A stretch of DNA of 64,000 nucleotides from positions 735,325 through 799,324 of the forward strand of contig SDOX01000017.1 in assembly GCA_004565275.1 (NCBI GenBank). Direction: 5' to 3'. Made by a program: the position numbers and the translations under genes. Source of the DNA: Nannochloropsis salina CCMP1776. Its lineage: Eukaryota > Sar > Eustigmatophyceae > Eustigmatales > Monodopsidaceae. How positions within the stretch are numbered: the first letter of the stretch is position 1; each line of letters begins with the position of its first letter. Under the pieces are notes generated by a model. That model was given only the letters and a program-made list of their open reading frames with translations, had not been told where the DNA came from and did not search any database. Positions 1-64,000 of the stretch are shown piece by piece.

Positions 1-1581
1 GGGGCGGGGAGGACATGGTAGGGAGTTGAGGGTGTTCGAAAGAGAGAAATTGATGCAAGCGGCGGTGAGGAAGAAGAATCCAAAGGGTGCATATACGAAA
101 GAATATGGAATTGCCTCCATCCTTTCCTCCATTCCTACCTAGAATGCCCGCGAAACCGGTTCCCGAGGACCAGGCGGTGATGGTGGAAGGGCCATGGTAT
201 TGAGCGGTCAGTCCCAGCATGGAGGCCTCACCGATCCCTGCTTGGAGAGAACAGAAGCCAACGCCTATGGTAAGGGAGGCGAAGTAAATAGGGGGTAAAA
301 GGAAAGAGATATCAATAAGAGTGTCTAGATGGGCAGGCGCTCGCTCTCGCGTCGAATGCGGACGCGTGCGATTGGGGGAGGAAAGGAGGGAGGGAGGGGA
401 GGAGGAGGAAGGTAGGGTGGGAAAAAAGCACTGGATTGTGAATATAAGAGGAATATTGAGAGGAAGACGCTAAAAGCAGCTACGGTACTTAGTTTCAAAA
501 ATAAGAGAGAGAGAGCTCACGACGCGATGGACTGGTAGCTCTCACAGGACGGTGCCAGAAGGAAAGAAAGGGAAGTTGTGCATGCGAAGAGAATGTCGGA
601 GGGAGGAAGAAAGGGGGAAAAGAGAAAGCCAGTACAATTAAGAAGCTGCATATCTGCCAGCACATGGATGACCCTCCCGTCTTTCCTCCTTAACCCTATC
701 TCTTTTCCCCCTCCTTCCTTTCAATTGCTCCCCCGCCCCACCTGTGAGCTGTACAGCCAGTGTCCTGCCCAGTGCTACCGTCAAAAGAGACGCTGCCATC
801 AAGAACCCGCACAAAGATGCGCGAACAGAGTAGGAAACGTGGTGAAACCTGAGAAGGAGGGCCGGGGGGTTGGGGAGGGAGAGAGGGAGGAGAAGAGGAT
901 GGGGAGAAGGATGGTGAGAGCGGGCCACTTCAAGAAGGGTGATGGTCATTATGAGGCACTGGAATCGGATCCATGTAGACTCGAATATTGCAGAGAGAAC
1001 TGCCGCGTGCGGGACCCAGCCACTCCTTCCTCTCTCCCGGGACTAGCAGGCAAGGCCTCCCCGCCCACCACCTGCCCGAATGCTCCATCCAGTCACCCTT
1101 CGCCAGTTCTGCCTGTCCCCAAGATCTTAAAGCTGGCCACACACATGAAAGGAAACTCCTCTGACACCCCCGGCACTCCCTTTCTCCGCAAAGGGCTTCA
1201 GGGATGGGGGGGAAGGCCCTGGAAGTCCTCTCAATAACCTCCGTGTCAACCACTCCTACATTTATCTTTGAAACCCTTCATTTTACCCAGCTGGCCCTAG
1301 TCTTGCTCTGTATTGCCACGTACCAGTAGGGCGCCGAGAGCTTGACCAGGAAAGTGGGTGCCACGTCCGCCAGGAAAACCAAGCCCACGCCGCCCGCATT
1401 GATCTCTGAAGAGGATGACGTGACGCCAAGATGGGATCAACAACTATACAGGAAAGGCATGCTACCCGCATCGATCAGCTCTTTGGTACGTACCTTTGGC
1501 CCCAGCGAGCATGATGACGTACACGACATTGTTTAGAAGACCCAGGGCCCAAAAGGCAGCCAAATTCTGACGCTTCTCCAT
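1..1581 (-). CDS. CLN3: CLN3/battenin family membrane protein, partial (3' end beyond left edge)
   Basis: CLN3 proteins are polytopic membrane proteins of lysosomes or vacuoles. Spliced minus-strand exons follow CLN3 in order. At about 1581-1497: MEKRQNLAAFWALGLLNN then VVYVIMLAGAK. At about 1410-1322: VGLVFLADVAPTFLVKLSAP. At about 848-740: SYSVRASLCGFLMAASLL. At about 262-141: GIGEASMLGLTAQY and ITAWSSGTGFAGIL, the conserved segment before the family's WSSGTG signature. The C-terminal half lies outside the window. Exon ends carry GT donors (for example gtacgtacc after the first exon). A further upstream exon at about 1881-1752 is open and ends in a CAAG/gtcagt donor, but it has no ATG in frame. 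I therefore place the start at the ATG of MEKRQN, and an extra 5' exon is possible. It is divergent from VPS53. Confidence 0.8.
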
Positions 1582-1881
1582 TGCCTGCTTGTCCCCATCT
1601 CTGCCCATCCTTCCTCGCAGCCACGTTCGCATTCCCCCGCCCTCGTCTCCCTCAATGCCTACCCCTCCCCCCGGTTCTCCTCCACCTCCTCCACCCCGCG
1701 ATGCCCTTTCCCGGTCCCGTCGAGGTGGGGACAGAAGTACGACTGACCTTGTAGGCAGACGAGAACGGGTCTCAGAGCTAGCCTCGCCACTCAGTTCGAA
1801 AGGGTCTATGCGTTCAAGCCCTGAAGAGGGCAGAGATAACTCTGCGAAGGGGGACGCTGCTTCAGGAGTTGATTGTGCCAC

Positions 1882-2577
1882 TGTCGACTGTGAGAGCTAC
1901 CACTCGAAGGGCCCCAACACCCCGCTTCTGTCGTGTTTCTGCTGCCCGTACGGGCTCCTTCGCCTCTTTTTATGCTTTTCCCCGCTGTACAAAGGGTGCC
2001 GTGGTGCGTGTCGTCTGTGGGAGGGCAGTGGGTGCTTCCGCGGGTCATTTTCCCAAGGCCTCATGCTTGAAGAACAACAGGTAACGGTCCTCGCCAAGAA
2101 GGCCGCGACCGGCCCACTGCCCGAGTGCTGCACACATCACGTAATTCAATACGCCCTCCCTGTCTTTCGAACGGCTCTAGGTCGCAGCTTAGGAGATACA
2201 GGGGTGACGCGTACTTTTTGCGGTGGTCTTGTGGAGACTTGGTGTGGCTATTGGACAGGTAAAGCTCCGTTTTGCTCTGTTAGCTAGCTCTCCCCCATGC
2301 GTCCCTTTACCCCAGTCCACAAATCTAAGAGGTAGCTAGCGGAACAAAAACTCCGCTTTCAAGACCTCACGACGTATTTGATTTTTGAATGTCGTGAGGA
2401 AATAATTCGCGCGTGGACGTTTATATCGGCGTCGAAGGAGGATCGCGATCGAAGATGGCTTCTCCCAAAATGGACTATCTCCCAACCTCTCATATACCTC
2501 ATCGACGCCGTAAGAAGTAATAGTCCCATTGTACGCTTCTTTCCGACATCCCATCATTCCTTATACTTGTCCTTCAG
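1882..2577. promoter_or_regulatory. Shared upstream region of CLN3 and VPS53
   Basis: About 0.7 kb lies between two divergently transcribed genes, so it should contain both promoters and any 5' untranslated exons. Several ATGs and candidate splice acceptors occur, including cttcag directly before the VPS53 ATG and ctcacag just upstream of the CLN3 5' exon. I see no convincing coding exon and no clear TATA box. Confidence 0.35.
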
Positions 2578-5500
2578 ATGGACGGCACCTCCACACTGGG
2601 CGAGAAGAAACCCGTTGCCTACGAGGGCTTGCCCACTCAGTCCCTCCCCCCGGACGTGATCCAGGCGGTCCAGGAGGCCCTTCCCACAAGCGATCCTCTC
2701 GATCGAGCGGTATGTATGGGGCGCTTCGATTTGAGGGGTAGTGATTGCGGGTTGGAAAGCGTGGTGTGTTTGGATGATGAAGAATGAAGATAGTGGAAGA
2801 GGAGTGGAAGCACGGAAAATTTGCGACGATTACATTAGGTAGATTGTGAAGACAAGGCTCAATGGGCGGCACAAAGGTCAGACCCACCGACATCACCCAC
2901 GACCTGCCTGCCACAAGAATAGAGACCTTTTCCACACAGGAACGTGGAGCTAGATTAGAAAATCACAAAGCTGGGGTCCACGTCTTGCTTGGCATTAACC
3001 TAGTCCTCCTCTTTTCCCCTTTACTGATCTCGCATCCGCAGGACTTCGACCCAGTGGACTATATCAATACCAAATTTCCATCGGAGCAAATTGCCCTTGA
3101 AGCCCTGGACCCTTTCATCGGGCAGATCACGGAGGAGATAGGTGAGCGACCTTTCTCTCTCCCTTTCTCCATCTCTGCTTGCCTCGATACATCCTTAAGT
3201 CTTCGTCTTCTTCTGGCTCGCATACCTCCCCCTCATCGACCCTGGCCCTCCTTGCGCAAGGTGCACTTGATACGGATATCTCCCAAGCCATCGAGGCCCA
3301 AGCAAAGGCGGGGGAGGAGGCCAGCAAGAACATTGGAGAAGCCCAGGTAACCCCCTCTCTACCCCTCTCTCCCCCTCCCCCTCCCGCTCCCTTCTATCGG
3401 TGTACATGACAGTATATTGGAGTTTCGCTCGTCAGCTTTGATCTAGACAGGCTGCTCACACTACCAACCAATGGCTCAAAAGTCGCATGTCTCCCAATCC
3501 ACACGCGATCGAACACGGGCACCTGGGTGACACTTGCTCTCCTCGTTGATGTCCTGAGGGGGGCACTATCCTCCTCCCTTCCTCCTGACCCTTCTTTTAT
3601 CCTCTCATTTCGGTACTCCACCCCCTTCTTTGGTCTTCGTCTTTTCCAGTCGGCCATTTCTGACCTCTTCAACAAAATCCGGGATATCACTGCCAAAGCC
3701 GAGCAAAGCGAGGTGATGGTCCAAGAGATCTGCCGGTGCGTCCTCAAAAACGCCCTTTCCATGCGATTTCCTCTCTCTTTTCTTACCCTTCACTTCATAA
3801 CACTGCTCATAACTTTGCATGGCGTGCGAGAAAAGTCGATTTGCACTCATCGCCGGACACACACCAATTTTCTCCTCCCTGCCCATCCCCCTCCTCCCAG
3901 CGACATCAAGCAACTTGACCTGGCCAAGTGCCATTTGCAAGCCACCATCACGGCGCTCAAACGACTGCACATGCTGATGGCCGCGCTGGACCAACTCACC
4001 TTCATGACCGAGCATCATCACTACAAGGAAGCCGCCCAGCTCGTGGACGCGGTGCGGCAGGTGCGTCTCGGGCCCTGTGCCTCCCTCCCGCCCTCCCTCC
4101 CCGCCTCTCCTGGCTTCGCTGTCCCTTTTCCGTTACCTCTTTTGGGCCGGAGAAGTAAAGCGTCAATTGTTCTTCCTTATCCTATTTCCCTCTCATTTCA
4201 ATTCCCTCCCAGCTTTCCACCCATTTCGACGCTTACGCGTCGATGCCAAAGATCGCGGAGATTAAGCAAACGATCGGACGCATCAACACGCAGCTGAACG
4301 ATCAAATCACCCAGGTAGGTCCTCTTTCATTGTCCCCTCCCCCCACCTCCTTGGCTAGGGTACGTGGAGGGGAGCAAAGTGTCGGTAAATATGGAGCCTA
4401 AGACTCAAGTTTTGGGTGACTACGCATGTCGAAGGTGTCTGAAGATATTGAAGGCGCCCTCCCTCCTCCTTCCCATTATCGCCCCCCTCAGGCCTTTTCG
4501 GAGGTCGCCGCCTTGTCCTACACGGTAGCCAACCCCTCTCAGCTACAGAGGGAGGACGTGAGCCCGGGCTTTTTTTCCTCCTTGACGGAGGCGTGCCAGG
4601 TGGTGGACGCGCTGGGTCCTGCCGCTCGAAAGGTGCGCAAGCTAGGGAGGAAACGCGGCGTGATTGATCCGCATTTGGACGCTTTGGGCGAGCCTGCCCA
4701 TGCCCGGCAATGCACGCACATGTCGACTTTTGGTACATGGCCCCCACACTCGCTTCCCCTCCCTCCGTCCCTTCTTTACTTTGGCCCCGGTTGCAGGTGC
4801 ACATCGACGACTTCTGCAACCGGCAGCTCGCCCCGTACCTGAAGGCTTTTCCTAAAGGGGGGGAGGCGTCTTCTCTGGAAAAGATAGAGCGAAGGTTCGC
4901 TTGGTGCCGTCGAGCTTTGAAAAACGTGGAGGAACGGTAAGGGGAGGAGGAAGGGATGGACGGAGGAAGGAAGGGAAGGAGGACAGGGGGGGTGGAGGAG
5001 GAAGGAACGCTCTAGGAATTGAATCGACGCCGTACCGTGCCAACTTTATGGCCCCTGGAACAGATTCCACGGCGTCTTTCCGGCCCACTGGAAGGTCGAG
5101 CTGTGCCTCCTGATGGCGTTCCTGCAAACGACTCGACAGCACATCCTCGACACCCTTGAAGGTACTCTTTTCTCCTCACCCTACTGCGTCGACTGCTTCG
5201 TGTGCCTTTACAAATTATCGACCTTCATGTCTTTCAAAAGATTTTCCATGGCTACCCCTTCTTCCTCCTTGCTCCATACACTTGTCTCCTGCTATTTATC
5301 CTATTTTCCCCTGATGTATCCGACCCTCTCCCCTTCCCTCACTCCCTTCCTGGCCTCCACCATTTCCATCTCTCCAGCCGGCGGCCCAGAAAGTGAGGAC
5401 GTGACTGTGCTCCTCAAGGCTCTTCAAAAAGCTCTTCTCTTCGAAAAGGAAATGCAGCCCCGCTTTCAACCAACCCAGGTCTTTTTCCTCTCTCCTTTCT

Positions 5501-8500
5501 TCCCCTCCTGAAACCCTTGCTGCCTCATTTCCATTCTTCCCTCCCTGTTTTCCCCCCCTCCTCCTAGGTACACATCCTAGGCTACGTCCCACCTACCTCA
5601 CAATCATCATGTCCCCTCGTTTCCCTTTCACCCGTGTCCCACAAACCTTCTATCCTCCGTTTCCTCTCTTACAGGACAGTCACTCTTCTCTGTCCCACCC
5701 CCTCCCTCCCGCCCTTCAAGAGGAGGAGACTTCCCAATACGCCGCCCTTGCCAAAGACGGCAAAGCCGCCGAGCAAAAAAAGGTGACCTTTCTCGGTCTT
5801 CTCTCTTTGCATCTATCTCCTTTAATTTATCTTCCACATTTTCTGCCAGCTTCTCCGCTTCTTTCTGAAATTTATTCGTCCCTTTTCCTGGTTAACCTTT
5901 CCACTACGTGATATACAACAGGCTGTCTTGGATGCAGCAGCCGTGCTTCCCATCCTTGGCGTTGTCTCAGGTATTTGCATGCTCTTTTTTTTCTCCCTGT
6001 TTCTTCTTTCCATCTCTCGTCTTCCTTATTTCCGTAATACTGTTGTTGCTCTTTTCAATTTCTCTTTGTGAGCTCGATTCCATTCCTTTCTGCTATTTTC
6101 TGGGTTGCCGTTGAATAAATTCTTGTCCCTCTACCTCCCTCAGGCGTTTTTGATCCCTTCATGGGCCCTTACATCGATTTGGAGAAGAGGAATATGGAGG
6201 AGATGTTAGAGAAGGCGCTGGCAGAGGACCAAGTCGACCGGTAGGAGGGAAGGAGGGGGGGGGAGAGGGATAAGTAGAGAAGGATTGAGAGTGCTGGCCT
6301 TGCTTCCCACGATTCAATTATCCTGACCCTTTTCCCCTTTCCACCGTTTTGCTCTAGCTCCTTGAACGCGGGGACGAAGCTCCCCGTGTTTAGCAGCTCG
6401 ATCACGCTCTTTGTCTACATCAAAACGGCAATTAAGCGGTGTACGGCCCTCACCACCTCCGCCACCTTCTTCATCTTGGCCAAGGAATTCAAGGTCAGAC
6501 CACCGGGGGGGAGGGCAAAGGCTCGAATGGATTGGAGGCTGGGCGGCCCATTTTTGGGGGGCAGGTCGTGGTCTTGAAAAGATGCGTGGAGTTGGCCGTT
6601 TTTGGCGTTCAGATTTTCGCCGTCATTTGCTTCCTTTCTCATCTTTCTTTTCCTGCTTTTCTCCGTCAGGCCTGCTTGTTATCCTATGCCAGAGCACTCC
6701 GGGGGAAGCTCCCACCGGCCAATCCTTCTTCGTCCTCGTCCTCCTCTTCCTCATCCGCCGTCAGCTCCTATAAGCTTGCCGAGGGCGGGGAGGTTGACGT
6801 ATGTTACCTGTTAAACACGGCGGAATACTGCACAGATACCTTACCACAGGTGGGAGGGAGCGACGGAGGGTGGCAGATGTCGGGGGGAGAGAGGATGAAA
6901 CGTGCCGTATTGCTATAGAGTATCACTCGGTCTTCCTCCCAATATCTCTTTGAATCCTTCTTTTCTCAGCCCCCTTCCTCCCCTCCTTTCTCTCCCCTTA
7001 TTTTTTCCCAGCTGGAAGAAATGGTCCGGTCCAAGATCGACCCATCTTACGCTGAGTCCGTTTCCTTCTCAACCGGTGAGGATGAATCGAGGGAAGGGGA
7101 GGGGGGAGTAATGGAGAAATGAGAAAGAATGCTGACATCAGAGACACCAACACGGAGTTTGGGTCCTTCTCGGGAGTGGACGAAGAAAGTTAAAAGAGGC
7201 ACAGAGGAGCGTGAAAAGGGAAATAAATGTGATTGATATTTTGGGAGGAGGCCAGGGAGGAAAGGTGGGGAAGAGTAACAGGCCTGAAGGAGAAAGTATG
7301 CGTATGGACCATAAAAAGAGGTAGCAACAGGAAGCTTCTCACTCCCCCCTTCATTGCCTTTCTCATAGAGGTAGACGCTTTCCACGACACCATCACGCTT
7401 GCGATACGCGTGCTCATCTCCGGTCTGGAGGGAAAGTACGAGTCGGCAGTGAAAGCGATGCTCACCCTAAATTGGGCTGCGTGCGAGGGGGTGGGAGAAG
7501 AAAGCGCATACGTTCGAGTAAGGAGGGAGGGAGGGACCGAAAGTAAGAGAAAGGGAGGAAAACGACGAATGAAAACCAGGGGAGCCGGCAGACTGGCGTG
7601 CCACGTACATGGATGGATGTGGTGACAGTAGAGCAATGGTTGCAATTACTGGAGTCATCAGATCGTAGCATGTCTATTCACTTCGTCCCTTTTCCAATCT
7701 CTCCCCCCTTCCTTCCTGCCCCCCCACCCCTTCCTTCCTGCATGCTCCTTTCCCCTTTCTTCATTCTTCCTTCTCTTCCTCCCCCCAGGCCATCAACGAC
7801 GCTGTCCGCGCTTATGTGCCCTCCGTAAGGGATTTGCTTTCCCAAATCTATTTCCGGAATTTCTGTGACAAATTTGCTCAGGTAATTTTGTTTATCTGCA
7901 TCATTCAAAGCGTGTGCACGCGCTAGGACGGAGCATGCTGCCGTGATTTACCCTTTCCCAGGCTGACTCCTGAAATTGGCACTGCCATCTCCCTTTTCTC
8001 TCCCTTTCTACCTTCATTTTCTTCTTCAGTCCTTCCTTCCCAACTACATGGACGTGCTTTTTCGTTTGAAAAGGATCAACGAAATGGGCACCCAGCAGCT
8101 TCTCCTCGACGTCTACAATCTCAAGACGCTCCTTCTTCAGGCGAGTCCTTTCTCCCTTCCCTTCTCCTGTGTCCTCGATTTTCCCAACCGGGAGGCGTTG
8201 TAGGTTGTTGACAATTTTCCGCATTTCCTTTCTTCTTTCCCTTCGTTCCTTACCCCTAGCTCCCTATCATCGGTCTACCCTCTACCATGGATGATGCCGC
8301 TCCTGGCGTGAGTACAAGCGCCCCACCGGCTTACGTCAAGTATGTGGCAAAGCAATTCGCCAAAATTGAGGTAAAAAGAGAGGCTTAGAGGGTGCGAGTG
8401 TGGGAAAGGTGGAGGGGAAAGAGAGCAAGGAGGATTGAGGAAAGGAAAAGGAGGGGCACTAAGGAGGCTTTTGATGCAAGGAGACACAAGAGACAGCATT

Positions 8501-9025
8501 TTGGTGAGATGTCCTGGTCTTTCAATGTCCTTTCTCTGTTTTCATCTACCCTCCTCAGACGATATTGAAGCTGATTGGCACACCTGTGGAGGTCTTGGGA
8601 GAGAGGTATCAGATCATGAACCCTGAGGGCGGAGCGCAAGGTAGGGAGGGAGAGTGCGAAGGATGGAGGAGGGAACAAAAGCGGGACAAATATTGCATGA
8701 CGTCGGTCTACCTGCTAACGATTCCTTTGGAATACACCGTTGCTCTCCCCCCTCTCTTTCAGACCTCCTATCCATCATGTCGCTCAAGGGCATGACCAAG
8801 AAAGAGCAGCAGCAAGTCCTTCTCAGCTGCGGCCTCGACCACTCCCTCCCTCCTTCCACTCCTGAACCCACCGCGTCCTTCCCACCCTCCTCCCTGCCTT
8901 CCTCCTTCGGCACCTCCCACGCTGCCTACCCGGCAGTCGGGGCCTCCCTGGATGCGGCTAAGCAAGTTGCGGGAAAAGGACTCAAGGTGATGAGCGAGGA
9001 GATGAGACGGGCGTTCAAGGGGTAA
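2578..9025 (+). CDS. VPS53: VPS53, GARP/EARP tethering complex subunit
   Basis: Vps53 is a subunit of the GARP complex, which tethers endosome-derived vesicles at the trans-Golgi, and of the related EARP complex at recycling endosomes. About twenty exons can be followed. The N-terminal exon is MDGTSTLGEKKPVAYEGL. The family signature DFDPVDYINTKFPSEQ is at about 3043. A coiled-coil region follows: LDTDISQAIEAQAKAGEEAS, then SAISDLFNKIRDITAKAEQS at about 3650, then LDLAKCHLQATITALKRLHM at about 3913. Later come VHIDDFCNRQLAPYLKAFP (about 4797), the helical C-terminal half FSSSITLFVYIKTAIKRC (about 6390), DAVRAYVPSVRDLLSQIYF (about 7800) and SFLPNYMDVLFRLKRINEM (about 8031). It ends in EEMRRAFKG at 9025. 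Order and content match full-length Vps53. I chose the start because it is the first ATG before the conserved region; cttcag just before it could also be a splice acceptor. Introns are short with GT-AG ends and pyrimidine-rich acceptors. Confidence 0.93.
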
Positions 9026-9504
9026 AGCGAGGTAGCCCTCTTGTAGGACGGCTTCATGTATCAGTGGGGGAACTCGACACGTATGTATAAGAAGGCATAG
9101 ACGGAGTGTGATATAACATGGAGGACGAGGAGAGGGGTGGAGAGAAGGAGAGGACCAAACGGAATGTGTCCCAAGACATTGGAGCCAAGAGGGGTGTGTG
9201 TTCGATTGTGCGAATGGAGATGCAGGAGCATGGATCGACGAGGGGGCTCCTCGATGGGTGGAGAAACGACTGAAAGAAGGGAGGCCGATGAAAGAAATAC
9301 TCATCGCCAGAAGTAGCCCCGCCTGTGGTTAAACGGTAAGGCCAAACCTATTTCACCAGATGCAATTTGGTCCAATTTGGCTGATAAGTTGTTTGTTCCT
9401 CGCGTCCTGTAGCCCCTCTCATCTGCCCCCACCTTTGCTTTCAAATTCTTCAAATTCCACCTCCCCTCCATTATTTACTTGGTCCCAATTTCCTTCTGCG
9501 TGCC
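9026..9504. other. Intergenic region between convergent VPS53 and CDC27
   Basis: About 0.5 kb separates the stop codons of two convergent genes and should hold both 3' ends. I see no conserved coding segment. Reading frames that cross it are not supported by any recognisable protein. Confidence 0.5.
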
Positions 9505-12500
9505 TCAGAAGTTCTCCTCCTCCTCCTCCTCCCCTCCCTCCTCTTCCTCCGGTAGCTCCAATCTGTCTATGGCTGCTTTCACCAGATTTCCGTCTTTCGG
9601 GTCGAAATCCAGGGCGAGGAGGAAGTGTCGCAGCGCCTTCTCACGCTTGCCGAGACGTTTGCAGATCTGCAGGAAAGCAGACAGGAACGGAGGGAGGAAG
9701 GGAGGGCGGGGAGGAAGAGGGGGTGTGAGACGGTTGGAGAAAGGGAGGGCGGGAGAGACGTCTACGTCTCTCAGCCGCAGCGACAACAGGGCCCAAGAAT
9801 TAATTAATTATGATAGAATAGAATGCGTAGGGAGGAAAAGGAACAGTACCTTGCCCAGCAGAAAGTGAACGCTGGCCTCTCTGGGGGCGTGGTCCCTCAC
9901 TCTCTCCAATTCTTCCTGTGCCTCTTGGTAGCTAATAAAAGGAAAGGACGCCAAAGAGGAGACAGAATGGATCGGAATGTAAGAGTGGCAAAATCGAAAA
10001 GCGGATTAAAGTGTGTGCGTGTGATTCGTTTGGTGAAAAGAGAGGGCTTCGAGAATGGGCGTTGAAAAGAGATGGACGAAAGAGAGGCTGGCAAGGAAAA
10101 CAGTGTAGGACAACATGAGGGGTCGGCAGAGGGGATAGGGACGTGATGAGCCCTACGCCTGCGGGTCGAGACATGCAACGAGGCAAGGACAGAGGCACGG
10201 GAAAAGAAGCGCGGGCAGGAGAGAGGACGAAAGGGGGGAAGATAGGATGATGGGAGTACCGATCAAGTTTCATCAGGACGTTGGCGCGCTGAAAGCGGGC
10301 TTGAGGGTTGCCAGGCTGAATCGCCGAGGCGTGTGCTAACATGTTCAAGGCCTGAGGGACAAAGAGAGGGGGGGGAGAAGGGAGGGAGGAAGGGCGTTGC
10401 TCATCTTTTCATGGGACTCCAGGGCCAACATTTCAAAGATCAAGGCTGAGAAAGAGGGTAAAAAAAGAGGAAAAGAAGGCCCTGGAACGCACCTGTAGGC
10501 TCTTCCCGTTGGCGTGAAACACCATGCCCAGATAGGTGTGGAGGACGCTGGAGGCGGTATTGATGCTCAGCGCCCGACTGAAGTGGTATTCTGCCAGTTC
10601 GTATTTCTCCTGCCTGAAATAGATGGTGCCCAGGCCGTACCTGGAGGAAGGGGGGTGGAAGAGAGGGAGGGAGGGAGGGAGGGAGGGAGGGAGGGAGAGA
10701 GGAGGGAAAGGGTATCAGCCAGTGACTGGGAAAGTTCGGCCCAAGCACGCGGACACATGAACAATGCAGGGCGAACAGGGAGTGAGGAGGGAGGGAGGGA
10801 GGGAGAAAGGGAACGCACCAGGCATTATAATGGCGGTCGTCGAGCCGAAGCGCGTAGCGGTAGCAGGCCACGGCCTTGTCCAAATCGCCGTTACAGACGT
10901 ACTCGTGGCCGCAGAGGGTGTACGCGTAGACGAAGGAGGGATCCACCGCGATGGCCCGCTGGAAAAACTACAAGGGAGGGGGTTGAGGAGAGTAGCGGGG
11001 GAAGGGTCGACGATGGGGACGGAGAGGTCGATTCGAGGGCGGCAGGGAGGAAGGGGGCAGGGCGGGGGGCAGGGCGGGGGGGGGGACGTTACCTTCAAAG
11101 CAGTTTCATGCTCTTTCTGGAGAGACATGCAGTTGCCGACAACGCACCAGGCTTCAGGCGCACGACGATTTTGTTCCAGGACCTGAGTTGCAAAGAGGCG
11201 ACGAGGAAGGAGGGAGAAAAGTGAGGGAGGGAGGGAGGGAGGGAGGGAGGGAGGGAGGGAGGGAGACCTACCTTCTGGGCGAGGAAGCAGAGGTCGACAT
11301 CAGCCTTAAGGTGCCAGAGGGCTGTAGAAAGAAGATCGAGTCCAGCGAGGCGGTAGGGCTGAACCTGAGGGAGGCGAAGGAGAGGGAGGCAAAGGAGGGA
11401 GGGTACGAAAGAGGAGGGTAACCATAAGCGGATCGGGCATCAGGCGCAGGGAAAGAAAGGGGTGAGATAAGGGGTCTTTAGATTACTCGAGACGCCGTGC
11501 TGGGCCAGAATATAGATAAGGGGTCTTCAGATTACTAGAGACGCCGAGTTGGGCCAGAATACGTCCGGCCATTGCCTCTCTCACATCTTGCGCTCTCCAC
11601 CCTGTCCTAGCCTTCTCGCCTTCCTCCCTCCCTGCTTCCCCTCCCCCCCGCCCTACCTGCTGCATGTCCTCCAGCGCCTTCTGTGCACGCGGGTAGTCGG
11701 CCATCTCAAAGAAAGCCTTGCCGAGCATGTGCTGCACCTGGTACAATGTGCGAGAGGAGTGAACGAGGACGGGGGAAGGAAGGATGAGATTTGCATCGAG
11801 TTCTGAGGCCGTCTCCCTCCCTTTTCCTCCGTCCGCCCTCGCCAAATTGCCGCCTCTCCCTCCCTTCCTCCCTCCTTCCCTACCCATCCTGTATAGAACT
11901 GACAGGGCGGCAGGCGCCTGAGAGCATCTACGCACTCTTGACACCGGTAAGAGGAGAGCAGGAGGAGGGCGCGGGCCAAGGAGGAGAGGAGGGGGAAGAG
12001 CTAAGGTGGGGGGAAGGTCAAGCGTGGAGAGGGAGGAGAGAGGGGTAAGGTCGACAAGGAGGAGGGGCAGAGCGGGGCCAGGGCTTGGAGGAAGTGCAGG
12101 AGGGGATGGAACCTAGATGCTTACCTCAGCGACAGTCATTTCCCTCCCTCCTTCCCTCCCCCTCCTCCCCTCAGGCTTCCGAGAAGGAAGCTCCTTCTGG
12201 TTCCCCCCCTCCTCGCCCCCGCCCTCCTCCATCGCCTCCTTCTTCCTCCGACTCGGAACCCCTCTCCCTCTCACGCCCCGGGCGGTCGAGAGGACGGCTT
12301 TTCTCGCCGAGGAGGGGATGACTCCTCCTGAAGAAGGGAAGGGGGGAGGGAAGGAGGGAAGGAAGGAGGGAGGGCGTATGAGCCAAAGGGGGGAAAAGGG
12401 AGCACCAGGCCTTGGCGCTCACCTGTCGCGCTCGTCGCGGGCGCCCGGCGCGTAGCCCTGAGGGTGGAGGAGGAAGGGGGGGAGGAAGGGGGGGAGGAAG

Positions 12501-15442
12501 GGGGGGGAGGGAGGGCCGGAGAAGGGAGCAGTGGGAGCCGCCTGCCGCGACCTGGTCACACGGAGAGCCCGACCCCTGTCCATGGCCGCGGTGCCGGGTC
12601 CTTCGGCTGGGAGGAGGGNNNNNNNNNNNNNNNNNNNNNNNNNNNNNNNNNNNNNNNNNNNNNNNNNNNNNNNNNNNNNNNNNNNNNNNNNNNNNNNNNN
12701 NNNNNNNNNNNNNNNNNNNNNNNNNNNNNNNNNNNNNNNNNNNNNNNNNNNNNNNNNNNNNNNNNNNNNNNNNNNNNNNNNNNNNNNNNNNNNNNNNNNN
12801 NNNNNNNNNNNNNNNNNNNNNNNNNNNNNNNNNNNNNNNNNNNNNNNNNNNNNNNNNNNNNNNNNNNNNNNNNNNNNNNNNNNNNNNNNNNNNNNNNNNN
12901 NNNNNNNNNNNNNNNNNNNNNNNNNNNNNNNNNNNNNNNNNNNNNNNNNNNNNNNNNNNNNNNNNNNNNNNNNNNNNNNNNNNNNNNNNNNNNNNNNNNN
13001 NNNNNNNNNNNNNNNNNNNNNNNNNNNNNNNNNNNNNNNNNNNNNNNNNNNNNNNNNNNNNNNNNNNNNNNNNNNNNNNNNNNNNNNNNNNNNNNNNNNN
13101 NNNNNNNNNNNNNNNNNNNNNNNNNNNNNNNNNNNNNNNNNNNNNNNNNNNNNNNNNNNNNNNNNNNNNNNNNNNNNNNNNNNNNNNNNNNNNNNNNNNN
13201 NNNNNNNNNNNNNNNNNNNNNNNNNNNNNNNNNNNNNNNNNNNNNNNNNNNNNNNNNNNNNNNNNNNNNNNNNNNNNNNNNNNNNNNNNNNNNNNNNNNN
13301 NNNNNNNNNNNNNNNNNNNNNNNNNNNNNNNNNNNNNNNNNNNNNNNNNNNNNNNNNNNNNNNNNNNNNNNNNNNNNNNNNNNNNNNNNNNNNNNNNNNN
13401 NNNNNNNNNNNNNNNNNNNNNNNNNNNNNNNNNNNNNNNNNNNNNNNNNNNNNNNNNNNNNNNNNNNNNNNNNNNNNNNNNNNNNNNNNNNNNNNTCCCT
13501 CCCTCACCCCGGGGGTCGTTGAACACGAGCACGAGCCGCCCCGCGTAACTCCTCGCTCTCCTCCCCCCCCCCCTCGCCTCCCCCCTCCTTCTCCCCCTCT
13601 TCCTCCCGTGGCGCCGGAACCTCTCCCCAGTCCCAGACCGATACCAGGCTCCTGTCGCTCCCCTCCTCCCACGCCAGCGGCGGCCCAAACCACTGGGCGC
13701 TTTCCCCGCCCTCCCCCCCGCCCTCCTTCGTTGCCTCCACCCCTTGCTCCTCCTTCCCTCCTTCCAAGGCGCAGAGGGCTTCGAATGAGGCCCACAGCGT
13801 GCGATCCATCTGTTCCCCCCCCGGGCGAAAGGACAAGGCGGGGCAGAGACGAGGTGAGCGGAGAATCCCAGGGCAGGCATGCACGCTGGCCACACAGTCT
13901 GTCCCATCCCCCAGTAGGACCCGAGACCCTCCGTGCCATCTCCACGAGGAGCCCTCTACTCGAAGGTCGGAGTCTCGCTTCCCAACCCCATGGCCCCTGC
14001 CTTCCAAAACCTCTCGGAGAAACGCCCCCAACCAGGCCAGAAGGGATGCACGAAATCCGAGATGGCTGACCGCCTGGGGGGCCGAGGCTCCCCACTCCTT
14101 GCACAGGCACGCCCTGTCTCCAGACCGTTCTACCCTCCCCCTACCTGCAGACTCAGCCGGTAGTACTCTCGCGCTTGCTGTGGCCGACAGGCTCGCTGAC
14201 AAATCCTCCCCAGCAGGTGCAACCCTGCGGCGCCCTCCGGGACCTTGGCGGGCTGGAAGGGAAGGAGGGAGGGAGGGAGGGGGGTAGGGGGGGAGCAAGG
14301 AGGAAGCTGTGACAAAGGGAAGGTGAACGAAGGATATCCTCGGTAGAAACCTCTTAACCGTGGCCTTGGCCTCGTCCCCTCCCTCAGGATTAGGGTGAAA
14401 GCGTCTGTCGTCCCCACGTTGCCTGAGCACGAGGCAGATCACACCGTCCTTGTCCCCCTCCCCCCTCCCTCCCTCCCTCCCTCCTGCCCTCTCCCCATTC
14501 CCCCACCTGGGCCAGAAGCAGGTGCCGCGCCAGCACCGGGCCCTTCTCCCGGACGTCCTGTAGGCCCGTGTCGAGGCAGAGCAAGGCTCCCTCCGCCTCG
14601 GCGGGCCGGTCCAACTCCAAGCAGGCATACGCGTACAGGTATCTGGGGGAAGGGGAGAGGTGGGAGAGTAGAGGAATTGCGGGGCAAGAAAAGGCGTGAG
14701 AGAGAAAGATGGGTGGGAGTCATCAGTGAGAGAGGCGGGGTGTGGATGGGGCGGGGACCGGGGGGGCGCCACAGGGAGGGGAGAGGGAATGACATTGGGG
14801 CCGGAGGGGAACCCACCTGCTTTTGGCTCCAGTGCAGCCGTGCAAGATGCCAACCACACCCTTCCAGTCTCCTCTCCTCGCGTGGCACGTGGCGAGCAGG
14901 TGTCGATGGGCTTCTGTGGTTCCGGGGGGGGGGAATCGACGGGGGGGTGTGCACAAAGCGTGAGGTACATCGTGAGTGACTTTGGAGAGCGAAAAAGAAG
15001 TAAAAGGAAGGCCTCGGGGGACAAGGCAGGCGTATACGAGGGGGAAAGCGTTCAATTGTGCCCGAACCAGGGCCCTGGGGGATGGCGTACCCGTTGGTTG
15101 TTGGGCGCACAGGCGCTCAGCCAGGAAGGTGGCGGTGGGAAACAGGCACAAATCCAGATACCTGTCAAGTTGAAGCGGGACCACCAACGCACAAGGCAGT
15201 TAAGCTTACCGAAGCAATGTACGCCGAGGAGTCACAGCCAGATTCACAGCCAGTTTCCATGAAAGGGCCACCGGCGACCCTCTCCATGCAAGGTTCTCAA
15301 CCACGTACCGGTGAATTATCTCTATGACTGGAGCCTCTGGCGGCAAAGACAAGCCCTCTTTTCCATCCCACTGCCCCTTCGATGCGTTTGCAAGTCCCCA
15401 ATCACTTATAGACGGGTGCGGTTGGTTTCCAAAGGGGCTCAT
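9505..15442 (-). CDS. CDC27: CDC27/APC3, TPR subunit of the anaphase-promoting complex (interrupted by assembly gap)
   Basis: Cdc27/APC3 is a TPR-superhelix subunit of the APC/C ubiquitin ligase that binds IR-tail activators. The first exon starts at the ATG MSPFGNQPHPSIS. It joins across an intron (donor gtacgtgg, acceptor cttgacag at about 15162) to YLDLCLFPTATFLAERLC, matching the family's N-terminal TPR. Then come YLYAYACLELDRPAEAEGAL (about 14640-14580), LHLLGRICQRACRPQQAREY (about 14225-14165) and TLWASFEALCALEGG (about 13800-13755), the end of the N-terminal block. After the gap: VQHMLGKAFFEMADYPRAQ (about 11740-11685), SFVYAYTLCGHEYVCNGDLD (about 10940-10880), HYNAWYGLGTIYFRQEKYEL (about 10830-10580) and ICKRLGKREKALRHF (about 9665-9620). 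The tail is acidic, ELPEEEEGGEEEEEENF. The linker between N-terminal and C-terminal TPR blocks is largely lost in the 877-base gap. Confidence 0.93.
11466..11562. repeat. 49-bp imperfect tandem duplication in a CDC27 intron
   Basis: Two adjacent copies begin with gataaggggtctt at 11466 and 11515, a period of 49 bases, differing at a few positions. On the CDC27 strand they lie between the exon ending ALEDMQQ and the exon holding ALWHLKADVDL, so they are intronic. Confidence 0.8.
12619..13495. other. Assembly gap of 877 N
   Basis: An unbroken run of N lies inside CDC27. The left flank has GGGA-type low complexity and the right flank starts with tccctccctca, so the assembly probably failed at a tetranucleotide array. 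Long reading frames that run through the N are artefacts. Confidence 0.99.
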
Positions 15443-16186
15443 CAGGCCACGAGCTGAGGACCCACCTAGGGCAGCCTGTGGTTCAGAGGGAGGGAGAGCG
15501 GATGATTAAGTCCAAAGTGCTCCACCTCGCCTGGCATGGTTTTCAATGTAGCACGAAGGAGACAGAAGAGGAGCGTCGTTGTGTCAATCGGCTCCAAATT
15601 CCACGTAATGGTGTCGGGGCTGGGCGGGAGGCCAGGGCAGTACAGCCTTTGCAAGAGTGGGAAGTCAGCGATGAAAGCGATTCAGAAGCCCTGAACTGCA
15701 GTCAACCAATCCATTGCACGCAGAAACAGGTGCAGCACGCACGGCGCGCAGGGTGCTTGGGTGTCGTGTTGCGCATGTGCGCGCAGATGTGAGGGCACGG
15801 CGTGGTGGCTATGCTGGCCCGACGTTGTATGCGAGAAGGAGACCGGGTGCTGCTGTCGGCACGAGAAGCCGTGCGTGGCCATCTCAAACGTTTCCTCTCT
15901 CCCCTGCCCCATGGCCTATCCTCCAAACACAATTGCTTCTCGGAGAAAATATGCAATGAGGAAGAGATTTTGTGGCCCTGTGCACTTTTATGGTGTCTCA
16001 TCTGCTGGCACTGGCGCTGGCTACCTCCTCCTCTACCTCCCCAGTGTGCCAGTCTGAGCTGACATCTCATGAAGCCCTCTGCCTTACACGAAGGCGTACA
16101 ACAAATACAGGGACTTCATGTTCTGGGTTCTCTTGAAGCGTGGTGCACAATTCAAGGCGAGCGGTTGCGTCCTCTTTCTGTGTACC
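15443..16186. promoter_or_regulatory. Shared upstream region of CDC27 and the M17 aminopeptidase
   Basis: About 0.75 kb lies between divergent genes. It holds short overlapping open frames on both strands but no recognisable protein or RNA. It presumably contains both promoters and 5' leaders; I see no clear core promoter motif. Confidence 0.35.
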
Positions 16187-20972
<4,786 letters not shown>

Positions 20973-21478
20973 GGGAAAACGGTTCGAAGGGGACACGAGT
21001 CAGACACGAGGCCGGAAAACACACACAAAAGTGAACAAGATAAGGTATAACGAGAGTGTCACTGGTCATCACTCGTATGCGGGTGTAATGCTTTTCTTCG
21101 TGGTTGTCACTTCTCGTTCTCGTCGGGAAGTTTCCAAGAGGAGGTATGTTGTAGGGAAAATAGCAACATGCAGACGAGTAAAAGGCATAGAAGTCCCCTT
21201 TGGCCTTTACTTTCAGATAAATATAATTGAGACAGTTACGAAAACGACACAGGTCTCAGGCCTCCCATTTATTTCGGGCTGGTGTCATGCCCTAGTCAAT
21301 TTCCAGTAGTATACGTGCCCCCCGCGTGGGAGGAGGTCAAGAACATAGAAGCCGCCTCACGGGTCTGGGAAGTTCAGCTCTTACACTGCAACAACTGCCC
21401 TTCACTCTCTTCCCTCCCGTCCATTCCTCCTTGTAGATTAAATAGAAGGATTTTTGCCGAAAGCGTACACCAGAGAGA
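20973..21478. other. Intergenic region between aminopeptidase and CWF19L2-like gene
   Basis: About 0.5 kb separates two genes on the same strand, so it holds the 3' end of one and the promoter of the next. Base composition becomes more AT-rich here. I see no further gene. Confidence 0.4.
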
Positions 21479-24400
21479 ATGTCCGGTCTTCTTTCTGGGA
21501 TAAAATTTCTCGGCAAGGTGAGTTTTTGATAAAGGGCGGGGGGTGGGGAGGGGACGGGCCACCGGAGTCCTTGCTTTCACGATGCATGCAACATGATGCA
21601 CATGCCTATGCATAGAAGGGTGATATGTTGCCATGTATGCTTGAGCGCCCGCATCAAAGACATAATGGTAGTTCCTCCACCCCTCTGCTCCTCCCCATCC
21701 TGGTGACCGTGCTGCTGTTACACAGAAGAAGGATGAGACCAACGAGGTCCCTGCCAGCAGCGAAGAGACATCGTCACGCCCCGTGCACAACCCTGCAATG
21801 AGCTGGATGAGTGGCCCGATCGATCTGCTGGGGACGCGCAAGGTGACTGAACAGAAGGAATAGAGGGAGGGAGGGAGGGAGGGAGGGAGGGAGGGAGGGA
21901 GGGAGGGATTTCCAGGAGGCAGCGATGGTAGAAGCGACTCGTTGCGTAATGGCCGCATGGGCGTGGATTGGTCTCTGAGTTTATAAAGGTTTCTGAAACT
22001 TGAGATGCATTTGACATGTTTACGCTCCCGTCAACTCCTTCCGCAGGCGGTTGTCGAGTCCGAGAGCCCCGCCTCCCGGGCCGCGCGGGAAGAGAGGGAA
22101 GCCAAACAGGCGCAGGTAGAGAGGGAGACCGCAGAGGGGCTGAGGGACGCGCAGGGCATGCGGTACGGCCTGACGCAGATGAAGAAGGGTGAGGATGGGG
22201 GGGGGGGCGGGAAAGGGAGGCTGGGTGTCGGACGTGTAGAGAAGAAGGGAGGGAAAGAGGAAAGAAAGAAATACGGCTCCCAAGAAATGTGAGAATGACG
22301 ATGTATAGGAACATGCTGCCTGTATAAGACCTTCTCCAACCCCCTTCGTCCCCCGGGCCTGGCTGCAGGCGGCAGCGACGCCCTCCCCCCCTCCCTCGCC
22401 CTCCCCCTCGCCTCCCACCTAGTGGGGGACGCGGGCTCCTCATGGCGCTCCCGCGCGCTCAAGCGGGCCAAGGAGGAGGCGGCGCGGACGGGGAAAAAGC
22501 TCGAGGAGGTGTCCACCCGTCCCTCCCTCCCTTCCTCCCTCCCTCCCTCCCTCCCTCCCTCCCTTCCTCCCTCCCTCCCTTCCCGTCCCTCCGCGCCCCC
22601 TCAGGCCTTCTCCCTGGCAAGGACGTCCACGACGGTGGCAGTCACCTGGAGGACTCGCACTCTTAGCGCTTACTCCCCCCTCTCGCCTCCCTCTCTCTCT
22701 TCCCTTTCTCCCCACTCTCCCATCGCCCCCCAGGTGGCCCGAGAGCGATGGGGTTCGCTGAAGGAGCTGACGCAGGGGCACCCTCCCTCCTCCTCCTTTG
22801 TCGTCCGACACCATGGGGAGGGAGGGAGGGAGGGCAGGAGGGAGGGTGGGGGGAAGGGAGGGAGGGATCGCCGACGCAGCTACGAACGTGAAGGGAGAGG
22901 AGAAAGGGAGGAAGGAAGGGAGGGAGGGAGGGAGGGAGGGAGGGAGGGAGGGAGGGAGGGAAGGGACAGAGAGAGGGAGGAAACGCGTGACCGCTTTTTC
23001 TCGTGGTCTTCCTCGTCGCGGAGGGGGGAATGGAAGCGCAGAGAGTACAAGGAGGGAGGGAGGGAGGGAGGGAGGGAGGGAGGGAGGGAGGGAAGGTGGG
23101 AGGGAGGCGAAGATGAGAAGACGCCGCGGCGGGGCCAGGAAGAAGAGGAGACTTGGCGAGAGCTCCTGGGGGGGGGGAAGAGAGAAAGGGAGGTAAGGAA
23201 AGGAGGGGAGGACGGAAGAGGGAGGGGAGGAGGGAGGGGAGGAGGGCCGGTCGGACACTTTGTTCGTTGGCAATCCTGCGGGATCCTCATCCTTTCCTTC
23301 CTCCTTCCCTCCCGCCCCCACTTCCCCTTCCTTCATTCCTCCCTCCCTCCCTTCCTCCCTCCCTCAGCGGCAAGCGAGGGACCGCGTGGAGCTGGGCCGG
23401 GCCCAGAGCGACAAGACCGTCGTCTCGCGCTTCGCCAGCATGCTGGGAGAGGCCCTGCGGGGGAAGGTGGACGTGAAGGTGAGGGAGGGAGGGAGGGAGA
23501 GCGGGAAGGAGGGCGGAAGGGAGGGAGGGCGAGTGGGGTGGGCTATTGGGGGAGGAAGGTGGATGAGAGAGGGGACAGGGCAGAGGGCCTGGGGCGATGG
23601 AGCTCACGGGTGGTGAGGCGACTCACGAGTATCTTGCCACGGCACTCATGACGGCAGGAGACGGCGGAGGAGGAAAAACCGAAGGAGGGAGGGCGGAGGG
23701 GACGGCAGGAGGGTGGGGGGGAGGAGAGGAATGGAAGGGAAGGGAGGGGCGAGGCGGGTGGGGCGGGGAAAGAGGAGGGATTAGGTGTGGATGGCTCTGT
23801 GGAGGGGGAAGCGCAGGGGCATTCAGAGGCCGGTCGGTTTCCTCCCACGCCGGAGGGTCAGTCAAGAAGCGGGGAGGAAGGAGTGGAGGGAGGGGGGAGG
23901 GAGGGGGAGAGGAAGGGGGGAAGAGGGGAGGGGAGGGAAGGAGGGGGAGGAAGGCTTCTTGACAGAAATGGAGGAAGTGGCCCTCCGCCGTCAGAAGCGA
24001 GAGGCGGCACTGGAGGCGTTCAAACGGTCTGCGTCCTCTCGCCCTCCCTCCGCCCCTCCCTCCCTCCCGCCCTCCCGATCGGGGCCAGGCAAGGCGGGGG
24101 GGGCGCCGACAAGGGACGCCAACAAGTTAACGGCCATGGCCCTGAGAGCGAAGATGAAGGGGGACAGTGCGGGGTGCGAGAGGCTGATGGGGGAGGCGGC
24201 GGCCGCGCGGGAGCTGGTAGGGAGGGAGGGAGGGCGGGAGGGAGGGAGGGCAGGGGAGGGGGACTCACGAGGTAACCTGAGCTTTGACGTGGCCGATATC
24301 TCTGGACCCTGCACAGGCAAGGCGCGATAGAGTGGAGAGAGAGGAAGGGGCGACGAGGGGGGGGGTCGGGGGTGGGGAGGGAGGGATGGGAAGGGAGGGA

Positions 24401-26924
24401 GGGAGGGAGGAAGGGACGGGGAGGCAAGAGGAGGGAAGTGACGGGAAGGAAGCGGCGGTGGTGGTGCCCGCGCTCTCCCATGATGGGAGGCCTCTGGTAG
24501 GGGCGGGAGGGGCGGAGGCAGATATGAGGAGGGAGGACCTGCGGCGAGGCGGGCGCAAGGGGAAGACGAAGGTAAGGGGGGAGGGAGGGAAGGAGGGAGG
24601 GCTGGCGATCCTTTTCGAGGCATTTTTCTGCTTTCTTCTCTGTTGATGACTTTGTCCGATTATTACCCATGATACAGGCGAACGAGCAGTGGGAGGGGGA
24701 CGCCCTGAGCCTGGAGGAGATGGTGCGACGGGAGAAGATGGGCGGGGAGGACATGGATCGGTAGGGAGGGAGGGAGGGAGGGAGAGAGAGAGGAAGAAAG
24801 GAAATTTGGACAAGGGGGCAAAACGACCCTAACCCCAACCCTAACAGGGCAAAAAGACAGAGTCATGCGCTCCCGTTTCACGCCCCGTCCCACCCGCGCT
24901 CCCTTCCTCTTTTCCTCCCCTCCCCAGAGAGTTCACCCGCAATGTGCTCCGCCTCGGCAAGCGCTTCAAGGGCGCGGAACTGGGGGGAAAGCACGCCGGT
25001 GGGGACCAGGCGGGTATGGACGAGGAGGAGGAGGTCGACGTTCGCATGTTCGAGAAGAAGGAGGACCGGCTCACTGCAAAGGTCAGTGCCGGACGGCCCA
25101 GACCCCCTCCCTCCCTCCCTCCCTCCCTCCCTCCCTCCCTATTTTCTTTCCACTTTCCCTTCCTCCTTGTCTCCTTTCTTTCTTGGCGCTCTTTCTCATT
25201 CCTCTTGCAGTATTCTGAGTAGGGTGCTGTCGCCCCTCGCTTGCTCGACCCCAGTCTGACCCTCTTCCCCTCCCTCCCTCCTTCCCTCCCTCCCTCCCTC
25301 CCTCCCTCCCCTAGGCCCGACAGCACCAGCACCGACAGACGGCGATCCGAGAGCACAAGAAATGGTCCGAGGCCACGGCTGCCTGCGGTCTCTGCATGGA
25401 CTCCCCTTCCTTCCGCCAGGACTCTCTCCTCTCTCTAGGTGCCTTGCTCTCCCCCCTCCCTCTCCCTCCCTCCCGCCCTCCCTCCTTTCCTCTCCCTCCC
25501 CCCTCCCCTCCCTCCCCTGGTCTCTGCGGCTCCACGAGAATGCGCGTGCCTGAAATTTCTCCGTCTGTCACACCCATCGCCTTCCCCTTGACATTCCAGG
25601 AGAGCACACCCTCCTCCTCTACCGGCACCGGCCTTCCTCCCTCCTCCCGGGGCACACCTGTATACTCCCTGTCAAGCACGCGGACGCCACCACTGGCCTC
25701 GACGAGGACGTGACGGGGGAACTCGAGCGGATGAAGACAGCCTTACGCAGATTCTGGGGGAGCAAGGGTAAGTGGGGCGGGAAGAAGGGAGGGAGGGAGG
25801 GAGGGAGGGAGGGAGGGAGGGAGAGAGGGAGAGAGGGAGGGCGGATGAGGGGTCCGACACGGGGAAATAGGTGGCTGCGGGGGTACCTGTGAGAGCGTCG
25901 CTCATTGTTGTCTTTCCTCTCCCAGGCAAGGGGATCCTCTTCCTGGAGACAGTGGCCTCTGTGGGCGGGCGCCGTCGGCACACCGTCATCGAGGCCGTCC
26001 CTGTGCCCCGCTCCGTGGCTGCGGATGCCCCTCTTTTCTTCAAGCAGGTGAGGGTTGGCGGGAGGGCGGGAGGGAGGGAAAGGATAGAGCGGCCGCTGCT
26101 TTCGACCGGCGACTGCTGACTGCATGCCCCTCCCTCCTACCTGCTCTCCGTCCCTCCCTCCCTTTCCCCTCCCCTCCGACGTGTCTGACCAGGGACTCTT
26201 GGAAGTCGACGAGCAATGGGCCACTCACAAGAAGCTGATCGATACCAAGGTTGGATTTTTTACCCTTTCCCTCCCTCCCTCCCTCCCTCCCTCCTTCCCC
26301 CCCTCTTTCTCTCCCTTCCGCTCAAACTTAGTAACCCTGTCCCTGCTTCCCTCCCGTCTCCTCTTCTCCCTCTCTCCCTTCCTGGCAGGGCCGACCTCTG
26401 CGGGCATGTGTCCCCAAGGGCTTCCCCTATTTCCATGTGGAATGGGAGGCCGGCCAGGGCTATGTCCACATCGTGGAGGACCGAGAGCAGTTTCCGAGAG
26501 AGTGAGTGGGAAGAGATAGGGTCGTCGAGTGCTGTGAACAAGTTGGTGGATCCAAGCCTTTGCAGAGTGTTGCGTGTGTAAAGCGGGTGCCAGACTCCGC
26601 GCCTTTAATTGTCCCGACTGTGACGTGACCGGAACCCTTCCTTATCCCCTCCCGCACAGTTTTGGCCTCTCGGTCGTGGCCGGCATGCTGGGGGTCGATC
26701 CTCCCCGCTTCGACCGCAAGTAAGTCTGTTTCTTGCCCATTATTCTTCCTTCCCTCGCTCATTTTCTCTCTTGCACGTCGCTCCCCTGCATGTTTCGTTT
26801 CTGCCCCAGGGGCCAACCCCGCGGGAATCTCGGGCTCGAGCGACAGGCTGTGGCTGGATTTTTGAGGGAGTGGCAGCCCTTCGATTGGACTCAAGAGTTG
26901 AAGGGAGGGAGCTACCTTGGATAA
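21479..26924 (+). CDS. CWF19L2: CWF19L2-type (CwfJ family) spliceosome-associated protein
   Basis: CWF19 proteins associate with late or post-splicing complexes and have HIT-like CwfJ domains. The proposed first exon is MSGLLSGIKFLGK with donor gtgagt, followed by KKDETNEV...AMSWMSGPIDLLGTRK (about 21724-21843). A charged coiled-coil exon at about 22047 precedes SSWRSRALKRAKEEAARTGK (about 22437) and VARERWGSLKEL (22735), typical of CWF19L2. Then come NKLTAMALRAKMKGD (24121), EQWEGDALSLEEMVRREKMG (24684) and CwfJ_C_1: RNVLRLGKRFKGAEL (24935), VDVRMFEKKEDRLTAK (25036), HTCILPVKHADATTGLDEDV (25650) and HTVIEAVPVPRS (25980). CwfJ_C_2 follows: LLEVDEQWATHKKLIDTKG (26197), GFPYFHVEW, then FLREWQPFDWTQELKGG to 26924. 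The low-complexity middle exons are the least certain. Confidence 0.88.
21865..21908 (+). repeat. (GGGA)n intronic array
   Basis: Eleven near-perfect tetranucleotide units lie just downstream of a CWF19L2-like donor site. The run of G-triplets could form a quadruplex. Confidence 0.95.
22520..22580 (+). repeat. (CCCT)n intronic array
   Basis: About fifteen CCCT-type units fill part of an intron of the CWF19L2-like gene. Confidence 0.95.
22918..22963 (+). repeat. (GGGA)n array
   Basis: Eleven units sit in the low-complexity middle of the CWF19L2-like gene. A similar array lies at 23051-23092. Whether the flanking Arg/Glu/Gly-rich frame is translated is unclear. Confidence 0.95.
24827..24845 (+). 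repeat. Short telomere-like motif inside an intron
   Basis: The stretch ccctaaccccaaccctaac is three CCCTAA-type units, one degenerate. It lies in the intron before the exon REFTRNVLRLGKRFKG. Confidence 0.75.
25787..25830 (+). repeat. (GGGA)n intronic array
   Basis: About ten units follow the donor gtaagtgg of the exon ending RRFWGSKG in the CWF19L2-like gene. Confidence 0.95.
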
Positions 26925-28540
26925 AGACTGGCAAGAGGGAGCAGAGCGGCTGTAAAACATGTACTAATAAAAATCTTCCCAAAAGAAACGCCACTGCCAG
27001 GGCACTCCGCCTCGACGAAACGAGTTTTTACTGTTCTCCGGTGTCACATCGCTTGAAGGCTTCTGCTAATGCTACTGCTCTACTCCCGCAATTCTTTCCC
27101 CCTCCTCTCCATCAATCACAACACTCGCGTCATTACAACCCGACTTCCCGCGTCACATTCCCTTTCCGGTTCCTCCCACACTTCCAGGGCGCGAATGCCC
27201 CCTGAAAGAACGGAAACGGCAGGGATCCTCCTATGATCCTTCAAGGTCCCGTCATGCTTCAACGAAACAGTACATCATGCTCTTAAAACTTCCTCCTTTT
27301 GTCCCCCCCGACCACCATGGGTCGCTCCCTGCGAGTAGTTCACTCGTTCCTATCCTCACCGGGCTCGACGCCCATCCCGACGTCGCTTTCAACGCCGTGA
27401 CATTTTAAAACCACTAACCTCCAACGAAACCTAAAGCAGACCCACCTTCCAACGGCTTATTGTCTTCTCTCCGAAGTAGCCCTCCGCCCGCGAATGCACG
27501 AAGCCTGCGCCATGATTCGCTTGCTATCACAGTCTCCCTAACGCGAGCCTCAGGACATGAGCGACGTTATTGAGAGAAATATGCTGGGTACGAAGACAGT
27601 GGAGCCCAAACACCGCATCCCGCCGCCACCCGCCATTCGTCCTGCCTTTGCTCCCTGTAATTTACATGCTACACTCCTCCTCCAGCGAGACCTCGTCACT
27701 GACGTTTCGCCCCCTCTTCCTTGGCCCATGCTCGCGATTTTCCTGGGAGAAGGCTCGAGTGGACGCATGCGGTGACCTTCCATGGTAATATATTCACAAT
27801 GGTCACTGCGACTGGCAACCTCCCTCCTACTTCCCTCCAGGGACCTGCCCCCTGTCTGCCCGGACAGGTGTGTCTTCGTGGGAGACAAGCCCTCTGTGAT
27901 GTTCGCCTTCTTTCCCCATCGCCCGGGACGCAAGCTCTCCGTCCCCCGGACCGCACCCCTTTTCAGCTCCTTTGGACTTCCGCCCTCGCTCCGCATGAGT
28001 GCCCTTCATTACCTCACCCGCGCGGGTCATCGGCATCAAATGAAAATGACAGTATCCCTCCTTATCCCTCCCTCCCTCCCTCCCCATTTATCCGCCCACA
28101 CGACCGGCCACAACCTGACTCACAAGCCCTGACATTAACAAAAAATCATTTCAGAAAAATATATCATTCTACATAAGACTTTTGGTATCGGATGGCCACC
28201 TCCCACTCCCGCGCGACCCCCACGTCTCGAGTCAGACACCGCGCCCGCCAAGGAGAAAGAGTATGTATTCGTCTCCACCCTTGTTCCGACACTCGATTCC
28301 AAGCTCACATCCGCCGGGGGATAAGGTCGTGAGCTCCTTGCGCGTCGTCATCGAGACCCATGCCGGGGGGGATGGGAGGGAGGGAGGGCAGCATGCTTCC
28401 ATCTGGGGCGACGGGGACACGGACCTGGAAAGGGACCGAGGGAGGGGGAGGGCAGGGGGAAAGCGTGAAATTGGATAAGAAAAAGCAGAAAGACAGACAA
28501 ATCCGGGATAGCTTCGATCGAGAATCAGTCAAAACAACAA
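26925..28540. other. Intergenic region between convergent CWF19L2-like and Nudix genes
   Basis: About 1.6 kb has open frames of up to about 150 codons on both strands (for example 27550-27996 minus and 27721-28176 plus). None resembles a known protein and they overlap each other. I regard it as the 3' untranslated and intergenic part of two convergent genes. Confidence 0.4.
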
Positions 28541-30477
28541 TCAAGCATCCTGTCTCCCTCTCGCCTGCTTCTCCTCCGCGGCCCTTCGTCCATCCCACCT
28601 TCCCCTCCCCCCCTCCTTCCCCCCTCCCTCCCGAGCCCGTACCAAGTCCGCCTTGGTGATGCAGCCCACGTCCACGAGCCTCTCGACGGTCTCCACCACC
28701 TCCACCACGCCTCGGAAAATGGCCTCGGGCTGACGGAGAGAGAGAGAGGACAAGGAAGGGGGGAAGGAGAAGGGTGAGGAGGGAGGAGGGAGGGAGACAG
28801 GGAGCAGGAGAACGCTACGGGTCACGGATTTGGAACACGCGTGTGAAAGAAGTGGCGTTGGTCGACCACTTCTCTTGTCCATCCGTCGGTGCCCTCCATC
28901 CCTTCCTCCCTCCTCCCTCTCTCCTTACATCCAAAGTCCGGAGTTGTGGCAGCGTCATCCAGCGGATATCCTTCGCATCGTCGGCGGCCACAGGAGCCGC
29001 TTCCGGGGCTGCCCAGCACACCATCTGCGGGACAAGCGAAGGGGGGGAGGGAAGGGGGGGGGGAGACGGGGGTGAGAGGCGCTTGACGCAGAGGAGAGAG
29101 CGAAACGGAAAGGCGGGACACCGCAAGGGAAGGAAGTCAGAAAGAAGGGAGGGAGGGAGGGTGAAAGGCAGGGAGGGAGGGGAGGTGCTTACGTGGGAGA
29201 TGACGAAATGGTACTTGACCGCGCCCATGTCGTCGTTGTAGATCGCGTCCGTGGTCATGAAGCAGCGGGGGTAGAACTGCAGGGTAGTGTGGTCAAGCGT
29301 CGTCTCCTCCACCACTTCTCGCGCGGCGGCTTGCAGCATCTCCTCGCCGATCTCCACGCTACGGGGGGGGTCAGGAAGGGCGGGGAGAGGGAAGGGAGGC
29401 GGGGATGGCGTGAGTCGGTGCGAAAGTCGAGGTGGGCATCCGCACTATTATATTTCGCAACGCTCGAGACTTTCCGGCTTCGTTACCCTCCTCCCTCCAA
29501 CCACCTCCTCCACGTCGCTCAGATCCTTCTCGGACATCTGAGCCGCCCCAGCTCCTCTCCACTCACCCAACCCGTTCTCCCTCTCCTTCCTCACCTTCCT
29601 CCTGGTAGCGCCCATTGGTTGGTCCCAGGCTCCTTGCTCCGCTGGACAAAGAGGTACTCCCGGCCCATATTCAGGGGGCGGGCGCGGACCACCACTACGG
29701 AAATAAGGGGGGGGCATGGGGAAGGGAGATTTAGACCAGGAGCGCGAGGAGAAAGAGAGACGCGAGACCAACAAGGCAAGCCGTGAGTGCAGAGAGTCAT
29801 ACACATGGCGTCAATGCTATCAACGTGGTTTCTTCAAACCTCACACCATCCGGTTAGCTGACGACTCGAGGGAGGTCAAGCGCTCACCGATATTCACCGC
29901 CGCGCGCGGGAAGACGGGGTACTGGTTGATGATGGGCTGCTCGGGCGGAGCCACCGAGCCCGGCGAGGGCGTGTGAGGGGCGTGGGTGTGGGGGGTGGGT
30001 GGGGCGGGGACGGAGGCGGTGTGGCTGTCGCGGGCGACCGCCTGCCAGGGAAGAAAGAGTCCAACAGCGTGAGAGAAGGGGCAAGGCGAGCAGTGTGAAC
30101 AGTGTGGGCCAGGGTGTCAAGGCACGCAGCGGGCCTCGCCACTTTTATCTACTACTTCTCAAGGCGCTTCCCTCCTTTGGAACCTCCCCCCTCGTCCCCG
30201 CCCAACCTACCGACATCGTGACCGACTGATGCCCGTTCATTCCCCCCGCCCGTCTCTTGTTATTGGCCGCCGCACAGGGAGCAGCCGCGGCCAGCTTTCG
30301 GTGATAGGCCGGGACAAAGGCGTGCGCCCCTCCTACCAAGAGTCCGAGTAGGAAAGCCGCTGCTCCGACCCCGTTGACGCGGCGCCGGCGTCGGAGCGGA
30401 GCGGCCCCGAGGGCAGAGGTGGACGAGGCGGGTGGGAGGGAGCAGGTGCTGCAGCTACTGCTGCTCGTGAGACTCAT
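28541..30477 (-). CDS. Plastid-targeted Nudix hydrolase
   Basis: Nudix enzymes hydrolyse nucleoside-diphosphate-X substrates such as ADP-ribose, NADH or oxidised nucleotides. The ATG at 30477 begins MSLTSSSSCSTCSLPPAS. A hydrophobic segment, VGAAAFLLGLLVGGAHAF, then ends in AHAFVPAYHRK, a signal peptide plus Phe-started transit peptide as in stramenopile plastid precursors. The next exons encode PIINQYPVFPRAAVNIG (about 29950-29890) and YLFVQRSKEPGTNQWALPGG (about 29665-29605). The Nudix box follows at about 29360-29290: VEIGEEMLQAAAREVVEETT, fitting Gx5Ex7REUxEExGU except that the late Gly is Thr. Later exons are MTTDAIYNDDMGAVKYHFV (about 29260-29200), DIRWMTLPQLRTLD (about 28970-28930) and IFRGVVEVVETVERLVDVG (about 28720-28660), with a charged tail. 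Substrate is unknown; the ADP-ribose pyrophosphatase-like layout is suggestive only. Confidence 0.85.
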
Positions 30478-33102
30478 GTTGCTGTTTTCCAAGCGCATGT
30501 AAGCGGGATTTATCCAGGAAGCTGTCTGTGGGGGAGTTGGGAGCTCAAAACTTTGTTCTTCCGTCTCCTTCGGCGCCGGTACTACGGGGCAGAGGGTTGC
30601 GAGAGGCGAAGAGGACACGCTGGGGTGTCGGACGAGGAAGTCCTTGGCGAATAACCTTTTATGTCTCTGAATGTAAAGGTTATAGAGAGATCGGTGAGAG
30701 TTGGTGCCGCACGAGCCAAAGAAAGCGCATCGGAGTGGCACCGAAACCTGAGGAAAGCAGAGCTCGCGAGATAGCACACACAATGCTATACTTGACCAAA
30801 GATCTCTAGCGCGTCACTACCGAACGCTCTTCACATATCACACCTGTGCAGTGGGGCATTTTTTCCTGGTATTCGCGACTCTTACAATCGTGTCTTTCGT
30901 AACCCGAAAATCACATACGCTGCGGGCGGGCTCCACCCCTTTTCGCGTCGCTGCATCCAGGGTTTTCTCATCATACAAAAGTCCACCACGGCCCACCCAT
31001 GAATGCTATTGTGAGCCACCGCATGATGAGGCTTGGACATACGTCGAGCATTTCCATGGCAATGAGGTTCATCGGCTCGCATGGCCCCATCCAGAACGCA
31101 CTGACGACGCGCGTTTCTGGGAAGGAACAATTTTTTCGCCTTCTGCGCGATCGACAACAACCAGGCCGCAAATGCCAGTCACATGGTCTGGATGGTTCCG
31201 TTTCAGGGCGAACATGGTCACGGGAATAGACAAATCAATTATCACCCAATAATACACTTCTTTTGCGCGGCACTGTGCACGCCAATGCCACCGTGTCCGT
31301 CGTGGTATGTGATGAGGGGATGGGGGAAGGCCGCAAGGGGCGATAGAGCGTGCGGAATAGAATCCAGTTCCCGAGCACATAGCCACTCTGATCGCAAGAA
31401 CCTCCAGGCATGATGTCCAAGCACGCACCAAACATAAGCACGAGGCACACCATTTCCATGAGCTGCAAAAGCAGACGTGACCGGCGGCCAGTCCTTGGCA
31501 CGCGGGACCACGGCGCGGACGGCGGGAAAAGGAGGGGAACCCCAGGCGATGACAAGGCGGCTGACGATCGACTTGTCCTCCTGGGGGGAAAGGAACGGAT
31601 CGGAACGGGGGGAAGATCGACCCCCAGGGGCTTTTTTCCACAAGCACGCCTTTCTGCTGGGCTTTACAGATAGCCTTGCGAAAAATGCACTGGTTTTCAA
31701 TAACATCAAATGATTTTCATCTAAACTCGAAGTCGTTATGCGGGCGAGGCTCTGCCCGTTGCGGTTGTTTTCGTTGTTTTCGTGGCGTCAGACGTAGCCA
31801 GGAGGTAGACCGTGCCAATATTCATTTTATTCTGAAAGCAAGCATTTGAAAGCGGTGACAGCTAAAGTGTCTGCACATGATTTTTTAAATCTAAATACTC
31901 GACACCCATCAGTTACATTCGGAGCCCAAATGCCCTATTTCTCTTTATATTATAGAACCTCGCTATGACTCGTGAAATCCTCATGCTATTTGCAGTAGTG
32001 ACGTTCTATGTATTGATTCCCTTTCGGATGTTGAGCATGCTGTGAATATATACATATAATTGTTATTTGACTTCAATCTACTGTGCAGATTCTGCGGACA
32101 GCAAGATAAGCCTATGCTGTCGCTACGCCACATTCGCGAAGCCCCTCACGTTGCAAGTATATCAAATTCCTCGGAAAGCTTATTGTAGGATATCGCTTTC
32201 TGCTTAAGGAATCGTAGATAATTTATTCTCTGCCGTCCTTCCCAAGAGAAAGATCTATAGTGTGAGTGAAGTGTCTTTTCTTTTAAACTCAAAAAAAAAG
32301 GGTGCTTTGCATGGTGCCTAACATCTCCGAAACACATAAGTGAACTACTCAACGAAACAGCATGTACAGTGGCCGTTTTCTGTGTAATATAAAACCTTTT
32401 CCAATTTACATCTGGAGCTTACAATCTTCACATTTGGAACTAACAATGTTGACGCGTGGGAAACCTCGAAATTCACCGATCATTAGAGCACGTAAGCCGT
32501 GGAATAGGTTCTCACTTGCAGGTGCAAATTGGTCCGCATGCCTCTCATGCTGAATCTCCAAAATAAATGACCAATTTTTGATACAAAAACAAAATTTGTG
32601 ATGTTTTTGCGGGTTTTGTGATCCGAGTCACAAAGCTGCTCGGCTCCATGTGCCATGTGCATGATAAGTGCAAGAAAGAAGCACTAGAGGTGTTGCAACT
32701 TCCAAGTGATGTCCCGATCGATTTGAAGATAGCCTAACAACAAGTACAACGACACTCGCCCCCTAGGACAATATCAACGCATAGACTCAACTTACGATGA
32801 AGGAAAGAAATACGTGTTTTATCCCTTTTCTTTATCGTAACGTGTTGTATCATGTGAAGCGCCTCTCGGACGAGAAGCAACACTGCAGTCGAATAGCATG
32901 TCTATGCGGAAGTGAACATGCATGACAATCTCATTTTACTTTAGAAGATCTCCTGTCATTTTTTTTTCCTCTTCGAAGTCCTACTGAACTCTAAATTTGC
33001 CATCTCCTAAACAGACATATAGTCACGAGTCTGGAGAAACCCAGCGAAGTGATGGAAGACACGTTCATAAAATGAAAGATTGCTCGAAATACCGATGTGA
33101 AG
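30478..33102. other. Gene-poor region, mostly unassigned
   Basis: From about 30.8 to 31.7 kb the DNA is fairly GC-rich, with overlapping open frames on both strands (31242-31709 and 31069-31647 minus, 30851-31252 plus) that I cannot match to a family. A short VVPRAKDWPP stretch recalls glycosyltransferases but nothing else supports that. A decayed gene is possible. From 31.7 to 33.1 kb the DNA is AT-rich with no supported gene. Confidence 0.4.
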
Positions 33103-33173
33103 CATCGCTAGTCAAACAGGTGACTAAGTTGCAGCTCTGGCAGCGACTCTGCGGTTCGACTCCGCTAGCGAAC
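33103..33173 (+). pseudogene. tRNA-like element, probably a decayed tRNA
   Basis: A perfect B-box (ggttcgactcc, 33153-33163) lies within a 71-nt cloverleaf-like sequence. Acceptor pairing is TCGCT with AGCGA (5 of 7). The D-stem is AGTC/GACT with GG in the loop. The anticodon stem is GTTGC/GCAGC, closing a 7-nt loop AGCTCTG. The T-stem is GCGG/CCGC plus one mismatch. U33 is replaced by G and the top acceptor pairs are mismatched, so a working tRNA is doubtful. It ends two bases before tRNA-His, so joint transcription is possible. Confidence 0.35.
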
Positions 33174-33175
33174 GG

Positions 33176-33310
33176 GCTTGCATCGTCTAGTGGTTCCGAT
33201 CCTGCACGCTGTACATATGGGACGGAGTGCCGTATCGACATTAAGGACACTTCGTTGTGGCTCTGTTGAGCAAATCCCGAAGAAACGGCGGTTCGATTCC
33301 GCCTGCGAGC
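33176..33310 (+). tRNA. trnH-GUG: tRNA-His(GUG) with two apparent introns (D-loop and anticodon loop)
   Basis: The ends pair over seven bases, GCTTGCA with TGCGAGC. The T-arm GGCGG-TTCGATT-CCGCC (33287-33303) is perfect and contains a B-box. The anticodon stem CTTCG/CGAAG (33250-33254, 33278-33282) holds TTGTGG, with anticodon GTG at 33257-33259, then 16 extra bases (33261-33276) after position 37, the usual eukaryotic intron site. The D-stem GTCT (33185-33188) pairs fully with GGAC (33245-33248) only if about 48 bases (33196-33243) are skipped, leaving loop AGTGGTTA. The D-loop insert itself folds: CGAT/ATCG, a 3+3 internal loop, then GCAC/GTGC. Mature length would be 71 nt. A T-run at about 33329-33334 could end Pol III transcription. 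Confidence 0.72.
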
Positions 33311-33644
33311 AAAAAGCTTCCTTTACACTTTCTTTTTGCATATGATTCTTTCCACTTGTCATCCTACATTTGTTTCCCAGCATACCTATTATTCATCACA
33401 CTTGCATATATATCGACAAATGTTGGCTTGCGTGCCTGAACTGATTTGCACAGAACAGAGCGGGCTGAAAATTTTCATTCAGTAATGTGTTTCCTTGTGA
33501 GGAAAAAATTCTTGAAGAGAAGACGCATCATTGCTGTTTTAAGGGAGTGGAGAGGAATTCTCTTTCAACAACGCAGCGCGCATAGTGCACACCTTCTGCT
33601 TGTCGTAAATTTTCATGATGTGCACTTATGATTTGGAAAAAAGT

Positions 33645-33715
33645 GGACCCGACGGTGATCGAAACCGCGACCTTCCGCTTGCAAAGCGGACGCCATACCA
33701 CTAGGCCACGAGCCC
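33645..33715 (-). tRNA. trnA-UGC: tRNA-Ala(UGC)
   Basis: This is a full cloverleaf on the minus strand. The acceptor is GGGCTCG with CGGGTCC, including the G3:U70 wobble that specifies alanine. The D-arm is GCC...GGC with AGTGGTA. The anticodon stem TCCGC/GCGGA has loop TTTGCAA, giving anticodon UGC. The T-arm is GCGGT-TTCGATC-ACCGT. It has no intron. A T-run directly downstream (33637-33642 read on the minus strand) fits a Pol III terminator. Confidence 0.93.
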
Positions 33716-33951
33716 TGTAGAGTGCCTCTCGACGAGTACCTTAAATTTTATGAAGTCAAGAATTGGGCTCAATGTCTGGCAAAAAAATATTTACAGAGAA
33801 AAAAGGAGTGCTTCCATAGAGTCCTTGCTAATTTTGTGGAATAAAAACCCAAAAAAAAAATCTTCTTTTTCAAAAAATTAGCATTCCAATAATTTTATAC
33901 ATTCATTGCTCAATCAAGCGATTATCCATATTTCTCACAGCATATCGTACG

Positions 33952-34556
33952 TCAATAAGTTGTCCTCTTCATCGGCGCCTTGTAATTGGTACCCAGTGCC
34001 GTCTGTCAGTAGGATGCTCGATGTTATTATACACAATTAGCTTTCACAACGAGACTTGGTTTCAGTATGAACTCGGATTTCTTACCTTGAACACCCGCAC
34101 CGCGGTATTCAATGTCTCAAGTTTATGATGCACCTTCAAGTTCAATTCCGATTGAGAAATCGGAACCGCCTCGCTTTCTCCGCTGCACTCAGATAACGAT
34201 GGTGTCTTTGACAAGCCCGACGGATTAGCGCGCGCGGAAATACACCCCACAGGTTGACGAGCGTCCAGCATGGCCAACCAACCTCTCACCTACATGAGTA
34301 GATAAAATGATGAGAGATTCCCGGTTCCTTCCCCAAATACCCTGTTCCGTTTCGCTCCATTGATTACCTTATTCAGCTCACGCTCTAAACCGGGAATAAC
34401 GTCTTGTGAAACTGAGTGTGCCAAAGCCTCGAGTCGGTCGTCGACGCCAGCAAGGCAGCAACCATCTGAATTTTCCGCGTCGTGACAACTACCCAGTGTC
34501 TGTGCCTTCGAAGCCAGCCCGAGCTTGCCCCCAGTTGAAGACAAAGACGAGGCCAT
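33952..34556 (-). CDS. Small unknown protein, three exons
   Basis: I do not recognise this protein. Exon 1 starts MASSLSSTGGKLGLASKAQT and ends LERELNK before donor gtaatc (about 34367). Exon 2 follows a gtag acceptor as VRGWLAMLDARQPVG and ends LETLNTAVRVFK before donor gtaaga (about 34086). Exon 3 after a gacag acceptor would add TALGTNYKAPMKRTTY and stop at 33952. All three joins are phase 0. The product, about 145 residues, is hydrophilic with helical heptad-like stretches around LERELNKVRGWL and LKVHHKLETLNTAV, so a small coiled-coil subunit is conceivable. The short third exon is the least certain. Confidence 0.5.
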
Positions 34557-35088
34557 TATATTCTGACCTTTGTTCTTGGTGTGGCACGAGATGCGAAAAT
34601 GTAAACAGAAGTATCAACTTCCCCGTGGAGGCGGGATTCGTCCCCTCCTTTTAACAGTGCAATTTCCTTTCCGTCGCGTCATCTCTTCCAGGAATGTGAA
34701 CTTTCACAGCCCTTATGCGTCATGATGTTTTTTGAAATTTTTTGCACTAGTCACGCAATGTCTTCCCTGCTTATGACATGTATTCTTTCTTGCGTACTCG
34801 ACTCCTGTCGCCGGCTCGCCTCCCTCTCGAGTTAGCGACGTACCACAATCAGTGCCACACTATGAACGATCAGCCATGCGAAGAGGACACACCGATAACA
34901 AAACTCATTGTTATATCTGTAATATGAACGATTCATCCACACTACGATATTAGGACCGTGCAGCTGCCACCGGAACGCTTGCACCTGCTTTGAAGTTCTC
35001 AGCTGAGAAAGCCTCCCCCTTCCTCCGTCACTTTCCCCATCATCATATTAAGTCCATTGCTTTCCGGAAAATTGGCAGCCACAAGCTC
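34557..35088. promoter_or_regulatory. Shared upstream region of two divergent genes
   Basis: About 0.5 kb of AT-rich DNA lies between the ATGs of the small unknown gene and the plastid-targeted coiled-coil protein. I see no further gene and no clear promoter motif. Confidence 0.3.
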
Positions 35089-36746
35089 ATGCTTCCGACT
35101 TCCATCCTCTGCCTATCTACATTCGCCCTCTCCCTCGTACTGGAGCCCTTTCCTGGCTCTACGACGCACGCCTTTCTCGTCCCTCGCCCCTTCATCAGCC
35201 CTGCCAATGGCATAAGACCCACCAGGCTACCAATTACTGCGCCAAGGGAGACGAGCCAGAACAAAAGGGGGCCATGGAGCCCACGGCTCTTCGTCCGACG
35301 AAAGTCAGAGAGGGAGGAGCGGGACGAGGAGGAGGAATACGGCGACGAGGAGGAGGATTACGGCGACGAGGAGGAGGAGTACCAGGACGAGGTGGCTCGC
35401 ATGTACGTAGAGGGAAGGGAGTGGGAAAAAAAAAATCAACGTTTCCGCAAGATGCAGCCCAGGCTATTGCTACGGCATTCTGGCATACTTCCATTCGCAA
35501 CGCTGCATTCATTCCTCCGCGTCTTCCCCAAACGCCTCCCTGTCCTACCCTCTTCCACAGCGTGGGCGTCGGGCGCGAGGGCCGGCCCGTGCGAAGGAAC
35601 AAGAACGTCTTTTTGGAATGGCTCAGAGATGTCTACCAGCGCATCTTTTGGTTCGGTTTGGAAGGGCTTGACGACGACGATGATGACTTCTACTTGGACG
35701 AGATAGACTGGCTGGGTGCGTGCTTCCCTCCTTCCTCCTTCCCTTCCTCCCCTTCTTCCCTTCTTCCCTTCCCCTTTCTCCTCTCCTTCCCTTCCCCCTT
35801 CCCTCCCACAACCTTTCAGCGTTTTTCTTACCCTCCTCTCTCTCTTTCTCGCTCCTTTCGGGCCCGGGATCAACCTCCAGGTGAATGGAACCGCCCCCAG
35901 GACGTGGGCCAAGGGTGGCGGGTGGCTGCGGAGGAGGACATCGAGAGAGCGAGGACGGAGGGAAGGGGGGGGGTATTCCGAGGGGCCTTCCCCTTCGACC
36001 GACAGACTTACCCGCAGCAATTCGACGCGGAGAGGAAAGGGAAACGAGAGGGAGGGAGGGACGGAGAAAGAGATGGGCGCGAAGCCATTTTGCGCAAGAC
36101 TGGTGAGAGGGAGGAGCCTGCCGTCTGGTCGAACGTAGGAAGAGGGAAAGAGGGGAGGACTGGAGGGGGCATTAAAGGGTGGAAGGGAAAAATGGAGGAG
36201 GAAAGGGAAAAGGAGAGTCTTGCGTCGGACGTGGCGCGCTTGGAGGAGAGAGAGGAATCTTTGATGGTCTCCAGGGAGATCTGGAGAAGGCGGATTGCGG
36301 ACGTGCTGCGAGCGGGGGAAGGTGGGTTGGGAGAGGGGAGGAGGCATCGAGCGGAGGGAAGGAAGGGGGGGTGCGGGGCGTGTCTGGGGGTGTCGTTCTT
36401 CGCATGATGGAACATGACAGCCGGCTCCACGGCGACATCCAATCCCATGGACCTCACGTCTGGCTCCCCTCTCCTCTTCTCCCTTCCTCTCTCCCTCCCT
36501 TTCCCCCTGTGACAACCCCCTGCGGCCCCCACAGGTATCGACGCAGGGAGGTTGAGCAAGGCTCGAGGGCGCCTCCAAATTGTGGACCGGGAGCTGGAGC
36601 AGATCGACCGGGAGAGGCGAGCACTCAATGGTTTGCAAGCGAGGGAGAGAGGGAGGATGGAAGAGGGGTGGGAGGACGAGGAGGACGAGGAGGAGGTCGT
36701 GGCCGAGGGAGGGAGGGAGGAACGGGGGCAGTCGAAAGCACTGTAG
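35089..36746 (+). CDS. Plastid-targeted acidic coiled-coil protein of unknown function
   Basis: The ATG at 35089 starts MLPTSILCLSTFALSLVLEP, a signal peptide, followed by GSTTHAFLVPRPF, a Phe-started transit peptide motif. Exon 1 continues into an acidic repeat of DEEEEYG type and ends at EDEVAR-like sequence before donor gtacgtag (35404). Exon 2 starts after ttccacag at 35560: VGVGREGRPVRRNKNVF, WLRDVYQRIFWFGLEGL, then a run of Asp. Exon 3 starts at 35881 with EWNRPQDVGQGWRVAAEEDI, then RGAFPFDRQTYPQQFDAE and a long charged helix ending RRRIADVLRAGEG. Exon 4 starts at about 36536 with GIDAGRLSKARGRLQIVD and ends in a Glu-rich, Gln-Ser-Lys tail. All joins keep the frame. No domain is recognised; stromal or thylakoid-facing location is inference. 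Confidence 0.75.
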
Positions 36747-37102
36747 ATAAAAGAAACTGCGGGGACGTACCAAACATAAACACAACGAGAGGAGACCTCA
36801 AAAAGCTCCCATTTCCGTAAGAAGACGTGGAAAGCCCGGCGAGGAGACGTTCCTGCGCCGACCACATGGATGGTAAGGGGCCATCTAGCCTGATTTCTTT
36901 GCTCCTGTCACTGGATTTCTCGCCTGGCTCGCCCGCTGTGCTCTCGGCCTCTCTCCTTATACCCTGTTCTCAAATTCAACGCCCCCCTCTTCAATGCTCA
37001 CCCCCGCCGTCGCGCCCGCCTCGCTCCTCTCCCAGTTTGCGGGCCCGCATCAGTCACTCCTCAATCAAGCTTACTTTACGTCTTTTCCCAGCCTCCATGG
37101 AT

Positions 37103-38358
37103 TCACCTCGACGCAGAGCGGGAGCGGGAGCGGCCGGGAGGGGGAGATGAGCGCTCCCGCCTGCGAGGAGGGGACCGCGACGGAGATCGGGACTCGCTTC
37201 TGTCCTTCCCTCCCTCCCTCCCTCCCTCCCTCCCTCCCTCCCGCCCTCGGCCTCGAGGTCGTCGAGGAGAGGAGGAGGCAGGGGACCTGGAGCGAGAGCG
37301 GGAACCAGGACGGTCTCGGGGGCTGCGGCTCCGGCTGCGACTCCGACTCCGCCCTCCCCCCGTCCCCCCCGCCGGCCGAAGGGGGAGTCCTTGGGCAGGC
37401 GCACGCGGATTTCGCAGGTGTCGAAGCGGTTGCGGAATTCGCTGGACAAGGGGGGGGGACAGAAAGGGGAAATGGCATGAGATGGTCGGGATCTGCAGAC
37501 TACCCCCCTTGCCAAGCGTTTCCCCGACCTCTCCCCTCACCTGCGATCCAAACGCTCCAGAGCCTCCAGCATATCGTCCTCCCGCGTGAACTCCACCAGT
37601 CCCCCTCCCTTCCTGTCCACATCCGAGTAGCACACGTCGCCCCCCGACCCTCGCATATGGTCCTTCAGGTCTTGCCACGACGCCGACGGGGGCAAGTCCG
37701 TGACGATCAGCTGATATTCCGTGCGCTTCCCTCCCCCTCCCCCTCGTCCTCCGCCCATCCCACGATCGCCGTAAGGCCGGTCCCCTCCGTGCCTATCACC
37801 GTACCCACCGCCTCTCCCTCCATCATACCCTCCTCCTCCGCCATACCCGCCCCTCCCTCCCTCCCAACCACCTCCCCTCCCGCCGTCCCCGCCCCCCCCG
37901 CGCGCCATCTCCACGCGGAGCCTGTTCCCTTCCTGGAGCTGGTAGTTGTCTCGTGCCCTCACCGCATCCTCAGCGTCACGGCGATCGTCAAAAGTGACAA
38001 AAGCGTAGGCGGGAGGCCTGCGGAAGAAGGCAGAGGCGTAGAGGATGTAGCGGGCTATGAGGCGCGCATCGTGATATAGAATTTGAAGGCGCAGGCTTCC
38101 ACTTCATCGGGCAGTCCACACCGCATACTCTATCCTGACGCTTTTCCTATCCATGCCTTCCATGCTGTTGATCGCTGACAGTCCCCGCACACCCTTTCCT
38201 TTTCTTCTTCTCCTTGCTTTTCCTTCCCTCCTCCCTCCTCACCGCGCGGGAGTCTTCAGGTCCACGTTCGTCACGTGGCCATATCTGGTAAAGAGTTCTT
38301 CCACGTCGCGCTCTCGGATGTCCATGGGCAAGTTGCCCACATATACGCGTGCGGCCAT
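37103..38358 (-). CDS. SRSF1-like SR splicing factor (two RRMs plus RS domain)
   Basis: SR proteins bind exonic enhancers and recruit splicing factors in the nucleus. Exon 1 starts [20 protein letters not shown], with RNP2 VYVGNLP, then [18 protein letters not shown] and donor gtgagg. Exon 2 (about 38020-37545) starts [20 protein letters not shown] with RNP1, then a Gly-rich [19 protein letters not shown] hinge. The pseudo-RRM2 carries [19 protein letters not shown], the SWQDLKD signature of SRSF1-type RRM2. Exon 3 begins [20 protein letters not shown]. The RS domain, with [15 protein letters not shown] and [15 protein letters not shown], then reads in a different frame and stops at 37103. 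The shift falls near C7 (37364-37370) on the plus strand. Without a correction the frame would run to 37054 without RS repeats. Confidence 0.88.
37206..37242 (+). repeat. (CCCT)n array within the SR-protein RS domain
   Basis: About nine units fall in the RS-coding exon. On the minus strand the RS frame reads them as repeated GREGGREGG, an unusual Gly/Glu insertion between Arg-Ser blocks. Confidence 0.9.
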
Positions 38359-41300
38359 GATTGCTTGGGTGCAGTGAACTCAATTACTTTGATCTCGTCC
38401 CGCGAACCCTGTATCTATGGCTGAGGAGAAAGGGGAGGGGATAGACCAGAAGTATGATGACACTTAAGCGATCTACATGACTTTGAACCTACAATTTTAC
38501 AAATATCACTGTATGTGAGGCATTCTGGGGGCTAATAGACAGAGATGATCGAGTGGGAGTGACATTTGTAGCAGACAGTGGGTTTCTCCACTGGAGAAGG
38601 ATTTCCCCTCCTTCGGGTTGAGCACTTGGGGGGGTTCGGCAAATATAATAAGTGCGACCCAGGGAGCCACATGCACCCATACGTGACCACTGCGAAGGCC
38701 TATAGATTCAAGACCCTAGCCCTGCTTTGTTTGATACTGCAGCACAATTTCAGGCCTCCATTCCGGCACGGCTCCTTTCAGGCCGCAGAATGGGGGGAGC
38801 GACGGCATTGATTGCTCTACTTCATTTCTTCCTTCTTGTCTCACCCCGAAAAGCTGTCAAGCGGTATCCACAATACTTCCCGTTCAACAAAAAGGGGCTG
38901 CCTTGGCATCAACTGCAATAAATTAACGTGCACATACGACACGTACCTGAAATAACAGTGACAGAAACAATCACTCCACCAGTAGTTCAGTCATGTTTTA
39001 GATTTGGCAATGACAGGGAATTCTGATGAAAATTTTCTTGAAATTCATGTAAAACGTGTGGAAAGTCGATATTTATTCACTTTGGTATGACAAAACCATA
39101 AGAAATATTCACAATTCATATAAATTGTCTCTCTCAGGACGACAATAGTAAGTCTTTCACGTATACATTGTCTTGCGCGCTGGGGCCTGTACATAACAGT
39201 CTCCCGTCCCTTCACAATGAGTTGGCTGCAAGTAAAGAATGCGCTAATATCAAGCATGGAGTATTTTAATAAGTTACAGCTGCTAAAAATACACTGTGCG
39301 GCCTCGCAGCAAAGCATAAGGTCACGAAATCAAAACACGATTATTCCGCCATCAGGTTATTGTTTACTTCCATGAAGACACAAAAATCACCTTTGTTGTC
39401 TATGAGGAGATGACTCCATCGATGTTGATACGGTAATGTGGTCACTAACATTAGACGTATACTCGAAATCAGTCTTTTGTGATTCCGTTCCCTGGTTCTC
39501 CAGAAAACTAAATACAAAGTGCACTACAACTACAGTAGATTTCAAGCTTATATTCATTTCTATGACCTTCTCGAAGACATTATGGCTGTTTACCGGGCGT
39601 TCTACCCGAGAAGGCGATGAGGCCGCGGCCGCTGTAACATCGATAGGTAGTCCGCAAGGGAGAAAGTATGTTGTCCGCTATGGTACTGAGCGCCCCCGTA
39701 GAGGATAATGAGAAGACATAAAAAACTGTTTGAAACGGCAAGGTTAAAAACTATTTGAAAAAATAAGGTGTGCTGTCAGAAAAGAACTAGAGGGGGACCT
39801 AACCATCCTATCAGACTTCTTCTCGCGCATAATGATGAGGGTGTGGCTTTTAATAAGACTCCCTTTTGAATCTGCAGATAGCGATCCTTTGAATGATCCA
39901 AAGGTGCAGCGTCAATTTGGGTCAGGTAAGATTCGCGGATAGTGGATATGCTGCTGTTTGCTACGATGATCGTCACCAGGAGAACAAAGAAAGAATTTCA
40001 AAACTCAGTTATGAAACTGCTGCAGTCTTCATCGCATGCTGCGCGATATCCGAGAGTGAAAGCTCAAAGTATAGTATGGGATGCAGGGCGTCAATAAAAC
40101 GCAGAAATATCATAGGAATGACTCTGATGATGGACTTGGTCTTGCAGACCAGGCTACTCCACGCGCTTGGTAACCAGTGCTCTCTTCTCCAATGGTCCTT
40201 CTTTTTTGGAAAGAGTAAGCACATTGTGGGCAAAATGCAAAATTTTTCGATCTTTAGAAAGCTAAGATATTTATTTCGTTTTTTATGTTAATCAATTATT
40301 ATCCGCAAAGCGATGCCACATTTGAAAAGTCAGTCTTACCCTAGCTCTCAAACTACTTGAGGTCGAGACTTGAGAGTCGTCTTTCTCTGGTCGCCGATAT
40401 TCATCTCAAATGCTCGCCTACCAAATGTTATCAGAGCGCCGTGGACGGTTGCAGGGTCACCTGGCAAAAATCAAAAAAGTTTATATTGGACAAGAAGGCA
40501 CTCGTTGTAATCCTCTCCTGGGCATATCTTACCTTGTCTTCCATAACGTATCTACATGCCCGTAGTTTTAAGGGAAATCCAAGTACTAGACTCCACATTT
40601 TTTGCCATAAGGTGTCATGCAGGAAGAATAGGGTAAGGGCTGGCCACGACAGTACAGGAGGTTTTGAAAAAAGTGACAACAAGTTCATTAAACAAATAAA
40701 TAATGGGTATAGTGAAAAGGGGGAGGGGGGATTGAATCGGTACACAGAAGAAGTCATCTCTCGTATAATTGCTGGCTTACAGCAAATTTTACCACATAAG
40801 CGCTGAACATGAAATCATGTATAATTTTCCCATCCCCTCCTCGAGTGGATCATACGTAGAATACGATAACAATTTTATGGAGTCGATTTAATCCTCCATT
40901 GGAACTAGGAGTAGACCCACTATCCATATTTCAAAACTATTTCCGACGAAAGCCTCACGCAAGCTCAAACAAGTGCTGTCTGTCCATTTTTGCTGCATTA
41001 TGTTCCCATCGAAAGCTACCACGCACTTCTAAGGAAGCAGCGACGACCGAGAACTTCAATCTCCCGGTCTAAGGTAATTCGCCGCTGCGTCTGAACTCAC
41101 GCCCACAGAGACATCCAACAGTACTATGTTTATCCCTTTGTATTCATTCGCATAGCTCTTGATTTGAAAGATGCTCGGTGTGAGGCCAGAATAAAGTATT
41201 TCTCCACATACGTATCAACCTCCCCCCTTTGCTATTACCAATATATGCTGCAAGCATTGCACCACTGATGACAACGAGCAAAGCTGTTGCTGCCACTGCT

Positions 41301-41777
41301 GGCTCCGTTGCTAGCACACGGGATCATGGCATTCTACTTCGTTCTCTTTATCGCGCGATGAGCAGACATGGCAAATGGTTTGACGCCACGCCAATGGCTA
41401 AAGCGGTAAGCTGTGTCACCTGGCGGGAGTGCACTACATTTGATTGTCTTTAACGCACCAGTCACACGTAATCTAGGTAATTCCATTTCCTTTACCTTTC
41501 TCTTACCAAGTGCTTCTCGGTGGTCATAACCGTGATTTCTACGGACAAAAGTACGTTCTCCGTAATTTTTGTTACTGCATCATTGTGTGTTGTGGTGCAT
41601 TTCGGCACCTTTACATTCAACAAATCCTTATAATCATTCACTGCTCTCTATGATTTTTTGGCACTTGTCACATAAACATGCGACAGTCTCTCCGTGCATG
41701 AGGCCATTCGTAGTGGCTTTGGCCCTGCCGCGTCTTCGCACGCGCAAACAGAGGTGAGCGAGGAGCTACGTATCGAC
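38359..41777. other. AT-rich gene-poor island
   Basis: About 3.4 kb lies between the SR-protein and TPR genes. Open frames reach about 150 codons (40357-40806 plus; 39893-40291 plus), but their composition is that of random AT-rich DNA and none is recognised. I found no tRNA or other RNA gene. It should contain the promoters of both flanking divergent genes. Confidence 0.4.
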
Positions 41778-43401
41778 ATGACGCTGCAACTGGCGAGGCA
41801 GATGGCAGGATGGCGGCACTTGCTCTCCTCCTCCTCTTCCTCCTTCTGTGCGCCTCTAATGCCGCAAGCTACCAGGCCCTTGGACTCTCTGAGCTCCTCA
41901 GCTGACACCGGAGGCACCAAGAGTGAGACGGGAGGTGTCTTTCACCCGCTGACAGTGGCCATGGCGCCCTACACACGAGAGCTGACTCCCGCATCTTTTT
42001 TCACTCAATTTCCAACAGCATCTAGGCTCTCCCCTCTTGGGCCCCCCTCCTCTTCTTCCTCCCCCTCTCCATCCTCCTCGTCGTCGTCCTACTCGTCAAT
42101 CTCCAGCACCACCTCCACCTCTTCTTTCTCCTCCGTCCCTTCCTCCCCTGTGACCTATCAAGAAGTCTATGGCAATGCTCGCAAACATAACTCACAGCTA
42201 CATGCTGCGCTAGAGAAGCTCGAAGAAGCAGAGCGGCTCTTGGAGGCGGGAGGAAGGGAGGGAGGGGTGATAGATAGGTGGGTACACTGGCAGAGTCAAA
42301 GAGGGGGAATGTGGTCGGTGCGAGGGTACAAAAGGCGCTCTATCCGTCCCTGACGGTAAAGGATAGTGGAAAGACTGGACGAGCCAGTGCTCCTTGTATG
42401 CCTGAAGCGCCCCTATCACTATGGTCCCCTTCCCCCCCCCGTCACAGGGAAAGGATCAAGAGCCTATACCAGATGTCACTCGGTACGTCCCTCCCCTCCC
42501 CTTTCAAGGATGGCCAGCGCTTTGGTTCATCCTCGTCGCATTTCTCTCGCTATTTCCATCCATTTGATTCACTCTATCGTCCTCCTCCTCGCCCTCAGCT
42601 CTTTATCCAACGGCCGATGCACGGACGTACCTCGCGTACCTGCTGTCCTATGAGGGGGCTTTGAAAGAGGCGAAGGAGGAGCTTAAGGAGGCAATGAAGC
42701 AGGACGCAGAATTTGGCAATGCCTGGAACGATTTGGGCTTGGTAGGAGGCAAAGGAGGGAGGAAAGGAGGGAAGGAGGGAGGGAAGTAGATAGGAAGAGA
42801 GGAAGGGAGGGAAAGTGGCATAAGGGGGGATAATAATACTTAAATGTAATAACGAGGATGTACATGATGAGGCTGTCCTTTTTGTTATTCCTCTCTAATT
42901 CGGCCCTTCCTCTCTCCGTCTACGGATCCCTCCAGTACCTGTGGCAGGAGGGGCGGCGTGAGGAGGCTTTAAAGGTGTTGGCAGAGGCAAAAAAGAAGCG
43001 CCGCTATCAAGTGCGATACAAGCCTTACCTGAACAGGTCAGAAGGGAGATGGGGTGGGAGAGGCGGGGACAGGGGAGACACAAGAGGGGAAGGGACGGAT
43101 GTGGTTTGATCGAGGAGACCTGACCTCATCCCTGTCGATCCTCACTCCACGTATTGCCTTCGCAAGCGGGCACATATTCCTGGAACTCGGTCAGCCCACC
43201 TCCGCCCTTGTCGAGTATCTCCACGTACGTACACCCTTCCTCTCCTTCCTTTGTCTCCGCACCTCTTACTCACCTTCCCTTCTGCCTCCTTTCCAGGCGC
43301 TCCATCACGCGGGGCCCGACCGCGGGCGAGAGATCCGAGCCGTTATTTGCGACATGGCACGGGTGCTGTCACAGGAGGAGTTGAGGGAGGGAGGGGCGTA
43401 G
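41778..43401 (+). CDS. Tetratricopeptide-repeat protein
   Basis: TPR proteins are protein-binding scaffolds; the partner is not evident. The first in-frame ATG gives MTLQLARQMAGWRHLLSSSS, followed by a long Ser-rich region and YQEVYGNARKHNSQLHAALE, then LEEAERLLEAGG. Splicing (donor at about 42280, acceptor gtcacag at about 42448) adds RERIKSLYQMSL. The next exon (about 42600) begins ALYPTADARTYLAYLLSYEG, then AKEELKEAMKQDAEFGNAWN. Later exons give YLWQEGRREEALKVLAEAK (about 42935) and IAFASGHIFLELGQPTSALV (about 43153), ending RVLSQEELREGGA. The A-L-F-G-spaced helices FGNAWNDLG and EEALKVL are TPR-like. An overlapping frame at 41810 encodes a perfect signal peptide, so the true start may differ. 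Confidence 0.75.
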
Positions 43402-44075
43402 GGGAGGGAGGGGCGGAGGAAGAGGGATGGGGGCGGGAAAGCGACGCGGGGGGGAAGAGCATGAGAGGAAAGGCCGAGATTATTCAGTTTTGAAGAATGC
43501 AGAGCGTGGGCGTCGGGAGAGTGTAAGAGAGAAAGCAAGGCGAGTTTGGCGTGTCGGTGGGCAACAGTCTCAATTCTTTCAAAGGGCGCTTATGTATCAT
43601 CAGATCACTCGTTCATTCTGTTCTCGCTTCTTTATGAAATACTCGATTTCAATGCCAGTTCAGCACTCTCATCACACAAAAGCTAGAAAGTATACACAAA
43701 ATCTTCAGCATCACTGTAGCCTCACACATCACTCGGGGCATTCACTGATCGCACATCGCCACCCCAGCCGCTCCTCGTTTCTTTGTCTACGTGTCGCCCA
43801 AGACGTCACACGACCGAGACAAGCTCTGCCGACAAAATTTCACAATTTATCGCTCGCTGCACTCGCTCTTTTCCCCCCCCTGCTCCATCCCCCCTCTTTT
43901 GCGCCCCCCTGTCCTTCTTCCCACCTCTTCACCAAAATTCCACTTCTTAACCTACCTCCAAGCTCCCCCGTTTTCCCTCTCTCTTCCTGTCCATCCTGAT
44001 GCACATCTCGAGGACACCTGATCTCCTCTTATCCCACGCATCGCCCATACTACCTGGATCCGCCTCTTCTTCCCT
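43402..44075. other. Intergenic region between convergent TPR and ankyrin genes
   Basis: About 0.7 kb includes a CT-rich stretch at about 43860-43990. Open frames here are low-complexity and unrecognised. Confidence 0.4.
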
Positions 44076-46101
44076 TCACCATTCCTCTTCCTCACCCTGC
44101 ACCTCAACCACCTCCCTCTCAGCCGTCACACTCTCAGTCCCCTCACAACCCTCCTCCTCCCATGCTCCCTCTTTCTCCTCCTCCTCCTCGTCCCCTGTCG
44201 TGAAGGCCTCCGTGTCACGCTGCCCGCCCCCCTTCATGTCAACCTCCTCCCCCTCCCTCCTCCTCCTTCTCCTCCTCCTCTTCCTCCTGCTTTCCCCCCA
44301 CTCCCTTTCCTTCCGCAGCTCCTCCAGCTCCTCACGACGCCGCTCAATCCATGCGCGCGTCTCCTTGGTCCGTTCTTCTACCCCTGCTGACCCGCCACAC
44401 ACCTTCCCCTCCTTCCTGCCCTCCCTCCCTTCCTCCCTCGCATCCCACGGCACTCTCATGAAATCCACGAGCTCCGCCATGACTGCAGGCGTCAGTCCCC
44501 CCGTCAACACGTGTGCGAGCACCGCCCGCTCCACCTCCTCCTCCTCCTCCTCCTCCCGGGTCAGGTGACTCCCTAACGCTCCCTCCCCCTCCTCCCTCGG
44601 CTCCTCCCAGCTCCAAGGGGGGCGCGAGCGTTTTCGAGACTCCCTCTCCGATCCCCCGTCCCTGCCTGTTCCCTTGCTCTTGCCCCCATCGCTGCCAATG
44701 CTCTCAGGGCCGCCATCTCGGCCAAGTGCGGGGTCACTCAAACTGTCGGTGGAGGAGGTGGTTGGGGTGGAGGGGCAGAGCGAGAAGGAGGAAAGCGAGG
44801 CCCCAAGACAAAAGCTGCCAGCTGCATGCACCTCCAGAGTCGGTAAGGCCTTCCCTCTCCGGCGCCCGAGGATCTTCCAGGCCGCTTGGCCCTCAGTGCA
44901 GGCAGGGGCAAGGAGGGGAGGGGAGGCAGTGCTTAAGCGCGGGAGGATCGGCTCGACGACAGGCGAGGACGGGCTGCGCAGGGCTTGAGGGGCGCCAGGG
45001 CTGCGGGTCAGGAGATGGCAGAACCACGCCTTCAGGAGATAGTCGAGGCGGCAGGGCTCCAACATGGCTTGCTGGAGGGAGTGAGGGAGGGAGGGAGGGA
45101 GGAGAAATGGATGAGTCTGGGAGCTAGAGACCTTGAGGTCGATCGCATGATGGAGGTAACGCTCGTGTCAGGTCAGAAGCTTGGGTCGCTCGTGTCAGAG
45201 GGTCATCCCCACCTCCTCGCCTCCAAGTCTCCATACCCTCCGCGCCCCTCCTTCCCGCCCAGTCCGACCCACCTCGAGCAAGCGCGCTATTTGCAGTCCC
45301 CTGCCGCGAGGGCAGGACAGGGTGGCGAGCATGGGCGAGAGGCCGTCGTAGGTGGGGATCCTGGGGTCCGCGCCTGCACCGAGGAGGAGCTTAACGGCCC
45401 CCACCCGTCCGTACAAGCAGGCCTGGAGGGCATTGCATTTTATCAACATCATTGTCCATATGCCTGGATATCACACCCCAACATTGTGCTACAAGGAGTT
45501 TGTACGGATTGCTTTACTTTCTCTTCCAAATCCCTCTCTCGGGCCTCCTCCCTCCCCTCGCCCTCACCTTAAACAAAGCCGTCGCGCCTTTCCCATCCTG
45601 GCAGTCAATACTCACACGACTTCCGCCACTCCATCTTTTGTTCGTCTCGCTTTTCCCCCCACGCCCTTGATTTTCTCCCCTCCTACGCGTGAGGAAGGCC
45701 TGCATGCGCCCCTCGAAGCCCAAGGCCGCCGCCTCCATGAGCGGGGTCGACCCCCACTTACAGGCCGTTCCAGGGTCCGCCCCGCCTTTTTCCAGCAACA
45801 GCTGTACCACCTTCGCATTTCCCCGTCGCCCGGCAGCGGCATGGGTCAAGGCTGTCATCCCGTCCAGGTCTCGCAGGTGCACGTCGGCGCCGCGGTCGAG
45901 GAGGCACCCCACCACGGAGCTGTGTCCTCGGGAGGCCGCCAGCATCAGGGGCGTCCATCCGTGCTCGTCCGTCACATCGATGGCCTCGGAATGCGATTCC
46001 AATAGACATACGACTACCTTTTCAAGGCCCCATTGCGCCGCACTATGAAGAAGAAGAGGCACAGGGAGCAGGTTACTACCGTCAGGTGAAGGCTGATGCA
46101 T
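44076..46101 (-). CDS. Ankyrin-repeat protein with long charged C-terminal tail
   Basis: Ankyrin repeats mediate protein binding. Exon 1 from ATG 46101 holds at least three repeats: VPLLLHSAAQWGLEKVVVCL, then HGWTPLMLAASRGHSSVVGC, then LDGMTALTHAAAGRRGNAKV and WGSTPLMEAAALGFEG. A short exon at about 45610-45565 encodes DCQDGKGATALFK. The next (about 45440-45270) gives CNALQACLYGRVGAVKLLLG and ADPRIPTYDGLSPMLATL. The last exon (about 45070-44076) starts QAMLEPCRLDYLLKAWFC and runs into a Ser/Pro-rich then Arg/Glu-rich tail with ELVDFMRVPWDAREEGR and a basic RRKRRRRRRRREGEE block that could be a nuclear signal. Trinucleotide runs at 44540-44560 encode Glu. Upstream coding exons cannot be excluded, because a cttcatag acceptor lies near the start. 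Confidence 0.75.
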
Positions 46102-48091
46102 TTAATTTCTTCTGGAACACAATCTTTATCAGGCAGCTATGCCTGTGGCACGGCGATACGGCCTTTTTTGTTTCTGACGATGTACGCAAAATTACGTCAG
46201 CTATCCCCGTAAGCTTGGTAGTATGCCACAATGCGTCCTTTAGTTTGCCAAGGCTGTGGTTGAGGTGCGTGGCCACAGTAATACCCGCGCGAGTGCCTGT
46301 CAGAAGGTCTTTGCTAATTAAAGTGGTATTTTAAGGGCTCTCTTGTTAGTCAACTGCATATTTATAGCCGCCTTGGGCTGCTTGCAAAGATGCAATGGAT
46401 TTTCACCCTCTCAAAATCATAAAAATGGGCAAAAAGGCCCCCGCGGCAAATGATCGATCAACTTCAGTGAGTTCCTCAACCCCAAGTACACGTTCTCCGG
46501 AAAGAGAACTGCATCGTTCTGCATTATTAGCCGTGCACAACCAAAGCTCACAATCACTCGAACGAGTTGTTTCGGAGACATACTGCCCGTCGGGAGTTTG
46601 ACCACTGCATTTTTTACGTGTTAGGAAAAGTAGGGGGGTTTAGGGCGAATGGCCACCTGACGGGGTCGGACCGGGGGCGACTCGCCGACGGCAAGGAGGA
46701 CCCTGGCCCCAAGACGGTGCCGGCGGGCGTTTGCGAAAGAAGGACAGACACCCCCCAAATCATGGCGAAGCCTAGCAGGAGGACATGTCACCATGTTGGC
46801 ATGAAAGCCTCTGCACCTCGCAGTCGGCCGACTCTTGTCTTGTGGGGACATACGTGCTGCAAGTTCTGGCGTCCGCCCGACTTTATTGGAGAGAAGAGAG
46901 AGTGTAGGCGCGGGAGTGAACGAGTGCAGGTCCCAGGGAAATACCCCGCCAAATGCGAGTTTTTAGGACGGAACTTCGTCTCCACTTCAAAGTCAAGGCG
47001 CCGGGGCAGGCGTCGGGGTAGTGTTGGCCGGTCGATGTGCGCGTTGGAAGAAAAATAATGGTCATGTGCACGACGGTGATGCATTTTGCACATTAAATAA
47101 AGTTCTCAGTAGTCACGTGCGTAACTAGTAAGCATGACCCCGAGGAAAGTGCGTGGCTCGCCTTCGATGACAGAGCTAACCATTCAATGCAATATTTATC
47201 CTTGATTTTTGCACCACAATTTGTTTGAGTTTAAGCTCCCTGACTGAATTATATTGTTGTTGGTTTAGATTTATGATATTTTTGTGTCGTCAAGACCTAT
47301 CATCGCCCTGAGACTACTCCTATGGATGCTACCAACGAAATACTACGCTGTGTTCCCAATCCTGTAAAGGAAAACGTTTTCCAAGTAAAGTACGGATCAT
47401 ATGCGATGTGCTTATACCTTGAACTGTTACTGCCAAAATCTCGTTTCTACTGCTGACATTTTTCCGGCAGCAGCCTTGCCCTTGTACGATGCAGCCCTCC
47501 CGTTACCCAAGTTCGCAGAAAAATACCTTAATGAATGATGGTCGCTCGTCAAATGCACCCAGTCTTGTGGATGTGGCCGTACGCCTACCTCCAGCTTTCA
47601 CATTTGTCCCGAAGGCTTCCACGGGTGGTGCTCCTGCTTCGGGAGCTCGAGTCGTCCGATCGGCTACCTGGCAAGGCGGGGCACCCGCAGTGAAAGGCCA
47701 GACCTCCGAGCCGTGAGCTTGTCAAAATCCGAGAAACAGGACATTGTGATTGGTGTGAACACTATTGGGAGGCGCACGAGAAGATCTGCTGCAGTTTGAC
47801 CCCTCAGTTCATGAGAAAATATGTATATTTTGTACACTTGCCAAGCTTGTCTTACAAAGGCCATTTTGCAGACAAAGTGAGAACACAATACGTGGAGGAA
47901 TTTCACAAAGTTAACGTCAAATGGATAACCCGATTGACGATGATGCATGACTTCTTTGTTATGATTTGCTTTTGGCATGTGCTATGCTAGAATTTTCAAT
48001 TTTCTAAATTTGCGAAGGCACGCGAAAGCGTTGGCGTAACAAGACAGACTACAAGAAACGCTCACGATGTGTGCCATCTCCTGGATCTAGA
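46102..48091. other. Unassigned region with a GC-rich block
   Basis: Around 46.1-46.6 and 47.1-48.1 kb the DNA is AT-rich. A GC-rich block at about 46620-47050 has a 163-codon open frame (46567-47058) that I cannot identify. An AATAAA lies just after it at about 47094. A transcript is possible but unproven. No RNA gene was recognised. Confidence 0.35.
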
Positions 48092-50215
48092 CTATACTGA
48101 TAGGAAAGCTGGTCTCGGCGGCCGTTGGGATCGGGCGGGCGGACCTGCAAAATGATGTACATGGCCCCCCTTGGGTTTCCGCAAAGCAGGAGAGTCCTTG
48201 GTCTCCGTGCCACTTGCCGCTGCATGAGCGAGCACCTTGTCCATCATGCCCGCGTTGATCCCTAGTCGCCCACCCATGAGCAGGCAGAGCGCTGAGACCG
48301 TCACAGTCAGGAAATACGCCCAGCCGGGCTTGATGCGAAAGCCCTCCATTTGCGGCGCATCCCTAAATTCCGCGTTGAAGTCCCGCAAAACTACATAGCG
48401 GAATTCGATGCAGCTTACACCAGTCAGAAAGAGGCTGAGAAAAATAAGACAGCCCGAGATGAGCCGCGTGTGGACGAAAGCCCCGGCAAGAGGGGAAATG
48501 CGGCCTTGGCTCCGCACTTGGTGGAGGAAGGAGACCAGGATCGCGGAGAGGCAAACAGAGAGGAGGTGGCCCGCGAAGGTGAGACAGCCAAGCAGATAGG
48601 CCATGCGCGAGATGCTACTCAGGGGGCGCAGCGTGACAACGGCCATCCCGTTCACGTCCATGGAGAAACGGTTCCAGCCAATGCTGAGGTCGATCAGGTT
48701 GAGGTCCCCGGCCGTGGTGTACTCGAAGTCGTTCAACCCCGTGAAAAAGCCGTGCTTTTCCGCCACGACGCAGGCTGCGGACAGCAGCCCAGTAACCACG
48801 CCCGCGAGCATCGTCCATTCCAACCCGGATGTGAAGGGCCCCAGGGCCAGATGCCGGCGGAGGGCCCGACCGGCGTCCACGTGGGCGTATCCGGAAATAG
48901 ACCGGTGGACATCGGGGCGCCTAGGAGGGAGGCTGGCGCTAGGGGTGCACGACAGGGATGATGCCATGGAGGAGGGCGGGACCGACGAGGTGGCGGGAGA
49001 GAGCAGCGGGGGGGATGCCAGGGGGAGGGCGGGGGGTCTCTTTCCAAGGGGGCCTGCCCGGTTGTTCCCCCCCTCCGCCCGGCCCCCTTTGGGAGGGAGG
49101 GCCCTAACCGCGGTCGTCCCCGGAGGGGGAGAAGACATGTCAGTGCTGCTGCTGCGGCGGCGGGAAGACGCTACCTCCCTATTGATCTCCTCCTCTGTCC
49201 AGCCTTCTTCAAGACTCTGCAGCTCGATGGCACTCTCCCCCTTTGGCTGCCTGAGCGACGCTCTTCCTCCCGAGCCCGAAGGGTCTGAGGAAAAGTGTTG
49301 CACCGATGGGAGGGTCGAGGGTGGGGGGGAGGTCCGACGGCAAGGAGGAGATGGGGAAGGGGGCGAGAGAGGAACCGGGGATGAGTCGCCGAGCCTCCTA
49401 GTCTGCCCCCCCCGCATCTCCTCGTCGCTGCTTGATTCCTCCGCGCTCTCCTCCTGCCGTTCGTCCCCTTCATAGAGCGGGGCGAGGTACGAGGTGCCAG
49501 ACCTGGGAGAGGTGGCATTTAGAGACGGAGGACGAGGCCGGGCCGAGGGGAGGGTCCGGCTCCCTCCATCGACACCCGCAGCGCCCCCTCCCGCCACCCT
49601 CTGATCACACCTGCCGTCAAACTGCAGATGTGGAGGCTTGATACGCCGATCCACATTCGAGTGAGAAAGAGGCAGGTTCGTAGAGGAGTTGGCGACTGGA
49701 AGGGGATCGGGAAGGAATGAGGCGTCGATCACAGGGAGGGGCCTCCGCAGAGGAACGTTGGAGCTCGGCTTCTTTAGGACTGATCGCGGCGAGGGCTGGA
49801 CTAATGGGTGTGGATGTTGTCGAGAGGTAGCCATGGAAGCAGCTTGGAAGGAAGTAGGGGCCCCTGAAATGTCAGGCTCCTGGTTCCAGCTAACGGAGAG
49901 GAGCGTGATCTTGGGGGGGGGGGGCTTGCCCTTTCTATGCGTGGCCGACAGTGGGGCCAGCGTCTCAGTCGACGCATGACTTGAGGCCGGACGATTAGTT
50001 GATGAGGCTAGTCCACGCGGGGTAGGAGTGGGAAAGAAAGTGTACGCCGGTCCGTAGTGTGTTGGCTCCTCCACAAGTGTCACACGCTTGATGGCTCGGG
50101 GCGTCGAGGGGTCCAGATCCTTGCACTCATCGTAACTTTTTCCTTGCGTAGACAAGTCCTCAAAATTACGGTGTGTGTGCAAGGATGAAGCTTGATGGCC
50201 TTGGCTGTCTATCAT
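48092..50215 (-). CDS. Four-helix membrane protein with long disordered N-terminus, unknown function
   Basis: This is a single uninterrupted frame of 707 codons starting MIDSQGHQASSLHTHRNFED. The first 430 residues or so are Ser/Pro/Arg-rich and look disordered. The C-terminal part has four hydrophobic helices: MLAGVVTGLLSAACVVAE, MAYLLGCLTFAGHLLSVC, ISGCLIFLSLFLTGVSCIEF and WAYFLTVTVSALCLLMGGRL. Between helices 1 and 2 is a polar loop with GDLNLIDLSIGWNRFSMDVN. The arrangement resembles tetraspan (claudin or SUR7-like) proteins: a larger first outer loop, a short middle loop, then a second outer loop. I see no diagnostic motif, so this is only a topology statement. The lack of introns contrasts with the genes at 1-31 kb. 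Confidence 0.75.
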   Translation of the reverse strand: MIDSQGHQASSLHTHRNFEDLSTQGKSYDECKDLDPSTPRAIKRVTLVEEPTHYGPAYTFFPTPTPRGLASSTNRPASSHASTETLAPLSATHRKGKPPPPKITLLSVSWNQEPDISGAPTSFQAASMATSRQHPHPLVQPSPRSVLKKPSSNVPLRRPLPVIDASFLPDPLPVANSSTNLPLSHSNVDRRIKPPHLQFDGRCDQRVAGGGAAGVDGGSRTLPSARPRPPSLNATSPRSGTSYLAPLYEGDERQEESAEESSSDEEMRGGQTRRLGDSSPVPLSPPSPSPPCRRTSPPPSTLPSVQHFSSDPSGSGGRASLRQPKGESAIELQSLEEGWTEEEINREVASSRRRSSSTDMSSPPPGTTAVRALPPKGGRAEGGNNRAGPLGKRPPALPLASPPLLSPATSSVPPSSMASSLSCTPSASLPPRRPDVHRSISGYAHVDAGRALRRHLALGPFTSGLEWTMLAGVVTGLLSAACVVAEKHGFFTGLNDFEYTTAGDLNLIDLSIGWNRFSMDVNGMAVVTLRPLSSISRMAYLLGCLTFAGHLLSVCLSAILVSFLHQVRSQGRISPLAGAFVHTRLISGCLIFLSLFLTGVSCIEFRYVVLRDFNAEFRDAPQMEGFRIKPGWAYFLTVTVSALCLLMGGRLGINAGMMDKVLAHAAASGTETKDSPALRKPKGGHVHHFAGPPARSQRPPRPAFLSV

Positions 50216-51163
50216 TTCGCAGGTGCTTGTCCGAACGCTTGATTAAGAGACGGCGAGGTGTGGTGGATGCGGGCTAAGGCCTTCCTGCTGCTTCCACCAA
50301 ATCAGACCCCCTTTGATCTTTCCTAGCCTAATATTGATATGTTGAAAAGTGATTGATATATAAAATTGCCCTGGAATGAATAGAAACGTGAAAAAAAGCT
50401 TCGTGAAGGGCAATTGCTGACTTGACGTGGGAGCGACGCTGTCGCATAGTAGAAAAACCGGCTTTGCCACATCTCAGAAAACCATTTAACGGAAATACAT
50501 TCGATACGCAGCATTTATCCGACTGAAATCAATAATGGAGCAATAAAAAATGGATTCAACCATGTGATAGACAGAGGAGTCAATCTCTGTCGTTTGCATC
50601 AAAATATTTTGGCACAAGGATGGCCATCGTACGCTTCAGGCCGAGGACTTCCCTGTCAGCTGACGCGGCCCATGGGAAGGTCCAACCTCTCATATCATTC
50701 CCATCCACAAGATTCAAGTATGGGTAGATTGAACGCATCGCATGGACAGACCCTCTGAATTGGCGTACGACGCTTCTGCTGTGTCATAAGAATTTCGTAG
50801 TTCTGGACCTGGAGAGGTACCGAAGTAAAGCAAAAGCAAGCTGGGAAAGCACCATTTATGAATAAGGTTGTTCTTTTGACATGTGTAGGACTTCAACTCT
50901 GTTTCGCTTGTCACGTACTCATAAGTGGTGTATCAAACAGTACAATTATCACACGGAGCGTATTACATAGTATTTTGAATGCTGAGATCAGCAATTTCGG
51001 TCCCGTTGCTTTCCCCAGAGAGGATGCGCTTGCAGTGCTACCCATTCCCCCCCCCCCAAAACACCACTCCTGTGGCGCAATGATGGCAGTGATTACCCAT
51101 ACATATATAACAGAGTCTTTCCTTTTGTAATACATCCCTCCCTGACGAAAAGATGAAGGACTA
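50216..51163. other. AT-rich intergenic region
   Basis: About 0.95 kb lies between the membrane-protein gene and the 3' end of the Zn2Cys6 gene, both on the minus strand. It includes the promoter of the former. No further gene is recognised. Confidence 0.4.
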
Positions 51164-54107
51164 CTACACAGCGTCCTGGGTTACAGCGGCGGCAGCAGCC
51201 ATGAGAGCGTAGAGGGGGGAGGACTCACCAGGGGATCCAGGAGCATGGGCCTCCCCCCTGTCGTCTCCACCCCCATCCTTATCCCCCTCCTGCCCTCCGA
51301 TTCGCCTCTCCTCTCCCTGGCCCGCAGTGACTGCAGGCGAGGCAGATGATGCGTGGTGCTGTGCTTGAGCGGGCGAGCGACCGATGAGGGAGGGAGGTTG
51401 AAGGAGGAAGTCCGAAGAGGGCGGGGAGGGTGGCGCAATGTGAGGAGAAGAAGCACGCGGCGAGATCCCCTGGTCGAGAGGAGGAACGAGGGAGGCGGTC
51501 GTCATGGCCCGCGCGGCTGTGGGGGAGAAGAGGAAGGTGGGTGTTTTTATCCCCGACCCGGTTGGGAGGAGTGGCTGTGCTTGCAGAGGGCTGTGGTGCG
51601 CAGAGGCGTCAGGGCCAACGTCTGGAGATAGATGCTCTGGCAAGGGCGGGAAGAAGCGAGGGCTGCTAGAAGGGGGAGAGTGGGAAGGATGGGCGGAGCC
51701 CACGAGGGGGATGGAGGGAGGCGGGGGCGGGGGGCCCCGGGCAAGGTGCAGGTGGTGGAGCTGAGGGGGGTCGGAGGGAAGGGAGGAGGGTGGATGAGGT
51801 GCGTAGAAGGGGCGTACGAACGGTGGTGCCGGTAGTGGGTGCGCTGGGTCGGGGTAGCGAGAGAGATGAGGATTGTAGGGATAAGGAGGTGGCGGTGGAG
51901 GTGGAGGTGGAGGCAGATGGGGAGGGGGGAACAACGGGGGCTGCATAGAGGGGTGCTGGCCGCGGGGGGGCAAAGGGCCGGGAGGCGGGAGCGGGAGAGA
52001 GGACGGGAGTGAGGGCGGGAGAGGGAGGTTGCCGTAGGGGGTAAGATGCGGAGGGTGGTGGATGTGGTAGGAAGGGCCTGGGGGGGGGCCGGAGGGCGGC
52101 ACGGAGCCGGCGGGACCGGGCAGGGCACGCATTCGTCTCTGCTTCTTCGCGTCCGTCCACTCGCCCTCTCCCGACTTCCCCCGGCCCACTCCACGGCCCC
52201 TGGGAGCGGTCGCTTTCCCTTTGCTCCCCCGCCCGCCGCCTTTTCTCTTCGCCGCGTCTTCCCCCGTGCTCGAGCTCCCGTCTCCTCCCCAGTCCCCCGG
52301 CCGCTGAGTTGAAGCGACCGACAGGGGCGACGCCAAGCCCGGGCTCGGCGACCCCCCCCCCCGCTGTCCAGGCTGCTCTCGCAAGTGCTTCGAGCACGGG
52401 GACCGGCGGAGCGTGAGCACCTCGACAAGGCCTGCGCCCTCCTCGGTCAGGGGAAGGAGGGCGAGCTTGAGGACGGCCAGGAAAGGGCGCATGTCCTTGT
52501 CGAACACCTTCAGGAGCGCCGAGGCTTGCAGAGCCTTGCCAAAGTACAGGTCTGCGACTACGTCGAAGAAGTCCTCCCTGTCTCCGCCCACAACTAGGGA
52601 GGCGACCAGGTAGGGAAGAAGGACGGGGGGGCCCGAGGTCATCAGCCCTTCCCACTCCGCTCGCGTCAGGAAATTTCGCTCAAAGTGCCGACCCAGGGCA
52701 CAAAGCTGGCGGCGACCATCGAAGAGGGAGAAGAGGAGCGCGGTGCTCCCATCCACCTGACTTCGCTTGCTGTGCAGTCGACTCCAGAAGCCGACGTGGT
52801 CCCCCCCTGGCCCTTCTCCCGCAGGAGAGAACAGACCCGCGCCCTCCTCCCACACTCCCTCCCCGTCGTCTAGCACTTGAAACGCCGCAAGCCCCTCGAT
52901 CCAGGTGCAGATAGGCCCCTGCCCTCCCTCCTTTTCCTCCAATTCCCTCACGTGAACGTCCGCCGCTGCCGCCAGGCGGGAGCGTCCTGGGTTCCCCTGC
53001 GCCTCCCCTTCCATCTCCATCACATCCCACCCCATTGCCTTCGCATCTTGCCCGCCCCCTTCCCCCAGCTCCTCTTCGCTCACCCCAAAGGCCTCCCCCA
53101 CTTCCTCCGAGGCCCCCCATGACACGTCGCACCCCCTCGCTCCCGCCTCCCGTCGCCACATCCGAAGCGTGACTAGGGCCTTATGACGGCAGCAGCGTCC
53201 TTCCCTGTGGAGCCTGTGGAAGGCAGCCGCCATCTCTCGCCCAAACTCCCGCGCCCGCTTCTCCCGCTCCACGTGCATGAGAGCGAGGAGGCTTCCTTCC
53301 AGACCCGCATCCAAGAGCGTGCGAGACGCCTCGAAGGCAGGCCCGGGGGCCGGAAAAGGAGGCGGGGGAGGAGGAGCCGCAGAAGGAGGAGCAGGGACAG
53401 GTAAGGAGGGAAGGGCCGGGTTAGGAGGGACGAAAAGGGGAGAGGGGATGGGGTCCGCCTGATCTGGCGCGTGAGACGCAGGAGCTGGAGGGGTTGCACG
53501 AGATTGTCGCATGGATTGGGCAGACTCATTGAGCAGGTGACCCCGCAAGGCTAGAAAGGAGCGCTTTTTGGTGACGGGCAGGACACATTTCTGAGTCAGG
53601 CGAATGCATCGAGTGCATGGCCAGATGCGGTCACATTTCACCTGTGGGGAAAGGCAAGTGAATCAAGGTAAAGTGGCTGAAGGGTTGAGTCCCGGTCCAC
53701 TCGTGCTATCATCGCAGTTTCAAGGGCAATCGATGGGCTCGAGCTTGAAACGATGCCAGCCTCAGGACTGTCGAGAGAGTCACTTGCTGCGGCGGCTTTG
53801 TTTCACTTTATCTCCGGCTCATCTCCATATCCACTGATAAGTCGCCCATTCCCGAGTACAGACACGATCGCCTCCCACATATATTTTAAAATATGTTACG
53901 TATATTATGTGTGCGTAATGCACAATCCATGCATCCCACTCTTTTCCGTCCCCTATCCCGCCCTCCGTCTTTTGTTGAGACACCCACCTTGCTCGCTTTG
54001 CATCCCTCGCAAGTCATGCCACCTTCCTCTCTCGCTTTTCGCCCATTCGAAGGAGCCTGCATGGGTGCCCGCTTGGTCGAAGGCGGACGATTGGTGTTGG
54101 ACGGCAT
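51164..54107 (-). CDS. Zn2Cys6 (fungal-type) binuclear zinc cluster transcription factor
   Basis: Zn2Cys6 factors bind DNA through six Cys holding two Zn ions. Exon 1 starts MPSNTNRPPSTKRAPMQAPS and ends CEGCKASK at donor gtgggt (about 53988). Exon 2 starts at about 53643 after cccacag with VKCDRIWPCTRCIRLTQKC. Together they give C-x2-C-x6-C-x5-C-x2-C-x6-C, with the basic residues and the Pro before the fourth Cys that typify the family. Splicing is needed to complete the motif. The remaining roughly 800 residues include a globular region around FFDVVADLYFGKALQASALL and MRPFLAVLKLALLPL (about 52590-52440), then a Pro/Ser-rich tail. Knock-out of a Zn2Cys6 regulator has been reported to change lipid content in Nannochloropsis gaditana; whether this is that gene cannot be told here. 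Confidence 0.85.
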
Positions 54108-57100
54108 GGCCGCGCACAAGAGGTGTGTATGCGTAGCAGTTGTCGTGTCTCCAGTCAGTACGTCTCAGGGCTCTCATTTCCTGCTCACTAGGCTGCTTCC
54201 TATAAGAATCGGACCGACGACGTGAGTCGCAGCCCGTATGTAGAAGTTCTGGAATCAAGTACGACTCTTCTTACCCCACAGTTGTCATCGAGTCATCGAA
54301 AATGGTGTCTGGAAGATCTGTGTACGCGATAAACACGAGTTGCAAGGAATTCAGTGAGAGCAAAAAAATGCGCAGTGTACGAGGCCGGACTTACACTAGC
54401 ACTTTCGAGTGCTTTCGGTCGTCAAGCGCACAATGACATTTCCCCCATAGATACATGGTACATTATCTCAAAGTACGAGAAGCAATGGACAGCGTAGTCC
54501 TCTGCGAGGCCGCTCGTCGACGGCAACGGAAGAATGTATGGACGCATGAGCGGAGAATCCAGCATGCTAGGCGCTGGCTAGCGCCGAGAGAGAGAGGGCA
54601 AGCCCCCCGCCTCCGACGCCTCTCGAGGCATTGAAACGTCAAACAGCACCCTAGAAGCCAAACGCATGACGCGACCCATTTCCACCCTTCATGCATAATC
54701 GTCCTATGTCGACAAAAATTCATATTTGGGTCACTGCACGAGTGGCCTAGGCGGCCCTTCGTCCGCCCGAGCAGCGCTCTCGCTCGCCGCCGACCAAGCC
54801 ACCCACCCAAAAAAAGCAAAAGGAAAACAAAAAAAGGTAACAAAAAACGTTATATCTCCATCTTCTTCTACAGGCGCTCATTAATCAATTAATTTTACTT
54901 TCACGCCGTATTCAACGTAAGCAACGCGTATATTGCACGGACAACCCGAATATACCCCACACCATCATTTTCTACTGCCTTAGTGTCCTGTACCTCTTTA
55001 CTTCGAAACATGTACTTTTTCTTTCGAATGTTAGTAAATTATCGGGGGGAACATAAGGCAGATCTCTAGTGGCACGTAGGGTCAGCTACGCAAGAGTAGA
55101 GAACCTAATTTTAAGTGACTATTCTCTGATCAACGGCAATGTGTACAGAACATGCGCCATCTTCATAGCGTTGTTGCGACTAACTGAAGATCAAACGCTT
55201 TTCTAGTTAAATGAATTACTCCTTGGATACAATCCGACTAAGGATATTTCGGGTGTGCGAGTAAAATCGAAAGCTTTTAATGAAATAAAATAGTGACAAG
55301 GCCGACTTCTGCAATCATCAGGATTCGCCTTGAGATCAAGATTAAATTGAGCCCGAACGATGATCTTTCTGATGCGAAAAAAGCTAAAAAGCTGACATCA
55401 AATTTTGAAGTATTAAAATTATATAATACAAAGCGATTCAATACATTCACATGTCGACGGCAAGAAGGAGTATTTACTTTCGCTGATGTTTGTCAATGCG
55501 TCACGATCCCGAAAATCTAACGCTCGTTTTGGCCTTTTTTTAAAAAACCTAATTTCCAGGATTCTAAGGAGGGCATCCGAGCTACTGTAAATTTAAGAGC
55601 GTTCGATTCGTTGGGGATCTAAGTGTATGTACCCACCAAGTGATAAGGATCACAACAAAAATAGGACACCGGCAACCTGCATATGGCATGATTGCCGGTT
55701 TAGGCCCCTTTACGGTCCTGACAAGACACCTAACGTTATGGAGAGACATACATCTTCGAGTAAGCTTGGCGGATGGACTTGTAAGTGGGCGTTAACTGGA
55801 AACTTGAAGCTATACAATCAGATTTGCGCATGGAAGAAGTCGAAAGTTTCTCAATCTTCATAGTGGAATGAAAGCTGATTTGTCACTCTACCTTCACCAA
55901 CCACACCCTTTTTCGACGAAATGTAAGGACAAAAATAGTTTTCATATTCCCTAGAAACACGCTCATGACCTACGAGAGGTCGATATTTCTATCCCTCTCT
56001 TACTAATATAATCTATCGAAAAGTGTCTGGAGTTATTCGCCGCCTCGTACCTACGCGTAAACAGCATTTGATGCATTAAGCAATGAAAAAAGGCAACATC
56101 TGCCCTAGTTGTAAATGTATCCTTCAGAACATTATAGAGCATTGATTAAAATGATCTAGATTTATTGTCAACAAAGCTTGTACAGTTGAAGTCTGCTCCA
56201 TTCTGAACGAAACTCAACAAACGATAAGGTATCCGACGTGATTCCTCTGTCCTCAATATCATATACAACTCAAGGCCGAAAGATCAATTTAATTCCATTA
56301 AATGTAGACATGCCGCTGTTATATCACTTATTGCCGGGAATAATGCCAAAAAAATCAAAACCGCGCTTCCGTGACGGAAATAGCCGTTCCGCCCACGGAC
56401 GGCGAAACAGCGAGCTTCCGAGGAAACGGCTAAGCTCGCTCCGGCCCAAGTCTCCGAGACACCCGAGATGCTTCTCGTGCAACAAGTGTGTACGAGCGCG
56501 AGCGAGGCAAAGGAATGAATGACGATCTTAAGTAACCTAGTGATCAATTCATTTTTTAGAGCGCGCAAGCGAGGATCTAAAGCAAATTCGTCTTGAAATA
56601 TTTTTCTCTGCATGACGACAGAGCATTACTTCTCTTCCTGATCGCTGTTTCTCAAAAATTGTTAAGTCCGATGCCTCCTAAAGGAAAAAATGACGGCTCA
56701 ACATTTACTGTTGACCCAACCATGAATTCCTTACAATAAGCTCACTTGGAAAGCTCAAGCAATTTTTGTCTTAAAATGATTTGCTCGGAGGGGATGACAG
56801 AACTTTTAGGGGGTTGACAAAGCCATATCTATCTAATCGCTCTTTTACAAACATTTAAAAGTCCGGTGCTTCACGCTCGAGAGCACAAAGCCATATTAAG
56901 TGTGTGCATTAATAGAGCAATTCTTTGTAATTTTTGAAGGGAACCTGGTGTAGCATGCTGCGCGGTGTGTTTCATTTGGCCTTTCCAGGCTCTCCTTTTG
57001 GTACGGAGGGGTATATCTGCCAGAGCTCTTGATCAAGAACTTGATATACTGCATGTATTGGGAAAGGCCTCTAGTACCCTCCATACAACCTTTCGATACT

Positions 57101-57629
57101 TCGGAGATTAGGTGAATACCCGGTCATGCCGACCAGGTTCGACAAAGAAGAAAGCTCCTGCTGATGAAAGAAATGAAATTGATTTTTCACCTAACTCTCA
57201 CATTACTTCAGAGTATTTGTTAAACAAAAATCCTCAAAACACAACATCTTTTCGTCTTCTTTGTGTGTTACAAACTCTTGAGTACCACGTTTTTCTATCA
57301 AAGTTTCACACGGTTTGACTTTTCTTTCGCTTTTAGTGAATTTTCTCTTTTTTTGGTACATTATGGTGGCCTCCCTGCCGATACCTCTATGGATTCGGGC
57401 TTCTTCTAATATCCATAACAGAGGATGTTGTTAGGAAAATAGCTAGCTGTGTATCCTACACGCAGCGCTTTCAGTCCATCTTTTGTCATCTTTTAATGAA
57501 AAAAAGCATCTCAGAAAATTTGGCATAAGGCTGCTTACTTCCATAGTCACTTGACTCATCCATCCATGTCCTCCACCCGAAAGAGACATCGATTTTCGAA
57601 AATCACATCGGCCTAATAATTTTCCAAAA
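54108..57629. other. AT-rich gene-poor island
   Basis: About 3.5 kb has only short open frames (at most about 126 codons, 54463-54843 minus) and none recognised. Polypyrimidine and poly-A runs are common. I saw no tRNA or rRNA. It carries the promoter of the Zn2Cys6 gene on its left and of the secreted protein on its right. Confidence 0.4.
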
Positions 57630-58832
57630 ATGAAGATCCCCTTCACCATGGCCGTTCTGGCCCTCTTCCTCACCTTTTCAACCGCTTTGGCCACCAGTGT
57701 GCGAGGCTGTCCGCATATTAAGACGTTTGTGAGGAAAAATGTAGTAGGCGGAAGGTCTACCAGATACACACTACGGGTCAAACGGGGGTCAACAAGCATT
57801 ACCGCTGTAAATGTAACAGTAAGTAGATCTCAAAAACCGACGATTCAGCCACAGTTATCCCTTACATAAATCTCCTAACTACTTTAACAACTTGACAAGG
57901 TCCATCTGCCTGCAGGTGTAAGTTATACATCTGCCCGCGCCCGTCCCAGCAGCCTGGGAGTACCAAAGGTGAACGGCTCAGTGCTAAAATGGAATCTCGT
58001 GGATCTAACTTCTCGAAAAAAGTTCACTTTCAAGATCAAAATCTTAGTGGCAACGTGCGCTCCTACCCAACTTGCTTTTGATGCCTCTGTCGTGGGGGGG
58101 AATTGCAATGTCACAGCCAAGCCAACGTTTATAAAAGTTAAGCGCTCCCACAAATCGGTGTGCACGCCCACCCCATTTCCTAGCCCGACCCCCTCCACGG
58201 CCTCTCCTACCGTGTCGCCTACGGCCTCGCCTACAGCCCCTCCGACCCAAATGCCTACCAGAAGCCCGGCATCCCCGACACCTACGCCTTCTCCCACGCC
58301 GGCCCCCACGCCGTCTCCCACCCCGGCGCCTACTCCCTCGCCGACGCCCTCCCCTACGCCTTCTCCCACGCCGGCCCCCACGCCGTCTCCCACCCCGGCG
58401 CCTACTCCCTCGCCGACGCCCTCCCCTACGCCTTCTCCCACGCCGGCCCCCACGCCGTCTCCCACCCCGGCGCCTACTCCCTCGCCGACGCCCTCCCCTA
58501 CGCCTTCTCCCACGTCGACACCCACGCTGTCTCCCACGATTCAGCTCCCGGGGTTTTGCAACGGCAACGGCAATTGTAAGGGGCTGTGTGCCAAAGTTAT
58601 CACGGGATGCAAAGGTCAAACGGGGGACCTGGCGCAATGCACAGATGGGCTTCTTGGTTGGGATATGGATGTAATTCCCTGCGACACCTGTCCATATAGG
58701 ACGTCCCCATCTTGCACAGCTGCCGCGAGCGGTAGTTGCACCCAGAATGCAAATGTCCCACCAGGGCAAGCAAGAACGGACTGCGACCTCGGTGCAAATC
58801 CTTTCCGCCAGGGCTTATGCTACTGCGGATAA
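57630..58832 (+). CDS. Secreted protein: DUF11-like domain, Pro/Thr/Ser repeat, Cys-rich end
   Basis: Exon 1 starts [20 protein letters not shown], a clear signal peptide, then [16 protein letters not shown] and [19 protein letters not shown] with donor gtaagt (about 57820). Exon 2 follows acceptor ttgacaag (about 57899) with [20 protein letters not shown], then [20 protein letters not shown]. The order VxLPAGVxYxSA, then VxWNL and FTFKIKI matches the DUF11-type beta-sandwich found in surface proteins. A 24-residue unit of [12 protein letters not shown] character repeats about three times (58281-58520) and should be an extended, probably O-glycosylated linker. The C-terminal region after [19 protein letters not shown] is rich in Cys (CDTCPY, GLCYCG) and probably disulphide-bonded. 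A cell-wall or secreted adhesive role is inference. Confidence 0.8.
58281..58520 (+). repeat. 72-bp coding tandem repeat
   Basis: Three almost identical copies begin with cctacgccttctcccacgcc at 58281, 58353 and 58425, with a partial fourth at 58497. Being 72 bases long, copy-number changes keep the reading frame. Confidence 0.95.
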
Positions 58833-59636
58833 GTTCACAAACCTCTGAAAAGAGGGGTTCCATGACATTTCTAAGATTAGGCCTCGGGAGGACCAACCTT
58901 GGACTTACTTCCTTGCATGGCACAAATCACTTCAACCCTGTGCTATTGCTCCACAATCGATGAATTTCACCCCTATACACTTTCTGGAAACATTCGCAGG
59001 TCAGGAGTTATTATCTAGTTTACAAGTTATTTATATATAAGTGCCGCCAACGCTAAAGTATCGGTACCGCGATGTGATGAATTTCCGCTGTCAAAGAATG
59101 TACATCCCTGGAATTCCATCCTGCGTAGATAGATGAATGTCTTCCCCTCAAAACTTTCGAAGATCGCGAGAATCCTCATCATGGTTTGAGGCAAGTCATT
59201 CTCATTGGTTTTGAGCTTGTCACTCAACTATGAGAGCGTACTTAATCGACCACTCCCACTAGAAGTAGAATTTCCGGGATATTACTACTCCACGAACACA
59301 AAGAATTACCTTCGCAAACATTTTTCGAAGAATCTTGTTCTTTGATTTTGTATCGCACACTTAAACTTTGAAAAAATACAAAGGCATCATGTCGGCGACA
59401 AAGGAAAATAGGCAGAAGTAATAGGAGGAACAGGATTTTGGTAGATGAATTGCAAAGGTCTCCTAACTTCTTGCGGGTAAAAACATTCAGAGACAAGGGC
59501 GCAGGTGCAATTCAATGCCATGCATTGAGATTATTAAGCGTTATATTGCAGATGCTCGATTCATTTATTGGCTAGGTCCCTTCTTCCTGGACGCAAGCAA
59601 GCCTCGTTCTTCATGGCGCGGCATTATACTCACGTA
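58833..59636. other. Intergenic region between convergent genes
   Basis: About 0.8 kb of AT-rich DNA separates the secreted protein and the DUF218 gene. No gene is recognised. Confidence 0.4.
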
Positions 59637-61465
59637 TCAATGAGCGTCCCATGGTAACGGATCTGGATAAATGGTGGTCTCGCAGTACTCCAAGAGGGGA
59701 GCGACTTCAGGGCAAGAAAAGGTGTAAGGTATAGTTCGCATGAAAGGATTGCGCTCTGCGTGTTTTTCTTGAAGTTTTTTTGAGTTGCAGCCGTACGGAT
59801 CGGATTCAAAAAGTTTAACAGCTTCATCAAGTTCCTGATATAAAAAGAGAAAAATATAAGATTCGAGATCACGGCACGGGAAACTAAGGACGCAGAAAAG
59901 ATCATGACAAAGCACGGGCCAAACAATGTGTTATCCCCGCCCGAGACCCGTACCCCTTTTTCTGCTTTCTTATGGTCGAACTTCCCCCCTAATGGCGGGT
60001 CAACGCCCACAAAGGCAAAGCGACTATCGGGAAAACGCAAGGCGGCGCGATGATGAATTCGGAAGCGTTTTTGCTTGAAGGCAAAAGAGACGACTGAAAT
60101 GCGTGTCGGATAATGGTCAGTATACTCCTATGTGCCAGGGTTATGGAAATTGGATGGATCTGAATAAGTGGGCATGCTCTGGATGTGCTAAATGACATAT
60201 ATGGACGGATAGGGGAATCTTTAGATACATGTAAATTTAGTGGGTGGGCGCTTCACCCGCAAAAAATGTGTCTTTTTCTGCAAAGCTTTTTCACATCATT
60301 CCATATTATGCCCTCCACTGCTTCTATTTTGTACATATGTTTCACATATAGTCTTGTGACCAGATTTTGAAGTCCTCACAAATTTGTTCATTTCCCCTCA
60401 TTTTCTCACCTTGAAGCGACATATCGAGTACAAGAGGTTCTCGAAAGAGTCCAAAGCGTATTCTTCCGTTAGGGCCCGCTTTTTCACGTCGGACGGAGAG
60501 GATGCAGAATCCCACCACTAATGCATGGGGAAATTGAGAAATACAAAATTTGAGACTTTCACAAAGTTGCCCGAGCGGCAGCAACTATCCACAGATCTGA
60601 ATGCAATTTCCTGTCAAACGGCTATTCCTTAAAACAACAATGGTTATAATGGTGAACAATAGAGCACACACTTTTCGGGAGAAATGCAGTAAGGCTATCA
60701 GAGGGGCAAATAGATCATTGATAAAGATGGCTGAAGAGCCATTTCAATAAACGAAGGGCATGAGAAGCAGCATTGTGCTTAGATCAGAGCTTTTCTTAGA
60801 TCAGAGCTTTTCTGAGTTGGTCACGGCTGTGTGTACATCTTACAGAAACAGGGAGGCAAGATAAATGAACATCTCCATGCACAAAAAATTTAGCACAACG
60901 CAGACCGAGAAGAAATACTTTAGGGCAGCTCTTTCATTCGAGATGAAGCACTAAAGTTCTGACGGAGTGTACAGCTCTCCCTCCTTTGATGGGTGACATC
61001 TCACTTCCTACCGTCCTAAAATTTTGCATAGGTCATCCATCACACCTTTCCACTCACCTTAAAATGCTCAGCCACCCGATAGTAGCTAGATCCCTCGCTC
61101 CTCGGACCAGCCTCTGCACGCGTCTCTCCGCCGGAGAAAATGAGCAGAGAAGCAGGATCTCTTTTTGCCAGCTCCACGCCGGTACGAATGTGGGACACAA
61201 AAGTTGCCGGTAGGTCTTGATCTCGTTGGTAAGGAAGCAGGTACCAAACGGCATCCTCTGTCGCGGCGCCTTCCAACGACTCACTTATGGTGACAGCGTG
61301 CCCTGCCACCATGATGAGATGGTTAAGACTCTCGGTTCCTCTTGGGTTCCGATGGAATGAGTTTCGCGGAGAACCTGAATAGGAGGATCTCAGAGATGCA
61401 GAGGGGCCTCGAGGACGACTGTTAAGGCCCAAGGTCGGTGTTGGAGGACTCGAGTTCGAAGGCAT
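59637..61465 (-). CDS. DUF218 (YdcF-like) domain protein
   Basis: DUF218 proteins have a Rossmann-like fold; the eukaryotic branch has no firm function. The ATG at 61465 gives MPSNSSPPTPTLGLNSRPRG. Exon 1 then has LNHLIMVAGHAVTISESLEG, then WYLLPYQRDQDLPATFVSHI and LAKRDPASLLIFSGGETRAE, with SSYYRVAEHFK at its end (about 61055). Exon 2 (about 60520-60411) is WWDSASSPSDVKKRALTEEY, then ALDSFENLLYSICRFK. Exon 3 (about 60100-59950) is VVSFAFKQKRFRIHHRAALR, then RFAFVGVDPPLGGKFDHKKA. The last exon is FESDPYGCNSKKLQEKHAE, then RNPFMRTIPYTFSCPEVAPL, stopping at 59637. The motifs AGHAV, FSGGxTR, DSFENLL, VGVDPP and ESDPYGC come in family order. I chose this start because the longer frame upstream lacks an ATG. 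Confidence 0.82.
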
Positions 61466-63098
61466 CAAGCGGTGCCCTTTTAGTAAAACGATGCTATATA
61501 GGTACAAAACAGCCTGAAGTTGATATTACGGTCGGTGAGAGAGCCCGTTATGACAAAGCGCATCATTTCGCAGGATATGGACACGAGAGAAGTGGGAAGG
61601 ATTACAGACAGTGCACATAGGCGGTGATTTGATTTTCGTTAATCAAGTATCAAAGAGAGCTTGCTAGCATTTGAGTCCTTCTTCTTCGCCGTGCTGTTCA
61701 AATCCCCATCAGGCTCTACATTCGATATTTGCCTTCATTACTCACCATAGCGATGGCTATACTGGTTGCTCTCCATCCTTTTGCGCTCATGGTGTACCTC
61801 ATCGCCCCGTAATTCCTCTCCTGAGTTTCAGGATTAGTAAAAAATAAAGGTTTGCTTGACAGTTGTTGAAGCAGAATCAACAACAAACATCGAATTCTTG
61901 AAAATATCCATGTAAAAAGGCAAGCCGCGAGGAGCGAAGAGTAGGCACATTTATGAGCAACAGTTTGAGGCCATCAACGTCTTCAGACAAAGCTCAATGC
62001 AAGGCCATCCATACAGATTTCAAAATCGGAGGGTGCTGAGCTGATAGTTGCGTGTTACCTGTCTATCCCTTCCTTTGAAGTCGCTGGGGAGACTATTAGA
62101 GGTATTAAGAGATCGACACATGACACTCTCCGGTATCCCGGTATCAGTCATCCAATTTTCTCAAAGGCGTGGTGAAACTAATCGGACTGGTCTGGTCTCC
62201 ATCAGCTCAAAATTTTCCGCTTAAGACGCCGTAGAAAGAGGTCCACTGCGGTGCATTGTCCAAGGGACACCCTCACCTGTACATGATAAGAAGCACATTT
62301 GTTATACAATGAGCCGATGCACTGAAGAGATACACGAGTCACGCGTGAAGATGGCAAATTGTTTGTACACATCCCCATCAGAGTTACGCAATCCTTTCGA
62401 CTGAGTAGATTGCACGCTATTCCCGCGGATTGATATTCAGCTGGACAACATATAGACAAGCATGTAGTGTAGTGCTGTGTAGCTGGGTATTGATAATTTA
62501 AGAAGTGAAGACTGTAAAGGTACTCTCTCTGGAGAAAGCGTGAAGAAATTCAAATGGGTCGAGGAGAGTTCAACTCCACTGAGAAAATTTCAGAAGTCTG
62601 GTTGGGCTGCTCCACGTAGTCAGCCGAAAGCGTCAAAAAGCATCCGCAGGGATAACGTCAGAGATCGATCGCTTTCTATCATTGTGCCCACACAGCTCCA
62701 ACGCCATCAAGGCCAACCCCTCACGTCAGTAGAACCGCTTCCACAGGCGGAAACGAGAAAAGAGGGAGTCGAAATCGCTCAGATCCGATCCCTTCATCCC
62801 CACCTTTGCTCGTCTCAGCCTTGGTCCTCGCCGCACGATAGCATAAAGCATCCATGCGTCCCATCAATGTATTCAGGAGTGTTATCTTGATAATGGATAA
62901 CCAGTACGCTGGAAGAAAGGCAGGCGATTACATGGTGTTTAATTCTTACAAAAACAAAGGGACACGCTTTAGATGGGCAAACAGGAAATAAACACGGTCA
63001 AAGGGGAGCAATGGGCTATTATTGCACTCAAAGATTTGTACTTCTTCTGCTGAGCATTGTCACGCCAGTAGTTGAGAGCCTTACTGTGACTTAAATGC
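61466..63098. other. AT-rich region up to the telomere repeat
   Basis: About 1.6 kb holds no recognised gene. The longest frame, 62540-62890 plus (116 codons), is not recognisable. No PRP8 sequence is found here, although the exon pair at 63.3 kb would need its 3' continuation on this side. Position next to the repeat suits a subtelomere. Confidence 0.45.
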
Positions 63099-63322
63099 TT
63101 TGGGTTTGGGTTTGGGTTAGGGTTAGGGTTAGGGTTAGGGTTAGGGTTAGGGTTAGGGTTAGGGTTAGGGTTAGGGTTAGGGTTAGGGTTAGGGTTAGGG
63201 TTAGGGTTAGGGTTAGGGTTAGGGTTAGGTTAGGGTTAGGTTAGGTAGGTAGGTAGGTAGGTAGGTAGGTAGGTAGGTAGGTAGGTAGGTAGGTAGGGAG
63301 GGAGGGAGAGAGGGAGGGAGGA
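63099..63322 (+). repeat. Telomere repeat (TTAGGG)n grading into (TAGG)n and (GGGA)n
   Basis: Three TTTGGG units (63099-63116) are followed by about nineteen TTAGGG units to about 63229, then shortened TTAGG forms, about a dozen TAGG units (63243-63295) and GGGA units. The G-rich strand runs to the right, and degenerate units lie on the left. This is the order at a chromosome's right-hand end. Confidence 0.95.
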
Positions 63323-63331
63323 AAGGCTCAC

Positions 63332-63738
63332 CGGTGAGCTGACCGACGTGCGCGAATGTGTATTGCAGACCATCGGCAAGCTGGAAAGCGTCCACATTGC
63401 CCAGACGGTACTAAGGGAAAGGAAGGGAAGGAGGGAGGGAAGGAGGGACGGAGGGAAGGAGGATACACCGTAAGGGTTGGAGTGAGGGGTTGCCAGGTAT
63501 GGATTGATATCTCACGCCACGTGCGGCTCATATAACCAGGAGAAAAAAGAGAGAAAACCAGAAAGAAGGAGAGGGGGCGGGCACGGTACCTGGATGTGGG
63601 AATCCACAATCAGCTTGGTCAGTCGGAGGATTTCTCGGGTCAAATGGAAGGCGTTACCGAAACGGCTCTTCTTCCGTTCCTTGGTGGTTAACGTCTTGGT
63701 CGGTTTTAAATTGAAATTGTAGTCGAGGTGCAGGTCTG
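63332..63738 (-). CDS. PRP8: PRP8 (U5 snRNP core splicing factor), two exons only
   Basis: PRP8 is the central scaffold of the spliceosome active site. The exon at about 63738-63591 reads [40 protein letters not shown], then LIVDSHIQ before donor gtaccg. The exon at 63410-63333 follows a cccttag acceptor: [20 protein letters not shown] then HVGQLTG before donor gtgagcc. Both are nearly identical to a very conserved stretch of the PRP8 large domain. The 5' part should continue beyond the right edge (63739-64000 is pyrimidine-rich intron on the sense strand). The 3' part should lie left of 63332 but is replaced by low-complexity DNA and telomere repeat. Only about 75 of roughly 2300 residues are visible. 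Confidence 0.92.
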
Positions 63739-64000
63739 TAGGGAGGGAGGGAAAGAGGAAAGGAGGCAGGTCAGGCTTATCTCCGCCACCCTGGTGGGAA
63801 ATACCCTCCCTCATTCCCTCCCCCTGTTCTACCGTCTTTCTTCCTCTTTCTCCCTTCCCTCCCACTCACAATCCAAATTCTTCTTTCCTCCTCTTTCCCC
63901 CTTCCCTCCCACAAAAAATATTTATCTTCTTTCTTCCCCCCAATGTTCTTTTCTTCTTGCCTCCGCCTTTATTTGATCGACTCTACCCCGTCATTCCCTC

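Follow-up and report, generated by a model that had tools for sequence, protein, structure and literature searches.

Positions 33176-33310 (+) of the window, the 64,000-nucleotide stretch of contig C42 analysed here, hold a tRNA-His(GUG) gene built of three exons and interrupted by two inserts. Direct reading and an intron-aware cloverleaf parser agree on this, and they bear out the coordinates and the insert lengths (48 and 16 nt) proposed in a preliminary description of the stretch, so that the twice-interrupted gene is confirmed. Of wider consequence, interrupted D-arms turn up repeatedly among the nuclear tRNA genes of this alga. The reading we favour, with a probability of about 0.85, is that the locus is the working, and probably the only, nuclear tRNA-His(GUG) gene, whose two introns would be spliced by an endonuclease-ligase route.

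Anatomy of the tRNA-His(GUG) gene

The gene and its surroundings comprise the following features (window positions).

33176..33195, + strand: exon 1, with the acceptor 5' strand, T8-C9, the D-stem 5' strand GTCT and the D-loop AGTGGTT (sequence, parser)
33196..33243, + strand: 48-nt D-loop insert, a proposed ectopic intron at about position 20/21 (sequence, parser, fold and bulge-helix-bulge (BHB) tests)
33244..33260, + strand: exon 2, with A21, the D-stem 3' strand GGAC, A26, the anticodon stem strand CTTCG and the loop TTGTGG (sequence, parser)
33257-33259, + strand: anticodon GTG, inside the exon 2 loop TTGTGG
33261..33276, + strand: 16-nt insert at 37/38, the canonical intron site (sequence, parser; also ARAGORN once the D insert is out)
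33277..33310, + strand: exon 3, with C38, CGAAG, the variable loop AAAC, the T-arm and the acceptor 3' strand (sequence, parser)
33311, + strand: A73 (sequence)
33333..33337, + strand: run of five T, a likely RNA polymerase III terminator, starting 23 nt downstream of the His gene
33643-33715, - strand: ordinary tRNA-Ala(UGC) without introns, oriented convergently to the His gene and with its nearest end 333 nt past it (ARAGORN, Rfam)

All 21 pairs of the four stems (7+4+5+5) form, in keeping with the earlier account of a 7/7 acceptor, a perfect T-arm and a CTTCG/CGAAG anticodon stem. The acceptor GCTTGCA/TGCGAGC (7/7) and the D-stem GTCT/GGAC (4/4) include one G-U pair each, the anticodon stem (5/5) closes a loop made of TTGTGG, the 16 extra nucleotides and C, and the T-stem GGCGG/CCGCC (5/5) carries the loop TTCGATT. 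T8, A14, G18G19, T33, G37 and TTCGA are all kept. The anticodon GUG, a 4-nt variable loop and A73, which we take to be features of cytosolic tRNA-His, are found together at the locus, and the otherwise complete tRNA contains an insert outside 37/38. The D-loop insert can be bounded only to within a few bases: AGTGGTT|A gives the most ordinary product, and AGTGGTTAA or AGTGGTAA would be equally usable.

Runs of T serve as terminators for RNA polymerase III, and of the 21 nuclear tRNA genes read, 20 have a run of at least four T that begins no more than 31 nt downstream, the exception, tRNA-Leu-CAA, having none within 60 nt. In the window, tRNA-Ala alone reaches the Rfam gathering score, and eight open reading frames gave no Pfam match. 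Directly upstream of the His gene, at 33102-33169 (+), lies a tRNA-like stretch with an A-box-like TAGTCAAACAGG and a B-box-like GGTTCGACTCC, judged by the general consensus of these boxes. Its cloverleaf-like fold is equalled by 25 of 200 shuffles, a DNA search found no copy elsewhere at E<=10, and neither an acceptable acceptor nor an acceptable anticodon arm can be formed; it may be a tRNA in decay or one with more interruptions.

Interrupted genes in the nuclear tRNA set

The assembly searched comprises 26.5 Mb in 103 contigs, with 63 of 582 candidates scored in the Rfam search, and the parsers were applied to the window plus 176 loci, together 355 kb with some overlap. The 21 nuclear tRNA genes read, namely 16 nuclear Rfam matches named by ARAGORN (two of them re-read, as Lys-UUU and Tyr-GUA) and five found by parsing, carry 21 different anticodons. 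D-arm inserts are present in 5 of the 21 and an insert of any kind in 7, fractions that come from a biased sample because 16 of the genes come from an Rfam search, which makes no provision for introns of this type. Besides the His gene, the interrupted genes are the following.

L089, 276-396, + strand: tRNA-Lys-CUU, 49-nt D-loop insert (parser)
L089, 632-714, - strand: tRNA-Lys-UUU, D-loop exceeding that of spliced Lys-CUU by 10 nt (read by hand)
L066, 1417-1540, + strand: tRNA-Arg-CCU, about 51 nt inserted near 22/23 (relaxed parser)
L047, 1319-1521, + strand: tRNA-Gly-UCC, 203 nt, with inserts in the D-arm (49 nt), the anticodon loop (33 nt, 37/38) and the T-arm (50 nt, about 53/54) (relaxed parser)
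L098: tRNA-Tyr (GUA), 15-nt anticodon-loop insert only
L057, 1224-1329, + strand: tRNA-Val, anticodon GAC by position, 33-nt anticodon-loop insert only

An anticodon GAC on tRNA-Val is unusual for a eukaryote. With their inserts removed, the first four genes are named Lys-ctt, Lys-ttt, Arg-cct and Gly-tcc by ARAGORN. As it stands, the Lys-UUU gene is called Arg(tcg), turning into Lys(ttt) when 10 nt are taken out, and the uncut Tyr gene is called Leu(tag). Run with its intron option on cut-out genes, the program reports Lys-ctt with a 45-nt intron and Arg-cct with a 51-nt intron, and reports neither His nor Gly. Once relaxed to admit the Arg and Gly forms, the parsers returned tRNA genes only in the scanned sequences and nothing in 15 Mb of simulated sequence.

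A GTCT/GGAY D-stem pattern matches exactly the His and Gly genes, against 8 matches in the control. A pattern combining a GCTC/GAGC D-stem with a D-loop intron matched 8 times and its control 9 times; two of the 8 were examined beyond the matched letters, one being Lys-CUU, and the match at C15:14206, once its sequence was read, proved not to be a tRNA. Several B-box lists were also drawn up. GGTTCRANNCC gave 440 matches, of which the first 30 were read, and GGTTCGANTCC gave 76, with 13 on C102 and C103 and the other 63 all in scanned loci or the window. GGTTCGANCCC (48 matches) and GGTTCAANYCC (105, the first 100 used) pointed to 116 further stretches, of which 76 were scanned; in these the sole parse, L121, was low-scoring (17) and judged no tRNA. 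Contig C103 carries tRNAs and a frame recognised as atpA, presumably the plastid gene, which would make C103 a plastid contig.

Among the scored Rfam candidates and the scanned loci, no nuclear gene was seen for Phe, Trp, Cys, Asn, Gln, Pro or elongator Met. The nuclear Met gene reads A54, given as an initiator mark in the portion of the review available to us (PMC3978253); it is therefore counted as the initiator, and elongator Met as unseen. It is conceivable, at slightly worse than even odds, that the alga keeps one gene per anticodon in a set extensively interrupted outside 37/38, with the seven unseen isotypes still more interrupted or permuted, and that this condition is of independent or red-endosymbiont origin. 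A set interrupted to that extent would make the decoding of His, Lys, Arg and Gly codons depend entirely on a broad-range, archaea-like endonuclease, a suggestion as tentative as the picture from which it follows.

Alternative explanations and the proposed splicing route

The alternative that survives best, itself unlikely, is that the locus is a pseudogene, a former tRNA-His broken by insertion, and that an intact gene lies elsewhere. D- and T-arm insertions in one of many synonymous eukaryotic genes are usually taken as pseudogenes, according to the section of PMC4090602 at hand, and a second gene could be among the pattern matches described here. A DNA search with window 33060-33330 revealed no other copy at E<=10. 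The combination of TTGTGR and, 14-44 nt further on, a T-arm core occurs 64 times, near the level of the reversed control (56); these are the window, one mitochondrial tRNA (C102) and 62 others, of which two were read for a cloverleaf. Both of these nuclear matches in scanned loci were rejected as tRNA-His, the one at L090 with a T-stem of 3/5 and the one at L120 with an anticodon stem of at most 2/5, and neither forms a cloverleaf. A longer-gap version of the pattern likewise stays near the control (5 matches against 4), two of the matches being identified as the T-arm of Ala-CGC at L038 and a mitochondrial match. To the question raised earlier, whether this is the only tRNA-His of the organism, the answer is that no second nuclear gene was seen, with 2 of 62 and 2 of 5 pattern matches read. 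A pseudogene also fits poorly with the preservation of every exon pair and invariant base of the His gene, and the D-arm inserts that four other tRNA genes hold between intact exons are evidence against it as well.

The folding of the precursor bears on a less probable alternative, in which the D insert stays in the mature tRNA-His as an expanded D-arm hairpin and the anticodon intron alone is spliced. The 48-nt insert does pair with itself in the minimum-energy fold, as had been described, but shuffling reveals no excess stability (z -0.42; 90 of 300 shuffles equal it or do better). In the same fold the D-stem is retained and the insert prolongs it as a hairpin, so that the precursor would be a cloverleaf that folds with the insert still present, which speaks for retention. 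Against it, the strict BHB at the equivalent site of Lys-CUU predicts removal to an 8-nt D-loop; the tertiary pairing of G18G19 is hard to keep with such an extension; and to our knowledge no eukaryotic cytosolic tRNA has a D-loop extended by ~50 nt.

The convincing BHB is that of Lys-CUU, and that of His is weak. In a constrained fold the Lys-CUU D insert yields the D-stem, a 3-nt bulge AGA, a 4-bp helix GTTG/CAAC, a 3-nt bulge GTT and an inner helix CCG/CGG. A 3-4-3 arrangement is the usual BHB form, and this structure is strict save for a single unpaired A facing a bulge. Of 2000 shuffled inserts, 3 match it, under definitions of the BHB that were fixed after the Lys-CUU fold was known. Cutting after the second bulge base would leave the D-loop AGTTGGTA (8 nt). 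Lys-CUU is the one strict case among the four D inserts tested (His, Arg-CCU and Gly-UCC being the others), and those of Arg-CCU and Gly-UCC satisfy neither the strict nor the relaxed definition. The likeness of the His insert to a relaxed BHB, suggested previously, holds to the extent that such a form exists, with AGTG/CATT beside the D-stem and CGAT/ATCG inside; the strict form is absent, however, and 155 of 2000 shuffles reach the relaxed one. The Gly-UCC D insert folds unusually well (z -2.74, with 2 of 300 shuffles as good), whereas those of Lys-CUU and Arg-CCU fold no better than shuffles (z -0.32 and 0.21).

Some motifs are shared between genes. His and Lys-CUU have in common GGTTCCGA across the 5' junction (window 33192-33199) and CATATG inside the insert, perhaps by chance or through shared origin. 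The D inserts of Gly-UCC (L047) and Arg-CCU (L066) both contain ATGATGATC, which we take to resemble the C box of C/D snoRNAs.

Standard tools see little of the His gene. ARAGORN misses it in the window with its intron option on or off. Once both inserts are cut out it names tRNA-His(gtg), but since this holds for 20 of the 21 offsets tried for the 48-nt cut, the name is uninformative on the exact D-loop boundary; with the D insert removed, the program itself reports a 16-nt intron at the anticodon insert. The strict intron-aware parser, built to tolerate inserts in the D-loop and at 37/38, detects the gene in the window; the relaxed parser gives a single parse for its T-arm. Chance assembly of tRNA-like stems, with which the silence of ARAGORN and the off-register Rfam match (17.9 bits, cut-off 29) would agree, is extremely improbable in view of 0 parses by the strict parser in 20 Mb of simulated sequence (first-order Markov, one strand, base statistics of the scanned sequences) and of a T-run at the usual distance. 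A self-splicing group I or group II intron was likewise rejected: Rfam detects no catalytic core in the window, and an insert of 48 nt falls well below the size of either type.

For a functional, spliced tRNA-His gene, we infer that the product is transcribed, cut, joined and used. RNA polymerase III would transcribe a precursor with two introns, and a Sen-type tRNA splicing endonuclease would cut both, acting at the D-loop via a relaxed BHB built from exon 1 and the 3' end of the intron. A ligase, probably RtcB, would then join the exons, and the D-arm inserts of Lys-CUU, Lys-UUU, Arg-CCU and Gly-UCC may be served by the same route. The tRNA_int_endo profile (PF01974) has a partial match at C78 (positions 6-36 of 85; E 1.8e-5, 29.4 bits against a cut-off of 27), and RtcB (PF01139) matches at C93 (E 5.2e-156, 522.8 bits); with these profile matches, both endonuclease-ligase splicing families therefore appear to be present. 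The RtcB match (G000:C93:498868-500145, - strand) has one TAG inside its aligned stretch, which may reflect a small spliceosomal intron or an error in the assembly. The first interpretation, a D-loop intron removed by an unusual splicing activity, is partly supported: the site is ectopic and intron-like, but the simplest agent would be the usual tRNA endonuclease, accepting a wide range of substrates.

Comparison with known systems and significance

The phenomenon is known, and the stramenopile nucleus appears to be new as a lineage for it. The alga is probably a Microchloropsis (Nannochloropsis), a genus of the Eustigmatophyceae within Stramenopiles; a stramenopile host is what the preliminary description had thought possible.

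The following comparisons draw on those parts of the cited papers that were available. A close parallel is the red alga Cyanidioschyzon merolae: its ectopic introns lie in the D-, anticodon and T-arms, with three in tRNA-Ile(UAU) (PMC9602550), and it has 43 tRNA genes for 42 anticodons, 30 of the genes being predicted by tRNAscan-SE (PMC3978253). Its nuclear genes carry introns outside 37/38, up to three per gene, at nearly one gene per anticodon, and the putative introns described here resemble them in this; the present case would belong to a different major lineage, the stramenopiles. No permuted tRNA genes were noticed in the scanned loci with parsers for genes in the normal order. The nucleomorph of Guillardia theta has D- and T-arm introns, several per gene, the non-canonical ones being 3-24 nt long and their excision confirmed by RT-PCR (PMC4090602), and many of its introns are without a defined BHB (PMC3978253). 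That compartment is a relict endosymbiont nucleus, whereas here inserts of up to about 51 nt are found in the main nucleus. Non-canonical intron sites of archaea include 20/21, 22/23 and 53/54 (PMC4090602), the very sites proposed in this alga, and a BHB, strict or relaxed, is a further point of resemblance; in crenarchaea, however, recognition rests largely on the BHB itself (PMC3978253), and the hosts are archaea.

Among green algae, described in the accessible text as otherwise almost free of atypical tRNA introns, Ostreococcus lucimarinus has a tRNA-Ser(TGA) gene with a 56-bp intron at 27/28 (PMC3978253). This too is an intron outside 37/38 in the main nucleus of a eukaryotic alga, but the gene is permuted and the site lies in the anticodon arm. 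Canonical eukaryotic 37/38 introns occupy the site of the His 16-nt, Tyr 15-nt and Gly 33-nt inserts and do not cover the D-loop and T-arm inserts. As far as the excerpts at hand go, eukaryotic D- and T-arm introns were reviewed in 2014 for the C. merolae nucleus and nucleomorphs, together with the single anticodon-arm case of Ostreococcus (PMC3978253, PMC4090602). For N. oceanica, the ncRNA table of strain CCMP1779 lists 38 tRNAs (PMC3499364), and another genome was annotated with default tRNAscan-SE (PMC6610115), according to the parts of these papers available. In the titles and abstract openings of open-licence papers, no report was found on tRNA introns in stramenopiles, Nannochloropsis or Microchloropsis.

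In genomes of this kind, essential tRNA genes can escape the standard finders. Nuclear transformation is reported for this oil-producing stramenopile genus, which would make the trait experimentally approachable. Whether the splicing endonuclease has a distinct make-up, the order of intron removal, and whether the trait is endosymbiont-derived or has arisen twice would all be testable in the genus.
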